A stretch of 64,000 nucleotides of DNA from Erythrobacter litoralis (GTDB lineage Bacteria > Pseudomonadota > Alphaproteobacteria > Sphingomonadales > Sphingomonadaceae). Shown in pieces: positions 1 to 64,000 of the stretch; the first letter of the stretch is position 1, and every line of letters starts with the position of its first letter. The translations under genes and the position numbers were made by a program. Where the stretch lies: the NCBI RefSeq assembly GCF_001719165.1, contig NZ_CP017057.1, positions 2,046,001-2,110,000 on the forward strand. Direction: 5' to 3'. The notes beneath the pieces are model-generated. The model had not been told where the DNA came from. It made no database searches and was given only the letters and a program-made list of their open reading frames with translations.

Positions 1-610
1 CGACCCGCTGGCCCTTGGCGACGGTGTCGCCGGGCTTGACGAAAGGCACGATCCGCCGCGCGACCAGACCCGCGATCTGGGTAAAGGCGATCGCCACACC
101 ATCGCCGCGTTCGATCAGGATGTGCTGGCGCTCGTTCTCCTCGCTCGCCTTGTCGAGGTCGGCGTTCATGAACTTGCCGGGAATGTAGACCAGCCGCCGG
201 ATCGTCCCCGCGACGGGCGCCCGATTGATGTGGACGTCGAACACGCTCATGAAAATCGAGATGCGCGTCACCGGCCCGGGCGAAAGGCCCGGATTGCCCG
301 ATCCGTCATCGGCGACCATTTCCTCGGGCGGTTCGACCTCGGTGATGAGCGAGACGAGCCCGTCAGCCGGCGCGACGATCGCGTTCTCCGCCTGAGGCAC
401 GACGCGTTCGGGATCGCGGAAGAACGCGAAGACGCCCAGCGACAGCAGCAGAAGCGGCCAGCCGATGATCTCGATATCGATCCAGGGGGATAGGAAAAAG
501 AGGCTGACCGCCACCGCGATCAGACCGAATTTGCGCCCCTCGGGATGGATCGGGGGCCAGGACCAGGCGGCATCGCCGCGGCCCTGATTGTCGTAGATTT
601 CGCCTGCCAT
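1..610 (-). CDS. psd: Phosphatidylserine decarboxylase proenzyme (partial, 5' part)
   Basis: About 203 N-terminal residues are present; the gene runs off the left edge. Psd decarboxylates phosphatidylserine to phosphatidylethanolamine at the inner membrane. The N-terminus has the short hydrophobic segments typical of the short (about 220-230 residue) Psd type, followed by [10 protein letters not shown], the APADG stretch, [16 protein letters not shown] and [19 protein letters not shown], all characteristic of the family. The autocleavage/pyruvoyl serine motif would lie off the edge and cannot be checked. The start is uncertain: an in-frame ATG at 619 adds three residues, and neither start has a clear ribosome binding site. 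It follows the KAS III gene on the same strand after about 40 bases, so the two may be co-transcribed as a lipid-synthesis pair. Family assignment is confident. Confidence 0.9.
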
Positions 611-649
611 GAAGGGCATCTAGGGTCTGCCACGCAGACCCGCAAGCGA

Positions 650-1795
650 TCAGGCGGCCTTGCGCACGAACACGGTCCCCGCCGAATAGCCCGCACCGAA
701 GCTGCAGATGAGCCCGGTGTCGCCCGGCACCATGTCCTCGCTGTGAAGGTGGAAGGCGATGATCGAACCTGCGCTCGACGTGTTGCCGTAGGTATCGAGC
801 ACGGTCGGGCTCTCGTCCTCGCTGGCTTCGTGGCCGAGCACCTTGTGCGCGATCAGGCGGTTCATCCCGGCATTGGCCTGGTGAAGCCAGAGCCGCCGCA
901 GCGCCTGCGGATCGACGCCCAGCCGTTCTGCCTCTTCGAGGATCATCGCCGCCACCATCGGCACGACTTCCTTGAAGACCTTGCGCCCCTCCTGGACGAA
1001 CAGCTTGTCGGGCGTATCGGCCGTTTCGGGATGGGCGCGGTTCAGGAAGCCGAAATTGTTGCGGATATTGTTCGAGAAGACCGTCTTCAGGCTGGTCCCG
1101 AGGATGTCCCAGTGCGCCGCCGGGGCGATCGCTTCATCCTCGACCAGCACTGCGGTCGCGACATCGCCAAAGATGAAATGGCTGTCCCGGTCGCGCCAGT
1201 TGAGATGGCCCGAAGTGATCTCGGGGCTCACCACCAGCACGCTCTTCGCATTGCCCGCGCGAACGTAGTCGGCCGCCGTCTGGATACCGAATGTCGCCGA
1301 CGAGCAGGCGACGTTCATGTCGAAACCGAAACCGTCAATGCCGAGCGCCTGCTGAATCTCGATCGCCATCGCCGGATAGGGCCGCTGCATGTTGGAGGCC
1401 GCGCACAGCACCGCGTCGACATCCTTCGGATCGCGGCCCGCCCGTTCCAGCGCCTCGCGCGCGGCGGCGACGCCGATTTCGGCCATTATCGAAAGCTCGT
1501 CATCGCCGCGTTCATCCCAGCGCGGGGCCATGATCTCGGGGTCGAGTATCGGGCCCTTGGCCATGACGTGGCGCGCCCGGATCCCGCTCGCCTTCTCGAT
1601 GAATTCGACCGAGGAATGAGCGAGCGGCTCGACCTTGCCTGCCTCGATCTGCTCGGCATTGGCCGCATTGTGGCGGTCGACGAAACGGTTGAAGCTCTCG
1701 ACCAATTCTTCGTTGGTGATCGATTCGGCCGGCGTGAACAGGCCGGTCGAAGAGATGACGGGACGCGCGGTAAGCGCGGGTTTGGGGTCGTTCAT
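650..1795 (-). CDS. 3-oxoacyl-ACP synthase III-like (KAS III / FabH family)
   Basis: A 381-residue thiolase-fold condensing enzyme. The KAS III triad is visible: Cys164 in NVACSSATFG, His305 in LWLHQANAGMNRL and Asn338 in TYGNTSSAG. KAS III enzymes condense an acyl-CoA starter with malonyl-ACP. This protein is about 60 residues longer than E. coli FabH, with an extended N-terminus (FNRFVDRHNAANAEQIEAGK), like the longer FabH-like enzymes common in sphingomonads. It may therefore not be the housekeeping FabH, and no symbol is given. I chose the ATG at 1795 because upstream residues (MRRFTPGSKAARSIREAF) do not look like family sequence. It lies upstream of psd on the same strand. Enzyme class is confident; substrate is unknown. 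Confidence 0.88.
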   Translation of the reverse strand: MNDPKPALTARPVISSTGLFTPAESITNEELVESFNRFVDRHNAANAEQIEAGKVEPLAHSSVEFIEKASGIRARHVMAKGPILDPEIMAPRWDERGDDELSIMAEIGVAAAREALERAGRDPKDVDAVLCAASNMQRPYPAMAIEIQQALGIDGFGFDMNVACSSATFGIQTAADYVRAGNAKSVLVVSPEITSGHLNWRDRDSHFIFGDVATAVLVEDEAIAPAAHWDILGTSLKTVFSNNIRNNFGFLNRAHPETADTPDKLFVQEGRKVFKEVVPMVAAMILEEAERLGVDPQALRRLWLHQANAGMNRLIAHKVLGHEASEDESPTVLDTYGNTSSAGSIIAFHLHSEDMVPGDTGLICSFGAGYSAGTVFVRKAA

Positions 1796-1932
1796 GAAAG
1801 CCTCTCGAATGGAGCGCGCGGCCTTACTGCCCGGGGTGAAGCGCCGCAAGGGCGCGCGGGCGTCTGCAGGGAAAATCCGGCCGAGGCGTCACACACGCGC
1901 CATGAGATAGCGCGGGCGCCGGCGGCAGGCGC

Positions 1933-2814
1933 TCAGCCGGCGAGATCCTCTTCGGCCCGCTCTAGCACTTCGCCGAGCAGTGGATTGGGAAAGCGCCTGC
2001 GGATCGTCACGGCGTAGAATATTTCGGTGATGTCCGGCAGGCGCGATATCTCCACGAGTGCCCCGCTCGCCAACTCGTCCTGCACAACGATCGGCGGGAT
2101 CACAGCCAGCCCCGCCCCGCTTCGCGCAAGCAGGCGCAGCATTGCCATGTCGTCGGCTTCCGCCGCGATCCGCGGGACCACCTGCATCCGGTCGAGCAGC
2201 GCATCGAAGCCCGCCCTCAGGGCGGTTTCCGGCGTCGGCAGGATCAGCGGTTCATGCGCGATCAGTTCGGCGAGGTTGCCGCGCGCCTGCGTGTCGGCGG
2301 GGCCTACAAGGCTCACCCCCTGTTCGGCGAGGCGCGTGACGAGATAGGGGCTCGCGGCATCGCGCGCGGGCTGGAGATTGGTGAGCACCACGTCGAGCGA
2401 AAGCGCCTCGAGCGCGCGCAGCAGGCTGCCCTGCGTGCCCGAACGGAGCACGACCTCGACATCTTCGCGTCCGATCAGGGGAGCCATGAACTGCATCTGG
2501 AAATTGCGCGAGAGGGTTGCGAGCGCGCCGATCCGCAACACCCGGCGCTGGCCCCCAGCACTCTTCAGCGTCGCCGAAAGGTGGTCGGCGGCCCGGAATA
2601 TCTCGTCGGCATGATCGAGCGCGATGCGCCCGGCCTCGGTCAGGACGAGATTGCGTCCGCGCCGTTCGAACAGGTCATGGCCGAACGAAGCCTCGAGCGC
2701 CTTGATCTGGGTCGAGACCGCCGATTGCGAAATGTTGAGCGCGTTCGCAGCGCCGGTCAGCGTGCCTTCTCGCGCGACCGCGCGGAATAGCCGCAGGTGA
2801 TGGAGATTCAGCAT
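1933..2814 (-). CDS. LysR-family transcriptional regulator
   Basis: A 293-residue LysR protein. The N-terminal winged helix-turn-helix reads HHLRLFRAVAREGTLTGAA, then LNISQSAVSTQIKALE and LFERRGRNLVLTEAG; the remainder is a periplasmic-binding-protein-like effector domain (about residues 90-290). It is divergent from dabB across about 100 bases. LysR regulators often control the divergently transcribed operon, so it probably regulates dabBA in response to carbon status or a related metabolite; this is inference. An inverted repeat fitting a LysR T-N11-A box sits six bases upstream of its ATG, so it may also repress itself. The effector cannot be deduced from the sequence. Confidence 0.9.
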   Translation of the reverse strand: MLNLHHLRLFRAVAREGTLTGAANALNISQSAVSTQIKALEASFGHDLFERRGRNLVLTEAGRIALDHADEIFRAADHLSATLKSAGGQRRVLRIGALATLSRNFQMQFMAPLIGREDVEVVLRSGTQGSLLRALEALSLDVVLTNLQPARDAASPYLVTRLAEQGVSLVGPADTQARGNLAELIAHEPLILPTPETALRAGFDALLDRMQVVPRIAAEADDMAMLRLLARSGAGLAVIPPIVVQDELASGALVEISRLPDITEIFYAVTIRRRFPNPLLGEVLERAEEDLAG

Positions 2815-2820
2815 GCAATT

Positions 2821-2837
2821 GTTCTATAAAACAGAAC
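2821..2837. promoter_or_regulatory. Candidate LysR-type operator in the lysR-dabB intergenic region
   Basis: A perfect 5-bp inverted repeat, GTTCT-7-AGAAC, contains a T-N11-A core (T2823 to A2835). It lies in the divergent intergenic region, directly upstream of the lysR start and about 80 bases before dabB. AT-rich sequence (aaaatatgaaatttta, 2849-2864) follows and could hold a second half-site or promoter element. The form and position fit autoregulation plus control of dabB. No binding data are available. Confidence 0.5.
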
Positions 2838-2916
2838 GGTTGCCGTGAAAATATGAAATTTTATCGATGGAGTGCACCCGGTATCCCGCCCTGAACCGCT
2901 CCAACGGAGACCGATC

Positions 2917-4482
2917 ATGCCCTTCGACCTCTCGCTGTCCTTCCTTGCCCCGCTGATCCTGCTGCTGGCCGCACTGCCCGCGCTTGCCAATGGCGGAATG
3001 CGCCCGGGCGCCCTGCCGCGCCTGTCGGAAGGGGCTGCGCTCGTGACCTTCCTGCTGACGATCGGGGGACTGGCACAGGTCATTCTGGCCGATCCTGCGG
3101 ACATCATGGCCGGCAGCGGCATCTACGCGATCGGCATGCGCGCGGACCTCGTGGCCGCGACAATGGCGATGCTGGTCGGCTTCATCGGCTGGATCGTGAT
3201 GCGCTACAGCCGCACCTATCTCGACGGCGAGAGCCGCGAAGGCGCCTTTCACGGCCTCATGCTCGCGACCCTCGCGGCGGTTCTCGTCTTCGCGCAGGCC
3301 GCCAGCCTGACCACGCTTGCCATCGCCACCTTCCTTGTCGGCATCACCCTGCGCCGCCTGCTGCTGTTCTATCCGGAGCGGCGCGAGGCGCACCGGGCTG
3401 CGACCAAGTTCGCGATCGTATGGCATTGCGGCGATCTGATGCTGTTTGCGGCCGCCGCGATTCTTGCAGTCACTTTCGGCACGACCGAGCTTGCCGCCCT
3501 CTCAGCGCTGGCACAGTCGCAGGGGATCGACCTCGCCGTCACAGTTGCGATCGCCTGCATCGTCGTCGCCGCCGGTCTCAAGACCGCCGCCTTCCCGCTG
3601 CACGGCTGGCTGACCGAAGTGATGGAAGCGCCCACCCCGGTCTCCGCCCTGCTCCATGCGGGCATCATCAATTCGGGGGGCGTGCTGCTGATCGCCAATG
3701 CCGATCTCGTCCAGTCGAGTTCGGGCGCAATGGCCGCGCTCGTCATGCTCGGCGGGTTCACCGCCCTGTTCGGCGCAGCGGTCATGCTGACCCAGAGCGC
3801 GGTCAAGACGGCGCTGGCCTGGTCGACCGTGTCGCAGATGGGCTTCATGCTGCTGCAATGCGGCCTCGGCCTGTGGACGCTGGCGCTCCTGCACATCGTT
3901 GCCCACTCGCTCTACAAGGCGCATGCCTTCCTCTCCTCGGGCGGCGCGGTAGAGGATGTCGCGAGCATCCGCCGCCCCGGCCCGGTCGCCCCGGCCGATT
4001 TCGGAGCGGTGCTCAAGAGCTTCGGCCTCGCCATCCTGCTCTATGCCGGCATCGCCTTCGCGTTCACGGCGCTGTTCGGGCCCAAGACCCCGCAGGCGCT
4101 GGCTCTCGGCGGCATCCTGATCTTCGGTGTCGCCTATCTCGTCGCGCAGGGCCTTGCCGACCAGGCGCCGATGGCCCTGTCGAAGCGTACGGCCATGGCC
4201 TCGCTCGCGGCCGCGATCGGCTATTTCTCCTTCCAGGCGCTGGCCGAGGCGGCATGGGGCCCGCTGCTGCCGGCAGCGCCGGTCCCGGGCGATCTCGAAT
4301 GGGCGCTGATCGTTATCGCGGTCGCCAGCTTCGGCGTTGTCGCCTTTGCACAGGCGCTGTTCCCGCAGTGGTCGCACCATCCCTCGACTGCAGGGCTGCG
4401 GGTCCATCTCGCCAACGGCCTTTACATGAACGCGCTGCTCGACCGGGCTATCGGCGGCTTTCGCACGACCCGCTCGAACTGA
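2917..4482 (+). CDS. dabB: Proton-antiporter-type membrane subunit of a DAB inorganic carbon transporter (DabB)
   Basis: A 521-residue polytopic membrane protein of the NuoL/MrpA proton-translocation family (Proton_antipo_M). The conserved core includes LKTAAFPLHGWLTEVMEAP and TPVSALLHAGIINSGGVLL, followed by KTALAWSTVSQMGFMLLQCG and HIVAHSLYKAHAFLSSG. Paired with DabA, this family forms an energy-coupled inorganic-carbon accumulation complex, where DabB is thought to provide the cation or proton pathway driving DabA. The ATG at 2917 is preceded by GGAGA at suitable spacing; an earlier in-frame start lacks this. dabA follows after 37 bases, so the two are an operon. Pairing with a DUF2309 protein, rather than other nuo genes, distinguishes it from complex I subunit L. 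Confidence 0.88.
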   Translation: MPFDLSLSFLAPLILLLAALPALANGGMRPGALPRLSEGAALVTFLLTIGGLAQVILADPADIMAGSGIYAIGMRADLVAATMAMLVGFIGWIVMRYSRTYLDGESREGAFHGLMLATLAAVLVFAQAASLTTLAIATFLVGITLRRLLLFYPERREAHRAATKFAIVWHCGDLMLFAAAAILAVTFGTTELAALSALAQSQGIDLAVTVAIACIVVAAGLKTAAFPLHGWLTEVMEAPTPVSALLHAGIINSGGVLLIANADLVQSSSGAMAALVMLGGFTALFGAAVMLTQSAVKTALAWSTVSQMGFMLLQCGLGLWTLALLHIVAHSLYKAHAFLSSGGAVEDVASIRRPGPVAPADFGAVLKSFGLAILLYAGIAFAFTALFGPKTPQALALGGILIFGVAYLVAQGLADQAPMALSKRTAMASLAAAIGYFSFQALAEAAWGPLLPAAPVPGDLEWALIVIAVASFGVVAFAQALFPQWSHHPSTAGLRVHLANGLYMNALLDRAIGGFRTTRSN

Positions 4483-4519
4483 TCGCCCGCACGCATCCTG
4501 ATTTCTCCGGAGACACGCC

Positions 4520-6904
4520 ATGTTCCTCAAGCAGTCCCAGATCACACCGGTCCGCCTCTCCAAGGTGCTCGAAGCTGCCGAAGCCGCCGCGCGCGCGATC
4601 CCCCCGGCCTTCCCGCTCGACGCAACGGTCGCGGTCAATCCCTTTCTCGGCCAGACCAAGGAAGACCTCGCCACCGCCGCCGCTCGGCTTGCACGGGTTA
4701 GCGGGAGCCGCGCGACACAGGCCGCGACCGATTACACCGCCGCGATCCGGGCAGGGCGCATCACCGAGGTCGATCTCGAAGCCGCGCTCGAAGCGTCGAA
4801 CTCGCCGCTCAAGCCCAGGACCGTCTCCGCGCTGAAGGTCGCCGCCGGCAATGCCGAGACCTCCCCGCCCCCGCGCGCCCTGCCGACCGTCGCCGACCTT
4901 GCCGCCGAAGCCACTGGAACAGACTGGCCCTCCGTCATCGAAAAGACCTTCGGCCTTTGGGCGGCCGGGCATTTCGATCGCGGTCAGGCGCTGTGGACGC
5001 CGACGCCAGGGGCCGATGCCTTCTCAGCCTGGCGGGAATGGGCGATCCACGACCTCACGCCGGAGATCGCCGGGCTCAAGGGTTTCTGCGCTCATGTCGC
5101 TGAAGCACCCGACACCGCGGAACGCGCGATCTTGTTCGCTTCCGAAGCGCTCGGCATCACCGACGAGGCCGCCGAGACCGCCTTCCACCGTCTCTTCATG
5201 AGCCTCGGCGGTTGGTCGCAGCATGCCCGTTGGATGCTGTGGCAGGCCGAACTCAAGGAGGACACCGACCGCACCATGGCCGATCTGCTGGCGATCCGGC
5301 TGATATTTGAAGAAGCGCTGCTCGCCCACGTCCCCGCGATCGCCGAACGCTGGGCCGAGACGGTCGCCGCCCATGAACAGCCGGTAGAGCCGTCGGCCGA
5401 ACAGGTCGTGCTCGCGATCCTGCAGGACGCCGCCGACCGCGCGCACCAGCGCGGCCTCGCCGCCGCGCTCGACGGCGCTGGCGAAACGCCCGAGCGGCCC
5501 GAACTGCAGGCCGCATTCTGCATCGACGTGCGTTCCGAAGTCTTCCGCCGCGCGCTCGAAAGCGTCGACGCAGGAATCGAGACGATCGGGTTCGCGGGCT
5601 TTTTCGGCCTGCCGCTCGCTCACCGCTCCCATGCTTCCGATACGATAGAGGCGCGCCTGCCGGTCCTGCTGAACCCGGCGATCGAAACCACGAGCCAGGG
5701 CGATCCGGAAAAGGACCGCGCCGACCGCATTTCTCTGCGCGCCAGCCGCGCCTGGGGCCGGTTCCGGCAGGCGGCGGTTTCCTCCTTCGCGTTTGTCGAG
5801 GCGATGGGCCCGCTCTATTCGGTTAAACTCATCCGCTCGGCGCTCGGCCTTGCGGGCAAGGGCGACAAGGCCGAACCGACGCCGCAGGTGATCGGCGGCC
5901 TCGATGCCGCGACAAAGGGCGAAACGGGCGCTGCGTTGCTGAAGGCGATGAGCCTCACCAAGGGCCACGGCAGGATCGTCCTCCTGCTCGGCCATGGCGG
6001 CAACGTGACCAACAACCCGCATGAGAGCGCCTATCATTGCGGCGCCTGCGGCGGCTACACGGGCGAGGTTTCCGCCCGCCTGCTCGCGGTGCTGCTCAAC
6101 GATCCCGAAACCCGCGCGGGCCTCAAGGAGCGCGGCATCGAGGTCGCCGACGACACGCTGTTCGTCGCCGGGCTCCACGACACCACGACCGACGCGATCA
6201 CGATCTACGAGGACGGCCAGACCGCCGGGCGCGAGAGCGACCTTGCGCAGGTCCGTAAATGGCTCAGCGCGGCGGGAGAGATCACTCGCGCCGAACGCGC
6301 CCTGCGCATGCCGGGGGCGAAGGCCTCCACCGTGCTGGCACGGGCGACCAATTGGGCCGAGATCCGTCCCGAATGGGGCCTTGCCGGGTGCGCAGCCTTC
6401 ATCGCCGCCCCTCGTGAAGCGACTGCGGGACGCGATCTCGGCGGGCGGGCCTTCCTGCATTCCTACGATTGGCAGGCCGACGTTGGCTTCGCGACGCTTG
6501 AACTCATCATCACCGCGCCCGTTGTCGTCGCGAGCTGGATCAGCCTGCAATATTACGGCTCTTCCGTCGCGCCGGAAACCTTCGGCGGCGGTAACAAGCT
6601 GATCCACAACGTCGTCGGCGGGATCGGCGTGATCGAAGGGAACAGCGGCCGCCTGCGCCCGGGCCTGCCTTGGCAGGGCGTGCATGACGGCGAAAGGCTC
6701 GCTCACGAACCGCTGCGCCTGTCGGTGATGATCGAGGCCCCGCGCGAGGCGATCATCGACATTCTCGAACGCCACCCTGATGTCGCCGCCCTGTTCGACA
6801 ATGGCTGGCTCCACCTCTTCACGCTGAAGGATGGAAGGGTCGATGCCCGCTACCTCCCGGGCCTCGCCTGGGAAGAGCAGGCAGACGCAGCCATCGCGGC
6901 CTGA
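4520..6904 (+). CDS. dabA: DabA, zinc-dependent carbonic anhydrase-like subunit of the DAB transporter (DUF2309/UPF0753)
   Basis: A 794-residue DUF2309 protein of normal family length. The four residues of the proposed beta-carbonic-anhydrase-like zinc site are in order: Cys334 and Asp336 in [12 protein letters not shown], His492 in [13 protein letters not shown] and Cys507 in AYHCGACGG. The 15-residue His-to-Cys spacing matches that described for Halothiobacillus DabA. In characterised systems DabA with DabB hydrates CO2 unidirectionally at the cytoplasmic face, accumulating bicarbonate. The start at 4520 follows GGAGA. The intact metal site suggests an active protein. No carboxysome or RuBisCO genes are in the window, so the role may be supplying bicarbonate to carboxylases, or pH or CO2 homeostasis. 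Confidence 0.92.
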
Positions 6905-6917
6905 CACGGCCCTTGCC

Positions 6918-6945
6918 GGCGCATCCGGCGCAGCCCGGATGCGCC
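6918..6945. terminator. Hairpin between convergent dabA and hydrolase genes
   Basis: An 11-bp perfect stem (ggcgcatccgg / ccggatgcgcc) with a 6-base loop lies in the 49-base gap between the convergent stop codons. There is no U-tract on either strand, so it is not a classical intrinsic terminator. The position suggests transcription termination or 3'-end protection for both genes. Confidence 0.5.
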
Positions 6946-6953
6946 GCCGGGTA

Positions 6954-7955
6954 TCAGGCGGTTTCCAGCCGCTCCATCAGGTATCCCAGGCAATCCTGCC
7001 GCACTATGCGCGGATCGCCGGTCAGCATGGCGGGTGTGACCGCCCTCGCCAGCCGCAATTCGCCGTCCTCGACCGCGAAGAACTCATCCGCCACGTCGCG
7101 GCCCGCCTCGTCGATCATGGTCAGCGGCATCGGCTGGCGCGCCCGCCCCAGCACTTGTCCCGCGCGGATGGGCAAGAAATTCAGCCGATCGATATCGGAT
7201 TCGAGAACGAGATCGGCCGCTTCGCCTGCGAAGGACAGCGAAACCTCGGGCCGGACCCGCACCACGCCGAGCGTGTGATAAAGGTCGAGCGCGCCGTCCG
7301 GCGGGCCGGGCGAGAGTGTCCCGCTCGCCAGCACGTCCGCAACGAAGCGGGCCGCCGCGTCCTCATGCGCGGAACTGCCGGGCTTGCCGCATTCGGCGGT
7401 CATGGCCGGTATCCGCCCGGCGAAGGAGGCGGTCTGCGTGCCCGGAACCCCTCTGAAAAGAACCGCACGCCGCGCAAAGCGGGTTGCAAGGGCGATGACT
7501 TCGGGCGTGCGCTCGCAGATCACCGAATAGAACGGGTTGCGCCCGCTGTTGTTGTGCAGGTCGATCGCGGCGAAGGCCCCGCGCGCGATCACCCGCTCGT
7601 GCACTTCGGCCATCGTTCGCGCTTCTGCGGTCCCGACATGGTCGAGCGTGCCGGGCCAGACCCGGTTGTAATCGGGCTGGCCCTCGCGCCTGCGCACTCC
7701 CCCGGCAGCTGCCGCGACATTGCCGACGAGCAGCATCAGCGCGCGCGGCAGGGGCCGATCGCAATAGCCCCGCAGCACGCGCTGGATCGCGCCCAGCCCC
7801 ACATCCTCATTACCGTGCATCAGGATCGAGACGAAAAGCGGCGGCTGACGCTCGCCCGGCAATTCGATCAGGGTCGGCCCGCCGAGTAGGCCGGCAAGCT
7901 CGCCCGCTCGCGCATCGAGAAAGCCGGCGGGAAGGTCGGTGCGATGGTTCAGCAT
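6954..7955 (-). CDS. Succinylglutamate desuccinylase/aspartoacylase-like zinc hydrolase (M14 family)
   Basis: A 333-residue AstE/AspA-type zinc hydrolase. Visible family features are the zinc-binding SILMHGNEDVG (His and Glu), the third-ligand region AIDLHNNSGRNPFYSV and a conserved Glu in ECGKPGSSAHEDA. The family removes acyl groups from N-acyl amino acids or trims peptides. The start at 7955 is 13 bases after the stop of the GCS2 ligase gene, which fits co-translation; the reading frame stays open upstream but overlaps that gene. The pairing of a ligase that makes an amide bond with a hydrolase that cleaves one suggests synthesis and turnover of a gamma-glutamyl or N-acyl compound, but the substrate is not known. 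Confidence 0.82.
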   Translation of the reverse strand: MLNHRTDLPAGFLDARAGELAGLLGGPTLIELPGERQPPLFVSILMHGNEDVGLGAIQRVLRGYCDRPLPRALMLLVGNVAAAAGGVRRREGQPDYNRVWPGTLDHVGTAEARTMAEVHERVIARGAFAAIDLHNNSGRNPFYSVICERTPEVIALATRFARRAVLFRGVPGTQTASFAGRIPAMTAECGKPGSSAHEDAAARFVADVLASGTLSPGPPDGALDLYHTLGVVRVRPEVSLSFAGEAADLVLESDIDRLNFLPIRAGQVLGRARQPMPLTMIDEAGRDVADEFFAVEDGELRLARAVTPAMLTGDPRIVRQDCLGYLMERLETA

Positions 7956-7968
7956 CACCGGCAAAGGC

Positions 7969-9390
7969 TCACAGCGGCCATTCGTGCACCGGCAGACCAA
8001 GCCGCTGGTTTTCGAGATAGGTCGCGAGCATGCGGTGGAAATCGCCGTGCTTCTCGTAGCTCGCCAGCTGCCACGAAGCGCCTGTCCGGCCCGAGGCGAG
8101 CCGGGCGGCAATGGCGCCGAGATACTTGTCGATGAGGTCCGCATCCATGCCGAGATCGCCGAGCCCTTTCTCAGCGAGCGGCAGAAGCCGCTCGACCAGT
8201 GCGCGCGCCGACAATTCGGCTGTCTCACCCGGCCACACCAAGGAAGCATCGAGGCCCCGCTGCGCAGCCGCGTAGAAATTGCACGTAGCCGCCTCGAAGG
8301 GCATCTCGCGCATCATCCGCTCGACCTGCGGAGCGATGGCGTGGACCGCGCCGAAATAGAGCGCCGCATTCGCCATCATGTCATAGACGCTCGGGCCCGC
8401 CGCCATCACGCGCTGTTCGATCCGCACGTGCGGCCGCCCGCCCTCGCCGAAGCCAACGATCGGCCGAACCCAGCGCCAGATCGTCCCGTTGTGGAGCCTG
8501 AGGCAGGGGAAACGCTCCGAACTTTCGTCACTGCAATCGGGCAGTATCACGGGATAAAGCGCCATGTTCTCGGCGAAGATCGCGGTCGGGTCGGGCTCCA
8601 TCCAGCCATGCCCCATCGACACGCGCGGCGGGCCTTCGACCCCACCGAGCGCCTGTTCGAAAACCGGGATGCGGGTTTCCTGCCACAGCCTGCGTCCGAA
8701 CAGAAAAGGGGCATTGGCCGAAATCGCGACCAGCGGCGCGGACAGGATGACAGAGGCGTTGTAATAGAGCGAGGTCCGATCGCACGGAACCTGAAGGTGC
8801 AGTTGCAGCGAGGTCGTCGCCGCTTCTAGCATGACGTCGCGATAGGACGCGGCGAAACGCTCGCCGCCCGGCTCGGGCGACGCGATGTCGATTTCGACTG
8901 GTGCATTCCCGCGCGCCCGCTGGACCTCCCGATTGAGCGCGGCATACCGGTTCATCGGCGTCATCGCCTCGATCGAGAGATCGCCTTCGCGCAAGGTGGG
9001 CAAGGTGCCGATCGCGACGACGGTCGCCACGTCCTCATGCGCATTGGCGGCGCAGCGCCTCATGGTCGCGCTCAAATGCTCGTGCATCGCGGCAAGGTCG
9101 CGCCCGGCAAGACCGAGGACCGGCGCATTGACCTCGATATTGAACTGCGAAAGCTCGGCGACGACGTTCGGATCGCCGAGGCGTTCGAGGAAGCTCTGGT
9201 TGAAGGGAGCAGGAAAGAAATTGCGGTCGATCAGCCAGGCTTCGAGCTCGAGGCCGATGGTCGGCCCGTCATCGGCCAACTGCCCGGCGGCAAAGGCATC
9301 GCGCAGAGCCTGCGTCTCCTCGGCCAGCCGGGCTTCGAAATGCGCGAAGTCCGCGCGCGTGAACCCCCCCGCTGCGACGTCCTGTCCCAT
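7969..9390 (-). CDS. GCS2-family carboxylate-amine ligase (glutamate-cysteine ligase-like)
   Basis: A 473-residue member of the GCS2 family in the glutamine-synthetase-like superfamily. TIGLELEAWLID and SQFNIEVNAPVLG carry the acidic metal- and ATP-binding residues, followed by ATTSLQLHLQVP, LRLHNGTIWRWVRPI and HVRIEQRVMAAGPS. These enzymes use ATP to couple a carboxylate, usually glutamate, to an amine. The protein is longer than E. coli YbdK (about 370 residues) and differs from proteobacterial GshA, so it need not make gamma-glutamylcysteine. The downstream M14-type hydrolase is 13 bases away in the same transcription unit. Product unknown. Confidence 0.85.
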   Translation of the reverse strand: MGQDVAAGGFTRADFAHFEARLAEETQALRDAFAAGQLADDGPTIGLELEAWLIDRNFFPAPFNQSFLERLGDPNVVAELSQFNIEVNAPVLGLAGRDLAAMHEHLSATMRRCAANAHEDVATVVAIGTLPTLREGDLSIEAMTPMNRYAALNREVQRARGNAPVEIDIASPEPGGERFAASYRDVMLEAATTSLQLHLQVPCDRTSLYYNASVILSAPLVAISANAPFLFGRRLWQETRIPVFEQALGGVEGPPRVSMGHGWMEPDPTAIFAENMALYPVILPDCSDESSERFPCLRLHNGTIWRWVRPIVGFGEGGRPHVRIEQRVMAAGPSVYDMMANAALYFGAVHAIAPQVERMMREMPFEAATCNFYAAAQRGLDASLVWPGETAELSARALVERLLPLAEKGLGDLGMDADLIDKYLGAIAARLASGRTGASWQLASYEKHGDFHRMLATYLENQRLGLPVHEWPL

Positions 9391-9581
9391 CGATGCCCAC
9401 TCCCTCGTCCTTCCCCGCGGGCAATCCTGCGCTCTCTTGGCGCAGGTTTCCAGCCCGGACCTTGGCGTTCAGGCGGAGGGTCGCAATCGCCCCGAACTGC
9501 GCGGCAGCCAGGATCCCCGATCATCGCGAGCGAAGCGCGCGCATGAATTGCCCAGATCGAAAAAGGTAAGAACAGAGAGGA

Positions 9582-9614
9582 GAAGGTGGTGGCAGGGCTT
9601 GAATAGAACCCAGC
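9582..9614 (-). repeat. Imperfect copy of the tRNA-Tyr 3' end (candidate distal attachment site)
   Basis: Read on the minus strand this resembles the T-arm and acceptor end of tRNA-Tyr(GTA) at 15962-16047. gaaggtggtgg is identical, followed with one gap by cagggct, then a diverged T-loop, then aacc and agc. By eye about 27 of 33 positions agree and the orientation is direct. Integrases that use tRNA 3' ends leave such a repeat at the far end of the island. The mismatches mean it is a decayed or inexact site; a chance tRNA pseudogene fragment is the alternative. Confidence 0.55.
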
Positions 9615-9659
9615 CGCTAGGCGTTTGATATCCTTTGATTGTTTTTCAAGTTATCAAAC

Positions 9660-9680
9660 TTCCCCCACACCCTCCCCCAC
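9660..9680. repeat. Left C-rich repeats, candidate integrase arm-type sites
   Basis: ttcccccacacc (9660-9671) overlaps caccctcccccac (9668-9680). The first occurs inverted and exact at 15783-15794, and the second directly and exact at 15820-15832, both between the integrase gene and tRNA-Tyr. Matching short repeats just inside the two ends are the expected layout for integrase arm-binding sites. Function is inferred from position only. Confidence 0.45.
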
Positions 9681-10333
9681 GTTTGGGCGAGGCATGCCGT
9701 TTCTTACGGCTAATTGCCTCTACTATAGAAGCCCTCGCGCGCGCGAGAGAAAACTGGCTTTGCGATATATTCGGCTAGCGGCCTCGGTGTCCCCCAAGAT
9801 CGCGCCAATGATTTGCCTCGCCCCCCAGTCCCGCCGCCCCGTGTACCTATAGCTAAAAGCTTCGCGCCCGCGCGGAATGGTCAAAAAATGAATGGCTTTG
9901 CATGTCGGCTCTTGGGCCGAAGTGTCCATGCCCACTAAGGCTGAAAGTGGGTGGATTGCGGAAGGTCTGGCTTTGGAAACGAAGACCGAGAAAGCGGACG
10001 CTTTCGCGCTGAGGCCCTTTTGACTTCTAACGACCGAATTGCGGCCATTTAGGCTAGCATCGAGGCTGGTACGCTCCTGGTCATTCATTCACAGTCGCTT
10101 GCAAACCGGAATGGACACGACCTTTTCCCGGAAGACCTAGGTGACAGCACTCAGAGCCAAACATGCCCAACCTTCGGCATTAACTGCCTGCTGAAGCCCT
10201 TACGATTTAGGCGGACACACCTTGGTCAACCCACCTTTAGTAAGCAGCTGAAAAGCTGTTCGTCCGCCGTTGATGGGAAAAACGTGATTAACGAAATCTA
10301 AGTGCAAATATGGTTTTTGAGCGCTGAGGGCAC

Positions 10334-12064
10334 GTGTCGCGGAAGATACGGCGCAAAAAAGGCAGGCGGACGGAGCCAAGTGTTTTGATCAGCATCTTCT
10401 ACGATGGCGAGTGCCCTTTTTGCACGCGCTACGTGCAAATGGTGCGCCTGCAACGCGCGGACAGTGTCGAGCTCGTAAACCTGCGCGAAAACGACACTAG
10501 GCGTCGCGAATTGAACGAGGCAGGCTTCGATCTTGATGGCGGTATGGTGGTCGAGGACGGCACGGCGCGATATGGCGGGGATAAGGCGGTTGCCTATATC
10601 GCCTCACTGACCACTCCATCCGATGGATTCAACCGCTTGAACCGCTGGCTGTTTTCAAAGCCCGCTCTAGCGTCGCTGCTCTATCCAGTGTTGCGCGCAG
10701 GGCGGTGGCTCGCGCTCTTCCTGATGGGGCGCAGCTTCATTTCACAGGCTGACCGATCAAACGACGCGCGCCGAGAAATCTTCGCGACGTTCTTTGCGCT
10801 TTTCTCGGTGTTTCACTTCTTCAACTACGTGATCGAGTACCGTCTGCCGCTATCGCTGGATCTTGTCGCCCTTCTGGGCGCTGCGCTTGCGCTTTTGTTC
10901 AAACCACCTTCGTCCCGGCTCTTGTTTGTTCTGATGCTGGTCAGCACAATCAGCACCGTGGTGCAGGCCCCCGTTGCCTCAAACCACACAATCGTGCGCG
11001 CGGCGGCCTTGCTTGGCTACTGGCTCGCCTTTGCCACGGCGATGTTTCGCAACGATCCGTTCGAGAGAATCTTCGAACGGTTTGCGCCGGCGGGCTGTGC
11101 AGCCCTGCTGGTGATGTATTTCTTCGGTATCTTTCACAAGATCAACACCGACTTCCTGAACCCTGAGACGAGTTGTGCACCAACTCTCTGGGCGCTGATG
11201 CCCTGGCCGCTCTCGGCCTTTCAGGGGCCGGTGATTGATTACGCCGCGATCTATGGCACGTTCATCGTCGAAGGGCTCATCGCTTGCGCGCTTGTCATCA
11301 AGCGCTTTCGGCACTGGGGCATTGCTGCAGGGATAGGTTTTCACCTGCTACTGAGCCTGAGTTCCTATGCGATGTACATATCCTTCACGACGCTATCCAT
11401 CGCGCTTCACACTTTGTGGCTCAATGAGAGCGCCGCGAGAAAGACGCTGGCATCGCCGATCGTTCGCGCGGTTCGTGCAAAGCTTGTGCAGCCCATCTAC
11501 CGAGTGGCGGTGATTGGCCTTTGCGTGTGGCTCGCAATCTTTGCATTTGGTGGCCATTACTCGCTAGCCACTTTTGCAGTGCTACCGCTGGTCTTGCCGT
11601 TCTGCTGGGCGCTGCTTTTTCATGCCGGTGAAGTGGATGAAGGACAAAGGTCTGTCCCGGTGATCGGCGTTTTGGTGGGCGCGTTGTTCTTTGCGAATTG
11701 CGCCATGCCCTATCTCGGGCTCAAGACGGCTCAAAGCGTCAACATGTTTGCCAACCTTCGGCTTGAGGCAGGGGTCAGCAATCACCTTGTCATTTCCTCA
11801 GCGCAGCGCCCGTTCGATTATCTTCAGGATGTGGTGACGCTCAAGAAGAGCGGCACCCATCGTGTCTATTACGACGTGCTTGCGTGGCTGCAGCGTAATC
11901 CCGACCAGTCAATCAGCTTCACGCGCAATGGCGTCCTCTATGAAAACGCTAACGCACAAACGCTCGCCGAGGATATTGAGATGATCCTGCTGCCCGAATG
12001 GGTGAACAAGTGGTTTCACTTTCAGCCCGTCGATCTCAAACAACCCGAGGTCTGCGGGATCTAG
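10334..12064 (+). CDS. DCC-type thiol-disulfide oxidoreductase domain fused to an HTTM-like membrane region
   Basis: A 576-residue protein. Residues about 19-110 form a DCC/DUF393 thioredoxin-like domain with the defining IFYDGECPFC motif (Cys27, Cys30). About residues 145-460 contain many hydrophobic helices resembling HTTM (vitamin K-dependent gamma-carboxylase-like) proteins, for example YFFGIFHKINTDFLNP. The last 110 residues are soluble. DCC proteins are suspected redox proteins; HTTM proteins are poorly understood membrane proteins. The GTG start at 10334 is the longest choice; a TTG about 17 codons downstream, just before the DCC domain, is an alternative. It is the only plus-strand gene in the island, with composition less GC-rich than the flanking core, consistent with cargo. 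Function unknown. Confidence 0.75.
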   Translation: MSRKIRRKKGRRTEPSVLISIFYDGECPFCTRYVQMVRLQRADSVELVNLRENDTRRRELNEAGFDLDGGMVVEDGTARYGGDKAVAYIASLTTPSDGFNRLNRWLFSKPALASLLYPVLRAGRWLALFLMGRSFISQADRSNDARREIFATFFALFSVFHFFNYVIEYRLPLSLDLVALLGAALALLFKPPSSRLLFVLMLVSTISTVVQAPVASNHTIVRAAALLGYWLAFATAMFRNDPFERIFERFAPAGCAALLVMYFFGIFHKINTDFLNPETSCAPTLWALMPWPLSAFQGPVIDYAAIYGTFIVEGLIACALVIKRFRHWGIAAGIGFHLLLSLSSYAMYISFTTLSIALHTLWLNESAARKTLASPIVRAVRAKLVQPIYRVAVIGLCVWLAIFAFGGHYSLATFAVLPLVLPFCWALLFHAGEVDEGQRSVPVIGVLVGALFFANCAMPYLGLKTAQSVNMFANLRLEAGVSNHLVISSAQRPFDYLQDVVTLKKSGTHRVYYDVLAWLQRNPDQSISFTRNGVLYENANAQTLAEDIEMILLPEWVNKWFHFQPVDLKQPEVCGI

Positions 12065-12375
12065 GTCCCGGGTGCGGACTTGACTGGGGGTCAGCTCAAG
12101 CGATCATCTCTATGATCGAAGGAAAAGGAACACGAGCGCACGGGCCGCTCGACCTCCTCGAATCAGTCTGGTCGTTCCGGCCCCCATTTCAAGCCATTCC
12201 GTCCCAGCGCAAACCATTTCCGCTTTTGGCAATCAAAGTGCTTGGCGTTTGTGGCTGAGATGGGTCGTTAGCAGACTGACGGCTTTTGCCCATCTCACAT
12301 CGAAAGCGGACCCAATCGCTCAGCCAAAATTCCTTGCCTCGCGCGCCCGCGCCTATCGCTCCGCAAACCCGCTTT
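12065..12375. other. Island intergenic region between convergent genes
   Basis: No gene is supported in these 311 bases between the stop codons of the DCC-HTTM gene and the HUH-Rep gene. I see no strong terminator with a T-tract. Confidence 0.5.
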
Positions 12376-13176
12376 TCACCGCTTAGAAACGGGCCGCGCC
12401 AAGTTCCGGCTCATCCCGCACCGCTTGCCGATAATGCGCCCGCCGTGTTCGTGCTCAATACCGATCGCAGCCGCCGCTTCCGGCTCCGCGCCTTTCAGGA
12501 TGTAGGCCAGCACCGCGCCCAAATTCTCGGCATAGTGCGCCCCGTCCGGCTGGCCCGCGCCCCCGATTTTTTCGGTTAAAATAACCCTGCGCTGATAGGT
12601 CCGCCCGGTAATTCTCTCAATCCAGTGAATAGACCGCCGTCCGCTTATCTCGCGGCCTTCCGGCAAGTGGGCCAGGATGTGCAGATGCGAGCCTTTCCCG
12701 TCGCCGTTTTCCCTTGTCCAGATATAGGCCGTTTCGCCCCCCAGCCATTCCCGCCAGTATTTCAGAAAAGCGGTGGTCGCCCTCATCGCCTCTGCATCTG
12801 TCAGGCCAGCCGCTTCCCAATGCACCGTTATGAAACGGTTGAACGGCCTCCCGATCGCCCCTGCCCGCTTCGCCGCCGCTATCAGGCATTGCGCCTTATC
12901 GAGCGGCAATCCCTCGCTTGTCCTGTCAGCGCGGTTGCGAGCGCCGCCATGAGGAAAGAGGGACGGCACGGTGGGCGATGGTCCGCACCCTAGCGGTATA
13001 GCTATATTCGCAAGGTCCGTGCCAGCGCCCAAGTCAGCCTCGCAAACCGCTGGCAAGTCGTCCTTTTTTACGGCTTCCGAAAATTCAGCGCGCCGCTCGC
13101 CTTCGCGGGAAGCCGCTTCGCGTAAAATGCGCGTATTTACGGGACGTTGCCCGTCCTCGCGGCGCGGCATCTGCAA
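12376..13176 (-). CDS. HUH-type replication initiator/relaxase-like protein
   Basis: A 266-residue protein with three motifs of HUH endonucleases in order: motif 1-like FNRFITVHW (residues 112-120), the metal-binding H-hydrophobe-H in GSHLHILAHLP (His164, His166) and a YxxK motif in LAYILKG (Tyr225, Lys228). GKRCGMSRNL near the C-terminus resembles the conserved end of rolling-circle Rep proteins of filamentous-phage or plasmid type. Such proteins nick single-stranded DNA at an origin. It is last in the minus-strand cluster behind the AlpA regulator, so the island may excise and replicate. The N-terminal 85 residues are weakly conserved in appearance and the true start may be further in. Motif reading is by eye. 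Confidence 0.62.
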   Translation of the reverse strand: MQMPRREDGQRPVNTRILREAASREGERRAEFSEAVKKDDLPAVCEADLGAGTDLANIAIPLGCGPSPTVPSLFPHGGARNRADRTSEGLPLDKAQCLIAAAKRAGAIGRPFNRFITVHWEAAGLTDAEAMRATTAFLKYWREWLGGETAYIWTRENGDGKGSHLHILAHLPEGREISGRRSIHWIERITGRTYQRRVILTEKIGGAGQPDGAHYAENLGAVLAYILKGAEPEAAAAIGIEHEHGGRIIGKRCGMSRNLARPVSKR

Positions 13177-13274
13177 ACCCCGTCTTGTTTTTCAAGTGAA
13201 CGCTGGCGAAGGGGAAGCGGGGGCGGCTACCAATATCCGCCCCCGCCCCGTCTCGCCTGTTATGGCCTGCATTA

Positions 13275-13502
13275 TCAGGCAGAGCCGCCGCGCTGGTCGA
13301 TCGTTTCCAGCGCCGCTTTCAGTTCGTCCAGCCGCTCAAGCGGAATGGCGAAGCCTCCGCCAAAGCGCGCCGCACAGGGGCGGAGATCGCCGCCGTCCTT
13401 GGGCTGATACCACGGCCACACTTGGAGCCGCGCCTCGCCATTCCAGACAGTCGCCTCCAGCCGCCAGACGTGCCTTCCGTGCTCCTGCTCGAAGATCGTC
13501 AC
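13275..13502 (-). CDS. Small PC4/p15-like putative single-stranded-DNA-binding protein
   Basis: A 75-residue protein. The pattern WRLEATVWNGEARLQVWPWY, then a D-G-G-D-L-R-P turn, then GGGFAIPLERLDELKAALETI matches a PC4/p15 fold: beta strands with fnGe and wy, a G-x-x-x-P turn, then a final helix. PC4-like proteins bind single-stranded DNA and dimerise. The GTG start at 13502 is chosen because it overlaps the upstream stop as GTGA, implying translational coupling. Together with a nicking Rep-like protein this suggests a replication module. Remote similarity only, judged by eye. Confidence 0.55.
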   Translation of the reverse strand: MTIFEQEHGRHVWRLEATVWNGEARLQVWPWYQPKDGGDLRPCAARFGGGFAIPLERLDELKAALETIDQRGGSA

Positions 13503-13876
13503 GGCGCACCGCCTTTCAGGACGGCCACAGGGCCGCTTGAAAGCGCCTCGCTGGCACGATGGGCGGTTGCCTGTCCGGGTTCCGCCCGATCGCCACATGA
13601 TGGCTTCACGCTATCCTGTAGGCCGCTCGAAGCGCCTTTTCGGAGCAAGGCGAGCGCAGCCTCTAAGGGAAGCCTGCTCCACCCTGCCGGGAGCGCGCCC
13701 TCATCCCGGCTGGCTAGCCATTCCGGCACGGACTTAGACAAGGGCCGGACGCGCCAAAGTGAGCAATCCGTCACGGAACAGCATGACACGTGCTCGCGCC
13801 AATTGGCTCCCGCGTCACAGGCTCCGCAATCCCGGCACTTGCCGTCGATCGCCGCGCGAAGTGAGTGGCCGCTCAT
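13499..13876 (-). CDS. Small Cys-rich protein of phage/integrative-element type
   Basis: A 125-residue protein. The N-terminal 45 residues have a cysteine pattern, KCRDCGACDAGANWREHVSC then CSVTDCSLWRVRP, like small zinc-ribbon proteins found in alphaproteobacterial prophages and islands. The remainder is unremarkable. Its ATG overlaps the preceding stop (ATGA, 13876-13873) and its stop overlaps the next start (GTGA, 13502-13499), so it is embedded in a translationally coupled cluster, strong evidence that it is a real gene. The cysteines suggest metal binding; function is unknown. Confidence 0.6.
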   Translation of the reverse strand: MSGHSLRAAIDGKCRDCGACDAGANWREHVSCCSVTDCSLWRVRPLSKSVPEWLASRDEGALPAGWSRLPLEAALALLRKGASSGLQDSVKPSCGDRAEPGQATAHRASEALSSGPVAVLKGGAP

Positions 13877-14034
13877 GGCGCACCCCCTTCCCGTCCGGCT
13901 GGCTCGGGGACCGGAATAAATTGCCCCGTTACGCTTTTAGCGTTAGGCGAAGGTGTCTGGCCGCAAGCTAAGACACTAATCGAGTCGGGAACGGTGGCAG
14001 CCGTCCCGGCTCGCATTGTTTTGGCCGCCTCCAT
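13873..14034 (-). CDS. 53-residue hypothetical protein in coupled cluster
   Basis: I do not recognise this protein (begins MEAAKTMRAG, Pro-rich C-terminus). Support is architectural: its ATG lies one base after the AlpA stop (TGATATG) and its stop overlaps the next ATG as ATGA. Such tight junctions on both sides would be unlikely for a chance frame. An upstream ATG at 14061 would overlap alpA by 26 bases and is less likely. It may be a small regulator or simply a coupling frame. Confidence 0.45.
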   Translation of the reverse strand: MEAAKTMRAGTAATVPDSISVLACGQTPSPNAKSVTGQFIPVPEPAGREGGAP

Positions 14035-14035
14035 A

Positions 14036-14251
14036 TCAAGCGGCCACATCCATGCGCGCACGTTCCACCAGTCGCCCGATGCTTTCGACCGTAACCAGCC
14101 GTCGGGAGCCGATTGTCACAGTATCGAGCATTTGCTCGGAGATCAGCGCGTAGGTTTTCGTCTTGCCGATACCCAATGCCCGCGCCGCATCGGCAACGCT
14201 GCAAAGAACGGGCGAGAGATTGCCCGAGTAATCGTTAGGGGGAGATGTCAT
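14036..14251 (-). CDS. AlpA/excisionase-type helix-turn-helix protein
   Basis: A 71-residue MerR-like winged helix protein of the AlpA/excisionase type: CSVADAARALGIGKTKTYAL, then ISEQMLDTVTIGSRRLVTVE and SIGRLVERAR. AlpA proteins regulate integrase or excision genes in prophages and islands and can act as directionality factors. It heads the small-gene cluster that ends with the Rep-like gene and lies about 0.3 kb downstream of the integrase gene on the same strand. The ATG at 14251 has AAGGA upstream. It is likely the switch controlling excision or replication of the island. Confidence 0.85.
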   Translation of the reverse strand: MTSPPNDYSGNLSPVLCSVADAARALGIGKTKTYALISEQMLDTVTIGSRRLVTVESIGRLVERARMDVAA

Positions 14252-14516
14252 TACTCAATTTCCTTTCGTGTTCGCGCCACGTCCCGGCATTGGGAATCGC
14301 GCCTGTATACGGACGAGATTTCGTGTGCGCTGGCGAAAGGATATCCCGAATTGGACGTTACGCTAAGGCTTCGCGTTCTAATTTTGTTCACAGATTCAGT
14401 AAGGCTCGGCGCAAGCACCTGTTTTTAAAGATTTTTCAAGTTGGAATGTTGATGCTTCTCTCGGGTATAACCAACGTATGCAAGGCCTCTAAGACACTGT
14501 TGTCAGGCGACTTTTA

Positions 14517-14539
14517 CAGATTGTGAGGAGCGCAATCTG
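14517..14539 (-). terminator. Weak hairpin after the integrase gene
   Basis: On the minus strand a perfect 7-bp stem CAGATTG/CAATCTG with a 9-base loop lies just beyond the integrase stop, followed by TAAAAG rather than a clean T-run. It could weakly terminate integrase transcripts before the AlpA cluster. Confidence 0.3.
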
Positions 14540-14542
14540 CTT

Positions 14543-15760
14543 TCATGCTTTCGCTTGCCTTTTACGCGTAGACGGAAACCGGATTACCTCTCCCCTACCA
14601 CCGCTGCTGGCATAAGCGCCCCAAGCCTCCATAAGCTTCGCGCGCTTCTCTAGGTGCGTTGTTCGCCGATAGGCCGCTTCCGTTGCGTCCGGTGTCTTAT
14701 GCGCCTTCGCCGCGTCCACAACGGCGTTGGCAAAGGTCGTCTTGTCCGCCGCCCAATCGGTGAAGGTCGATCGAAAGCCGTGCACGTGGAACGGCTCGCC
14801 CGCATCGCGGAGCACTTTCAGCAATGTCATGTCCGACATAGGTTCGCCGCTCATGCCGGGGAAAATCAGGTTTGTGCCTGCCAGCTTGAGCGCCGCCGCC
14901 TTTCGCAGCACCGCAAGCGCCGCCTCGCTAAGCGGGACAATGTGCGCCTTGCCGCGCTTCATGTGCTCGCCGGGACACGTCCAAAGCATCGCCTCCAGGT
15001 CGATCTCGTCCCAAGTTGCGAGCCGCGTTTCTTGGCTCCGCGCCGCCGTCAGCACGGTGAACTCAAGCGCCAGCCGCCCGAATGACGGCTTTGTGCGCAA
15101 ATGCTCCAGAAATTCCGGCACGGCTTTGTAAGGCATCGCCTTGCGGTGCTGGCGCTCGCCCGTTTGCTTGGGCAGGCCATTCCCTGCTTTCAGGGAACCG
15201 CTGCTCGAAGGCGCTTCATGCGTCCGCCACCCGCGCGAATGGGCAAAGTTGAGCACGGTGCAAATCCGATGGCGGACCCTTCGCCCTGTTTCGGGCTTGT
15301 CCTGCCAGATTGGCAAGAGCGCGGCGATGATATCGCTCGCGGCAATGTCATTCGCTGGTCGATCGCCAAAGCGCGGAAAGGCATGGCGCTCTAGGCTGGC
15401 GAGCCATTGGTTCGCGTAACCCTCGCTTTTCCAGCCGCCCTTGTTCTCCGCGTGATACCGTTCCGCCGCTTGGCGAAATGTGACGGCCTCCGCCCGATCT
15501 CTCCGGCGCTCCGCGATGATATCGCGGCCTTCGATCTTGATTGCCTTCCGGGCGAGCACGGCCATGCCCCTCGCCTCTGACAGCGAAACAAGCTTGGCGC
15601 TCCCAAGGGCAATGTCCCGGCGCTTTTTCTCGTGCTGCACCCGGACATACCACGAGGCTCCGCCTCGCTTATCCACCTTTAGGAAAAGGCCGTCGCCGTC
15701 CTGATAGGAACCGGGCGCTTTCAATGCGTCCTTCACTTGCTTGGCAGTCAGCTTCCCCAT
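14543..15760 (-). CDS. Tyrosine recombinase (island integrase, DUF4102 N-terminus)
   Basis: A 405-residue integrase of the P4/CP4-57-like class. The N-terminal arm-binding region (about residues 1-85) includes GLFLKVDKRGGASWYVRV and LVSLSEARGMA; a SAM-like core-binding domain follows (about 94-190). Catalytic residues are all visible: Arg241 (LTAARSQETR), His327 and Arg330 (HVHGFRSTF), His354 and nucleophile Tyr364 (EAAYRRTTH). The start at 15760 gives the family-typical MGKLTAKQVK; upstream codons lie in intergenic-like sequence. The gene is 0.2 kb from the 3' end of tRNA-Tyr, the presumed attB target. All catalytic residues being intact, it is probably functional. Confidence 0.93.
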   Translation of the reverse strand: MGKLTAKQVKDALKAPGSYQDGDGLFLKVDKRGGASWYVRVQHEKKRRDIALGSAKLVSLSEARGMAVLARKAIKIEGRDIIAERRRDRAEAVTFRQAAERYHAENKGGWKSEGYANQWLASLERHAFPRFGDRPANDIAASDIIAALLPIWQDKPETGRRVRHRICTVLNFAHSRGWRTHEAPSSSGSLKAGNGLPKQTGERQHRKAMPYKAVPEFLEHLRTKPSFGRLALEFTVLTAARSQETRLATWDEIDLEAMLWTCPGEHMKRGKAHIVPLSEAALAVLRKAAALKLAGTNLIFPGMSGEPMSDMTLLKVLRDAGEPFHVHGFRSTFTDWAADKTTFANAVVDAAKAHKTPDATEAAYRRTTHLEKRAKLMEAWGAYASSGGRGEVIRFPSTRKRQAKA

Positions 15761-15782
15761 GTGCGTACCTCCAGCCGCTCGC

Positions 15783-15832
15783 GGTGTGGGGGAAACGGGC
15801 CGAAAATGGACCGGGCGCTCACCCTCCCCCAC
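15783..15832. repeat. Right C-rich repeats, candidate integrase arm-type sites
   Basis: ggtgtgggggaa (15783-15794) is the exact reverse complement of 9660-9671, and caccctcccccac (15820-15832) is an exact direct copy of 9668-9680. Both lie between the integrase gene and its tRNA target, where arm-type sites are expected. Confidence 0.45.
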
Positions 15833-15961
15833 ATTTTCCACCCACACTTTACCGCGAATTGGCGCGGCTGGCAATGAACGCGCGCGGACAGGGACGGGCG
15901 CATTTTCCTTGCGAAACCGCGCTTCCCGGCGATGCAGGGGGATCGTCAGCGAAGGGGAAGG

Positions 15962-16047
15962 TGGTGGACAGGGCTGGATTCGAACCAGCGTACGCTTGCG
16001 CGGGCAGATTTACAGTCTGCTGCCTTTAACCACTCGGCCACCTGTCC
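15962..16047 (-). tRNA. tRNA-Tyr(GTA)
   Basis: A class II tRNA of 86 bases including encoded CCA. The acceptor GGACAGG pairs with CCTGTCC, the discriminator is A, the D-arm contains GGCCGAGTGGTTAAAGGC, the anticodon loop ACTGTAAAT contains GTA, a long variable arm follows and the T-arm is CTGGTTCGAATCCAG. The 3' end is the probable integration target of the adjacent integrase and appears to have been kept intact by the insertion. Confidence 0.96.
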
Positions 16048-16224
16048 ACACCGGTCGGATTGCCGCCCGCCTGACCCGGCCCGAAGGCGCGCATCCTGCA
16101 GGGGCGAGGCGCGGGGCGAATGGCCCCGTCCTGCCGAGAGGCGCCCCAATGGCGAAGCGAGCCTTGCCTGTCAATGGCCCTGCTGGCAGGGGGACACTTC
16201 ACGCTCGCATCAACGGGACAGCGA

Positions 16225-17016
16225 ATGGCGAAACAGGAACGCAAGCGCGCGCTGAGAGGCCGTGCCGGTCGCATGAAGGGCGGTCGAGGCTCGGGCCGGG
16301 CAAGCGCAGGCCATGTCCGGCTGTGGGGTCGCCACCCGGTCGAGGCGGCGCTCAAGAACCCGGCGCGCGATCATCGCAAGCTGTGGGCAACGCGCGAGGG
16401 GATCGACAGCCTCGACGGCGAATTGCCGCCCGAATTCCCGGTCGAATACGCCGATGCGGCCGACCTTGCCCGCCTCGTCGCCAAGGATGCGCCGCATCAG
16501 GGGCTCGTGCTCGAATGCCTGCCGCTCGACGATGTCTTCCTTGCCGATGTGGCGACAGGCGATCCGGCGCGCCCCGTGGTGGTGCTCGACCAGGTGACCG
16601 ATCCGCACAATGTCGGCGCGATCCTGCGCTCGGCAGCCGCCTTTGGCGCGGCAGCGATCCTGACGCAGGATCGCCACGCCCCGCCTGAAAGCGGCGTGGT
16701 CGCGAAGTCGGCCTCCGGCGCGCTCGAGACGGTGCCGTGGGTGCGGGTCGTCAATCTCGCGCGGGCGCTCGATGAACTGGCAGAGGCCGGGTACTGGCGC
16801 ATCGGCATGACCGGCGAGGCCGAAGCGACGCTGGCCGAGGCCATGCCGAAGGGCGCGCTCGCCATCGTGCTGGGCGCCGAAGGCGAAGGGCTGCGTGCCA
16901 ATGTCGCGGGCCACTGCGACGCGCTTGCCCGGCTCCCGATATCCTCGTCGATCGAAAGCCTGAACGTATCGAATGCCGCCGCGATCGCACTCTATGCGGC
17001 GGCGACGCGAACTTGA
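16225..17016 (+). CDS. rlmB: 23S rRNA/tRNA 2'-O-ribose methyltransferase, TrmH family (RlmB-like)
   Basis: A 263-residue SPOUT methyltransferase. After a basic N-terminal tail (KQERKRALRGRAGRMKGG) comes an L30e-like substrate-binding domain, then the three SPOUT motifs: VVVLDQVTDPHNVGAILRSA, ALAIVLGAEGEGLRANVAGH and ISSSIESLNVSNAAAIALY, which form the trefoil knot binding S-adenosylmethionine. The closest classical member is RlmB, which methylates G2251 of 23S rRNA; the exact target could differ. The start at 16225 matches where family similarity begins. It diverges from tRNA-Tyr, as expected if it lies just outside the island. Confidence 0.88.
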   Translation: MAKQERKRALRGRAGRMKGGRGSGRASAGHVRLWGRHPVEAALKNPARDHRKLWATREGIDSLDGELPPEFPVEYADAADLARLVAKDAPHQGLVLECLPLDDVFLADVATGDPARPVVVLDQVTDPHNVGAILRSAAAFGAAAILTQDRHAPPESGVVAKSASGALETVPWVRVVNLARALDELAEAGYWRIGMTGEAEATLAEAMPKGALAIVLGAEGEGLRANVAGHCDALARLPISSSIESLNVSNAAAIALYAAATRT

Positions 17017-17096
17017 CAGGAAAGCGGCCTAACGCATTTCTAACGCTTCGGGGCATAAGTCCTCGGTGATCGATGCTTTGAGGGGAGCATGACGAC

Positions 17097-17984
17097 ATGA
17101 CACGCCATTCGCCGATCCGTTTCGCCGCCGCCGCCGTCCTGGCGGGGCTCTCGCTGGTCCTGTCAGGCTGCTTCATCGCGCCGGGCAAGTTCGACAGTTC
17201 GCTGGTTCTCGGCGAGGACAACAGCTTCACCTTCGCTTATGACGGGGAGATCGTCTTCCTTGGCCTGTCGGGCCTTTCGCAAATGGGCGCGGCGGCCGAG
17301 AGCTTCGAGCCGAACTGCACCGAGGAGGACAGCTTCGAGGAGCGCGAGTGCACCCCTGCCGAGGTGGCCGAACAGCGGGCCGAATGGGACGCCAATGCCG
17401 ACCAGCGGGCCGCCGAGGCAAAGCGCAAGGCGGAGCAGATGTCGGCGATGATGGGCGGGATCGACCCGTCCGATCCCCAGGCCGCGCAGGAGCTCGCCGA
17501 GATGCTGATGCGCCAGAAAGGCTGGGAACGGGTCGTGCCTAAAGGCGATGGCGTATTCGATGTGAGCTACTCGATCACGGGCACGATGGATCACGATTTC
17601 CTGTTCCCGATGATCGAGGGGTTTCCCTCCACCAGCCCCTTCGTTCAGTTCATCCTGCGCGACGATGACGTGGTGCGCATTACCGCACCGGCTTTCGCGG
17701 CCCAGAACGACGACAATCCGATGGCGGCCATGATGGGCGGCATGGGGGCGATGGCCGGACTAGCCGCGCTGGACGAGGACGCCGACGGCGGCGACGCGCC
17801 GAAGATGCCGGAAATCCCGCAGATCGAAGGCACCTTCTCGATCGTGATGAAGGGATCGACGCGCATCCTCGCCAACAACACCGACGAAGGCGCGAGCCGC
17901 ACCCCGACGGGCGAAATGCTGATGTGGGAAATTTCGCCGCGAACGAAGTCGGCGCCGACTGCGCTGATCGACCTCACGCCCTGA
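17097..17984 (+). CDS. Putative lipoprotein, unknown function
   Basis: A 295-residue protein with a lipoprotein signal peptide ending in the lipobox LVLSGC (Cys about residue 25), so probably anchored in the outer or inner membrane facing the periplasm. The middle is charged and helical (EVAEQRAEWDANADQRAAEA), followed by a beta-rich C-terminal half and low-complexity MAAMMGGMGAMAG. I do not recognise a known domain. A strong bidirectional hairpin terminator follows, so it is probably a single-gene unit. Confidence 0.75.
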   Translation: MTRHSPIRFAAAAVLAGLSLVLSGCFIAPGKFDSSLVLGEDNSFTFAYDGEIVFLGLSGLSQMGAAAESFEPNCTEEDSFEERECTPAEVAEQRAEWDANADQRAAEAKRKAEQMSAMMGGIDPSDPQAAQELAEMLMRQKGWERVVPKGDGVFDVSYSITGTMDHDFLFPMIEGFPSTSPFVQFILRDDDVVRITAPAFAAQNDDNPMAAMMGGMGAMAGLAALDEDADGGDAPKMPEIPQIEGTFSIVMKGSTRILANNTDEGASRTPTGEMLMWEISPRTKSAPTALIDLTP

Positions 17985-18025
17985 GGCCCCCTTTTCGCGC
18001 TCAGCGCGGCCGAATTCGCGCACGA

Positions 18026-18063
18026 AAAACCCCGCCGGCCTTGCGGTCGGCGGGGTCTTTCTT
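18026..18063. terminator. Bidirectional intrinsic terminator
   Basis: An 11-bp stem, CCCCGCCGGCC/GGTCGGCGGGG (one G-T pair) with TTGC loop, spans 18030-18055. Plus-strand transcripts read TCTTTCTTT after it; minus-strand transcripts read TTTTTCG after it. It separates the convergent lipoprotein and hup genes and should terminate both. Confidence 0.85.
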
Positions 18064-18094
18064 TGCCCGGGCTTCGGCCCGGAGCCCAAGGGTG

Positions 18095-18367
18095 TCAGTT
18101 GACGGCGTCCTTGAGCCCCTTGCCGGCCTTGAACTTGGGCTGGTTCGAAGCCGGAATCTTCATTTCCTCGCCGGTGCGCGGGTTACGGCCAGTCGAGGCC
18201 TTGCGCTTCGCGACCGAGAACGTGCCGAACCCGACCAGACGCACTTCGTCGCCACTCGACAGCGCCTTGGTGATCGCTTCGAACACGCCTTCCACGGCGT
18301 TCGACGCGTCATTCTTGGACAGGCCACTGGTTTCGGCAACGGCGCTGATCAGATCGTTCTTGTTCAT
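18095..18367 (-). CDS. hup: HU-family nucleoid DNA-binding protein
   Basis: A 90-residue HU protein, normal length for the family. MNKNDLISAVAETSGLSKND begins the helical dimerisation region; VRLVGFGTFSVAKR is the HU signature; ASTGRNPRTGEEMKIPASN forms the DNA-binding arm with the Arg-Asn-Pro tip that inserts into the minor groove. HU compacts and bends DNA and assists replication and recombination. AGGGGG precedes the ATG. It is downstream of lon on the same strand, as in many proteobacteria, but with its own apparent promoter. Confidence 0.95.
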   Translation of the reverse strand: MNKNDLISAVAETSGLSKNDASNAVEGVFEAITKALSSGDEVRLVGFGTFSVAKRKASTGRNPRTGEEMKIPASNQPKFKAGKGLKDAVN

Positions 18368-18435
18368 CTTGGGAACCCCCTCAGTGTTGAGATCAATTCG
18401 TTCATTCGGTGAATCGCCTCCCCCGAAAGCTCACA

Positions 18436-18464
18436 AGTTGAGACTTTTTGCGAGAGGCTGTCAA
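18436..18464 (-). promoter_or_regulatory. Candidate promoter for hup
   Basis: On the minus strand a perfect -35 TTGACA (18464-18459) is followed after 17 bases by TCAACT (18441-18436) as a weak -10. It lies about 70 bases before the hup start in the lon-hup gap, consistent with hup having its own strong promoter. Confidence 0.45.
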
Positions 18465-18616
18465 AGGCAAATCGCCCGCGAAAGCGCGCTTTGAGGACGA
18501 GTGTATCGCTTTTGCGACGAACCGTGGTTCGCCTCATGATCCGCTCATCCAGCGCGTTTCCCGAGTAGTTTGCGACCCTTACCGCGATTCGCGGCAAGCC
18601 CGGATCTCCTAGCGGC

Positions 18617-21025
18617 TCAATGCGCGGTTGGCACGTCCGAAACCGAGGGATTTTCCCCCGCAGCCGGCCCGCGTGGCTGCGACGCGAGATCGTCGGCCTC
18701 GGTCCATTCGATCGGGGCGGGCATGTCGATGATCGCGCGTTCGAGCACCTCGTCGACATGGCTCACGGCGATGATCTCCAGGCCTTCCTTCACATTGTCC
18801 GGAATCTCCGCGAGATCCTTGACGTTTTCCTCCGGGATGAGAACGGTCTTGATGCCGCCGCGAATGGCCGCGAGCAGTTTCTCCTTGAGCCCGCCGATCG
18901 CCAGCACCCGGCCGCGCAGGGTCACTTCGCCGGTCATGGCGATGTCGGGACGCACGTGCGCGCCGGTCAGGGTCGATACGATCGAGGTGACCATCCCGAC
19001 ACCCGCGCTCGGCCCGTCCTTGGGCACCGCGCCTTCGGGCAGGTGGATGTGGACATTCTTGCGCTGGAAGATCGAGGGCTTGATGCCGTAGGCGGGCGCG
19101 CGCGCCTTGACGAAACTGAAGGCCGCCGCGACGCTCTCGTTCATCACTTCGCCGAGCTTGCCGGTCGTCTTGACTTCGCCCTTGCCCGGTGTGGTGACGC
19201 TTTCGATGGTCAGGAGTTCGCCGCCGACCTGCGTCCAGGCGAGCCCCGTCACCGCGCCGACCTGCGCCTCTTCCTCGCTCATGCCGTGCTTGAACTTGCG
19301 CACGCCCGCGAAGTCGCCGAGATTCTCGGGCGTCACGGTAACGCTCTCGACTTCGCCTTCGAGGATCTTGCGCAGGGACTTCCTCGCCAGCCGCGCAATT
19401 TCGCGCTCCAGCGTGCGCACGCCCGCCTCGCGGGTGTAATAGCGGATGAGGTCGCGCAGACCCTCGTCGGTCAGCTCGAATTCGCCGTCCTTGAGGCCAT
19501 GCTCCTCGATCTGCTTGGGCAGCAGGTGGCGCTTGGCGATCTCGACCTTCTCGTCCTCGGTATAGCCTTCGAGCCGGATGATCTCCATCCGGTCGAGCAG
19601 CGGCTGCGGCAGGTCGAGGCTGTTCGCGGTGGTCACGAACATGATCCCCGACAGGTCGAGGTCGAGTTCCAGATAGTGGTCCTGGAACTTGTTGTTCTGT
19701 TCCGGGTCCAGCACTTCGAGCAGGGCCGAGGCGGGGTCGCCCCGGAAATCCTGGCCGAGCTTGTCGATCTCGTCGAGCAGGAACAGCGGATTGATCGTGC
19801 CCGCCTTCTTGAGGTTGCTGACGATCTTGCCCGGCATCGAGCCGATATAGGTCCGCCTATGGCCGCGGATTTCCGCCTCGTCGCGCACGCCGCCCAATGA
19901 CTGGCGCACGAATTCGCGGCCCGTCGCCTTAGCAATGGACTTGCCGAGCGAGGTCTTGCCGACGCCGGGCGGGCCGACGAGGCACAGGATCGGCCCCTTC
20001 AGCTTGTTGGTGCGCGCCTGCACGGCGAGATATTCGATGATCCGGTCCTTGACCTTTTCGAGGCCGTAATGGTCCGCATCGAGCACGTCCTGCGCCTTGG
20101 CGATGTCCTTCTTGATCTTCGACTTCTTGCCCCAGGGCAGGCCCAGCAGCACGTCGAGATAATTGCGGATGACGGTCGCCTCGGCGCTCATCGGCTGCAT
20201 GCCCTTGAGCTTCTTCAACTCCGCCTGCGCCTTGGCCTTGGCTTCCTTGGAAAGCTTGGTCTTCTCGATCTTCTCGGTCAGTTCGGCGATCTCGTCGCCG
20301 TCCTCGCCGTCGCCGCCGCCCAGTTCGCTCTGGATCGCCTTGAGCTGTTCGTTGAGGTAGTATTCGCGCTGCGTCTTCTCCATCTGGCGCTTCACGCGCC
20401 CGCGGATCTTGCGCTCGACCTGGAGCACCGAGAGCTCGCCTTCCATGAAGGCCATGACGAGTTCGAGCCGCTTCAAGGGATTGCCCTCGGCAAGGAGAGA
20501 TTGCTTGTCGGAAACCTTGGCGCTGATCGCGGCGGCGATCATGTCGGCAAGCTGGCCGGCATCGTCGACTTCGCCGAGTTCGATATTGGTTTCCTCGCCG
20601 AGCTTCTTGTTGAGCTTGGCGTATTCGCCGAACTGTTCGGTCACCTGCCGCATCAGCGCGGTGACTTCGCTGCCCGCGACGGTTTCGGGTTCGAGCAGCT
20701 CGACTTCGGCGAGAACGTGGTCGTCGAGATCCGAAAGCGCCGTCAGTTGAGCGCGATGCGTGCCTTCGACGAGCACGCGCACCGTGCCGTCGGGGAGCTT
20801 CAGCAGCTGAAGCACCTGCGCGACGACGCCGACATCGTAAAGGTCATCGGCCGCCGGATCGTCCGTGCCGGGATCGAGCTGGGCGAGCAGGAAGATGTCC
20901 TTGGACGCTTCCATCGCCGCCTCGAGCGCCGCGACAGACTTGTCGCGCCCGACGAAGAGGGGGACGACCATGCCGGGAAAGACGACGATGTCGCGAAGGG
21001 GGAGAAGGGGAAAGGTCTGGGTCAT
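18617..21025 (-). CDS. lon: ATP-dependent protease Lon
   Basis: An 802-residue LonA protease. The N-terminal substrate-binding LAN domain starts [20 protein letters not shown]; an AAA+ domain follows with Walker [13 protein letters not shown] at residues 351-362 and Walker [11 protein letters not shown]; the C-terminal protease domain has [10 protein letters not shown] with the catalytic Ser and [11 protein letters not shown] with the catalytic Lys. Lon degrades misfolded and regulatory proteins in the cytoplasm. The start at 21025 fits family N-termini. All active residues are present. It is followed by hup, a common order. Confidence 0.97.
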
Positions 21026-21206
21026 ATTCTTGGGTCCGTAAGGAACGTGTGGCAGCGGGCGCTCGGGCCTGCCTTTGCCCGAGAATATGGGAAGCACCGC
21101 GCCCGCTCGCAATGGCGGGTTCGATTAGGCTGTGGACGCGGCTTGCGAAGCCTTAACTTTCGCGCGGCTATTCGGTGCCCGTGTGCTCGCGGGAAGGAGC
21201 GGCCTG

Positions 21207-21632
21207 ATGAAAGTGATTGCGTGGCTGATCGGCGGCTTCGTCCTGCTCGTGCTCTCGGGCCTGGTCGAAGCGGTCGGGGATACCGGCGCCACCCCGGGCG
21301 AGCGGCTGCCGCTCTATTTCGCAGCCCTCGCCATGCTGATCGGGGCGGGGGCGTGCTTCGTCCTTGGCATCCGCAACGCTTTCGGCACGGTGTTCGGGCG
21401 GAAGGCTCCCAAAACCGCCTCAGACAAGCTCGCCGCGCGTCCCGCGACGAGGATCAATCCGCTGGAAGCGGAGCCCGAACCCGTGTCGGATTTCGATCCC
21501 GATGCGGCGCTCTCACGCTACCTGGCGAAGCGCCCGCCAATTGCCGATGCTCCGGCTCAGGCTTCGGCTCCGGCCCCCGCCCGCACCCAGCGAAAGCCAG
21601 GGGGTTTCGGCCGCAAGGGCCTCAGTTCCTAA
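21207..21632 (+). CDS. Small membrane protein, unknown function
   Basis: A 141-residue protein with two predicted membrane helices near the N-terminus (VIAWLIGGFVLLVLSGLV and ALAMLIGAGACFVLGI), then a cytoplasmic or periplasmic tail rich in Pro, Ala and Glu (EAEPEPVSDFDPDAAL). The ATG at 21207 has GGAAGGAG upstream. The tail ends with a basic KPGGFGRKGLSS. I recognise no family. It is convergent with ybaB and divergent from lon, so probably a single-gene unit. Confidence 0.65.
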   Translation: MKVIAWLIGGFVLLVLSGLVEAVGDTGATPGERLPLYFAALAMLIGAGACFVLGIRNAFGTVFGRKAPKTASDKLAARPATRINPLEAEPEPVSDFDPDAALSRYLAKRPPIADAPAQASAPAPARTQRKPGGFGRKGLSS

Positions 21633-21649
21633 GGCAGTGCGGCCAGCGC

Positions 21650-21991
21650 TCAGCCCATCCCCGGCAGGTTGAACCCGGGCGGCAGGCCCATCGAGCCCTG
21701 CATTTCCTTCATCTGTTCGGCCGAAACACGGTCGGCCTTGTCGCGCGCATCGTTGAATGCAGCGGTGACGAGGTCCTCGAGCACCTGCTTTTCCCCGAGC
21801 TTCATCAGGCTGTCGTCGATCGCGACGCCCATGATGCGGCCCTTGGCGGATGCGCGGACCTTGACGAGGCCGCCGCCCGACTGGCCCTCGACCTCCATGT
21901 TGTCGAGCTTGACCTGCATCTCGTTCATCTGTTTCTGGATCGTCTCGGCCGCCTGCTGGGCGGCCTGCATCATCTCTTCCATCGATTTCAT
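21650..21991 (-). CDS. YbaB/EbfC-family nucleoid-associated protein
   Basis: A 113-residue protein of normal YbaB length. The N-terminal coiled-coil (MEEMMQAAQQAAETIQKQ) is followed by VEGQSGGGLVKVRASAKGRI and KQVLEDLVTAAFNDARDKAD, as in the family. YbaB dimers bind DNA and associate with the nucleoid; the gene is usually next to dnaX and recR. The ATG at 21991 has GGAG eight bases upstream, so it is preferred over a GTG three codons earlier. It directly follows dnaX. Confidence 0.92.
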   Translation of the reverse strand: MKSMEEMMQAAQQAAETIQKQMNEMQVKLDNMEVEGQSGGGLVKVRASAKGRIMGVAIDDSLMKLGEKQVLEDLVTAAFNDARDKADRVSAEQMKEMQGSMGLPPGFNLPGMG

Positions 21992-22010
21992 GTCGTTCAC
22001 TCCATATCGT

Positions 22011-23846
22011 TCACGTCGCGCGGCCCATGCGCGCGACCTTGGCCCCCTGCCCCTGTTCGTCGACGAGCAATTCGGCCTCGGGGAAATTCTCCAATGCGGC
22101 GCGCACCAGCGGGTCGGCCTCGATCCGCTCGCGCGCGGCGCGCGCCTCGCTTGCGGCCGCTTCGCGCAGGCTAGGCTGCGCAGCCCCCTCGCCCTTCTCC
22201 ACCTGCCAGCGCCGCCCGGTCAGCTTGAACAGCACGTCGCGGATCTCGGGCACGGGGTCATCGGGGAAGCTGTCCGCCTGTTCGAAGACGAGGCGCTCCT
22301 CGCCAAGTTCGATCACCCGCACGCGGTCGCGCATGATCTGAGCGACACGCAGGTGCCCGGCATTGTCGACCCGTTCGATCAAGGCCGCCCAGGCGTCACC
22401 CACTGATCCAGCGGCAGGGCCGCGCGTTTCGGCTCGTGCTTCACCGCCCGCTTCGACCGATTGCGCGTGCGATGCAGGACCGTTCTTTGCAAGGTCCTCG
22501 ATCCGCCGCGCAAGCTTGCCGGGATCCGGCATCTCGTTCGCATGGAGCACGCGCAGCAGCGCCATCTGAAGGGCAACCAGCGGGTCGGGCGCGGTGCGTA
22601 CCTCTTCATGCCCCTTGAGCAGCAATTGCCACAGCCGGTGCAGCTCGCCCGCCCCCAGCCGCGCGGCGAAATCGGCGAGTGCGGTGCGCTCGTCCTCGCT
22701 CGGAGCGTCAGGTTCGGCCCCCGCAACCTGCGCGACGGTGATCCGGTGGACGAGGTCCATCAGCGCGCGCATGAGCGCGATCGGTTCGACGCCGAGCGCA
22801 TATTGTTCGTCCACGCCCGCCAGCAGTGCCTTCGCATCGCCTTCGAGCACATGGCCCAGCAGGCGGCGCTGGGCGCTCTTGTCGGCAAGACCGAGCATGT
22901 CGCGCACCCTTGCCGCCGTCACCTTGCCGCCGCCTTCGCCTTGTGCATCGAGATCGGCGTGGGCGATCGCCTGGTCGAGGATCGAAAGCCCGTCGCGCAC
23001 CGATCCTTCGGCCGCCGCCGCGACGATATTGAGGGCCTCGTCCTCCGCCTCGACCCCTTCTTCGGAGCACACCCAGGCGAAATGCCGCGCCAGCATGTCC
23101 GCCGAAATCCGCCTGAGGTCGAAGCGCTGAGTGCGGCTCAGCACCGTGACTGGCAGCTTTTCCACCTCGGTCGTGGCGAAAAGGAACTTCACGTGCGCGG
23201 GCGGTTCCTCAAGCGTCTTGAGCAATGCGTTGAACGCATTGCGCGTGAGCATGTGGACTTCGTCGATGATGTAGATCTTGTATCGCGCGGAAACGGCGGA
23301 GTACTGCACCGCGTCGATGATCTCGCGCACGTCGTCGACCCCGGTGTTCGAGGCCGCATCCATCTCGATCACGTCGATATGCCGCCCCTCGGCGATGGCG
23401 CGGCAGGGTTCGCACACGCCGCAGGGGTCGATCGTCGGGCCGCCGGTTCCGTCCGTGCCGACGCAGTTCAGCGCCTTGGCGATGAGCCGCGCGGTCGAGG
23501 TCTTGCCGACCCCCCTCACCCCGGTCATCAGGAAGGCATGGGCCAGCCGGTCGCGCTCGATCGCATTGGCGAGCGTGCGGACCATCGGCTCCTGCCCGAT
23601 CAGCTGGCTGAAGGTCTGCGGGCGGTACTTGCGCGCAAGCACGCGGTAGGGCTGCGCCGGGTCGGGCGGGAGAGCGGCCGGACTGGCGGCAGCGGAAGCG
23701 GCGACGGGCGCAGGATCGGGTTCGGACACAGCGGGTGCTGGCGGCGCCTCGCCGAACATGGAATTCTGGCCCGCAGCTTCGAGTTCGGCCGCGCTCGGGC
23801 GGTCCTCGTCCTCGGTCTCGGGCAGGTCTGGGTCGGAATCGTTCAC
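22011..23846 (-). CDS. dnaX: DNA polymerase III subunit gamma/tau
   Basis: A 611-residue clamp-loader ATPase. Walker A MTGVRGVGKTS is at residues about 107-117; zinc-binding cysteines occur at 128, 142, 145 and 148 (CGVCEPC); YIIDEVHML is Walker B and TLEEPPAHVKFLFATTE carries sensor 1. The C-terminal third is the tau-like extension. The annotated start is GTG, giving an acidic then Ala/Pro-rich extension of about 60 residues before the usual PYRVLARKYRPQTF. No later start suits the frame, and longer N-termini occur in alphaproteobacteria. No obvious A-rich slippery site for gamma production was seen. It is followed by ybaB. Confidence 0.95.
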   Translation of the reverse strand: MNDSDPDLPETEDEDRPSAAELEAAGQNSMFGEAPPAPAVSEPDPAPVAASAAASPAALPPDPAQPYRVLARKYRPQTFSQLIGQEPMVRTLANAIERDRLAHAFLMTGVRGVGKTSTARLIAKALNCVGTDGTGGPTIDPCGVCEPCRAIAEGRHIDVIEMDAASNTGVDDVREIIDAVQYSAVSARYKIYIIDEVHMLTRNAFNALLKTLEEPPAHVKFLFATTEVEKLPVTVLSRTQRFDLRRISADMLARHFAWVCSEEGVEAEDEALNIVAAAAEGSVRDGLSILDQAIAHADLDAQGEGGGKVTAARVRDMLGLADKSAQRRLLGHVLEGDAKALLAGVDEQYALGVEPIALMRALMDLVHRITVAQVAGAEPDAPSEDERTALADFAARLGAGELHRLWQLLLKGHEEVRTAPDPLVALQMALLRVLHANEMPDPGKLARRIEDLAKNGPASHAQSVEAGGEARAETRGPAAGSVGDAWAALIERVDNAGHLRVAQIMRDRVRVIELGEERLVFEQADSFPDDPVPEIRDVLFKLTGRRWQVEKGEGAAQPSLREAAASEARAARERIEADPLVRAALENFPEAELLVDEQGQGAKVARMGRAT

Positions 23847-23887
23847 GTGCCCAAGCTAGGCGCTCGAAAGCGGTTTGTCATGCGCCG

Positions 23888-24358
23888 CTAATGGAAAGAA
23901 GGACGGCTATCCTCCACCTTGCCGACAGCTTCGATCAGCGGTTCGCCAAGGCAGATGAATTCCGCGCAGTCATCGCCGGTGACGATGCAATAGGTCGGCT
24001 CCTCGCCGTTGATGAAAGCGGAAAGGCTCGCGTGAAGGCGAGTGCCCGTCAGGCGGATCGCCGCCTTGCCCGAATTGGTCGACCATTCGTCGATCTGGGG
24101 AAAGTCGCGTTCGTCATGAATACAGATGGCATCGACCTGAGCCGAAACACGATAGACTGTCAGATCGTCCTCGCAGAAGACGAGGATTGCGCATTCGCCT
24201 TCGCGCGTGAATTCGGAAAAGTCGAAATGCCGCCCGTCCCTGTACTGAACCCATGCGCAAGAGGGATAATCGACCCGGAGCAAGTGAAGTCGGTCGGGAT
24301 CGGAATGCTCGAAAGGCGTGGCCCATCGGCTTGCCGCAATGCGGGTCTCATCGGTCAT
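23888..24358 (-). CDS. Hypothetical protein
   Basis: A 156-residue soluble protein beginning MTDETRIAASRWATPFEHSD. It is rich in aromatic and acidic residues with several Cys and Trp, mostly predicted beta strands (WVQYRDGRHFDFSEFTREGE). No signal peptide, membrane segment or family is recognised. It begins about 15 bases downstream of the SRP RNA 3' end on the same strand, so it may be expressed by read-through from that gene. Codon use looks native. Confidence 0.65.
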   Translation of the reverse strand: MTDETRIAASRWATPFEHSDPDRLHLLRVDYPSCAWVQYRDGRHFDFSEFTREGECAILVFCEDDLTVYRVSAQVDAICIHDERDFPQIDEWSTNSGKAAIRLTGTRLHASLSAFINGEEPTYCIVTGDDCAEFICLGEPLIEAVGKVEDSRPSFH

Positions 24359-24372
24359 GCGAGAGGGTTTAA

Positions 24373-24459
24373 GGAGCCGAGCGACCCGCCGCAATTCACC
24401 TGGGCTGCTTCCTTCCGGACCTGACCCGGTGAGCGAACGCAAACGTCCACCCGACTCCC
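24373..24459 (-). ncRNA. ffs: Signal recognition particle RNA (small bacterial 4.5S type)
   Basis: The minus strand contains the highly conserved SRP domain IV apical region, GGTCAGGTCCGGAAGGAAGC followed by AGCC, with the GGAA tetraloop and asymmetric internal loop that bind Ffh. Flanking sequence can fold back: GGAG near 24457 with CTCC near 24374. The total of about 90 nt is right for the short form. Ends are approximate. SRP RNA with Ffh targets nascent membrane proteins to FtsY. Confidence 0.92.
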
Positions 24460-24517
24460 GGACGTGCATATGGCGCGAAAAGAACGCGAATTCAACACCG
24501 CTTGTGCGGTGAGTGTC

Positions 24518-24796
24518 TCACTTGAAATTATCCGCGTAGGCCTGGAGCTTGAGCCGCTTGGGCGGCGTCGAATGGACCCGCGCGGGGATGCCGTATTTCT
24601 CGGCATAGGCCTTCGCCGCGTCCTTCGTCGGGAAGTTCAGCCGCACCTGCGCCTGCGTGTCGCCGCTTCCGGCCCAGCCCATCAGCGGATCGGGACGCAG
24701 CGCCTCGGATCGCTCGAATTCGAGCACCCAGGTATCGGTCTTGGCCTTGCCCGATTGCATCGCGCTCTTGGGCTGCTGGTAGATCACTGCAGGCAT
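24518..24796 (-). CDS. NDUFS4-like complex I accessory protein (ETC complex I subunit region)
   Basis: A 92-residue protein of the ETC_C1_NDUFA4/NDUFS4 family: AVIYQQPKSAMQSGKAKTDT, WVLEFERSEALRPDPLMGW, FPTKDAAKAYAEKYGIPARV. In mitochondria and alphaproteobacteria this supernumerary subunit stabilises the NADH-binding arm of complex I. The remainder of nuo is not in this window, as is usual for this gene. Length and motifs are normal. Confidence 0.88.
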   Translation of the reverse strand: MPAVIYQQPKSAMQSGKAKTDTWVLEFERSEALRPDPLMGWAGSGDTQAQVRLNFPTKDAAKAYAEKYGIPARVHSTPPKRLKLQAYADNFK

Positions 24797-24920
24797 TTCT
24801 GTTTCGTTTCCTCGCTCATGCGAGCTGCGCTCGCGTCACTGCGGGCGGCCGGTCGGCCTTGCGGCGCGCTGCGCGCGCCGTTGATCCCGCCATGAATTAT
24901 GCTTTGGCGATAATCCAGAA

Positions 24921-27365
24921 TCACCCGCGGTTGAAGGCATTCTTTGTCTTGAGGCTCGGCTTTTCCTCCCATGGCCGTTCAGGCCAGCGGTGCTTCGGGT
25001 AACGGCCCTTCATGTCCTTCGCCACGTCCGTCCAGCTGCCGCGCCAGAAACCGGGAAGGTCGCGCGTCGCCTGAACCGGGCGGCCCGCCGGACTCGTCAG
25101 CTTGAGCAATAGCGGCGTCTTGCCGATCATCGGATGCGCATCGAGACCGAACAGCGCCTGTACCCGAACCTCCACGCTCGGCGCGTCCTCGCCCGCATAA
25201 TCGATTTCGTGCCGGGTCCCGGCGGGCGAGGTGAAATGGGTCGGCGCATCGCGATCGAGCCTCTGGCGGCTGTCCCAGTCGACAAGGCCGAGCGCGGCCT
25301 CAGCCACCCGTCCCGGCGCAATGTCGAGATCGCGCCGCCCGAAGAGCAGCGGAGCGAGCCACAGCGCCGCATTGTCCCGCAGAGCATCGAGGGACAGCGC
25401 ATCGACACCGGCAAATCGCGCGCGGGCAAGGAAACCTGCCGGGAGCAGGGTGCTGTTGGCCCCCTCTTTCTCCCCCAGGCTTTCCAGAGCCTTATCCACA
25501 AGTATGTCCACAACCGCCTGCGGGTCCGGCGAAGGCTCTGGCACGCTCGCCAGCGTGATCGCGCCGAACCGCCGCCGACGCATCGCGCGAACACGCTTCT
25601 TTTCGCCGTCCCAATCCGTTGCAAGCGCTTCCTCGATCCGGTCTGCAAAGATCGCGGCGACCCTGTCGGCCAAAAGCTCCGCCCCGGCGGTGATCCGAGC
25701 GCCTGCCGCCTGCCCCTGCGCGTCGCCGATCACGATCCACTCCGCGCGCGCCAGCGGCGAGGCCGGATCGAGCCGGAACCCGCGCCCGCCCGCCGCGAGC
25801 CAATTCTCCCCGCTCGCATCGCGCCGGCGCGCGACGAAATCGGGCCGCGCAAGGGCGAGGCATTCGAACGGGTCGAGCGCGCGGCCGCCGCGCGCGGCCA
25901 ATCCCCGCGCCCGCTTCGCCCAGCCCCGCGCCGTTCCGCGCGCCGCCTCGGCCCGCTTGCCCCGCTCGCGCGCCCAGCCGCCAAGGCGCTGCGCGAGGTC
26001 CTCTCCCCGCCCGCCAAGCCCGCGTTCCTGAAGAAGCATGACGAGACGGGCCGTGTCCTCCTCGCAGCCCGCCTCGGCGGCAAGGAGCAGCGCGGCGGCT
26101 TGATCGGGCGCCATCGGCAGCGCGGCGACCTTCTCGCCCCAGGGCGTGATCCGGCCATCCCCATCGAGCGCACCCATCGCTTCCAACCGCCCCCTTGCGC
26201 TCGTGATGGCAGCTTCGGGCGGCGGGTCGAGCCATGGCAGCGCGCCCGGATCGCCCATCCCCCAACGCGCCAGCGTCAGCACGAGCGGTGCGAGGTCGGC
26301 GGTCTCGATTTCCGGCGCTGCGAATTCGGGCCGGCCGAAATGCCCGCCCTCCTCCCACAACCGGTAGGCGACGCCCGGCCCCTGCCGCGCGGCGCGGCCC
26401 GCGCGCTGATCGGCAGCGGCGCGGCTCGCCCTGCGGGTGACGAGATGGGTGGTGCCGGCCGCAGGGTCGAACTTGGCGTGGCGCGCAAGGCCGCTGTCGA
26501 CCACGACCGCAACCCCGTCGAGGGTGAGCGATGTCTCCGCGATCGCGCTTGCCAGCACGATCCGGCGGCGCCCCTGCGGATCGCGGGCAATGGCGGCGCG
26601 CTGCGCGGCGGGTTCGACCGCGCCGTGGAGCGGCAGGATCGGCGTTTCGGGCAGACGCGGCTCGAGCCGTTCGCGCACCCGTTCGATCTCGCGCAGTCCC
26701 GGCAGGAAGGCGAGCACGTCGCCCGCCTCCTCGCGCCAGGCCTGCATCACGGCGCCTGCCACGCGATCCTCGATTCCGAGCGAAGCATCCCCGCCAAGCC
26801 ACTTGATTTCGAGCGGAAAGCTGCGCCCCTGGCTTGCGATGACGGGCGCACCTTCACCCAGCAGCCGGGCGAAGCGCGCGCCTTCGATCGTCGCCGACAT
26901 GACCAGCACGCGCAGGTCCTCGCGCAGCACGGTTCGGCTCTCGAGCGCGAGGGCAAGGCCGAGATCGCTGTCGAGATGCCGTTCATGCGCTTCGTCGAAC
27001 AGGAGAGCGGCGACGCCGGGCATTTCCGGGTCTTCGACCAGCCGATTGACGAGGATGGCCTCGGTCACGACGAGCACGCGGGTCCTTGCCGAGACCCGGC
27101 TTTCGAGCCGTGTCGCATAGCCGATGGTCCCGCCGGGCTCCTCCCCCAGCATGGCGGCCATGCGCTCTGCCGCAGCGCGCGCGGCGACCCTTCGCGGCGA
27201 GGTGAGGATGACCTGCCCCGAGCACCATTCCTCCTCCAGCAGGGCCGGCGCCACCGCCGTCGTCTTGCCCGCCCCCGGCGGCGCGACGAGCACCCCCACC
27301 CCGCCTTCGCGCAGGGCGGCGAGCACCTGCGGCAGCACTTCGCGTATCGGCAGGTCGTCGGACAT
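24921..27365 (-). CDS. hrpB: ATP-dependent helicase HrpB
   Basis: An 814-residue DEAH-box helicase. Motif I is VLVAPPGAGKTTAVAPALL; motif II LLFDEAHERHLDSD (DEAH); motif III VMSATIEG; motif VI region SRAAADQRAGRAARQGPGVAYRLW. The C-terminal half is the HrpB-specific extension ending with LTSPAGRPVQATRDLPGFW. HrpB is an RNA helicase of unclear cellular role in most bacteria. The start at 27365 places the helicase core at the usual distance; a longer upstream frame is intergenic. Confidence 0.93.
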   Translation of the reverse strand: MSDDLPIREVLPQVLAALREGGVGVLVAPPGAGKTTAVAPALLEEEWCSGQVILTSPRRVAARAAAERMAAMLGEEPGGTIGYATRLESRVSARTRVLVVTEAILVNRLVEDPEMPGVAALLFDEAHERHLDSDLGLALALESRTVLREDLRVLVMSATIEGARFARLLGEGAPVIASQGRSFPLEIKWLGGDASLGIEDRVAGAVMQAWREEAGDVLAFLPGLREIERVRERLEPRLPETPILPLHGAVEPAAQRAAIARDPQGRRRIVLASAIAETSLTLDGVAVVVDSGLARHAKFDPAAGTTHLVTRRASRAAADQRAGRAARQGPGVAYRLWEEGGHFGRPEFAAPEIETADLAPLVLTLARWGMGDPGALPWLDPPPEAAITSARGRLEAMGALDGDGRITPWGEKVAALPMAPDQAAALLLAAEAGCEEDTARLVMLLQERGLGGRGEDLAQRLGGWARERGKRAEAARGTARGWAKRARGLAARGGRALDPFECLALARPDFVARRRDASGENWLAAGGRGFRLDPASPLARAEWIVIGDAQGQAAGARITAGAELLADRVAAIFADRIEEALATDWDGEKKRVRAMRRRRFGAITLASVPEPSPDPQAVVDILVDKALESLGEKEGANSTLLPAGFLARARFAGVDALSLDALRDNAALWLAPLLFGRRDLDIAPGRVAEAALGLVDWDSRQRLDRDAPTHFTSPAGTRHEIDYAGEDAPSVEVRVQALFGLDAHPMIGKTPLLLKLTSPAGRPVQATRDLPGFWRGSWTDVAKDMKGRYPKHRWPERPWEEKPSLKTKNAFNRG

Positions 27366-27541
27366 GCGCGCGGCTGTGGCAGATTTGCGCGGGCTCGCAA
27401 GCCCCCTCGGGCGGTCAATCGGCCTGCCGACATTTGGTGAAACATCGTTTGTTTGATACATCTCAGCTCAGGGCGCAGTCGAAATGCGTCCGTGTCCACA
27501 CAATCGGATGGCGCGGGCGATTTGCACTGAGGGGAAAATCG

Positions 27542-28354
27542 ATGAACAAGATGATGACGGCCATGGCCGCGATGACGCTGGCCATGGGCCTCGCCGCATG
27601 CGCGGAAGAGAATGCCGAAACCACCGCGACGGCAAGCGAAAGCGGATCGCTCGCGGGGACGTGGAAGGCGGACGTCGCATCGGCGCAGGCCGAGAACGAC
27701 GTGGACAGCTACGTGTTTGCCGACGGCACTTACACCTGCAACAGCTGCAAGCCTGCGTTCTCGATCACCGCGAATGGGGAATGGCAGGAAGTCGACCGAC
27801 CGGGCGTCGATGCGCTGAAGGTCGCGATGGTCGACGACATGACCATTAGTTCCGCCAGCCGCCGCGGCGACAAGCAGCTCGGCGAATCCACATGGACCGT
27901 CAGCGAGGACGGTCAGACCATGACCATTGCCTGGACCAACATGGACGGCGAAGAGACGACCGAGGGGACGACCGTGCTGCAGCGCACGGCGGCAGGCCCC
28001 GACGGCTCCCACGCCGCCTCCGGTGACTGGGAGCTGAAGGAAATCGGCCCGATGAGCGACGCCGCGCTTACCTTCAGCTATGAAATCGATGGCGACACGA
28101 TCATCAGCAAGGGCAATAGCGGCGGGTATACCGCCGTGCTCGGCGGCGATGCCGTCACGCCAGAGGATGACGAGACCGGCGGCGTGGTGAAGGTCGAGAA
28201 GACCGGTGAGAATACCTATCGCGAAACCTACATGCGCGACGGTGAAGTCATCAACGTTCTCGATCTTACCGTCGAAGGCGATACGCTCAAGGGCGTCAGC
28301 ACCGACCCGCGCGATGACAGCGTTTTCCGCTGGACGGCGACGCGCCAGTCTTAA
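27542..28354 (+). CDS. Putative lipoprotein, unknown function
   Basis: A 270-residue protein. The signal peptide ends in a lipobox GLAAC (Cys20), followed by a Ser/Thr/Glu-rich linker, then two beta-rich repeats each with a GTW or GDW start (LAGTWKADVASAQ and ASGDWELKEIGPM), possibly lipocalin-like halves. A Cys pair occurs in YTCNSCKPAF. The ATG at 27542 has GAGGGG upstream. Similar proteins are common in Sphingomonadales but I cannot give a function. A terminator follows. Confidence 0.75.
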   Translation: MNKMMTAMAAMTLAMGLAACAEENAETTATASESGSLAGTWKADVASAQAENDVDSYVFADGTYTCNSCKPAFSITANGEWQEVDRPGVDALKVAMVDDMTISSASRRGDKQLGESTWTVSEDGQTMTIAWTNMDGEETTEGTTVLQRTAAGPDGSHAASGDWELKEIGPMSDAALTFSYEIDGDTIISKGNSGGYTAVLGGDAVTPEDDETGGVVKVEKTGENTYRETYMRDGEVINVLDLTVEGDTLKGVSTDPRDDSVFRWTATRQS

Positions 28355-28373
28355 GGCTCAAGTGAAGGAAAGG

Positions 28374-28406
28374 CCCCGCCCCTGCAATGCAGGCCGCGGG
28401 GTTTTT
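28374..28406 (+). terminator. Intrinsic terminator after the lipoprotein gene
   Basis: The stem CCCCGC/GCGGGG plus an inner CCTGC/GCAGG stem with a 3-base loop is followed by TTTTTCTTG on the plus strand, 20 bases after the stop. It separates this gene from the convergent polyprenyl synthase gene. Confidence 0.8.
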
Positions 28407-28411
28407 CTTGT

Positions 28412-29422
28412 CTAGTATCCGCGCGCGACCGCGAATTGCGCCGCTTCGGTCATCGCAGCGCGCGCCTTGCCGTCGGGAAAGATCGAGATCGCGTCGATTG
28501 CCCGGTGTGCGAAGTGACGCGCCCGCTCGCGCGTATCTTCGAGCGCATCGTGCTTTTCGATCAGGGAAACGGCCCGCGCGAAATCCTCGTCGCCCGATTT
28601 GTGGCCAAGGATCGCGTCCTTCCAGAACTTGCGCTCGGCCTCGTCGCCGCGGGCATGGGCGAGGATGACGGGGAGCGTCATCTTGCCCTCGCGGAAATCG
28701 TCACCCCGGTCCTTCCCCATCTGGGCCGCGTCGGAATCATAGTCGATCGCATCGTCGACGAGCTGGAAGGCCACGCCGAGATTGCGCCCGTAATCCTCGA
28801 GCGCGCGCTCCTGCTCTTCCGAGCATTCGGCGACCACTGCGGCGATCTGGCTCGCAGCGGCAAAGAGCGCGGCGGTCTTGGCCCCGATGATGTGGAGGTA
28901 GCGTTCCTCGCTCGTCTCGATCTGGCGCTGGGCGGTCAATTGCGAGACCTCGCCCTCGGCGATCACCGCGCTTGCATGGCTGAGTATCTTGAGCACCCGA
29001 AGGCTGCCGTCCTCGGTCATCAGTTCGAAGGCGCGGCTGAACAGGAAGTCGCCGACCAGCACGGTCGCGGGATTGCCGAACACGATGTTCGCCGCCGCTT
29101 TCCCCCGACGCAGTTCGCTGCCGTCGACGACATCGTCGTGAAGCAGCGTCGCGGTGTGGATGAATTCGACCGCCGCTGCGAGCTTGTGATGCCGCGTGCC
29201 GTTGTAACCGACCAGCTCCGCCCCAGCGAGCGTGAGCATGGGTCTCAGCCGCTTGCCTCCGCCCGAAATCAGATGCCCCGCAAGCCGCGGGATCAGGGGG
29301 ATTTCGCTCTGCATCCGTTCGAGAATGACGGTGTTCACCGCATTCATGCCGCTCGCCGTGAGCGAGAGCATCGGATCGAGCGTCGGCCGCTTGCGCGGCA
29401 GTGGAACGACGTCGGCTGTCAT
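28412..29422 (-). CDS. ispB: Polyprenyl diphosphate synthase (octa-/decaprenyl type)
   Basis: A 336-residue trans-isoprenyl diphosphate synthase. The first aspartate-rich motif LLHDDVVDGSELRRGKA (DDxxD at residues 96-100) and second QLVDDAIDYDSD are intact, with GGGKRLRPML binding the homoallylic substrate. The residues before the first motif (HTATL) are small, which suits long-chain products, here probably the ubiquinone side chain; Q10 is usual in this order. The symbol follows E. coli IspB; chain length cannot be proven by sequence. It is divergent from the chorismate mutase gene. Confidence 0.9.
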   Translation of the reverse strand: MTADVVPLPRKRPTLDPMLSLTASGMNAVNTVILERMQSEIPLIPRLAGHLISGGGKRLRPMLTLAGAELVGYNGTRHHKLAAAVEFIHTATLLHDDVVDGSELRRGKAAANIVFGNPATVLVGDFLFSRAFELMTEDGSLRVLKILSHASAVIAEGEVSQLTAQRQIETSEERYLHIIGAKTAALFAAASQIAAVVAECSEEQERALEDYGRNLGVAFQLVDDAIDYDSDAAQMGKDRGDDFREGKMTLPVILAHARGDEAERKFWKDAILGHKSGDEDFARAVSLIEKHDALEDTRERARHFAHRAIDAISIFPDGKARAAMTEAAQFAVARGY

Positions 29423-29488
29423 GAGCGACGCATTTGCGCGAGCCTTGGACGCTTGGCAAGCCGCAAATTGCTGTTAGCTTTGCAAGCC

Positions 29489-29833
29489 ATGTCCAACGAC
29501 ACGCACACTGCCGACCCGCAGCAGGATCCCTCGCAGGGCGCATCCGCGCCCGCGCTCGACCCCGTGCTCGCGGCCTATCGCAAAAGCATCGACAATATCG
29601 ACGCGGCGATCATTCACATGCTCGCCGAGCGGTTCCGGATCACCCAGGCGGTAGGCGAATACAAGGCGCGCGTGACCCTGCCTCCCGCCGATCCCGCGCG
29701 CGAACAGCGCCAGATCGCACGGCTGCGCAAATTGTCGGAAGAGGCCGATCTCGACCCCGAATTCTCCGAGAAATTCCTGCGCTTCATCATCGACGAAGTG
29801 ATCCGACACCACGAAAAAGCGCGTTCGGGCTGA
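29489..29833 (+). CDS. Chorismate mutase (AroQ fold)
   Basis: A 114-residue stand-alone AroQ-type chorismate mutase. AYRKSIDNIDAAIIHMLAER begins the long helix, FRITQAVGEYKARVTLPPAD has the conserved Arg-x-x-x-x-x-x-x-Lys positions, and REQRQIARLRKLSEEADLDP with FSEKFLRFIIDEVIRHHEKA completes the helical bundle. It converts chorismate to prephenate for Phe and Tyr synthesis. A 25-residue disordered N-terminal tail precedes it. No signal peptide, so cytoplasmic. Confidence 0.9.
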   Translation: MSNDTHTADPQQDPSQGASAPALDPVLAAYRKSIDNIDAAIIHMLAERFRITQAVGEYKARVTLPPADPAREQRQIARLRKLSEEADLDPEFSEKFLRFIIDEVIRHHEKARSG

Positions 29834-29837
29834 ACCC

Positions 29838-30290
29838 TCAGCGTCGCTCCCGGGCTATCGGGGCCGGCGGTAGGGGTGCGGGCAGCGAAACCGGGACTGC
29901 GATCGGTGGAGCGCCCGGAGACGGTTCGATCGCGGGCGTGCCGCCTGCGTCCTCCCGCCGCGAGGGTGCATCGAGCGGGATCGGCACCCGTTGTCCCCGC
30001 TCCAGCGCATCGCGCAGGATGATCGTCGAGCGAACCGCTGCCGCCCGATCCCGCATTGCGCGGCGCTCCTCGCGCCTCAGGCGGATCGGATTGCCTTCGC
30101 GGTCGAACGCGAAACGGCCCGAGCCCGGGAGGAAGGCGCCATCGCGCATTTCGTCCTCGAAGCGTTCCATCGTCGCGAAAGGGTTGTGAAAGACGGTGCG
30201 CGCACCCGCGAGGTCTCCGCGCGAACCGGCCGAAGTGCAGGCCCCCAGGGCGAACGTCGCTGCAAGGACCATCAAGGCCATCCTGGTCAT
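29838..30290 (-). CDS. Small putative lipoprotein
   Basis: A 150-residue protein. The signal sequence MTRMALMVLAATFALGACTS has a lipobox ending at Cys18. The mature part contains FHNPFATMERFEDEMRDGAF and FDREGNPIRLRREERRAMRD, then a Pro/Ala-rich tail (PSPGAPPIAVPVSLPAPLPP). No domain recognised. It is convergent with the chorismate mutase gene with a 4-base gap. Start at 30290 because that places the signal peptide first. Confidence 0.7.
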   Translation of the reverse strand: MTRMALMVLAATFALGACTSAGSRGDLAGARTVFHNPFATMERFEDEMRDGAFLPGSGRFAFDREGNPIRLRREERRAMRDRAAAVRSTIILRDALERGQRVPIPLDAPSRREDAGGTPAIEPSPGAPPIAVPVSLPAPLPPAPIARERR

Positions 30291-30513
30291 CGCGTACCTC
30301 TGACGAAAGGGACGCGCAGGCTGCGCGCGAGAGCTTGAATAGGCGCTTAATGAAGCCGGCGATGAAAGGGGGCACACGAAACGGAACCCGCCCCGTGTGC
30401 CCAGCCCGGCCCACCCCGATCACGGGTATCGGCTGCGGACCGGCCTGCCGAGCCGCCGGGTCATGTGCGTCCCTGGCCGGGGCCTGGCCAAGAAGCGCGC
30501 GGCTCGAACCCGA

Positions 30514-31106
30514 TCAGCGCGGCGATCGGCGGGCGCGTTGGCCCTGCCCCGAACGCCTGGGGCGGAAGTCCGGATCGCGGGTGCGGCTCACACTGCGGTC
30601 GGTCTGGAGCTGCCCGCTTTCGTTGCGTGAACGGGTGGTGCTGCGCTCGCGCGCGAAAAGCGTCTGGCCCTCGGGACCCGTCAGGCGCTGGCTGGCTTCG
30701 AAGTGCCCGCACCATCGCGGCTGCGCTCACCGAAAACGCCGTATTGTTCGCCGCCGCGCGCCGTTGCCGTGCCGGCGAATGTAGAGCCCATTTCGCCCCG
30801 CACCCGTTCGCCTTCGAAAGAACGCGTCCTGCCTTCGGGCCCGGTCCGGCTGCGGCTCACGGTAGAGCCGGTCTCGGTGCGCCGGCGGTCGATCGTGGTC
30901 GAGACCGTCTTGCCGCTTTCCTTGTGGGTCGCGCTGCGGTCACGGTCGAGCGTGCCGGCCTGTGGATCGACCGTGGTGGTCTGGGTGACCACCGCATTGG
31001 GCCCGTCATGAGTTCTCGTGCGGGTTTCCTGTGCGAGCGCAGGGCTCGCGGCGATTCCGAGCGCGGCAAGCGCTGTAAGGGCCGGAAAGCAGGTCGTGGG
31101 TCGCAT
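30514..31106 (-). pseudogene. Secreted Arg/Thr/Ser-rich repetitive protein, interrupted by a frameshift
   Basis: The 5' part (31106-30681) encodes a 141-residue protein with a signal peptide ending ASPALA and repetitive polar segments such as RTETGSTVSRSRTGPEGRTR. It stops just after FGERSRDGAG. In the neighbouring minus-strand frame the same style continues without a stop: FEASQRLTGPEGQTLFARER, then STTRSRNESGQLQTDRSVSR, ending at TGA 30516-30514. Adding one base near the CCC run at 30706-30708 restores a protein of about 197 residues. This may be a real mutation, phase variation or a sequencing error. The ATG at 31106 has AAGGA upstream. Function unknown; the polar repeats suggest an exported or surface protein. 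Confidence 0.7.
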
Positions 31107-31234
31107 CGTCTCATCCTTTCGGAGCAAGGGGTCGTGAATGGCCCCGGCCCGGCTTTCACCGTTCGGGCAGGGTCATTGGTTCAACGCGAAAGGCCCGGCC
31201 GATCCTTTGCCCGGCGAATGATTTTTTGCAGCGT

Positions 31235-32188
31235 TCAGGTGTCGCCCGGTGCGGCATCGCCTGCGGGCAACGTTTCCGGCGGCGCCTGAGCCTCTTCGGT
31301 GAGCCCATCCGGATCGCCTTCGGCAGCGCCCTCGATCAGGCGTTCGATCCGCTGTTCGCGGCGCTCGCGCCACAGCCTCAGCCGCTCGCGGCGTTCCTCA
31401 GGCGGGAGCTGGCGAAGCCGCTCGAACCGGTCCAGGATCGGCATACCGGCGCCCGTCCCACGGTCGCGGCGCAGGAAGTCATCGCGCTCGATCGCCTCGC
31501 CCGACTCGATGGCGCCGCGCAATTCCTCGCGGCGGGATTCCAGCCGCTCGCCGAACCGATCCTCGCGCCGCTCGCGAATTGTGCCGAGCCGTTCGCGCAG
31601 GTGTGCTTGCTGTTCGGCACTCGGTACCGGCAGGCCCTGCTCGCGGCGCCGTTCGAGTGCCCGTTCAAGCCGACGGTCGGCCGCATAGCGGCGCAGTTCG
31701 AGCCGGCGAGTGCGAAAATCGTCGAAACGGCGAAAGACCTCTTCAAGCTCTTCCGGCGTGTCGATGGCGCCCTCGATCGCGACTGGCGCTGCGGTCTCAT
31801 CGGGGCGCGGCGGAGCGATATTGGGCGCGGAGGCAGGCGGAACGACGATTTCGGGTCCCGCCATTCGCGCCCACAATTCGCCGGGCGCGGGCACCCGGTC
31901 GGGAAACGCGCCGAACAGGCCCGCCGCAGCAGCCGCGCCGGCAAGTGCGCCGAAAACGCCCACTCCCAGAACTATCCGCCGCCCACTGCGCCAGCGCGGG
32001 GCTCCGGTGCGTGGTGCGCGCAAAGGCGGAAGCTCGCCGGGACGATCGTCGGAACGATCGGCGGTGCGGGAAAGAACGCGCTGGGCGAAATCGTCCGACA
32101 GCGGCGGCACGCGCGCGGCACGCAGCACCTCGTCCAACGGTTCGCCGGGCCGGATCGGCGCGCCCTCGTTCTTGGCGGGATCGGTCAT
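31235..32188 (-). CDS. Membrane protein with RE-rich domain, probable anti-sigma factor
   Basis: A 317-residue protein. Residues 1-70 are cytoplasmic, one membrane helix lies about 72-95 (IVLGVGVFGALAGAAAAAGL), and the periplasmic part is unusually rich in Arg and Glu, with stretches such as REDRFGERLESRREELRGA and LRQLPPEERRERLRLWRERR that recall CpxP/DUF3106-like helical sensors. Its ATG overlaps the sigma gene stop (ATGA), so the two are translationally coupled. Position and topology suggest it binds the ECF sigma factor and releases it on an envelope signal. A classical ZAS zinc motif is not evident, so the anti-sigma role is inference. Confidence 0.7.
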   Translation of the reverse strand: MTDPAKNEGAPIRPGEPLDEVLRAARVPPLSDDFAQRVLSRTADRSDDRPGELPPLRAPRTGAPRWRSGRRIVLGVGVFGALAGAAAAAGLFGAFPDRVPAPGELWARMAGPEIVVPPASAPNIAPPRPDETAAPVAIEGAIDTPEELEEVFRRFDDFRTRRLELRRYAADRRLERALERRREQGLPVPSAEQQAHLRERLGTIRERREDRFGERLESRREELRGAIESGEAIERDDFLRRDRGTGAGMPILDRFERLRQLPPEERRERLRLWRERREQRIERLIEGAAEGDPDGLTEEAQAPPETLPAGDAAPGDT

Positions 32189-32787
32189 GACGGATCTCCT
32201 GCGGCCGCCGCCTGCGCCTCGAACGCCTTGCGCAGAGCGGCGCGGGCGCGGTGGAGGAGGGATTCGAAGGCCTTTATGCTCATCTCCAAGATCTCGGCCG
32301 CCTCGGCATTGGCGAGGTCTTCGTAATAGGTCAGCACGATCGCGGCCCGCTGGCGCTCGGGCAGCGCGGCGATCAGTGCGCGGGCCATGGCATCGCGCTG
32401 CTCGCCGGCGATCACATCGTCGGCAAGCGGGGCCTCGTCGGCGCGCTCGGGCACCTCTTCTTGGGCGTTGCGGCGGCCAGCGCGCAGGCGGTCAATCGCC
32501 AGATTGACCGTCACCCGCTTGAGCCATGGCCCCAGCCGGATCGTCCGCCCGGCAAGGCCGGGTGCCTTGTCCCAGAGCCTCAGCAGGGCTTCCTGCGCGA
32601 CATCCTCGGCTTCGTGCGCGTCACCCAGCATCCGGTAGGCGATCCGGTGAAGAAGCGAGGCATGCGCCGTGATCGCCTCCGCGAGAGCGGCTTCCTCGCG
32701 CGCGGCGATGCGCGCGACGAGCGCCGCGTCGTACCTGTCCTCGGCGGGCGTTGAGCCCGGCGGCTTCGGAGCGAGGCTCCCCTTCAT
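32185..32787 (-). CDS. ECF-type RNA polymerase sigma factor
   Basis: A 200-residue group IV sigma factor. Region 2 is LLHRIAYRMLGDAHEAEDVA then QEALLRLWDKA; region 4 is ALPERQRAAIVLTYYEDLAN then AEAAEILEMSIKAFESLLHR, a helix-turn-helix that recognises -35 elements. Regions are joined by an acidic linker. The gene is followed by an overlapping membrane protein likely to be its anti-sigma factor. The group cannot be named from the sequence alone. Confidence 0.9.
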   Translation of the reverse strand: MKGSLAPKPPGSTPAEDRYDAALVARIAAREEAALAEAITAHASLLHRIAYRMLGDAHEAEDVAQEALLRLWDKAPGLAGRTIRLGPWLKRVTVNLAIDRLRAGRRNAQEEVPERADEAPLADDVIAGEQRDAMARALIAALPERQRAAIVLTYYEDLANAEAAEILEMSIKAFESLLHRARAALRKAFEAQAAAAGDPS

Positions 32788-32891
32788 ACCGTTTCGCGCG
32801 ATTGGCCCCGTTCGTGTGGGTTGCGAGTGATGGCGTCGTCCCCTTAACGCGCAAGTCTGTTGAAACCCTTCGCAGGTTGCCGAAAAACGGA

Positions 32892-34253
32892 TCAGGCGCG
32901 CGGCAGGCTGAGTTCGACGAGCAGGCCGCCAAGGTCCTCGCTCTCGCCCAGCCTTACCGAGCCGCCATAGATCTCCACCACGTCGCGCACGATGGCGAGG
33001 CCGAGCCCGGTGCCCGGCTTGTCGGTGTCGAGCCGCGCGCCGCGACCGAAAATGCGAGTGCGCTCGGCCTCGGGAATTCCGGAACCGTCATCCTCGATCC
33101 AGATCAGGCATTGGTCGGCCTGCGGTTCCTGGTCGATCGTCACGAACACGCTGCCGCCGCCATATTTCGCCGCATTCTCGATGAGATTGCCGAGTATCTC
33201 GTCGAGGTCCTGCCGCTCGACCGCGACTTCGGCGGAGCCGCTTCCCGCGATATCGAGCCGGCCTTCGGGGTGGAGCCGCTCGACCGCGCGGCGCACCGCT
33301 TCCGCGCTTTCGCGGACATTGGTGCGGGCATGACCGACCGCGCGCCGCCCGACCGCGCGGGCCCGGGCGAGATGGTGGTCGACATGGCGCTGCATCACCC
33401 GTGTCTCCCGGAACACCGCGTCCGAAAGGTCCGGTGCGCGCGCGGTCGCGGCATTCGTAAGCACGGTGAGCGGCGTCTTGAGTGCATGGGCGAGATTGCC
33501 CGCATGGCGGCGCGCTTCCTCGGCCTGTTTCTCCGAATGGGCGAGCAACGCGTTCAATTCCTCGACCAGCGGCTGGACCTCTTCGGGCAGCGGTTCGGTG
33601 ATGCGGTTCTCACCTGTCGTGCGCAGTTTCTGGATCGCCGCGCGCACCCGCCGCAGGGGGGAGAGGCCATAGCGGATCTGAAGCAGCGCCATGCCGATGA
33701 GGCCAAGACCAAGCACGGCGAAACTCCAGATCAGGATCAGCCGCACGCGCTGCACCTGCGCGTCGATTTCCTCCGTCGCGCTCGCGACCGCGAAGGTCCA
33801 GCGCGTGTCGCTCCCGGGCAGGATCACGGTGCGCTCGGCGATGCGCAGCGGCTCGCCTTCGAACTGGCGCGAATTGTAGAAACGCGGTTCGCTGTCGAAA
33901 CCGCCTCCGCCGTCTCGTTCGACCACGCCGCGCAGTTCGAGCGTGCGGTCCCACAGGCTGCGCGATGGCCAGGGATCCTGTCCGTCTCCGTCGATCTGCC
34001 AATAGAGGCCGCTCCCGGGCTCGAGAAAACGCTGGTCGCCAAGCACGCGGTAGAAGGACACCTCGCCGCCGGGCTGCACTTCGGCCGAGGCGATCATCGC
34101 GGTGAGGATGTATTCGAGCTGTTCGTCGAAATTCTCCTCGACCTGGCCCGTCAGTGTGCGTTCGAGAGCAAGCCCGCCGCCCAGCAGGAGCACGAGGATC
34201 CAGACCGTCGCGATAAGCCCCATGCGCCTCGCGAGGCTCCCGCGGCGACGCAT
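32892..34253 (-). CDS. PhoQ-like sensor histidine kinase
   Basis: A 453-residue membrane kinase. A first helix (GLIATVWILVLLLGGGLAL), a periplasmic sensor of about 150 residues, and a second helix (LILIWSFAVLGLGLIGMALL) are followed by a HAMP-like linker. The DHp phosphoacceptor is in NLAHALKTPLTVL; the catalytic domain has N-box LGNLIENAAKYGGG and G-boxes IEDDGSGIPEAE and GTGLGLAIVRDVVEIYGG. The start is uncertain: the frame is open back to a GTG at 34403, overlapping the regulator gene by 50 bases, but 34253 gives a normal N-terminus. It forms an operon with the response regulator and PepSY gene, so it probably senses envelope conditions. Confidence 0.88.
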   Translation of the reverse strand: MRRRGSLARRMGLIATVWILVLLLGGGLALERTLTGQVEENFDEQLEYILTAMIASAEVQPGGEVSFYRVLGDQRFLEPGSGLYWQIDGDGQDPWPSRSLWDRTLELRGVVERDGGGGFDSEPRFYNSRQFEGEPLRIAERTVILPGSDTRWTFAVASATEEIDAQVQRVRLILIWSFAVLGLGLIGMALLQIRYGLSPLRRVRAAIQKLRTTGENRITEPLPEEVQPLVEELNALLAHSEKQAEEARRHAGNLAHALKTPLTVLTNAATARAPDLSDAVFRETRVMQRHVDHHLARARAVGRRAVGHARTNVRESAEAVRRAVERLHPEGRLDIAGSGSAEVAVERQDLDEILGNLIENAAKYGGGSVFVTIDQEPQADQCLIWIEDDGSGIPEAERTRIFGRGARLDTDKPGTGLGLAIVRDVVEIYGGSVRLGESEDLGGLLVELSLPRA

Positions 34254-34353
34254 GGCGAGTGGTCGGCCGGGCGCAGGGGTCACGCCGGCATCCCCGGCGG
34301 AGGCAGCACTCCCGGCCCCGCCCTCAGGCGAGTTCGCGGCGCTGCCCGTGGGA

Positions 34354-35031
34354 TCAGGCCCGCGGTGCGTCTGCCGGGTCGTCGAGGCTGTAACCGAGGC
34401 CACGGATCGTCGTGATCACTTCTGCGCCGAGTTTCTTGCGGATGCGGGTGACGAAAACCTCGATCGTGTTGGAATCGCGGTCGAAATCCTGGTCGTAGAT
34501 ATGCTCTATAAGTTCGGTGCGGCTGACGACCTTGCCCTTGTGATGCATCAGGTAGGACAGAAGCTTGTATTCCTGCGCCGTGAGCTTCACCGGCTCGCCC
34601 GCCAGCGTCACCCGGCCCGAACGCGTGTCCAGCCGGACATCGCCCGCGGTCAGCTCGGAGGAGGTGTTCCCGCTCGCCCGGCGGATCAGCGCGCGCAGGC
34701 GGGCAATCAGCTCCTCGGTCTGGAACGGCTTTGCGAGATAGTCGTCCGCGCCCGCATCCAGCCCTGCGACCTTGTCCGACCAGCTGTCGCGCGCGGTAAG
34801 GACGAGCACGGGAAAATCGCGCCCCTCGCGCCGCCACATGCCGAGCACGGTCAGCCCGTCGATCTCGGGCAGGCCGAGGTCGAGGATGACCGCGTCGTAA
34901 TCTTCGGTGCTGCCGAGGAAATGCCCGTCTTCGCCATCGGTGGACAGGTCCACCGCATAGCCGTTCTGTTCCAGCGTCGTCTTCAACTGCTGGCCGAGCG
35001 TGGGTTCATCTTCGACGATCAGGATGCGCAT
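34354..35031 (-). CDS. OmpR/PhoP-family response regulator
   Basis: A 225-residue two-component regulator. The receiver has acidic residues EDEP, phosphoacceptor Asp51 in VILDLGLPEIDG, VLVLTARDS and the conserved Lys in DDYLAKPFQTEELIAR. The winged-helix output domain contains LTAQEYKLLSYLMHHKGKVV and SNTIEVFVTRIRKKLGAEVI. It is the cognate partner of the downstream kinase. The upstream PepSY gene suggests an autoregulated envelope-response operon. Confidence 0.93.
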   Translation of the reverse strand: MRILIVEDEPTLGQQLKTTLEQNGYAVDLSTDGEDGHFLGSTEDYDAVILDLGLPEIDGLTVLGMWRREGRDFPVLVLTARDSWSDKVAGLDAGADDYLAKPFQTEELIARLRALIRRASGNTSSELTAGDVRLDTRSGRVTLAGEPVKLTAQEYKLLSYLMHHKGKVVSRTELIEHIYDQDFDRDSNTIEVFVTRIRKKLGAEVITTIRGLGYSLDDPADAPRA

Positions 35032-35146
35032 TGTCCACCATCTGCCTGTTGTGCATTGCGCGTTTCGTTGCGCGCTTGGCTCCGTTTCGTCAACTTACGT
35101 GGGATCGCAAGGCTCCCGTGTCCACTGATCTTCCCGAAACAGGACC

Positions 35147-35485
35147 TCAGCGCGAGCGACTGATGATGCGGCCCGTCGCCCCGTCGACATCGACATTGAT
35201 GACGCGCCCGTCCTTGATGAACTTGAGCCGATAGGCGCGCGCGGTCGCATCATAGGCGAAGCCGAGATATTCCGCGCCGCGCATCCGGGGCAGCACCAGC
35301 CGTTCGATCTCGCTGATCGTCTTGATGTTGCCCGCCTTCATTTCCTTGCGCGCCTCGCCCTGGTCGGAGCGCGACTGGTCCTGCGCGAAGTCGGCGGGCG
35401 CACCTGCGGCGCTTGCCGGCGCGACAAGCGCGCCGAGCGCAAGCGCTGCAAGGATACCGGCGATAAGGGAGCGGATGCGTTTCAT
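35147..35485 (-). CDS. Secreted PepSY-domain protein
   Basis: A 112-residue exported protein: signal peptide ending APASA, then one PepSY-like repeat (IKTISEIERLVLPRMRGAEY then LGFAYDATARAYRLKFIKDG and VINVDVDGATGRII). PepSY proteins in this position often modulate the adjacent two-component system or are induced by it. The gene is upstream of the response regulator on the same strand with a 115-base gap that may hold a promoter. Confidence 0.82.
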   Translation of the reverse strand: MKRIRSLIAGILAALALGALVAPASAAGAPADFAQDQSRSDQGEARKEMKAGNIKTISEIERLVLPRMRGAEYLGFAYDATARAYRLKFIKDGRVINVDVDGATGRIISRSR

Positions 35486-35544
35486 GGCAGGTGTTCGAAT
35501 AGCAGCAAGGCCTTGAACGGGCTGTGAATGGGCCGCGCGCGCCC

Positions 35545-36288
35545 TCAGCTTTCCTCTTCGTCATCGACCAGTTCGTAGGTGATCGAGATGCTGACGCCGG
35601 TTTCGACCATTCCGGGCTGGACCGGGGTGGCGCTGACCTTGACGCTTTCGGCGTCCATCGCGCGCATAGCGTTTGCAGGTGATGGCCCCCGCCCCTCTAT
35701 CGTCTCGTTGATCTGAAGCACCTCGACATCGTCGTAGTCGAGCATTGCAGCATAGGCCCGCGCCCGCGCCCCGGCGCGTTCGATAGCCCGCTTGCGCGCC
35801 TCGTCCTTGGCTGCGGCATCGTCCTCGAGCCGGAAATTCGGCCCCGAAATATCCGTCGCCCCTGCCGCCACCAGCGCATCGAGCACTACGCCCGTGCCCT
35901 CGATGTCGCGCAGCTTGACGCTCACCCGGTTGGAGACGGTGTAGCCGCGAAAGACCTGCTCGCGGTTCTCGCGGTCGTAATCGTAGCGGGCCGAAAGGTT
36001 GATACCGGTGGTCTGGATATCCTTCTCGTCCACGCCCAGCGCCTTGATCCGGTCGATCACCCGGGTCATCGCCTGCGCATTCTGCCGCATCGCCTCGACC
36101 GCAGTCGGCGCATCGGTGGTGACGCCCGCGCCGACCGTGACGATGTCGGGCTCGGCGGTGATGCTTTCATAGACATTGAGCTCGATCACTGGGCCCTCGG
36201 CCTCGATCTCGACGCTGGCGGCGTGGAGCGGCGCAGCAGGGATCGCGAGTGCGCCCGCAGCAAGTGCGGCGGATATGGCAGTCTTCAT
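35545..36288 (-). CDS. SIMPL (DUF541) domain periplasmic protein
   Basis: A 247-residue protein with signal peptide (MKTAISAALAAGALAIPAAP, cleavage near ending LHAAS) and a SIMPL domain: VTVGAGVTTDAPTAVEAMRQ, VIDRIKALGVDEKDIQTTGI, GYTVSNRVSVKLRDIEGTG and VLDALVAAGATDISGPNFRL. Family members are periplasmic, BP26-like oligomers of unknown mechanism, often linked to oxidative stress. Two ATGs (36294 and 36288) lie after AGGAGG; 36288 has the better spacing of nine bases. Confidence 0.88.
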   Translation of the reverse strand: MKTAISAALAAGALAIPAAPLHAASVEIEAEGPVIELNVYESITAEPDIVTVGAGVTTDAPTAVEAMRQNAQAMTRVIDRIKALGVDEKDIQTTGINLSARYDYDRENREQVFRGYTVSNRVSVKLRDIEGTGVVLDALVAAGATDISGPNFRLEDDAAAKDEARKRAIERAGARARAYAAMLDYDDVEVLQINETIEGRGPSPANAMRAMDAESVKVSATPVQPGMVETGVSISITYELVDDEEES

Positions 36289-36401
36289 GGACATTGTCCT
36301 CCTTTTCGCCCGCCTTTGCGCAGACCGGCTTTCCTCCCCCTGAACCGGTTGCAATCAACCGCCTTGTGGGCCGCGATGCAAGCGATTACCTGAGCCGCCT
36401 C

Positions 36402-38219
36402 ATGGCCCAGCCCCCGATCCTCTCGCTCGAAGACATCTCGCTCCAGCAGGGCGGGCGCTGGCTGTTCGGCCGGGGCCCCAATAGCGATGGCCCGGAACCG
36501 ATCGATCTGCATGTGCTGCCCGGGGACCGGATCGCGCTCATCGGGCGCAACGGCGCGGGCAAGACGACGCTGCTGCGGCTCATCACCGGTCGGATCGAGG
36601 CCGATCGAGGGCTTCGCCGGGTCAAGCCCGGCACACGGATCGTGTTCCTCGAACAGGACCCGGATTTCAGCGAGGCGGCGACCCTGATGGACTTCGCACT
36701 GGCGGGCGAGGACGCGCCCGCGCCGCACGAAGTGGAAGCCATTGCCGGCCAGCTCGGCATCGAAATGAACCGCGAGGCGGCGACCGCCAGCGGCGGCGAG
36801 CGGCGCCGCGCCGCGATCGCCCGCGCACTGGCTCAGGACCCTGACCTGCTGCTGCTCGACGAGCCGACCAACCATCTCGACCTGTCGGCGATCGACTGGC
36901 TGGAGGACTGGCTGTCGCGCTATCGCGGCGCCTTCATCACGATCAGCCACGACCGCACCTTCCTCAAGCGGCTGACCCGAGCGACCCTGTGGCTCGACCG
37001 GGGAACGCTGCGGCGCAAGGAAGTCGGCTTCGGCGGCTACGAGGCGTGGGAAGAACAGGTCTATGCCGAAGAAGCGCGCGCCGCCGAGAAGCTCGATGCC
37101 AGGCTCAAGATCGAGGCGCACTGGCTCGAACGCGGGGTCACCGCGCGGCGCAAGCGCAACCAGGGGCGACTGGAAAAGCTCCACCAGATGCGCGCGACGC
37201 GGGCGGCGATGATCTCGACCAGCGGGACGGCCAAGCTCAAGCTGTCGAGCGACGAGGACTTCAAGTCCAAATCGGTGATCGTCGCGGAAGGCATCACCAA
37301 GAGTTTCGGGAACCGCACCGTCATCAAGCCCTTCTCCTTACGCATCCAGCGCGGCGACCGGATCGGGATCGTCGGCGCGAACGGGGCGGGCAAGACGACG
37401 CTGCTCAAGATGCTGACGGGCGAGATGGAGCCCGACAGCGGCACGATCACCCATGCCAGGACCCTGTCGGGCGTCATGATCGACCAGCAGAGGAAACTGC
37501 TCGAACCCGATGCGAGTGTGCGCCAGATCCTTGCCGAGGGCGGGGACTGGATCGACGTGCGCGGCCACCGCAAACACGTCCAGGCCTATCTCAAGGAATT
37601 CCTGTTCGATCCCGGCATTGTCGATACCAAGGTCGGCATATTGTCGGGCGGAGAGCGTTCGCGCCTGCTGCTCGCCCGCGAATTCGCACGCACGGCGAAC
37701 CTCATCGTGCTGGACGAACCGACCAACGATCTCGACCTCGAGACGCTCGACCTTTTGCAGGAAGTGATCGCCGATTTCGAGGGGACCGTGCTGATCGTCA
37801 GCCACGACCGCGACTTCCTCGATCGCACGGTGACGGTCACGCTGGGCCTCGACGGGTCGGGCAAGGTCGATATCGTCGCTGGCGGCTACGAGGACTGGGA
37901 GGCGAAGCGGAAGAAGCCGGTTGCCGGAAGCACCAGGACGAAAAGCGGGACCGCTGAAGCGCCCGCGCCTTCCCCGCCTCCGCCCAAGGCGGACAAGCTG
38001 TCCTACAAGGACCAGCGCGATTACGAGACGCTGCCGCAGCGGATCGAGGAGCTCGAAGCCGCGATCGCGAAAGGCGAGGCGATCCTGTCCGACCCCGATC
38101 TCTTCGCCAAGGACCCGCAGCGTTTCGCGACCATTTCCAAGGGCATCGAGAACGCCCGCGCCGAAAAGGACGCCGCCGAGGAGCGCTGGCTAGATCTCGC
38201 CGAGCGGGTCGAGGGGTGA
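36402..38219 (+). CDS. ABC-F family ATPase (Uup-like)
   Basis: A 605-residue soluble protein with two ABC domains and no membrane segments. The first has Walker A ALIGRNGAGKTTLLRL, signature ATASGGERRRAAIARAL and Walker B LLLLDEPTNHLDL; the second has GIVGANGAGKTTLLKML, ILSGGERSRLLLAREF and LIVLDEPTNDLDL. The linker between them is basic. The C-terminal KADKLSYKDQRDYETLPQRI coiled coil is Uup-like. ABC-F proteins act on ribosomes; Uup affects ribosome function and transposon excision. The stop overlaps the next gene start (GTGA), so the two are coupled. Confidence 0.9.
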   Translation: MAQPPILSLEDISLQQGGRWLFGRGPNSDGPEPIDLHVLPGDRIALIGRNGAGKTTLLRLITGRIEADRGLRRVKPGTRIVFLEQDPDFSEAATLMDFALAGEDAPAPHEVEAIAGQLGIEMNREAATASGGERRRAAIARALAQDPDLLLLDEPTNHLDLSAIDWLEDWLSRYRGAFITISHDRTFLKRLTRATLWLDRGTLRRKEVGFGGYEAWEEQVYAEEARAAEKLDARLKIEAHWLERGVTARRKRNQGRLEKLHQMRATRAAMISTSGTAKLKLSSDEDFKSKSVIVAEGITKSFGNRTVIKPFSLRIQRGDRIGIVGANGAGKTTLLKMLTGEMEPDSGTITHARTLSGVMIDQQRKLLEPDASVRQILAEGGDWIDVRGHRKHVQAYLKEFLFDPGIVDTKVGILSGGERSRLLLAREFARTANLIVLDEPTNDLDLETLDLLQEVIADFEGTVLIVSHDRDFLDRTVTVTLGLDGSGKVDIVAGGYEDWEAKRKKPVAGSTRTKSGTAEAPAPSPPPPKADKLSYKDQRDYETLPQRIEELEAAIAKGEAILSDPDLFAKDPQRFATISKGIENARAEKDAAEERWLDLAERVEG

Positions 38220-38792
38220 GCGCGGAGGCACTCCACGAGGAGATCGCCGCCTGCACGCTTTGCGCCGAACATCTCCCGCTCGGACCGCGGCCAGTCGTGC
38301 AGTTTTCGCCGGCCTCGCGCGTGCTCATCATCGGTCAGGCGCCGGGAACGAAGGTCCACGAAAGCGGGGTGCCATGGGACGATGACAGCGGCGACCGGCT
38401 GCGCGGCTGGCTCGGCATGGAGCGCGAGGAATTCTACGATCCCGCCCGCGTCGCGCTGATGCCGATGGGCTTCTGCTATCCCGGCAGGCGCAAGGGCGGC
38501 GATGCCCCCCCCGCGGCCCGAATGCGCGCCGAAATGGCATGACCGCATGCTTGCCCAGATGCCGCAGACGCGCCTCACCCTGCTGGTCGGCACCTATGCG
38601 CAGGGCCGTTACCTGCCCGAAACGCGCCGTCTCACCATGACCGAGAGAGTCCGGCGCGCGGGCGAGGTCGGCGCCTTCTTCCCCCTTCCCCACCCCGCCT
38701 GGCGCGCGCGCCTGTGGATGGCGAAGCATCCCTGGTTCGAGGCCGAAACCCTGCCCCTGCTGCGCCGCGCAGTCGCCGACGCGCTCGCCTGA
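38216..38792 (+). pseudogene. Uracil-DNA glycosylase-family gene with frameshift at a C8 tract
   Basis: The first frame (38216-38542) encodes residues with a family-like motif VLIIGQAPGTKVHESG and GVPWDDDSGDRLRGWLG, a nucleotide-pocket loop as in UDG superfamily enzymes. It then ends after an 8-C run at 38505-38512. The neighbouring frame continues the family sequence: RPECAPKWHDRMLAQMPQTR, LTLLVGTYAQGRYL and FFPLPHPAWRARLW (the C-terminal H-P motif). Removing one C joins them into a protein of about 192 residues. The GTG start overlaps the ABC-F stop. It may be inactive, phase-variable or a sequencing error. The enzyme would excise uracil from DNA in repair. Confidence 0.8.
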
Positions 38793-38796
38793 GCGC

Positions 38797-39270
38797 TCAC
38801 CTTATCCGGTAATACTCCGCCACCCGTTCGAGCGCGATCCGCAGCACCAGCTTGCCGCTGCGCACCGGCCAGCCGAGCGCCTTTTCGGCATCCGGAAGCC
38901 CCTCGTTCGCGCACACCACGCGCCAGAGAATGTCGTCGAGCCCCCTACCCGCATGCGCGATCGCCTCGTCGAAGCGGCGCTTGGCGGCGACCTGTCGCTC
39001 GGTCGGCGTAAGCGCACGCTCGCCGGTCGACTTCACCCGGACAGGATCCCAGCGCATGGTGACGTTCGCGGACAGCTGGGCGCGCTCGTAATCGCCCCGC
39101 AACGCCTCGCCGGCATCGAACAGCCGGTCATCGAGATGGCCGCGCGCATGCAACCATGCGAGTGGGGATTCGCCGACATTGACCGTGACCGTGCGGCGTT
39201 TGCCCTGCGCGCTGCCCGCCCTCCGCGGGCCTTCGGTGGTCAATTCGCGTTCGACCAGTTCGCGTTTCAT
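38797..39270 (-). CDS. DUF6456-type protein
   Basis: A 157-residue protein of a family of unknown function in alphaproteobacteria. Recognisable segments: SPLAWLHARGHLDDRLFDAG, EALRGDYERAQLSANVTMRW and GLDDILWRVVCANEGLPDAE, then AEKALGWPVRSGKLVLRIAL. The conserved region resembles a helix-turn-helix and occurs in regulators or phage-derived proteins. No signal or membrane segment. It is convergent with the UDG gene with a 4-base gap. Function unknown. Confidence 0.75.
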   Translation of the reverse strand: MKRELVERELTTEGPRRAGSAQGKRRTVTVNVGESPLAWLHARGHLDDRLFDAGEALRGDYERAQLSANVTMRWDPVRVKSTGERALTPTERQVAAKRRFDEAIAHAGRGLDDILWRVVCANEGLPDAEKALGWPVRSGKLVLRIALERVAEYYRIR

Positions 39271-39381
39271 GTCGCCTTCTCCCTTGCTTCGAGCGGAGCC
39301 AGGGGCTTGCCAAACCGGAAGTCATGTAGGAAAGAACAAACCAATCTGGTAAAATGCAAGACCGGCTGAAAGGCGCTTCGC

Positions 39382-39960
39382 ATGATCAACCGCATCCGCG
39401 ACATCCGCAAGGCCAAGGGCCTCACGCTGGCGGAACTCGCCGAGGCCTGCGATCCGCCCACGACCGCGCAGACGATCGGTCGGCTCGAGACCGGAATGCG
39501 AAACCTGTCGCTCAAATGGATGGACCGGATTGGCCGCGCTCTGGGCGTCGACCCGGAAACCCTCGTGCGTTCGGACGAAAGCCCCGCCCCCAGCGTCGTC
39601 GCAGAACTCGGCGCGAACGGAGCCGAAGCGCTGCGATCCCCGCGCGAGGCGTTGCTTCCGACCGATCTTGCCGAAGCGCGCGGAGAAGCGCTGGCCGTGA
39701 TCGAGGTCACCGCAAGCACCGGCGAGTACCGCCCCGGCGACCGGCTATGGCTGCGGCGGATCGCACCCGAGGAAGCGGGCCGCGCGATCAACCGCGACTG
39801 CCTCGTCCCGCGCCCCGGGGGGCGGTTCGCCTTCGGCCGCCTGATCGACCGGCAGGGGACCATGATCGGCCTTCTTCCCCCGGGGAGCGGGCAGAAACAG
39901 CTGGTGGTCGACAATCCGCCCTGGATCGGCCTTGCTGTCATGCTGGTGCGCGCATTGTGA
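39382..39960 (+). CDS. XRE-family regulator with S24-like C-terminal domain
   Basis: A 192-residue protein. The helix-turn-helix is IRKAKGLTLAELAEACDPP then TTAQTIGRLETGMRNLSLKW. The C-terminal half (LAVIEVTASTGEYRPGDRLW, AINRDCLVPRPGGRFAFGRL) resembles a LexA/CI-type S24 fold, but I see no convincing Ser-Lys catalytic pair, so self-cleavage is doubtful. It could control the DNA-repair-like neighbours or be a core regulator; targets unknown. It is followed closely by the glycosyltransferase gene. Confidence 0.82.
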   Translation: MINRIRDIRKAKGLTLAELAEACDPPTTAQTIGRLETGMRNLSLKWMDRIGRALGVDPETLVRSDESPAPSVVAELGANGAEALRSPREALLPTDLAEARGEALAVIEVTASTGEYRPGDRLWLRRIAPEEAGRAINRDCLVPRPGGRFAFGRLIDRQGTMIGLLPPGSGQKQLVVDNPPWIGLAVMLVRAL

Positions 39961-39991
39961 GCGCCGCCGATCCCCTCGCAGGTGCGCTGGC

Positions 39992-41179
39992 ATGAGGCAT
40001 GTCCTCGTCCTCAGCACGCTATGGCCCAACCCGGTCGCGCCGCGCTTTGGCACATTCGTCGCGCGTTCGCTCGAGGCGCTGGCGAAGCGCGGCGACTGGC
40101 GCGTCACCGTGATCAATCCGATCGGCCTGCCACCGATCACTCTCGGCCGGTATCGCGACCTTGCTGAAGTCGAAGATCGTGCCGAGGAAGGCGGGCTGAC
40201 CGTTCACCGGCCGCGATTCACGTTGATCCCCAGAATCGGCGGTCGCCGCAACGGAGCTGCGATCGCGAGAGCCGCCTTGCCGCTGGCGCGCGAAATCCAT
40301 GACGAGCAGCCGATCGACCTCGTCGATGCGCAGTTCTTTTTCCCCGATGGCCCGGCGGCCGCGCGGATCGCGCGTGCGCTGGACCGTCCGTTTTCGATCA
40401 AGGCCCGCGGGAGCGACATCACCTATTGGGGCACGCTCGACTATGCGCGCGAACAAATGCTCCGCGCGGCGAAACGGGCGGACGGGCTGCTGGCGGTGAG
40501 CGCCGCTCTCAAACGCGAGATGGAGGCGCTCGGCATGGAAGGCGACAAGATCACCGTCCATTACACCGGGCTCGACAGGGATCGCTTCCGCCCGCTTGCG
40601 CACACGCAATTGCGCGCGCAGCTGGGCGGCGAGCTCGGCATCGTCATGCCCGACAATGCCCCGCTGCTTATCTGTGTCGGCGCGCTTATCGAGCGCAAGG
40701 GCCAGCACATCGCACTGGACGCGCTGACCGAGGTGCCGGGCGCGCATCTCGTGCTGGTCGGGCAAGGCGAGCAGGAGGGGCAGCTCAAGGGCCAGGCACG
40801 CGCGCTGGGGCTGGCGGACCGGGTTCATTTCGTCGGCCTGCTCGATCATGACGTGCTGCCGCTCATGCTCTCGGCAGCAGACGCGATGGTGCTTCCGAGC
40901 GCCAATGAGGGGCTCGCCAATGCCTGGGTCGAAGCGCTCGCCTGCGGGACTCCGGTCGTCACCTGCGATGTGGGCGGCGCGCGCGAAGTCATCACGAGCG
41001 AGCTTGCCGGAAGGCTGGTTCCACGCGACCCCAAGGCGGTGGCGGCGGGGATCAACGCGGTGCTCAACGATCCTCCGCCAAGGCAGGCCGTTGCCGATCT
41101 CGTCGAACGCTTCAGCTGGGAGGAAAACGCGGCGCGGCTCGCCGACTATTACGAAAGCCTTCTGGCCGCGAAGGATTGA
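39992..41179 (+). CDS. GT4-family glycosyltransferase
   Basis: A 395-residue GT-B glycosyltransferase. The N-terminal acceptor domain begins VLVLSTLWPNPVAPRFGTFV; the donor-binding C-terminal domain contains LICVGALIERKGQHIALDAL, VHFVGLLDHDVLPLMLSAAD and the EX7E-like LPSANEGLANAWVEALACGT. GT4 enzymes transfer sugars from nucleotide donors to lipid or polysaccharide. Starts at 39992 since the upstream codons overlap the XRE gene. Donor and acceptor unknown; no other polysaccharide genes adjoin. Confidence 0.88.
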   Translation: MRHVLVLSTLWPNPVAPRFGTFVARSLEALAKRGDWRVTVINPIGLPPITLGRYRDLAEVEDRAEEGGLTVHRPRFTLIPRIGGRRNGAAIARAALPLAREIHDEQPIDLVDAQFFFPDGPAAARIARALDRPFSIKARGSDITYWGTLDYAREQMLRAAKRADGLLAVSAALKREMEALGMEGDKITVHYTGLDRDRFRPLAHTQLRAQLGGELGIVMPDNAPLLICVGALIERKGQHIALDALTEVPGAHLVLVGQGEQEGQLKGQARALGLADRVHFVGLLDHDVLPLMLSAADAMVLPSANEGLANAWVEALACGTPVVTCDVGGAREVITSELAGRLVPRDPKAVAAGINAVLNDPPPRQAVADLVERFSWEENAARLADYYESLLAAKD

Positions 41180-41186
41180 TTCGGGC

Positions 41187-42167
41187 TCAGGCTTCGCCGC
41201 GCGCGATCTTTTCCTGGCGGTCGGCCTCGCTTTCGCGCGGCACGAAGCTGTTCGAATCCACCCCCAGCCAGATCAGCACCGGCGAGGCGAGATAGACGCT
41301 TGAATAGGTCCCGACGAACAGGCCGAAAGTGATCGCCGCCACGAGGCCGAACAGGCTCGCGGGACCGAACAGCAACAGCGGCAGCAGCGCGACGAGCAGG
41401 GTGAGCGAGGTCATAACGGTGCGCGCCAGCGTCTCGTTCATCGAAAGGTCGAGCACTTCGACGATCCCCATCTTGCGGTATTTCTTGAGATTTTCGCGGA
41501 TGCGGTCAAACACGACGATCGTGTCATTCAGCGAATAGCCGATGATGGCGAGGATCGCGGCGATGATCTGCAGCGAAAATTCGAGCTGGAACAGCGCGAA
41601 CAGGCCGAGCGTCAGCGACACGTCGTGGAACAGCGCGAACAGCGCGCCGGCGCCGAACTGCCATTCGAACCGGATCCAGATGTAGAGCGCGACCGCCACC
41701 ATAGCGGCGAGCAGGGCAAGGATGGCGTCCTGCCGGAATTCGCCCGAAACCTTGCCCGAAACCGAATTCACCGCGTCGATCTGGATATCGTCATAACCCG
41801 CTTCGAGCGCGGTGGTGATGCGCTTCGTCAGCTCGTCGGCAAAGGCGGGATTGCCCTCGGCCTCCGGCGGAAGCTTGACGCGGATCGAAACCTGGTTCGC
41901 CTCGCCGAAACGCTGGACGACAGGGTCTCCCACGCCCTCGACCGCGGCGATGCTTTCGCGCAGCTCGGGGACCGGGGCCTCATCGCTCTGGGTGAAAGTC
42001 GCCTGGATTTCCTGCCCGCCGGCGAAATCGACGCCGAGATTGAGCCCGTTGACGAACACCAGCGCCCAGCTCGCCGCGATCAGCAGCAGGCTGACGACGA
42101 AGAACGGCACGCGCAGGCGCAGGAACTTGATGTTCGTGTCGGCGGGGACGAGTTTCAGGAGTTTCAT
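41187..42167 (-). CDS. secF: Protein translocase subunit SecF
   Basis: A 326-residue inner-membrane protein with six helices. The SecF features are VNGLNLGVDFAGGQEIQATF in the first periplasmic-domain region, IWIRFEWQFGAGALFALFHD and GYSLNDTIVVFDRIRENLKK, then RTVMTSLTLLVALLPLLLFG. SecDF uses the proton gradient to help pull exported proteins across the Sec channel. It is last in a yajC-secD-secF operon, 18 bases after secD. Confidence 0.97.
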   Translation of the reverse strand: MKLLKLVPADTNIKFLRLRVPFFVVSLLLIAASWALVFVNGLNLGVDFAGGQEIQATFTQSDEAPVPELRESIAAVEGVGDPVVQRFGEANQVSIRVKLPPEAEGNPAFADELTKRITTALEAGYDDIQIDAVNSVSGKVSGEFRQDAILALLAAMVAVALYIWIRFEWQFGAGALFALFHDVSLTLGLFALFQLEFSLQIIAAILAIIGYSLNDTIVVFDRIRENLKKYRKMGIVEVLDLSMNETLARTVMTSLTLLVALLPLLLFGPASLFGLVAAITFGLFVGTYSSVYLASPVLIWLGVDSNSFVPRESEADRQEKIARGEA

Positions 42168-42185
42168 GAGCTTTCCGTCCCTTCC

Positions 42186-43784
42186 TCAGATGTTGATGTC
42201 GGCCGGCCGGGCCTTGCGCAGCCATCCGGCGACCCACATGCGGGTCAGCGGGAGGGCAGTGAAGACCGAGGTGAACAGGCCGAGGATCAGCACGACCGCA
42301 AAGCCGCGGATCGGCCCGGACCCGAACAGGCCGAGCAGCACCGCCGAGATGAAATTGGTGATGTTCGCGTCATAGATCGCGCGGCTGGCTTCCTTGTACC
42401 CGGTCTCGACCGCGGTCACGACCTTGCGTCCGCGCTTGCGCTCCTCGCGGATACGCTCGTTGATGAGCACGTTGGCGTCCACCGCCGCGCCGATCGTCAG
42501 CACGAAACCGGCGATGCCGGGCAGGGTCAGGGTGGTGTTCAGGATCGCCATGATGCCGAGCAGCATCGCGACGTTGAAGACGAGTGCGATCGTCGCATAG
42601 ACGCCGAACCGGCCATAGGTCGCTATCATCAGGGCAATGACGGCGATGCTGCCGATCAGCATCGCGATCATGCCGCGCCGGATCGAATCCGCCCCGAGAT
42701 CGGGGCCGACCGTGCGCTCCTCGATCACCGTCAACGGCACCGGCAGGGCGCCCGAGCGCAGCGAGATCGCGAGGCTGTTGGCGCTCTCGGCAGTGAAATT
42801 GCCCGAGATCTGCGCCCGCCCGCCAAGGATGCGTTCGCGGAAATAGGGCGCGGAGATGACCTCGCCATCGAGGATGATGGCGAACCGTTCTCCGACATTC
42901 TCGGTCGAAAGCTTGGCGAAGCGCGCCCCGCCCTGCGCGTCGAAGGTGATGTCGACGACATTTTCGTTGGTCTGCGGATCGACCCCGGCCTGCGCATTGG
43001 TGAGGCTGTCGCCGCGAATTCCGCCGAGACGCTCGACCGCCTCGAACTGGCCTTCGAAACCGGTCCCGGGCGCATAGGGGACGACCTGGCTGCCGGGGGG
43101 CGCGATGCCCGCCTGAACATTGCTCGGAAGGGCATCCTTGTCGACCAGCTTGAATTCGAGCTGTGCGGTCTGGCCGAGCAGTTCCTTGAGCGCATCGGGG
43201 TCTTCGAGGCCCGGGACCTGCACCACGATGCGGGTGTCGCCCTGGCGGATGATGGTCGGCTCGCGCGTGCCGAGATCGTCGATGCGGCGGCGCACGACCT
43301 CGGTCGCGCTTTCCATCGCATCGTCGACGCGTGCTTCGATCCCGGTCTCGGTGGGCGTCAGCACCATGCGCTGGGTGTCGACCACTTCAAGGTCCCATTC
43401 GCGGTTGAGACCGTCGCCCATGATATACGGTTCGAGCAGTCCCCGCGCGCGGTCGATGTCGCCCGGCTCGGACAGGATGAAGGACAGCTGGCCGCCCGAC
43501 GTCGAGATATCGCCGATCCGGATGCGCGGCTCGGCGTTCCGCATTTCGCGCCGGACGGTCTCTTCCATGTTTTCGAGCTGCTGCGAGCGCACTTCCTCGA
43601 CCTCCGCCTCGAGCAGGAGGTGCGAGCCGCCCGCGAGATCGAGACCGAGATTGACCATCGGGTCGGGCAGTTCGTCGGGCCAGTCGATCCCGGCCGAATT
43701 GGCGAGCGACGGCAGCGCCGCGATCACGGCTGCAAGGGTGATCCCCCACAGCATGAGTTTCTTCCAGAAAGGGAAATCGAGCAT
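42186..43784 (-). CDS. secD: Protein translocase subunit SecD
   Basis: A 532-residue inner-membrane protein. The first membrane helix is LMLWGITLAAVIAALPSLA; a long periplasmic domain (PD1) begins DLAGGSHLLLEAEVEEV and includes QVPGLEDPDALKELLGQTAQ; the C-terminal membrane half has GADSIRRGMIAMLIGSIAVI and GAAVDANVLINERIREERKR, the conserved proton-path region. Standard length without the E. coli extra segments. Forms the SecDF complex with SecF and YajC. Confidence 0.97.
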   Translation of the reverse strand: MLDFPFWKKLMLWGITLAAVIAALPSLANSAGIDWPDELPDPMVNLGLDLAGGSHLLLEAEVEEVRSQQLENMEETVRREMRNAEPRIRIGDISTSGGQLSFILSEPGDIDRARGLLEPYIMGDGLNREWDLEVVDTQRMVLTPTETGIEARVDDAMESATEVVRRRIDDLGTREPTIIRQGDTRIVVQVPGLEDPDALKELLGQTAQLEFKLVDKDALPSNVQAGIAPPGSQVVPYAPGTGFEGQFEAVERLGGIRGDSLTNAQAGVDPQTNENVVDITFDAQGGARFAKLSTENVGERFAIILDGEVISAPYFRERILGGRAQISGNFTAESANSLAISLRSGALPVPLTVIEERTVGPDLGADSIRRGMIAMLIGSIAVIALMIATYGRFGVYATIALVFNVAMLLGIMAILNTTLTLPGIAGFVLTIGAAVDANVLINERIREERKRGRKVVTAVETGYKEASRAIYDANITNFISAVLLGLFGSGPIRGFAVVLILGLFTSVFTALPLTRMWVAGWLRKARPADINI

Positions 43785-43847
43785 TGCCGCCTGGTCTTGC
43801 CTTGCTGCTGTTCGTGTAAGCCGGTCGGGGAGGATTCCCCGTGCGGA

Positions 43848-44171
43848 TCAGTCGTTCGCGGCGCTGCCGCCGGGCGGGATGATGTCGCCGATCGTCGCCT
43901 TGACCGCCTTCACCCTCACGCCCTGGGCAAGGTCGAGTTCGACATAGGTGTCGTCGACCTTGACGATCTTGCCGACGAGCCCGCCAGCGGTCACGACCTG
44001 GTCGCCCTTCTTCAGCTCGCTGATCTTCTGCTGGTGTTCCTTCTGCCGCTTCATCTGCGGACGGATGATAAGGAACCAGAAAATCAGGACCATGCCGACG
44101 ATCGGCAGGAGGTTGATCCATGCCGGCGGCGCTTCGGCAGCGCCCGCGCCTGCGGCGAGAATGTCAATCAT
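43848..44171 (-). CDS. yajC: Preprotein translocase subunit YajC
   Basis: A 107-residue protein with one membrane helix (NLLPIVGMVLIFWFLIIRPQ) followed by MKRQKEHQQKISELKKGDQV and VTAGGLVGKIVKVDDTYVEL, the family core. YajC associates with SecDF in the inner membrane. First gene of yajC-secD-secF; the 63-base gap to secD is usual. Confidence 0.95.
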   Translation of the reverse strand: MIDILAAGAGAAEAPPAWINLLPIVGMVLIFWFLIIRPQMKRQKEHQQKISELKKGDQVVTAGGLVGKIVKVDDTYVELDLAQGVRVKAVKATIGDIIPPGGSAAND

Positions 44172-44429
44172 GGTCTTTGAACCCGTCAGAATGTGTCTAT
44201 CGATCCCGGCTGGACGAACCGGCCATCACCCCCGGTCGGGCTTCGGCCACGGCTCGCCGCCGTCATAGGTGGGCGCGGTTAGCAGCAATGCAAGCGCCCG
44301 GCAATCGGCCTTCCCTGCCTTATGGCCGCGTGTCCTCGCACAGTCCTCGCACAGGGGGCCGATCATGAGCCGGGAAAGCGTCTTGCCAGCGGCAACCGCC
44401 CGCCCTATAGCGCGCGCCTCCACTGGATC

Positions 44430-44506
44430 CGGGACGTAGCGCAGTCTGGTAGCGCATCACACTGGGGGTGTGGGGGTCGCTGGTTCGAATCCAGTCGTCC
44501 CGACCA
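44430..44506 (+). tRNA. tRNA-Pro(GGG)
   Basis: A 77-base tRNA with encoded CCA. The acceptor CGGGACG pairs with CGTCCCG; D-arm GCGCAGTCTGGTAGCGC; anticodon stem TCACA/TGTGG with loop CTGGGGG gives anticodon GGG; T-arm CTGGTTCGAATCCAG. Its 3' end is repeated at 46642-46666, so it may be an old integration target. Confidence 0.95.
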
Positions 44507-44522
44507 GTGGAAAAGCCCCCCT

Positions 44523-46427
44523 CTAGACTGCCTCGTGTCCGCGCTGCGAAACCGGCAGCGCGAGCGTGCAGTGCGCCCCGTCCGCTTTCAGACTGAAGTT
44601 CGTGCGCGCTCCTAGCTGATAGGGCAAGGCATGTTCGATCAGTTCCCGTCCATCGCCGGAGCGTGGCCCAGGCCCAGGCGCCTGCGGCATCGTCACCCCG
44701 CTTTCGCGCCAGTCGATATGCAGCCACGGCCTGCCGCCTTCGCCGTCCTTCTCGAACGACCAGACCACCTCCAGCCGAGCGCCCTCTTGGGCGAGAGCGC
44801 CGTGTTTGAGAGCGTTCGCCCCCAGTTCGTGCAGCGCAAGCGCGAGGGTCTGCACGGTCGAGGACCTCAGGCGGATCCCGCGCGGGCCTTCCAGCCGGAT
44901 CTTGCCGCCCGCATCCTCGCCGTCGAGGGCTGCAAGTTCGGTCTCGATCAGCTCGTCGAAGGCGATGCGGTCCCCCGAGCCGAGCCGCGACAGGAGCCCC
45001 TGGACCCGTGCCATGGCATCGAGCCGGGAGCGGAACTTCGCATCGAATTCCTCAAGATCGGCCGAGCTGCGCATGGTCCGGTCGGCCATTGCCCGCACCA
45101 CGCCGATGAGATTGCGGGTCCGGTGCTGCAATTCGGTCACCATCGCGCTTAGCCGGTCGCGCATCTCGCGCTGTTCGGTGAAATCCACCATCGCCCCGGT
45201 CATGCGCACAGGCCTGCCTTCCTCGTCGTAGAAGAATCGCCCCGTCCCGCTCAGCCAGCGGATCGCCCCGTCGCGATGGACAACCCTGAATTCGCAGGAA
45301 TAATCCGAACCCGTCTCCATCGAACGGCGAAGCTCGGCATCGGCACGGGCGCGATCGTCCTCGTGGATGCTGTCGAGCCAGGCATCGTAGCTGGGCTCGA
45401 TTTCGCCCACCTCATAGCCATACATCGCCCAGTGTTCCTTCGACCACGCGACCCGACCGGTGACCGGGTCCCAGTCCCACAGCCCCACCCGGCCCACCTC
45501 GACCGCGCTGCGCAGCCATTCCTCGTTCTTGCTCAGGTTCTCGCGCGCCTCGCGCCGGGCGGTCGCATCGCGCCAGAATACCGCAAGCGACCCGTCCACG
45601 ATCGGATAGACGCGCGTCTCGATCCAGAGTTCGGACCCTTCGGGCTGGTGCTCCAGCGACAGCGGGATGCGCTCGCTCATCGCCCGTTCCAGCATGTTGC
45701 CGAGATCGGACCCCTTTGCCTGCGGGTAGACGTCCCAATAGGACCGCCCGACCGGGTCTGATACCGGGCGGCCGAGAAGCTTCTCATTGTCTTCAAGGAT
45801 GGTGAAATCGGGCGCAAGCAGGCCAAAACCCTCATTCATCCCTTCGACCACGCGACGCGGACGGTCGCGTCTGGCCAACCGGCGCTCGGCCTCCTCTCGC
45901 TCGACGACCACGAGCAGCCGGTCGATGACCGGCCCGAGCGCCATTGCGTAGGTCGTCAGGAATTCGATGTCCTCGCGTCCGAATTCGCGGACCTCGCGCG
46001 TATCGACCTGCAGCACGCCCCAAGGACGGCGACCGGGCAGGAAGATCGGCACATTGACCAGCGCGACGACGCCATGGTCGCGCAGAAATTCGGGGAAATG
46101 AAAGCGGGTTTCGGCGGCGATGTCGTTGGTTATGACCGGTTCGGCGCGCGCTATCGCATAGGCTTCGGAAGAGCGTTCCGTCAGGCTGATCCGTTCGTGT
46201 CCGACGATACCCTTGTTCCAGCCGATCCCGGCCCGCACGAAGCCGGTCTCACGCTTTGGCTCGATCTCGATGACCTTGGCGAGATCGGTTTCGAGCTCCT
46301 CGGCGATGAGCCGGCAGCCCTCGGTCAGGATCGAGGCGAGCTCGCAAGGGTCGTCATGATCGAGAACGAAGTCGCCGAACCTCGCCAGCGCGCGCTGGCG
46401 TCTCATGATTTCGTTGCGCTCGGCCAA
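44523..46427 (-). CDS. GAF/PAS-containing HWE-family sensor histidine kinase
   Basis: A 634-residue soluble kinase. Residues about 20-170 form a GAF domain (VALVNVPIFLPGRRPWGVLQ), followed by two PAS-type domains (first about 190-300; second with VGLWDWDPVTGRVAWSKEHW then CEFRVVHRDGAIRWLSGTGR). The kinase core is HWE/HisKA_2 type: phosphoacceptor His in TELQHRTRNLIGVVRAMADR, N-box LALALHELGANALKHGALAQ. Such kinases often bind flavin in a PAS or GAF domain and drive the general stress response. The TTG start at 46427 has GGGAG upstream at good spacing; ATG 46406 is an alternative. It is flanked by tRNA-Pro(GGG) and a copy of that tRNA's 3' end. Confidence 0.88.
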   Translation of the reverse strand: MAERNEIMRRQRALARFGDFVLDHDDPCELASILTEGCRLIAEELETDLAKVIEIEPKRETGFVRAGIGWNKGIVGHERISLTERSSEAYAIARAEPVITNDIAAETRFHFPEFLRDHGVVALVNVPIFLPGRRPWGVLQVDTREVREFGREDIEFLTTYAMALGPVIDRLLVVVEREEAERRLARRDRPRRVVEGMNEGFGLLAPDFTILEDNEKLLGRPVSDPVGRSYWDVYPQAKGSDLGNMLERAMSERIPLSLEHQPEGSELWIETRVYPIVDGSLAVFWRDATARREARENLSKNEEWLRSAVEVGRVGLWDWDPVTGRVAWSKEHWAMYGYEVGEIEPSYDAWLDSIHEDDRARADAELRRSMETGSDYSCEFRVVHRDGAIRWLSGTGRFFYDEEGRPVRMTGAMVDFTEQREMRDRLSAMVTELQHRTRNLIGVVRAMADRTMRSSADLEEFDAKFRSRLDAMARVQGLLSRLGSGDRIAFDELIETELAALDGEDAGGKIRLEGPRGIRLRSSTVQTLALALHELGANALKHGALAQEGARLEVVWSFEKDGEGGRPWLHIDWRESGVTMPQAPGPGPRSGDGRELIEHALPYQLGARTNFSLKADGAHCTLALPVSQRGHEAV

Positions 46428-46641
46428 TATTCTCCCGCCGGTTTCGCGTTTCCTTTCGCAAGCGAGCGACTCCGCTCCTTCAGCCCCTGCGATAATTCAT
46501 GCATTGTGGCGGACGGCGGCTTTCAAAACAACCACATGGGCTAACCCGCGATGGGTTCAGCTTTACGCCGTCCCTCTCGCGGGAATGGCCCGGGGGAGAC
46601 CCGGCGGCGACGCTCGCGACGCGAGTCGGGACACAATCTGC

Positions 46642-46666
46642 AAGTCCGGTCGTCCCGGCCAGTGGA
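46642..46666 (+). repeat. Copy of the tRNA-Pro(GGG) 3' end (candidate attachment-site remnant)
   Basis: gtcgtcccggccagtgga (46649-46666) matches 44494-44511, the last 13 bases of tRNA-Pro plus five flanking bases, at 17 of 18 positions. Extended to 25 bases, 21 match and every mismatch is an A/G exchange. The orientation is direct and the copies bracket exactly one gene, the GAF/PAS/HWE kinase. This is the pattern left by tRNA-targeted integration; chance is possible but unlikely at this length. Confidence 0.6.
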
Positions 46667-46718
46667 GCATTCGTCGATTGCTCCTTTTTGTCGGTCACCT
46701 CACCGCACAAGACAATTC

Positions 46719-48863
46719 ATGACCTTGTTCAAGAGTTTGGCAATTCCCCAGCGCACCGTTTCGACTTCCTCGCTCCTGACACTCGCCCTGCTGCTGGCCC
46801 CGGCGGGGCTGGCCGCGCAGGATCCGGACGAGGACAAGGCGCCGGTCGACCCCGTCGCCGCAGGAGCCGCAAGCGCCGCGGAGCCCTCCGGCCCGCGCGC
46901 GCGGCGGACCTTCACCCCCGATGACTTCGCCCGTTTCGCCCCACGCAGCGCGCTCGACATGGCGCGGCAGGTCCCGGGGTTCTCGATCCGCGAAGGCGGC
47001 GGGGCGCGCGGACTGGGCGCGGCCGATACCAATGTTCTCGTCAACGGAAGGCGCATTTCGGGCAAGTCGAACGGGCCGGTCGATGCGCTTTCCCGCATCC
47101 CGACCGACGAAGTGCTCAGGGTCGAACTGGTCGACGGAGCAAGCCTGGATATCGGCGGGCTCACCGGGCAGGTGCTCAATGTCGTCACCAGGAGTACGGG
47201 CGGGATTTCAGGCCAGTTCCGCTACGCTCCGCAATTCCGCGATTTCGGGACCCCCGCGCGGCTGCTCGACGGTTCGGTGGCCATCGCGGGCGGCGGGACG
47301 AAGGACGACTGGACGCTCTCCATCTCGAACGATTCGAACCGGCTCGGCGATGAAGGCCCGGAACTCGTCTTCGATGGTGCATTAGACCTGATCGACCGGC
47401 GCGCGGAGGTCCGTAACGAGAATCTCGACGCGTTCGGCCTGTCAGGGTCCTGGTCGCGCGTCGCCGACAACGGCAATGTCCTCAACCTGACCGGCGAGGT
47501 GAACGGTTTCATCCGCCGTGAAACCGAGATTTCCGAGCGGTCGGGGTCGATTTCGCCAGTCGATCGGACACGAATTTTCGAAAGCGGCGAGGACGAATTC
47601 AATTTCGAGATCGGCGCGGATTACCAGTTCCGCTTCGGCCCGGGACGCCTGAAGCTGATCGGCTATCATCGCTACGAGGACAGCCCGACCTTTTCCATCC
47701 AGCGCACCGAATTCGCCGACGGTGCGCCGGCTGAAGAGAGCGTTTTCACCCGCGATGCCGACGAGGGGGAGACGATCGCGCGGGCCGAATACGCCTTCGG
47801 CGCGCTCGGCGGGGATCTGCTGCTGGCGGCCGAAGGCGTGCGCAATTTCCTCGAGATCGCTTCCGCGCTCGAACTGCGCGAGGAGGACGGCACGCTCGTG
47901 CCCGTGCCGCTGCCCGGCGCGAATGCGAGAGTCGAGGAGGACCGCGCCGATCTCGGCCTCACCTACAGCCGCGCGCTCGCCAGCGGGTTGCGGCTCCAGG
48001 CCTCGGGCGGCGCGGAATATTCGCAGCTTCGCCAGAGCGGGCCGTTCGGCCTCACCCGCGGTTTCTACCGGCCCAAGGGTTTCGTCGCGCTCGACTGGAA
48101 GGCGCTGCCGCGGCTCAACCTGTCGGGGCGGATCGAACGGTCGGTCGGGCAGCTTAGCTTCTTCGATTTCATCGCCACGGTCGATCTCGATCAGGACCGC
48201 GAGAATGCGAGCAATGCCGATCTCGTCCCGCCGCAGAGCTGGGTGTTCGAACTCGAGGCCAATCTCGGTCTCGGCGCATTGGGCTCGCTCAATCTGCGCC
48301 CCTTCTACGAGGACATCTCCGATATCGTCGACCAGATCCCGATTGCAAATGGCGGTCAGGCGCCGGGCAACCTGCCCTCTGCCGAGCGCTACGGCGTGGA
48401 CGGGGACCTTACATTGCTGTCCGACCCGCTCGGCTGGCGCGGCACGCGGCTCGACGTGGGCTTTTCCTTCCTCGGCTCCTCGGTGAGCGATCCGCTGCTC
48501 GGCACCCCGCGCGAGCTGAGCGGGAACGACATCGTCGATCTCAGCACGGACATCCGTCACGATTTCGCAGGCGGGATATGGGCGCTGGGCGGTTCGGCCA
48601 ATTGGGAGGACAACGCACCCGTCGTCCGGCTCGACGAAGTGGCGCTGAGGACGCAGAGCTTCGGTTTCGTCTCGGCCTTCGTCGAGAACAAGGACGTGAG
48701 CGGCCTGACCTTGCGTGCCAATGTGGCTAATCTGATAAATCGAAAGAACCGTTTCGAGCGCACCGTCTTCATCGACCGCACGGCAGGCCTCGCGCAGTTC
48801 TCAGAAACGCGCGAGCGCCGCTTCGGCATGATCTTCACCTTCGAGGTCGAGGGCTCTTTCTGA
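46719..48863 (+). CDS. TonB-dependent receptor-like outer membrane protein
   Basis: A 714-residue protein with signal peptide (LLTLALLLAPAGLAAQ), a plug domain (RSALDMARQVPGFSIREGGG, TNVLVNGRRISGKSNGPVDA, IPTDEVLRVELVDGASLDIG) and a beta barrel ending with aromatic EVEGSF. TonB-dependent receptors take up iron complexes, vitamins or glycans across the outer membrane. An obvious TonB box is not seen. Substrate unknown. The start at 46719 places the signal peptide first. Confidence 0.85.
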   Translation: MTLFKSLAIPQRTVSTSSLLTLALLLAPAGLAAQDPDEDKAPVDPVAAGAASAAEPSGPRARRTFTPDDFARFAPRSALDMARQVPGFSIREGGGARGLGAADTNVLVNGRRISGKSNGPVDALSRIPTDEVLRVELVDGASLDIGGLTGQVLNVVTRSTGGISGQFRYAPQFRDFGTPARLLDGSVAIAGGGTKDDWTLSISNDSNRLGDEGPELVFDGALDLIDRRAEVRNENLDAFGLSGSWSRVADNGNVLNLTGEVNGFIRRETEISERSGSISPVDRTRIFESGEDEFNFEIGADYQFRFGPGRLKLIGYHRYEDSPTFSIQRTEFADGAPAEESVFTRDADEGETIARAEYAFGALGGDLLLAAEGVRNFLEIASALELREEDGTLVPVPLPGANARVEEDRADLGLTYSRALASGLRLQASGGAEYSQLRQSGPFGLTRGFYRPKGFVALDWKALPRLNLSGRIERSVGQLSFFDFIATVDLDQDRENASNADLVPPQSWVFELEANLGLGALGSLNLRPFYEDISDIVDQIPIANGGQAPGNLPSAERYGVDGDLTLLSDPLGWRGTRLDVGFSFLGSSVSDPLLGTPRELSGNDIVDLSTDIRHDFAGGIWALGGSANWEDNAPVVRLDEVALRTQSFGFVSAFVENKDVSGLTLRANVANLINRKNRFERTVFIDRTAGLAQFSETRERRFGMIFTFEVEGSF

Positions 48864-48925
48864 CGCGTGCTTGCGCGGGTGCGGCCGGCGTCCTAACCGG
48901 ACGGGCAAGGAGAGGACGACACCCC

Positions 48926-49828
48926 ATGACCGATATTCCCCTGCCCCTTCCCCGGATGCGCAGCTGGCTTTTCTCCCCGGGCGACAGCACGAAAAAGATG
49001 GCGAAGGCGATCGCGAGCGAGGCCGACATCGCGCTGCTCGATCTGGAAGATTCGGTGACGCCGGACAACAGGCCCGCAGCGCGCAAGTCGGTCGCCGAAG
49101 CTATCGGCGAAGCGGACAGCCGCACGCGGGTCTGGGTGCGGATCAACCCGCTCACGGGGCCTGATGCGGTGCAGGACCTTGCCGCGATCCTTCCGGCGCG
49201 GCCAGGGGGCGTGTTCCTGCCAAAGGCCGAAGGCGCGCATCACGTGACCGAACTCCACCATTACCTCACCGCGCTTGAGGCCGCGCACGGAATCGAGCCG
49301 GGATCGACCCGCATCGCCGCGCTCGTCACCGAGACCGCGGCAGCGATGTTCCGCACGGGCGATTATGCGAGCGACTATCCCGGACGCGAACGGCTTGCCG
49401 CGATGAGCTGGGGTGCGGAGGACCTCTCGAGCGAACTCGGCGCGCGCGAACAGCGCGGCGATGACGGTGCCTATGCGCATACCTATGAAATGGCGCGCAG
49501 CCTGTGCCTGCTGGGCGCGGTCGCGGCCGGTGTCGCCCCGATCGAGACGGTGCAGCCCGAATTCCGCGATCTCGAAGCGCTGGAAAAGCGTGCCCGCGGC
49601 GTGCGCGCGCAGGGCTTTCGCGGGATGCTCGCGATCCACCCGGCACAGGTCGGTCCGATCAACGCCGCCTTCACCCCCAGCGCCGAGGAAATCGCCCACG
49701 CCCGCCTGGTGGTGCAGGCCTTTGCCGACAATCCGGGCGCGGGCACTCTCGCCCTCGACGGCGCGATGCTCGACAGGCCCCATCTCGCGCTGGCGCAGCG
49801 GCTGCTGGCGGAGGCAGGCGCGAGTTGA
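48926..49828 (+). CDS. CitE-like HpcH/HpaI family CoA-ester lyase
   Basis: A 300-residue TIM-barrel lyase of the citrate-lyase beta type. RSWLFSPGDSTKKMAKAIAS starts the barrel, EADIALLDLEDSVTPDNRPA carries the acidic metal ligand, RVWVRINPLTGPDAVQDLAA binds the CoA substrate and LAAMSWGAEDLSSELGA completes the active site; the C-terminal lid contains GFRGMLAIHPAQVGPINAAF. Stand-alone CitE-like enzymes cleave or form C-C bonds in short acyl-CoAs, for example malyl- or citramalyl-CoA. The ATG follows GGAGAGGA. Confidence 0.85.
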   Translation: MTDIPLPLPRMRSWLFSPGDSTKKMAKAIASEADIALLDLEDSVTPDNRPAARKSVAEAIGEADSRTRVWVRINPLTGPDAVQDLAAILPARPGGVFLPKAEGAHHVTELHHYLTALEAAHGIEPGSTRIAALVTETAAAMFRTGDYASDYPGRERLAAMSWGAEDLSSELGAREQRGDDGAYAHTYEMARSLCLLGAVAAGVAPIETVQPEFRDLEALEKRARGVRAQGFRGMLAIHPAQVGPINAAFTPSAEEIAHARLVVQAFADNPGAGTLALDGAMLDRPHLALAQRLLAEAGAS

Positions 49829-49906
49829 GCGGCTTGTTCGGATTTCCTACTTTACCCAGATAGGTTAATTGGCGCGCGATTCGGCAACCAGCCAGGAGCG
49901 CGTCGC

Positions 49907-50320
49907 ATGGGTATTCTCGAAACTCTCATCGGACCGATCAGCTCGATCATCGACAAGATCATCCCCGACAAGGAGGCGCGCGCCCGCGCCAAGCTCGAAC
50001 TGATGAAGCTCGAGGGCACGCAGGAAATGAACCTGATCGAAGCGCGGCTGCAGGCGATCGTGGCGGAGGCCAATTCGGCCGATCCCTGGACCAGCCGCGC
50101 GCGGCCGAGCTTTCTCTACGTGATGTATGTCCTGCTGCTCACCGCGATCCCGATGGGCGTGCTGTCGGCATTCAATCCGGCGGCCGCGCGCGACATCGCG
50201 GCGGGGATGAACGATTATCTCGCCGGGCTTCCCGAACCGCTCTATGCGCTCTTCGGGACCGGCTATCTCGGTTACACGGCGGCCCGGCAATGGGGCAAGA
50301 TCAAGGGCGTAGACCGCTAG
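49907..50320 (+). CDS. Holin of the GTA 3TM type
   Basis: A 137-residue protein. The N-terminus IGPISSIIDKIIPDKEARAR and a helical segment KLELMKLEGTQEMNLIEARL are followed by NSADPWTSRARPSFLYVMYV, then hydrophobic helices (YVLLLTAIPMGVLSAF and PLYALFGTGYLGYTAARQWG). This matches the GTA_holin_3TM family, which permeabilises the membrane so gene-transfer-agent particles or phages can be released. No GTA structural genes are nearby, but GTA lysis genes are typically away from the main cluster. CAGGAG precedes the ATG. Confidence 0.8.
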   Translation: MGILETLIGPISSIIDKIIPDKEARARAKLELMKLEGTQEMNLIEARLQAIVAEANSADPWTSRARPSFLYVMYVLLLTAIPMGVLSAFNPAAARDIAAGMNDYLAGLPEPLYALFGTGYLGYTAARQWGKIKGVDR

Positions 50321-50337
50321 GCCCGAACTACCCGTCC

Positions 50338-51924
50338 TCACTTTCGTCGGAGGAGGATCGCGAGCCCCGCGGCCGCGAGCAATCCGGCAGTGACGGTCAC
50401 CCGCTTGCGCTTCACCAACCGCTTCGCGAAATCGGCCAGGCGGTCTGCCGGGCCGAGCGCGTCTTCCGGATCGAACAGGCGGCTCCGCGCCAGCGCCATC
50501 TCGGCTTCGTCCAGCCGCCGGGTCGTCAGCATGCGCAGGGATCGCCCCTCGTCCGAGCGGAGCCGATCGATCGCCGGGACGATCCGCCCGCCGCAGCTTT
50601 CGATCTCGCTGGCGAGCGCGTCCTGCTCCACCCCGAGATGTTCGGCCAGCAGCCGGGTCCTCAGCGCAGCAAGAAAGCTCCTCAGGCCCGGTTGGTCCGC
50701 CGCCTCGAAGGCGAGGTCGCATTCGCTGTCGCACACGAAGGAACGACTGGCCATGTTCGACGAGCCGACGCGGACGAATTCGTCGTCCACGACCAGCAGC
50801 TTGGCGTGGACATAGATCGGCTTGCCCTCGCGGTTGACCGGGTAGTACACGCCGAGCCGCCCGTCCCGGTCCGCGCGGCGCAGATCCTCGACGATCAGCG
50901 TGCGGCGGGTGTCCATCGCCTCGCTTTCGAGCCAGGTTTCGGCCGAGTGCGGGAGAACGATCACGATTTCCGGTCCGTCCCGCTCCTCGAGCTTCGCCTT
51001 CAGCGCATCGGCGATCCGGCCCGATGAAAGGAACTGGTTTTCGATGTAGATCCTGCTCTTTGCCTCCGCGATCGCGCGGCACCAGAGCTTCTCGACCTGG
51101 TCGATGGCCGGTTCGCCGCCATATTCCGGGCTGCTGAGCGCGATCCCCGCCACCGCGTCGGTGAGGTCGACCTCGAGCGCGCTGGGCCAGATGCCTGAGG
51201 CGCGGTCGGGCACCGGCAGATCATGGCCCGTCGCGACCTTCCAGCGCCAGCGCGCCAGATCGCCCAGAGCGCGCGCCGCCTCTCCGTCGATGGCGAGGGT
51301 CATGTCGTGCCACGGCATCGGCGTCTCGCCGTCGTCCGAGCGTCGACAATCGTATCCGGCATGGTCCGGCGTATCCCAGCGTCCCGAAGTCATGTCGATC
51401 CCGCCGCAAAAGGCGAGCCGGTCGTCGATCACGACGATCTTCTGGTGGTGGCAGGCGCCGGTCGGATGCTTGGTGTCGAGCCGGAAATGGACTCGCGAAT
51501 CCGCGCTTGCCTTGAGCGAGAGATACGAGCCCAGCTGGCGCGCGATGTTGAACAGCATCGCCCCGCCCCATTGCAGGATGAAGATTTCGAGATCGGGCCG
51601 CTGCTTGACCGCGAATTCGAGGAATTGGCGAAGCTGGTCCGGAATCCGGGGATCGTCGAGATCGGGCCGCAGCCGGATATCGAGATCGAATTCCCAGCCG
51701 ATCAGGTAGACGCAGCGCTCCGCTTCCAGGATCGCCTGCTTGGCGGCCTCGAAATAGCCCGCTGCATCGACGATGAAGGCGACCCGGTCGGCGCGAACCT
51801 TGCGCCAGCAGGTCTCGCCTTCGACGAGAAAGCGCCCGCCCCCCGTCACCGGCGCCACATCGTCCGGCGAGCGTCCGTCACCCCGGGGAGGGCCGACAGG
51901 TTCGAGTGTGGTTGCGTTTGCCAT
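50338..51924 (-). CDS. Phospholipase D-family protein with C-terminal membrane anchor
   Basis: A 528-residue PLD-superfamily enzyme with two HKD motifs: HHQKIVVIDD (His160, Lys162, Asp167) and HAKLLVVDDEFVRVGSSNMA in the second half. Between them HTDMT-like segments (CGGIDMTSGRWDTPDHAGYD) resemble eukaryote-like PLDs rather than cardiolipin synthase. A hydrophobic C-terminal tail (VTVTAGLLAAAGLAILLRRK) may anchor it. It would hydrolyse or transfer phosphatidyl groups. AGGAG precedes the ATG at 51924; the open frame before it is not coding. Confidence 0.88.
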   Translation of the reverse strand: MANATTLEPVGPPRGDGRSPDDVAPVTGGGRFLVEGETCWRKVRADRVAFIVDAAGYFEAAKQAILEAERCVYLIGWEFDLDIRLRPDLDDPRIPDQLRQFLEFAVKQRPDLEIFILQWGGAMLFNIARQLGSYLSLKASADSRVHFRLDTKHPTGACHHQKIVVIDDRLAFCGGIDMTSGRWDTPDHAGYDCRRSDDGETPMPWHDMTLAIDGEAARALGDLARWRWKVATGHDLPVPDRASGIWPSALEVDLTDAVAGIALSSPEYGGEPAIDQVEKLWCRAIAEAKSRIYIENQFLSSGRIADALKAKLEERDGPEIVIVLPHSAETWLESEAMDTRRTLIVEDLRRADRDGRLGVYYPVNREGKPIYVHAKLLVVDDEFVRVGSSNMASRSFVCDSECDLAFEAADQPGLRSFLAALRTRLLAEHLGVEQDALASEIESCGGRIVPAIDRLRSDEGRSLRMLTTRRLDEAEMALARSRLFDPEDALGPADRLADFAKRLVKRKRVTVTAGLLAAAGLAILLRRK

Positions 51925-52047
51925 GATCTCTCCTGTCGCAATCGCCGAGACCCATGCCGGGTTCCGCGCGCGCATTCGAACGGGCCTTTCCCGGCGGCCT
52001 CTCCCGCGCCCCTTTTCCCCGGCCGCTGGGCACGGTATCAGCCGTGC

Positions 52048-52488
52048 ATGAACAATCGCGTCCTCGTCCTGAACGGCCCCAATCTCAACCTGCTCGGCCT
52101 GCGCGAGCCTGAAATCTACGGTTCGGTCACGCTCGACGAGATCGCAGGCATGCTCGAGGACCGGGCAAGCGCGCTCTCGCTCGAAATCGACATGCGCCAG
52201 ACCAATCACGAAGGCATGCTGGTCGACTGGCTGCACGAGGCACAGGCCGAGGGCATGCGGGCGGTCCTGCTCAATGCGGGCGCCTACACCCACACCTCCA
52301 TCGCGCTGCTCGATGCGATAAAGGCGATCCGGACGCCGGTGGTCGAAGTCCACCTGTCCGATCCCAAGTCGCGCGAGCCCTTTCGCCACCTTTCCTATGT
52401 CGGCATGGCCGCCGCCCTGACGGTGGAAGGGCACGGCGCGGACAGCTACCGGATCGCATTGGAAGCGGTCGCCGAAGGCAAGGTCTGA
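52048..52488 (+). CDS. aroQ: Type II 3-dehydroquinate dehydratase
   Basis: A 146-residue protein of normal length. VLVLNGPNLNLLGLREPEIYG contains the substrate-binding loop with catalytic Arg and Tyr; LNAGAYTHTSIALLDAIKAI and VEVHLSDPKSREPFRHLSYV carry the catalytic His and other residues. It dehydrates 3-dehydroquinate to 3-dehydroshikimate in aromatic amino acid synthesis and acts as a dodecamer. It lies just upstream of accB-accC on the same strand, a common order in alphaproteobacteria. Confidence 0.95.
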   Translation: MNNRVLVLNGPNLNLLGLREPEIYGSVTLDEIAGMLEDRASALSLEIDMRQTNHEGMLVDWLHEAQAEGMRAVLLNAGAYTHTSIALLDAIKAIRTPVVEVHLSDPKSREPFRHLSYVGMAAALTVEGHGADSYRIALEAVAEGKV

Positions 52489-52602
52489 GGCGGCGCTTTC
52501 CGGGCAGGCCGGCATGGCCAAGCTTGCAAGATGCGCACCTTTGCCACTTGCCAGCCGCAATTCGCGGCAATAGTCACGACCGAAATCATTCAAGGGGCAA
52601 AA

Positions 52603-53094
52603 ATGGCTAACGACAAGCCGCGTTCCGGAGCGAAATCCGGAATGAACATCGACACCGCTCTCGTGCGCGAACTTGCCGAACTGCTGAGCGAGACCGGCCT
52701 GACCGAGATCGAGGTCGAGGACGACGACCGCAAGATCCGCGTTGCGCGCACCGCCGCGCCCGTCGCGGCAGCGGTTTCGGCCGCACCCGCCACGCCAGTG
52801 GCTCCGGCAGCGCCCGCCTCTGCGGCACCCGGCTCGCAGGGGGATGCACCCGCCGACACCGCCGATGCCGTGACCAGCCCGATGGTCGGCACTGCCTATC
52901 TCGCGCCCGAACCGGGTGCGGCGAACTTCGTCAAGCCCGGCGACAAGGTCTCCGAAGGCGACACGCTGCTGATCGTCGAAGCGATGAAGGTGATGAATCC
53001 GATCCACGCCGACCGTTCGGGCACGGTCAAGGCGGTGCTTGTCGACAACGCCCAGCCGGTCGAATTCGGCCAGCCGCTGGTCGTGATCTCGTAA
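52603..53094 (+). CDS. accB: Acetyl-CoA carboxylase biotin carboxyl carrier protein
   Basis: A 163-residue BCCP. The N-terminal half has [19 protein letters not shown] sequence and an Ala/Pro-rich linker (about residues 50-85). The C-terminal biotinyl domain has [20 protein letters not shown] and the biotinylation site EAMKVMN with Lys129. BCCP carries carboxybiotin between AccC and the carboxyltransferase in fatty acid synthesis. The start at 52603 follows GGGGC and fits the family; accC begins 7 bases after the stop. Confidence 0.96.
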
Positions 53095-53101
53095 GCGCGC
53101 A

Positions 53102-54451
53102 ATGGGCATTTCACGCATACTGATCGCCAATCGCGGCGAAATCGCGCTGCGCATCCACCGCGCCGCGCACGAAATGGGGATCGAGACGGTCGCGGTCCAT
53201 TCGACCGCCGATGCCGACGCGATGCATGTCCGGCTCGCCGATCATGCCGTGTGCATCGGCCCGCCGGCTGCGACCGACAGCTATCTCAATCACGCCAACA
53301 TAATCTCGGCCGCCGAAGTCGCCGGCTGCGACGCGATCCATCCGGGCTACGGCTTCCTTTCGGAAAACGCCAAGTTCGCCGAGATCGTCGAGGCGCACGA
53401 CATCGCCTGGATCGGACCAAAGCCCGAGCACATTCGCACCATGGGCGACAAGGTTCAGGCCAAGAAGACCGCAGGCGATCTTGGCCTGCCGCTCGTGCCC
53501 GGATCGGACGGTGCGGTCTCAGACCCCGAGGACGCGCGGAAAATCGCCGCCGAAATCGGCTATCCCGTCATCATCAAGGCCGCATCCGGCGGCGGCGGGC
53601 GCGGCATGAAGGTGTGCGAGAGCGAGGACAAGCTCGAAACGCTGATGCAGCAGGCCGGCAACGAGGCGAAGTCGGCTTTCGGCGATGCCACGGTCTATAT
53701 CGAGAAATATCTCGGAAACCCCCGCCACATCGAATTTCAGGTGTTCGGGGACGGCAAGGGCAATGCGATCCACCTGGGCGAGCGCGACTGTTCGCTCCAG
53801 CGGCGCCACCAGAAGGTGCTCGAGGAAGCGCCTTCGCCCGTCATCAGCCACGAAGATCGCATGCGCATGGGCGAGGTCTGCGCCAAGGCCATGCGCGACA
53901 TGGGCTATCGCGGCGCGGGGACGATCGAATTCCTGTGGGAAGACGGCGAGTTCTACTTCATCGAGATGAATACCCGCCTGCAGGTCGAACACCCCGTGAC
54001 AGAGGCGATCACCGGGGTCGATCTGGTCCGCGAACAGATCCGCATCGCAGCCGGAAAGCCGCTTTCGGTCGAGCAGGACGAGATCGAATTCAAGGGCCAC
54101 GCAATCGAATGCCGGATCAATGCCGAGGATCCTTTCACCTTTGCGCCCTCGCCCGGCCTGGTGACCTATTACCACGCCGCTGGCGGCATGCATGTGCGCG
54201 TCGATTCAGGGCTTTACGCCGGATACCGCATCCCGCCCTACTACGATTCGATGATCGCCAAGCTGATCGTCTATGGCCGCACCCGCGAAGGCTGCATCAT
54301 GCGCCTGCGCCGCGCGCTTGAGGAAATGGTGGTCGAAGGGGTGACGACCAATATCCCGCTGCACCAGGAACTGCTGCGCCAGGACGACGTGCTGAACGGG
54401 GATTATTCGATCAAATGGCTCGAGGACTGGCTCAAGCGGCGCGAGGGCTGA
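53102..54451 (+). CDS. accC: Acetyl-CoA carboxylase biotin carboxylase subunit
   Basis: A 449-residue ATP-grasp enzyme. [20 protein letters not shown] begins the protein; the glycine-rich ATP loop is [20 protein letters not shown]; catalytic [20 protein letters not shown] and [20 protein letters not shown] are intact. It carboxylates biotin on AccB using bicarbonate and ATP. It is a bicarbonate-consuming enzyme that could benefit from DabBA in the same genome. Standard length. Confidence 0.97.
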
Positions 54452-54577
54452 TCGCGCCCACGCTGCGTTCGGGCTGCGATCGGTAACTCCCCGCCGTTTC
54501 GCGCGCGTCGCTTTTGCTGTATTGCAGCATGGCCCTATCATTTTTGGGCACATTTCGATGCACGGGGCGTTAGGCCG

Positions 54578-56011
54578 ATGGTGACACACGACATTCTGGA
54601 CGATGCCGCAAGGCAGGCTCCGCCGGGCGATACGGCGGAAGGTGACGACCTCGCCCCGCCCGCGCGCGCCGCGGCACCGCGTGGCGGGATCGTCAACGCT
54701 GCAAGCAGGAAGACCCAGATCGTGGTCGTCGGCGGCGGCGCGGGCGGGCTCGAACTGGTGCGCCGGCTGGGCGCGAAATTCGGGCGCAAGCATCACGACA
54801 TCATCCTCGTCGACCAGAATCGCACCCATATATGGAAGCCACTGCTGCACGAAGTCGCGGCCGGGTCGCTCGACGCCAATCTCGACGAGGTCGGCTATCG
54901 CGGCCATTGCTATCGCTGGGGCTACCGCTTCTTCCAGGGCAGCCTTGAAGGGATCGACCGCGAGAACAAGCGCATCCATCTCGCCCCTGTTCAGGACGAG
55001 GACGGGAGCGAGCTGATCGCGGGCCATTCGATCCGCTACGATATTCTCGCCATCGCGGTCGGTTCGATCTCGAACGATTTCGGCGTGCCGGGGGTGAAGG
55101 AACACTGCATCTACCTCGATTCGCGCGAACAGGCCGACCGTTTCCGCACCAAGCTGCTCAATCACTGCCTGCGCGTCAGCCGGGCGATGATGACGAACCC
55201 GGATGCGGACGAAACGGTGAAGGTCGCGATCGTCGGCGCGGGCGCGACAGGCGTGGAACTGGCCGCAGAGCTGTACAACGCGGCTGCGGCGCTGCGTCAT
55301 TACGGGCTCGAAGTGTTCGACGAGAGCAGGCTCGACGTGACCTTGCTGGAGGCGGGACCGCGTATCCTGCCCGCCCTTCCCGAACGTCTGTCCAAGGCCG
55401 CGAAGCACGAGCTAGGGCGGCTCGGCGTGGAGGTGCGCGAGAACACGCAGGTGGTCGAAGCCCGCCCGCGCGTCCTCGAAACCGGGGACGGCAACGTGAT
55501 CGAGGCCGATCTCATGGTCTGGGCCGCCGGAGTGAAAGGCGCGCCTTTCCTTTCAGGGCTGGGACTGGATACAACGCCGCGCAACCAGATCCTCGTCAAG
55601 GACACGCTCCAGACCGTGACCGACGACAGCATCTTCGCGCTCGGCGACTGCGCCTCCTTCACGCCCGAGGGCACGACCATTCCGATCCCCCCGCGCGCGC
55701 AGGCAGCGCACCAGATGGCGAATGTCGTGTTCGACAACATCGTGCGGATGCTGAAGGGCAAGCGCCTGAAGTCGTTCGTCTACCAGGACAAGGGCTCGCT
55801 CATCTCGCTTTCGCGCTTCTCGACCGTGGGGAGCCTGATGGGCAATCTCGTCGGCGGGAGCCTCGCGGTCGAGGGCCGCCTGGCGCGGCTGATCTACACC
55901 TCGCTCTACCGGCTCCACCTGCTCGGCATCCACGGCTGGATGAAGGGCACGTTCCTGATGCTGATCGGGCGGGTGAACCGGATCGTGCGACCCAAGCTCA
56001 AGCTGCACTAG
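54578..56011 (+). CDS. Type II NADH dehydrogenase-like FAD oxidoreductase
   Basis: A 477-residue flavoprotein. FAD-binding IVVVGGGAGGLELVRRLG is near residue 48; NAD-binding VKVAIVGAGATGVELAAELY is central; SIFALGDCASFTPEG closes the FAD site; the C-terminal LARLIYTSLYRLHLLGIHGW with KGTFLMLIGRVNRI is the amphipathic membrane-binding end of NDH-2. NDH-2 passes electrons from NADH to quinone without proton pumping. The first 45 residues look disordered, so the true start could be later. Confidence 0.88.
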   Translation: MVTHDILDDAARQAPPGDTAEGDDLAPPARAAAPRGGIVNAASRKTQIVVVGGGAGGLELVRRLGAKFGRKHHDIILVDQNRTHIWKPLLHEVAAGSLDANLDEVGYRGHCYRWGYRFFQGSLEGIDRENKRIHLAPVQDEDGSELIAGHSIRYDILAIAVGSISNDFGVPGVKEHCIYLDSREQADRFRTKLLNHCLRVSRAMMTNPDADETVKVAIVGAGATGVELAAELYNAAAALRHYGLEVFDESRLDVTLLEAGPRILPALPERLSKAAKHELGRLGVEVRENTQVVEARPRVLETGDGNVIEADLMVWAAGVKGAPFLSGLGLDTTPRNQILVKDTLQTVTDDSIFALGDCASFTPEGTTIPIPPRAQAAHQMANVVFDNIVRMLKGKRLKSFVYQDKGSLISLSRFSTVGSLMGNLVGGSLAVEGRLARLIYTSLYRLHLLGIHGWMKGTFLMLIGRVNRIVRPKLKLH

Positions 56012-56014
56012 CTT

Positions 56015-56446
56015 TCAGAAGTCGATCTTGAGCCGCACTTCCCCGCCATTGGCGTTTACCCCGCCGACGCCCTTGCTGATCGTGTTCGCCTCGAGTGTGG
56101 CCGTGTCGGAAAGCCTGAGGCGTGCGCGCGGGATCGCGTTTCCGAAATCGTCGATCTCGGGCAGGGCATCCTGGCCGATGCGCGGCGAAGGCGCGGTCTG
56201 GCGGCAGACGATGATCTCGGGATCAAACGGGTCGATTTCCTGCTCGATGCACTCGTCAGGGGGCGGCGGTGCGAGGGCGGTCAGGTCGATCACGAGGCTG
56301 CCGTCCTCTCGCTCGGTCATCGGGGCATGCTGCTCCACCGGATCGTCCGGCGGGCGCAAGGCGACACGCGGATTGTCGGCGATCGAGTCGGACGGGGCAC
56401 GCACCGTGATTTCGACCGGAGCTTTGGGCGGGGGCATGTCCTGCAT
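56015..56446 (-). CDS. Hypothetical acidic Pro-rich protein
   Basis: A 143-residue soluble-looking protein (MQDMPPPKAPVEITVRAPSD, DLTALAPPPPDECIEQEIDP, AIPRARLRLSDTATLEANTI) with no signal peptide or family I recognise. Two Cys occur in ECIEQEIDPFDPEIIVCRQ. The C-terminus GGVNANGGEVRLKIDF is well conserved in feel, like a small periplasmic or outer membrane-associated protein of sphingomonads. It may start upstream with a missing signal peptide. It is convergent with the NDH-2 gene. Confidence 0.55.
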   Translation of the reverse strand: MQDMPPPKAPVEITVRAPSDSIADNPRVALRPPDDPVEQHAPMTEREDGSLVIDLTALAPPPPDECIEQEIDPFDPEIIVCRQTAPSPRIGQDALPEIDDFGNAIPRARLRLSDTATLEANTISKGVGGVNANGGEVRLKIDF

Positions 56447-56527
56447 TCGCGAACACCTCGAGCGGCGATTTCGCGATGCATAGCACGCGCGGCGCGCAAA
56501 GTCGCGCCGCCCGCCCGACGCAATTGC

Positions 56528-56989
56528 TCAGAGCGGGACGCCCGGCTCGTGCTTCGAAGTGCGGATCGTCAGCGAGGTCTTCACGCTTTCGACATTCGGC
56601 GCAGGCGTGAGCTTGCCCGTGAGGAATTCCTGGAAGCTCTGCAGGTCCTGCGAAACGATCTTGAGGATGAAGTCGATTTCGCCGTTGAGCATGTGGCATT
56701 CGCGAACCTCGGGCAGTTCGCGCATGTGGTCCTCGAATTCGCGCAAGCTGGCTTCGGCCTGGCTCTTGAGGCTGACCATGGCGAAAACGGTGATGGCAAA
56801 GCCAAGCTTCGACGGATCGAGATCGGCATGGTAGCCGCGAATCACGCCTTCTTCCTCGAGCCCGCGCACACGACGCAGGCATGGCGGCGCGGTCAGCCCG
56901 ACGCGCTGCGCGAGTTCGACATTCGTGACCCGCCCCTCGGCCTGCAGTTCGGCAAGCAGGCGTTTGTCGATTTCGTCCAGATTGGCCAT
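56528..56989 (-). CDS. Lrp/AsnC-family transcriptional regulator
   Basis: A 153-residue feast/famine regulator. LDEIDKRLLAELQAEGRVTN then VELAQRVGLTAPPCLRRVRG is the winged helix; the RAM domain has FAITVFAMVSLKSQAEASLR and ECHMLNGEIDFILKIVSQDL. Lrp-type proteins respond to amino acids. Closest in style to global Lrp rather than AsnC. It is divergent from the histidine kinase gene. Confidence 0.93.
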   Translation of the reverse strand: MANLDEIDKRLLAELQAEGRVTNVELAQRVGLTAPPCLRRVRGLEEEGVIRGYHADLDPSKLGFAITVFAMVSLKSQAEASLREFEDHMRELPEVRECHMLNGEIDFILKIVSQDLQSFQEFLTGKLTPAPNVESVKTSLTIRTSKHEPGVPL

Positions 56990-57253
56990 GTGGATGGTGC
57001 TCCCGGTGCGCTGGAAGGCCGCTCCCCTCGGCCGCTTACGCATTAACAAAGGTGAGTAAGAACATGCGGCACAGAGGCACGCACGGCTAATATTATTATC
57101 CTTGGCAGCAATTGTCCCGCTTTGCAACGCGCTGTTCAGGGTCTCCTGTGACAAGGGCGCAATGCTGGTAGGACTCGGCCGGCCGCGCTGCGTGCCGGGC
57201 GGGGAAACTTGCCAGTCTTCGTCCGCGGCCCGGCCGCAACCCTTGGGAGTGCC

Positions 57254-59080
57254 ATGTTCTTCGACGATCGCCTTGCAACGGTGCTGCGTCAGCGCGTCTC
57301 CAGCGAGACGAGCCAGCGCACGCAGTTCAGGCAATTGCTCGACATCCTCGGCAATCGGCGCCGATTCGAGGACGACGGGCGCGATCACAGCCTGCTTGCG
57401 GCGGCATGGCTGCGGATGGACGCGCTCGCCGATGTCATCCCCGCACAGGAACGTGCCCGGATCGTGCGCGAGCCGGGCTGGCGGCTGCGCAGCGCCGAAC
57501 TGGCAGCGCACCTCGCCGATTTCGAACCCGAAGTCGCCTCCGCCGCGCTCACCAAGGCGGAGCTTGCAGCGGAGGACTGGAACGCGCTCATCCCGCGTCT
57601 GCCGATCCGCGCGCGCGGTTTCCTGCGCCTGCGCCGCGATCTGCCGCTCGATGTCGAGGCTCTGCTCGAACTGTTGGGAATCCACGATCGCGGCCTGCCG
57701 AGCCCCGGGGGTAGTGCGGCCCGGCGCGAAACCGAATCGCAGCCTGTCGCACCGGGAGGGGAGCGCGTCGAACCCCCGCCCCGGACCTCGTACGAACCGG
57801 CGTCCAACGACACCGATCCCGGCCGCAGCGAGATCTCCGCGCTGGTCGAACGCATCGCCCGTTTCAAGCGCGAGCGCGAGGCTGCGCCGCAGGAACACGA
57901 TCCTTCGCCCGGCCTGCCGCTCGACCTGCCCGACGAGGACCGGCCCTCGCAGCGGCCGGTCGCCGCATTCGGCTTTGCCGCAGACAGCGCGGGGCGGATC
58001 GAATGGGCCGAACCCGACATCGCCCCGATGGTGGTCGGTGCGCGGCTGGTGCGGCGCAAGACACTGCTCGGCGCGGCCGGAGGCAACGGGGGCGAGGCAG
58101 GTCCGCTCGAACGCGCCTTCGCCCGCAGGCAGCCGATAAGCCACGCCGCCGCCGAATTGTCGGGCGCGCCCGCGATCAGCGGGGCATGGGTGGTGGATGC
58201 GCGGCCCCGGTTTACCGATGACGGGGTTTTCGCAGGCTATGTCGGGCGTTTCCGCCGCCCGGTCGATACCCCGCAGAGCCCCTCTCCCGCAGCGCGCGAA
58301 GCCGACCGCATCCGCCAGCTGCTCCACGAATTGCGCACGCCCATCACCGCCGTTCAAGGCTATGCCGAAGTCATCCAGCAGCAGCTTTTCGGCCCTGCCC
58401 CGCACGAATATCGCGCGCTCGCTGCCGCTATTGCCGCCGATGCGGCGCGCATCCTTGCAGGGTTTGCCGAACTCGACCGGCTGGCCCGGCTCGAAGGCGG
58501 GACGAGCGAGATCGCGCGCGGCCAGACCGACCTCGCCGGCGCCGCTACCCGGACGGTTGCGCAGCTCGCGCAGGTTCTGGGGCCGCGCCTGTCGGGGATC
58601 GAGTTCGATCCGCCGGCCGATCGCCCGATCCTCGTCACGCTCGACCCCGATGAGACAGATGCGCTGCTATGGCGGCTGCTCGCGACGCTCGGCGGGGGCT
58701 GCGCGGCCGGCGAGATGCTGACCGCCTCGCTCACGCCGGTCTTCGCCGAGGATGCGCGCGGGGGAAGCGGAAAACCGCTCGGCATCGCCCGGCTGACCTG
58801 CGAGCTTCCGGCACAGCTGCTGGCCGAGGAGGACATCTTCGCCGCCGAAGCGCGGCCGATCGGCAGCGCAATCAACACCGGACTGTTCGGTGCTGGCTTT
58901 TCGCTGCGCCTCGCGCGGGCGGAGGCACGTGCGGCCGATGGCGACCTCGTCCGGAGCGACGAGGAAGTGGTACTGACGCTGCCGCTGCTCGCCGAGGAGG
59001 CGGCCGAAGACAGGGACGAGACGAAGGCGCAGGACACGCCGCACGAACCGCGCGAGGAGGCGGGCGGAAAGCTCTCCTAG
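57254..59080 (+). CDS. Atypical sensor histidine kinase, cytoplasmic
   Basis: A 608-residue protein without membrane segments. A large N-terminal region of about 360 residues is unrecognised; it contains HSLLAAAWLRMDALADVIPA, a Pro/Asp-rich linker and a PAS-like part (GFAADSAGRIEWAEPDIAPM). The HisKA domain has LLHELRTPITAVQGYAEVIQ with the phosphoacceptor His. The catalytic domain is divergent: typical N and G boxes are hard to see (LLWRLLATLGGGCAAGEML is where they would be), so kinase activity is uncertain. The downstream deacetylase gene is 25 bases away. No response regulator adjoins. Confidence 0.75.
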   Translation: MFFDDRLATVLRQRVSSETSQRTQFRQLLDILGNRRRFEDDGRDHSLLAAAWLRMDALADVIPAQERARIVREPGWRLRSAELAAHLADFEPEVASAALTKAELAAEDWNALIPRLPIRARGFLRLRRDLPLDVEALLELLGIHDRGLPSPGGSAARRETESQPVAPGGERVEPPPRTSYEPASNDTDPGRSEISALVERIARFKREREAAPQEHDPSPGLPLDLPDEDRPSQRPVAAFGFAADSAGRIEWAEPDIAPMVVGARLVRRKTLLGAAGGNGGEAGPLERAFARRQPISHAAAELSGAPAISGAWVVDARPRFTDDGVFAGYVGRFRRPVDTPQSPSPAAREADRIRQLLHELRTPITAVQGYAEVIQQQLFGPAPHEYRALAAAIAADAARILAGFAELDRLARLEGGTSEIARGQTDLAGAATRTVAQLAQVLGPRLSGIEFDPPADRPILVTLDPDETDALLWRLLATLGGGCAAGEMLTASLTPVFAEDARGGSGKPLGIARLTCELPAQLLAEEDIFAAEARPIGSAINTGLFGAGFSLRLARAEARAADGDLVRSDEEVVLTLPLLAEEAAEDRDETKAQDTPHEPREEAGGKLS

Positions 59081-59105
59081 GGCTTATCCGCCAGTGCCGC
59101 GCGCC

Positions 59106-60140
59106 ATGTATCACGCCCCGCCCCCTCGTTCCGGCTCTGCCGCATCCGGCCCGCTCGGCGACATTGTCCCTCCGGGCGAGCGCGCCCGGTTCGCGCCGGA
59201 ATTCGGCCGTCGCGTGCTTCTGACGATCGATACCGAGGAGGAATTCGACTGGTCCGCCCCATTTTCGCGGGAAGCGACCGGGACGAGCCACACCCACACC
59301 TTCTCCGGCTTTCAGGCGCTGTGCGAGGGCATCGGCGCGCATCCGGTGTGGCTGATCGACTGGCCGATCGCGCACGACCCGGTCGCGATAGAAGTGCTGG
59401 GCGAGGCCGCGCGGGCGGGCCGCGCGGATATCGGCATCCACCTCCATCCCTGGGTCAACCCGCCCTTCGAGGAAGCGGTCAGCGCACGCAATTCCTATGC
59501 CGGCAACCTGCCCCGCGCGCTCGAGGCGGAGAAGTTCGGCCGGCTCAAGGCGCGGATCGAGGAGGCATTCGGGGTCGCCCCTGCGATCTACCGCGCGGGC
59601 CGTTATGGCTTCGGACCGAACAGCGCCGCGATGCTGGCCGAACACGGGATCGCGATCGACAGCTCGATGCGCCCGCTGTTCGATTACCGCGCGGATGGGG
59701 GCCCTGATTACCGCCACCACCCGGCCCATCCGTGGTGGATGGACGCCGGGCGCGGCCTGCTCGAATTGCCCGTCACCACCGTCCATGCGGGAGCGCTCTC
59801 GCGCTTCGCGCCGCGCCTTTCGCTCTTCGCCGAAAGGGTGCCTCGCCTGCCCGGCCTGCTCGCGCGGGCGCGCCTGCTCGAGCGGATAGCCCTGACGCCC
59901 GAAGGCGTCGACAAGGCAGAGGCGCTGCGCGGGATCGATGCGGCGGTGAAGGCGGACCTGCCGCTGCTTGTGCTCTCCTTCCACAGCCCCAGCCTCGCGC
60001 CCGGCCATACACCTTACGTGCGCAGCACGGAGGACGTCGCCGCGCTCCATGACTGGCTGCGCACGGTCTATGCGCGGCTCGACGCGCTGGGCGTACGCTC
60101 GGCGTGCGTGGCCGACATCCTCGCCGCCGCGCGGGGGTGA
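59106..60140 (+). CDS. Polysaccharide deacetylase-family (WalW-like) protein
   Basis: A 344-residue NodB-fold protein. The motif LLTIDTEEEFDWSAPF has the metal-binding Asp-x-Glu type residues and GIHLHPWVNPPFEEAV the His pair; APAIYRAGRYGFGPNSAAML and LLVLSFHSPSLAPGHTPYVR complete the site. It probably deacetylates or hydrolyses a cell-surface glycan but is not a classical chitin or peptidoglycan deacetylase. No signal peptide is seen. The GTG at 59094 is an alternative start. Follows the atypical kinase gene. Confidence 0.8.
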   Translation: MYHAPPPRSGSAASGPLGDIVPPGERARFAPEFGRRVLLTIDTEEEFDWSAPFSREATGTSHTHTFSGFQALCEGIGAHPVWLIDWPIAHDPVAIEVLGEAARAGRADIGIHLHPWVNPPFEEAVSARNSYAGNLPRALEAEKFGRLKARIEEAFGVAPAIYRAGRYGFGPNSAAMLAEHGIAIDSSMRPLFDYRADGGPDYRHHPAHPWWMDAGRGLLELPVTTVHAGALSRFAPRLSLFAERVPRLPGLLARARLLERIALTPEGVDKAEALRGIDAAVKADLPLLVLSFHSPSLAPGHTPYVRSTEDVAALHDWLRTVYARLDALGVRSACVADILAAARG

Positions 60141-60229
60141 GCGCGGGCACTTCAGATCGCGCTCCAATCCGCTTGTTTCGCGAGGCCCGCCAAGCTAGGG
60201 CGATGCGGTCCTGCCGCCGCCATCGGGAC

Positions 60230-60302
60230 GGGCCTGTAGCTCAGCGGTTAGAGCTGGCCGCTCATAACGGCTAGGTCGCGGGTTCGAATCCTGCCGGGCC
60301 CA
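60230..60302 (+). tRNA. tRNA-Ile2(CAT)
   Basis: Acceptor GGGCCTG pairs with CGGGCCC, discriminator A, anticodon stem GGCCG/CGGCT with loop CTCATAA gives CAT, T-arm CGGGTTCGAATCCTG. The encoded bases after the discriminator are CCG, so CCA is added enzymatically. The GGGCC start and overall form match the tRNA-Ile whose C34 is modified to lysidine by TilS, rather than elongator or initiator tRNA-Met; a wrong type is possible. Confidence 0.85.
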
Positions 60303-60331
60303 CCGGGCGCGGCGGCGGGACGCAAGATGAT

Positions 60332-60408
<77 letters not shown>

Positions 60409-60451
60409 TAAAAACAAGGGTTTAGGCGAACAAGCGAGACAGAAACAGGGG

Positions 60452-60475
60452 CTTGGGTTACACCTTGGGTTACAC
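60452..60475. repeat. Tandem 12-bp repeat near the tRNA-Pro edge
   Basis: cttgggttacac occurs twice without a gap (60452-60463 and 60464-60475), about 45 bases after the tRNA-Pro 3' end. Direct repeats just inside an integration edge could be integrase arm or excisionase sites. Function is inferred from position only. Confidence 0.5.
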
Positions 60476-60541
60476 CCGCCGCTAAAGAAAAGGCGCGCCA
60501 CCTGCATGACGCGCCCTCCCGGATCGGCCTAGCGGGTCGCT

Positions 60542-61246
60542 CTATGGCGATCCCTTTGCGAGTTTCTTTGTCAGTCGCGTTATCCGCGAATCCCAATCGC
60601 CCTTCCAGCCCTGCCCTTTGGCTTGCTCGCTAAGGGCGAGCGCGTCCCGATAGTCGCCGCGCTTTTCGAGAATTATCGCAAGCTGCCTATAGCCGTGGTG
60701 AGAGGGCAAAAATCCTAGAACGTCCCCGCTGGCCGTGGCCTCGTCTTTCTTAATGAGTTCGACCTTTCGCTCAATTTCATCCTCACCATCGTTCAGCCAA
60801 TCAATTTCGATGATCGGGCGCGGCCCCTCCCCCAAGAATTCTTTGGCGGCCATCGGAGCAAGGGCAATTTGATCCCGGCAAGCCTTCTCGGCGCGGTCGA
60901 GCGCGAAACTGTCAACATCGCGCCATCTGTAATAGACTTGAGCCTTGGCCTGATAGGTAAAGTGCTTTGTCAGGATGCTAGGCGAAGTCGCGAGCAATTC
61001 CTCGGCCTTGTCGATGATTCTATATCCAATCGAGCGATCAGACTCACGCTTGAACCAACCCGCCAAACTGGAAAGCAAGTTGCTCGGGTCGTTATCCGCG
61101 CCGCCGCTTTCTCCTTTAACAAGTATCGCCGCGCCATCGCTCGCGCCCATGGGCTGAAACGTCGCCAAGATATGCGCCCGCTCGGCATCGTCGAATTCAC
61201 CAAGCCACCAGTCAGCAAGCCCGGCCTGGCCGATGAACCCGCCCAT
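60542..61246 (-). CDS. Hypothetical protein, TPR-like, in accessory segment
   Basis: A 234-residue protein: GGFIGQAGLADWWLGEFDDA near the N-terminus, then largely helical with KAEELLATSPSILTKHFTYQ and LAIILEKRGDYRDALALSEQ, the latter similar to a tetratricopeptide helix pair. No signal peptide or catalytic motif recognised. The ATG at 61246 has AGGAAG nine bases upstream; a GTG at 61276 would add ten residues. Composition is less GC-rich than the core. It could be a defence or regulatory accessory gene; function unknown. Confidence 0.65.
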   Translation of the reverse strand: MGGFIGQAGLADWWLGEFDDAERAHILATFQPMGASDGAAILVKGESGGADNDPSNLLSSLAGWFKRESDRSIGYRIIDKAEELLATSPSILTKHFTYQAKAQVYYRWRDVDSFALDRAEKACRDQIALAPMAAKEFLGEGPRPIIEIDWLNDGEDEIERKVELIKKDEATASGDVLGFLPSHHGYRQLAIILEKRGDYRDALALSEQAKGQGWKGDWDSRITRLTKKLAKGSP

Positions 61247-61634
61247 CCCTTTTCTTCCTGTCTTGAACGGCCACACAGCCCGGGGCTCCTTCTAAGTTTA
61301 TCCGCGAAGTTACCGCACTGCACCCGAATCATCCAAACCCCGGACCCACCCGAGAAGGCTTCTTCCCGCATCGCTCGCAGCGCAATCGCCGCGCCAACCT
61401 CATCCGGCCATGTGGGGAGTGTGTCCACCCTCATGCCGCCGTGACTGTCAGCCGCTCGATAGCGCCGCGAGTAAGCAAAGATCGCTATAACCGAACCTTA
61501 GTATTGTCTATGCCGATGGCGTGAATGTATCGTGCTCGACGATCCAAGCGGGCTGTGCCGCTTATACCGAGCGGTAAGATGATGGGGGTCGCATTACGCA
61601 TGATTGTTAATTCAATCGAGTGATTGGCTAAATT
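61247..61634. other. Intergenic region in accessory segment
   Basis: I see no convincing gene in these 388 bases. The right part (61480-61630) is AT-rich and may hold divergent promoters for the flanking genes; a short imperfect stem (gtgccgcttataccgagcggtaa, about 61555-61576) is present. Several short frames lack ribosome binding sites. Confidence 0.45.
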
Positions 61635-62096
61635 ATGCTTCTTCCCCCGTCAGAAACACTTTTCCAGTATGCATCTCTCGCTATCTCATTGGGTGCGCTT
61701 GGCGTCAGCGTTTGGACCCGATGGTCGATCCGTCGCGATAAGCTGCGAAATGCCATGCCAATACTTCGCACAAGCTGGAGCCAAGGGGATGGAGGGCTGT
61801 GTTGCCAACTCACCGTTGTTAACCGCTTCACCGAAGACTTAAGAGTCGAGAAGGTTGAAGGAAAAGCGAGGATCTGCGAGAAGATCCTTCCCACTACTCC
61901 CTGGGATGAATTAGAGCCTACGGAGGCCTTTCAGTTTTCTGACGATATTCGCCCCGATTGGAGAGTGTTGGCAGGGGAGGAAAAGCACTTCTCTATCTAT
62001 ATTGAAGGCGCATCATCGCCTCGGTGGCTGAGGCTGACTTTCTCATCAAGCAACTCAACTTTCCGGCGCAAAAGCTCAGTTCTTACGTCTACGTGA
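61635..62096 (+). CDS. Hypothetical membrane-anchored protein in accessory segment
   Basis: A 153-residue protein. The N-terminus TLFQYASLAISLGALGVSVW is one membrane helix followed by a basic TRWSIRRDKLRN, and the rest is beta-rich (LRTSWSQGDGGLCCQLTVVN, EEKHFSIYIEGASSPRWLRL), like small proteins of unknown function in phage-derived regions. Its start has no clear ribosome binding site. It is the only plus-strand gene of the segment and less GC-rich than the core. I do not recognise a family. Confidence 0.55.
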   Translation: MLLPPSETLFQYASLAISLGALGVSVWTRWSIRRDKLRNAMPILRTSWSQGDGGLCCQLTVVNRFTEDLRVEKVEGKARICEKILPTTPWDELEPTEAFQFSDDIRPDWRVLAGEEKHFSIYIEGASSPRWLRLTFSSSNSTFRRKSSVLTST

Positions 62097-62180
62097 ACAA
62101 TTACTGATGCGATCAGCGACGCAACCGCCACTATCAAAACAAAAAATTCAGTCACAAAAACCTCCTTCTACTCAATTACG

Positions 62181-62230
62181 AAAAACGGGAGAGGGGCACC
62201 CTCGAAGGGGGGACCGCTCCCCCTCTCCCG
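62181..62230 (-). terminator. Intrinsic terminator after the capsid gene
   Basis: On the minus strand CGGGAGAGGGG (62230-62220) pairs with CCCCTCTCCCG (62196-62186), followed by TTTTT (62185-62181). It lies about 50 bases after the capsid stop and ends the structural transcript. A second short G/C-rich stem lies in the loop. Confidence 0.8.
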
Positions 62231-62278
62231 CCCATGCTGGGGGCGCAGCGCGGTCAAACGACACGCCCCCAGAAGCCC

Positions 62279-63580
62279 TTACGCCGGGATGATCCCGGTC
62301 AGTTTCGCGAACGATTTGGGCTGTGCGAGCTGCGTATCGGCGCGCATCCAAGCCAGCACGGTCAGTTGCCCGTTGCTCGTCATGGTGTGATCGAAAACGC
62401 GGATTTCGAGTTGCTGCCGCATCCCGATCATGAGTTGCGTGAAGTCGCCCAGGACAATGCTCGAAGCGTTGGTTGCCGTGCCCTCGGTTTCGTCCACAGG
62501 CGCGCTGGTCGTCGAAAGCAGCGGAATGCGCGACACAAGCCCCGGAACCGTAAGCGGGTTGCTGTCGGCATCCTTGAGCTTGGCTAGAGCAATCTCCGTT
62601 CGCGGGTTGGCAATCATCGCAGTTGGGTCTGCTGCGTTATCGTTCTTGAGTTCCAGAATAGCGTCTAGAATCTCGTCATAGCCCGCCGTGAAGGCAGCGC
62701 CGTTCGTGCCCATGCTCACGGCATTGATCCCGCTCGTATGCCAAACGCCGGTCGGAGCGTCGCTCGTCCCGTCGCCGTAGATCGCGGCCTTGTCGAGTTC
62801 GACCGCCATAGCGCCCGCCAGCGCGGTCTGGATCATTCGCCCGATGTTGATGCTATCGTCGGCAAGTTCGCGCGAGAGCGTAACCTTGCCCGCGATGGTC
62901 TTTGCCTCGAACAGCACGCGCTCAAAGGTCGGATCGCCCTCGGCAATCGCGGCATTCTCGGCGCGCCATGCCACGGTCGGATCGCTTGCAAGGCGGGCCA
63001 TGGAGAGGCTTGCGCTATCCATGGGAACGGTCATCGCGCCCGCACGGATCGCAACGGAGCGCGCCCGCATCAGGTCGATGAAGTCGGAAGCCAACGGTGT
63101 CGGAACGGTATAGCCGCCCGCGCTGTCAGTACCCTCGCTAAGTGCGCGCTCCTCGGCTTCGTTTCGCGGTCCTGCAATCTTGGCGCGGATCAGGTCGCCA
63201 ACGCTCGGCCCGGTGTGCCTGCGCTCGCTAATCGAGCCGCCGCGACCAACCACGCGCACGGGATTGCCGCGCTTGTCGGTCCAGTCGTAGCTGTCGCCGT
63301 AACTGGCGCTGCCGTCGTCGGTGCCGAACGCGGTTCCGCTTGCGCCAGGGCGACGAGCTTCGCGCGCCTCGGCATCGGTCGCATTGGCTCGCTCGTCTGC
63401 AATGTCGAGTTGCACAAGCTCCCATTCGTTCATCAGCTTGTCGTGCTCGCGCTCCAGCTTGCGCTGCTCATCAACCGTGTTGCTTTCAATGCCTTCGCCA
63501 ATGGCGTGCAGGGCATCGCGGCAAGCGGCGCGAAGGTCGGCGCTCTTGCGCTCCAGTTCGATCAGTTTTGCAGTTTTCAT
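62279..63580 (-). CDS. HK97-family phage major capsid protein
   Basis: A 433-residue protein. The N-terminal about 100 residues form a coiled-coil delta-like region (LIELERKSADLRAACRDALH, QRKLEREHDKLMNEWELVQL), removed by a protease in HK97-like phages. The mature part starts near SEGTDSAGGYTVPTPLASDF and includes ARSVAIRAGAMTVPMDSASL, GKVTLSRELADDSINIGRMI and AIYGDGTSDAPTGVWHTSGI, all typical of the HK97 fold. The start at 63580 fits the delta region; upstream frame is intergenic. No portal, protease or terminase gene is in view, so it may be a phage or a capsid-carrying satellite. Confidence 0.92.
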   Translation of the reverse strand: MKTAKLIELERKSADLRAACRDALHAIGEGIESNTVDEQRKLEREHDKLMNEWELVQLDIADERANATDAEAREARRPGASGTAFGTDDGSASYGDSYDWTDKRGNPVRVVGRGGSISERRHTGPSVGDLIRAKIAGPRNEAEERALSEGTDSAGGYTVPTPLASDFIDLMRARSVAIRAGAMTVPMDSASLSMARLASDPTVAWRAENAAIAEGDPTFERVLFEAKTIAGKVTLSRELADDSINIGRMIQTALAGAMAVELDKAAIYGDGTSDAPTGVWHTSGINAVSMGTNGAAFTAGYDEILDAILELKNDNAADPTAMIANPRTEIALAKLKDADSNPLTVPGLVSRIPLLSTTSAPVDETEGTATNASSIVLGDFTQLMIGMRQQLEIRVFDHTMTSNGQLTVLAWMRADTQLAQPKSFAKLTGIIPA

Positions 63581-63720
63581 TTGCTCAAGTCCTGTGTTGC
63601 GGGACGGAGCAAAAGCGTAGCCAAGGCCGTCCCGTTGTCGTGGGAAGCAGGAAGGGAGCTCCTGCGGGCCTCGGCATTTACGCCGGATGAGGGTGGCGCT
63701 AGCAGATCGCGGGCCATAAG

Positions 63721-63954
63721 TCAATCAAGCCCCATGTCGCCAAAGGTTTGTTGTTCACAGCGGTCGGCAATGTCGCGCAGTCGCTCGACCGCGCCGAACG
63801 GGCCTAGTTGCTGCGCCAGGACTTCAGCCGCCGCCGCTCCGAAAAGATTAGCGATTTCGTCGGGCGACATGCCCATGCGGGCGAAGCGGTCGATGTGAGT
63901 TCCAGCTAGGGCCTTTGCGGCTATAGCGAATTGTTCATCGGTCTCAGGCCTCAT
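63721..63954 (-). CDS. Small hypothetical protein upstream of the capsid gene
   Basis: A 77-residue protein: EQFAIAAKALAGTHIDRFAR then MGMSPDEIANLFGAAAAEVL. Helical, acidic, with a possible helix-turn-helix in MSPDEIANLFGAA. The ATG at 63954 has AAGGA upstream. It lies 140 bases before the capsid start on the same strand. Upstream, a TAA at the end of a frame (last codons Arg-Glu-Ala-Thr) suggests another minus-strand gene ends near 63970, but too little is visible to call. Function unknown. Confidence 0.6.
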   Translation of the reverse strand: MRPETDEQFAIAAKALAGTHIDRFARMGMSPDEIANLFGAAAAEVLAQQLGPFGAVERLRDIADRCEQQTFGDMGLD

Positions 63955-64000
63955 TGTAATTGTCCTTATGTTGCCTCGCGCGCTTGCGCGTGCGCGCGGG

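Follow-up and report, generated by a model that had tools for sequence, protein, structure and literature searches.

The described systems closest to the locus analysed in this study are two kinds of defence-carrying element reported in 2025. Elements residing at tRNA genes of Escherichia coli encode an integrase, an AlpA-like excisionase, an HUH Rep and defence cargo, and have been proposed to be satellites (preprint, PMC12458937); the I55-type islands of Pseudomonas combine an integrase/AlpA pair with an inovirus Gp2-like protein and defence cargo (PMC12595487). For the I55-type islands with the Gp2-like protein, experiments described in the same report revealed preferential packaging by a jumbo phage (PMC12595487). 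Activation triggered by AlpA is described for PICMI115 (PMC10803314) and for EcCICFT073 (PMC6092414). Since the E. coli elements and the I55-type islands have already been reported, this kind of element was in print by 2025, and the original remark that an HUH Rep paired with a PC4-like protein is unusual is weakened, the integrase/AlpA/HUH-Rep layout being on record for E. coli (PMC12458937) and, with a Gp2-like protein, for Pseudomonas (PMC12595487).

The DNA analysed here is a stretch of 64,000 nucleotides (the window) from the 3.25 Mb, single-contig genome of Erythrobacter litoralis. It contains a mobile element of about 6.4 kb, bounded by a tRNA-Tyr gene and an imperfect copy of the 3' end of that gene, on the minus strand of which follow an integrase gene, an AlpA-like gene, a gene for a 125-aa protein, a PC4-like gene and the gene of an HUH Rep (Table 1). 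By sequence comparison, this element and its relatives have an integrase at tRNA 3' ends within tRNA-end repeats, a conserved gene order and exchangeable cargo.

Table 1. Features of the tRNA-Tyr element (positions within the window).
Feature	Position	Strand	Basis or remark
tRNA-Tyr(gta), integration site, 3' end borders the element	15962..16047	-	ARAGORN
Attachment repeat, tRNA-side copy	15953..15989	-	repeat D2; tRNA-side alignment with L029-L032
GTGGGGGA-type repeats near int, candidate integrase arm sites	15785..15846	.	three matches; conserved; role inferred
Tyrosine integrase (int), 405 aa	14543..15760	-	Pfam, PHROGs; 89-93% identity in L029-L031
AlpA-like regulator/excisionase, 71 aa	14036..14251	-	HTH_17, TIGR01764 below cut-off
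Cysteine-rich protein, 125 aa, no family	13499..13876	-	model scans; 75-86% identity in three relatives
PC4-like protein, about 75 aa	13275..13502	-	model and fold search; weak
HUH Rep ORF, 266 aa; codon-constrained core from about 12948 downwards	12376..13176	-	motif, fold, codon analysis
Motif TGGCACGGACCTTGCG, candidate origin, matches sigma-54 promoter consensus	13009..13024	-	motif scan
DCC1-like thiol-disulfide oxidoreductase-domain protein, 576 aa, cargo	10334..12064	+	domain model match
GTGGGGGA-type repeats, far end, candidate integrase arm sites	9661..9681	.	two matches; conserved; role inferred
Conserved far end of the element	9580..9769	-	blastn matches L029, L031, shorter L032
Far attachment copy (imperfect tRNA 3' end)	9578..9614	-	repeat D2; same form in L029, L031, L032

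Likened by layout, the E. coli elements share with the present ones the tRNA 3'-end site, direct repeats, integrase, AlpA-like excisionase, HUH rolling-circle initiator and defence cargo, but in their published description they carry large payloads and phage-like 'moron' modules, whereas the bounded elements of the present family measure 4.5-12.7 kb (PMC12458937). The I55-type islands are alike in gene content (tyrosine integrase and AlpA, both present in the window, and defence cargo, as in other members of the family) and differ in their tmRNA site, the site in the window being tRNA-Tyr, and in a region of some 18 kb that they have in common and that includes YqaJ among others (PMC12595487). 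PICMIs are also very small and are described with the order int, a gene overlapping int, alpA, a small gene and a replication gene, but they rely on a DUF3987/DUF5906 primase and a fis site, where the present family has an HUH Rep and tRNA sites (PMC10803314). Their int and alpA are found in the window (the AlpA match being weak), no DUF3987/DUF5906 primase was matched among the 7 window proteins, and the site is tRNA-Tyr instead of the fis-adjacent one that is optional in one PICMI model of the same authors (PMC10803314). Likewise, the window gave no primase match for the primase/rep module in the definition of Gram-negative PICIs (PMC6092414). Scans of the window proteins detected no AICE/IME Tra translocase or relaxase (Pfam, PHROGs, NCBIfam) and no inovirus Zot/pI morphogenesis ATPase (Pfam, PHROGs). 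AICEs such as pSAM2 also have an excisionase. They resemble the present element further in their tRNA site, integrase and rolling-circle initiator RepSA, and differ in encoding a Tra protein, none of which was found among the window proteins (PMC3218068). Charybdis elements, as presented in PMC12324425, are a different thing. On the features tested the element is thus not a PICMI, a PICI, an AICE/IME or an inovirus, and it probably works like the E. coli and I55-type elements. Its layout matches that of phage satellites (PICMI, I55-type islands).

The imperfect copy of the tRNA end, noticed originally at a distance of about 6.4 kb, is real: it recurs at the ends of the elements of three relatives and is therefore an attachment site and not a product of decay. 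The tRNA-Tyr elements of the related loci L029, L031 and L032 (the last one decayed) match the window over as much as 190 bp at the far end, and GTTCTATTCAAGCCCTG at the attachment copy is common to all four, with sequences diverging beyond it; the mismatches to the tRNA hence belong to the element's own attachment site. This far-end match was not found in the decayed L027 or in L030, whose contig ends nearby. The GTGGGGGA-type matches near int (15785-15793, 15825-15833 and 15838-15846) have counterparts at the far end, and the repeats at both ends of the element probably are arm sites of the integrase.

Among 92 genomes searched, 87 matched the tRNA-Tyr region, and the best 30 of these were fetched. 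In all 30 loci the tRNA-Tyr gene adjoins a TrmH-type gene, and in seven of them, the window included, a related integrase is present at the same tRNA-Tyr; a further locus (L060) retains a Rep remnant there. The gene located at 1.8 kb of the window follows the tRNA-Tyr gene after about 125-290 bp in L079 and L080, the sequence past the element of L031 picks up again at 6.87 kb of the window, and the nearest relative (L078) has about 5.4 kb of unmatched DNA at the corresponding place. These arrangements indicate tRNA-Tyr sites empty of the window's element; the outcome that would have refuted the original interpretation, synteny showing the element's genes to be core in relatives, did not arise. 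The proposed empty-site comparison was borne out to this extent; the exact scar of the window's insertion was not found among the relatives compared, because the region from 1.8 to 9.58 kb of the window also varies. In several relatives the genes of its part from about 6.9 to 9.58 kb, among them a 473-aa ORF (7969-9390), do not occur in the interval from tRNA-Tyr to the core genes, and the whole flank is therefore a variable region. At the same tRNA-Tyr, four relatives (L050, L055, L064 and L075) encode an integrase of 62-63% identity, and they gave no Rep match in the Rep searches, which suggests that other elements with a different replication module may use this site.

The identification of the 266-residue protein as an HUH protein, for which a structure check had been proposed, was confirmed by the fold search, and the residues H164, H166, Y225 and K228 (HUH motif and catalytic tyrosine) are invariant in 22 of 22 Rep rows. 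By motif and fold, the protein is a member of the HUH endonuclease superfamily, with predicted cleavage activity. Model PF23343 (ORF2/G2P) matches it below the cut-off, and PDB sequence searches with the Rep and its profile returned chance-level rows only. A GC hairpin directly upstream of the Rep ORF (13217-13246; 10-bp stem, loop ATATTGGTAG on the Rep strand) was considered as an origin and rejected, as only loosely similar GC hairpins occur at like places elsewhere (L084, L087, L112, L046, L035).

The original inventory of integrase, AlpA-like gene, two small genes and Rep stood, and it had missed the DCC1-like cargo gene. The latter lies in DNA of 56% G+C, compared with mostly 61-72% elsewhere in the window; a tblastn search of 27 Rep loci gave no match to its product, and the gene had no PADLOC match. 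As for the PC4-like partner, the call is weakly supported, and recognisable copies of the gene were confined to the branch of the window and near relatives. In L022, L033, L088 and their relatives, Rep is preceded by a different pair of conserved small genes (clusters c82 and c163), in place of the PC4-like and cysteine-rich genes; a comparison of the window's 125-aa and PC4-like proteins with the two small proteins of L022 gave no link.

With the window's Rep as a query, matches were obtained in 24 of 150 genomes, including its own, which holds a second copy. A 22-row Rep profile matched in 43 of 346 genomes of the order and in 6 of 398 genomes of the phylum, two of the latter belonging to the order and four being weak (E 2e-12 to 6e-5). 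A scan of named genomes gave 21 Rep loci, several of which are the same records as loci of the other genome set: Erythrobacter, Altererythrobacter, Qipengyuania, Sphingomonas, Sphingobium, Novosphingobium, Sphingomicrobium and metagenome bins, with one locus labelled Sneathiella. Altogether 82 loci (the window, L021-L047, L082-L102 and L111-L143) were considered; removal of 3 without a Rep ORF and 5 with a Rep below 180 aa left 74, exclusion of 5 duplicates left 69, and omission of 5 distant Rep-like outliers (L026, L138-L141) left 64 distinct family Reps, mostly from Sphingomonadales.

An integrase gene lies upstream on the same strand in 56 of these 64, an AlpA-like gene in 60 and both in 55. 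The predicted integrase/AlpA/HUH-Rep element in tRNA-Tyr is thereby upheld, both by this search for a conserved gene order and by the attachment repeats, the element-free tRNA-Tyr genes of relatives and the HUH fold. An exact repeat of the tRNA end of at least 13 bp was found beyond Rep in 34/64, at 4482-12731 bp. The integration sites include tRNA-Tyr, four Ser isoacceptors, Arg, Lys, Glu, Gly, Leu and Thr; at five loci labelled tRNA-Cys, this gene stands beside tRNA-Thr, which is the likelier site. The own genome harbours a second, larger element of the family (L021, G000:C1:2627200-2647100), of about 16 kb, located at tRNA-Val, bounded by 51-bp perfect repeats and with its integrase gene at the end opposite the tRNA, as well as a third Rep remnant at G000:C1:2867989.

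Gene content around Rep varies between elements, and at least 6 of the 34 bounded elements carry defence-type genes. The cargo scans covered part of the cargo, namely 20 proteins from the 34 bounded elements and 10 further proteins, for which the lists of the two scans differ in two entries, and 6 of the 20 had a PADLOC match at E 1e-10. Found were type IIG restriction-modification proteins (L025, L113 and L124; L024, L041 and L047 encode homologues of the one in L025), a DrmMI/type IIG-like protein (L125), IetS and IetA (L093), one protein matched by both the PADLOC pAgo model and Pfam Schlafen AlbA_2 (L046) and a NACHT protein (L127). The unbounded L043 encodes a cytosine methylase together with a kinase/ORC-CDC6-like protein. 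The remaining scanned cargo consists of copper-resistance, autotransporter, glycosyltransferase and polymerase genes or had no assignment.

Directly before the conserved Rep core, 44 of the 64 family Reps have a bipartite motif, TGGCACG-N4-NTGC, whose sequence and GG-N10-GC spacing equal the sigma-54 consensus used for scoring. A scan of 1.19 Mb of loci on both strands revealed 45 sites scoring 11 or 12 out of 12. Of these, 40 share the strand of Rep and fall in the 260 bp that precede the core, across 69 loci; six first-order simulations of the whole set yielded 22, 14, 11, 3, 10 and 9 sites. At a score of at least 10, the motif occurs in 44 of the 50 rows that form one Rep branch and in 0 of the 14 rows of the other (a match in L035 was excluded because it lies within the Rep core), and its distribution on the Rep tree takes 7 changes, against a shuffled mean of 17.3. 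The branch without the motif has a conserved block of its own shortly before the core, roughly CCTATTATAGGGG (L024, L025, L041, L047, L115-L117, L120, L124, L125, L131 and L137), possibly this branch's own origin or promoter.

The reading frame across the motif differs between elements (32, 11 and 1 of 44), and strong conservation is limited to its two boxes. Changes at codon positions 1/2/3 amounted to 494/370/1174 in 2866 codons of the Rep core, to 153/162/158 in 544 codons upstream of it, where a third-position excess is absent, and to 45/59/53 in 266 codons at the motif, as counted over 15 pairs with recurring loci, which are not 15 independent tests. According to these counts, protein-level constraint on rep begins at the core. 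The flat upstream values alone would suggest non-coding DNA; they were read instead as an unconstrained translated tail. In 42 elements (L127 and L136, whose core start could not be placed, being left aside), the frame from motif to core contains 1 stop in 1004 codons, compared with 59/993 and 48/992 in the other frames, and the 45 codons preceding the motif contain 22 stops per 1890, compared with 71 and 61. Most likely, then, the part of rep that contains the motif is translated but free to vary. A motif in such a position argues against a promoter of Rep and in favour of a cis-acting site, for instance a double-strand origin, and the motif is likely to be the replication origin. Initiators carrying the origin within their own gene are exemplified by phiX174 and pT181.

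The motif was at first read as Rep's promoter, and a sigma-54 promoter, at which host RpoN and an enhancer-binding protein would activate rep or an internal transcript and so tie replication to stress or infection, now appears rather unlikely. It would account for the match to the consensus, for conservation confined to the two boxes and for the flat codon positions before the core, the latter observation also standing against an origin inside rep, as does the exact sigma-54 spacing, unusual for a nick site. Furthermore, one Rep branch has a perfect 13-15-bp inverted repeat (TTGAAACTTCACCG and its complement, with exact arms in 9 distinct loci) about 70 bp upstream of the motif, a usual enhancer distance, and the host has a similar site near a putative pspF, an enhancer-binding protein gene recognised by eye. 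However, the inverted repeat is absent at that host site, and it occurs in the own genome once, within the second element; for these reasons a link to PspF and phage shock was dropped. It was the open frame across the motif, together with the start codons, that turned the reading to an intragenic origin: 19 of the 42 elements have no ATG, GTG or TTG between motif and core, and in 5 the mechanically assigned Rep start overlaps the motif, so that a transcript beginning after the motif could not make Rep there. A combination of both, in which the origin is at once a perfect sigma-54 promoter core and sigma-54 polymerase with an enhancer-binding protein gates the access of Rep, coupling replication to stress or phage infection, is regarded as very improbable.

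On balance, an integrative, rolling-circle-replicating and satellite-like element with its origin inside rep, helped most likely by a phage, is the explanation that we think rather probable. A trigger would raise AlpA, which would act as excisionase or inducer, and integrase and AlpA would then excise the element as a circle. Rep would nick one strand of this circle via Tyr225 at the motif, in which case the initiator gene carries its own origin. Rolling-circle replication would yield copies, presumably assisted in some branches by small single-strand binders, with the PC4-like protein coating single strands in the window's branch. The helper could move the DNA of the element, and on entry into a new cell the integrase would restore the tRNA. 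As regards the original prediction, we infer self-replication from the Rep, and for dependence on a helper the architecture fits, but relatives of the Rep were absent from the phage records and viral-contig collections searched.

This absence favours a different mode of transfer, namely mobilisation by conjugation, as in IMEs, or maintenance as a plasmid-like replicon in place of packaging by a phage, and HUH Reps are indeed described as serving plasmids and integrative conjugative elements such as pSAM2 (PMC3218068). Since the scans described above detected no relaxase or transfer gene among the window proteins, and plasmid searches with the Rep gave a single weak match (E 9e-3), we hold such a mode to be somewhat doubtful. 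Also rather improbable is a reading in which the family is mobile but the copy in the window has become an immobile relic. In the window, int and alpA are separated by only 291 bp, in an interval where L029-L031 keep a gene, which likewise counts against the favoured explanation; PICMI115 is reported to need the corresponding gene, iolg, for excision (PMC10803314), and decayed copies exist in L027 and L032. Nevertheless, int, alpA and rep are all open in the window's copy, both ends of the element are conserved, and only 32 of the 64 family loci have an ORF whose start lies no more than 30 nt from the int stop (17 of these ORFs overlap int by 4 nt, as in PICMIs).

In the literature searched, no description was found of this compact, mainly Sphingomonadales family and its motif, nor of any satellite of its host group. 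Small islands that carry defence genes and move by unexplained means are coming to light in several bacteria, and the present family is a compact version of them, with its ends and its initiator defined and an origin proposed. Its conserved 16-bp block either marks the site at which Rep acts or reveals sigma-54 control of the replication of a mobile element.
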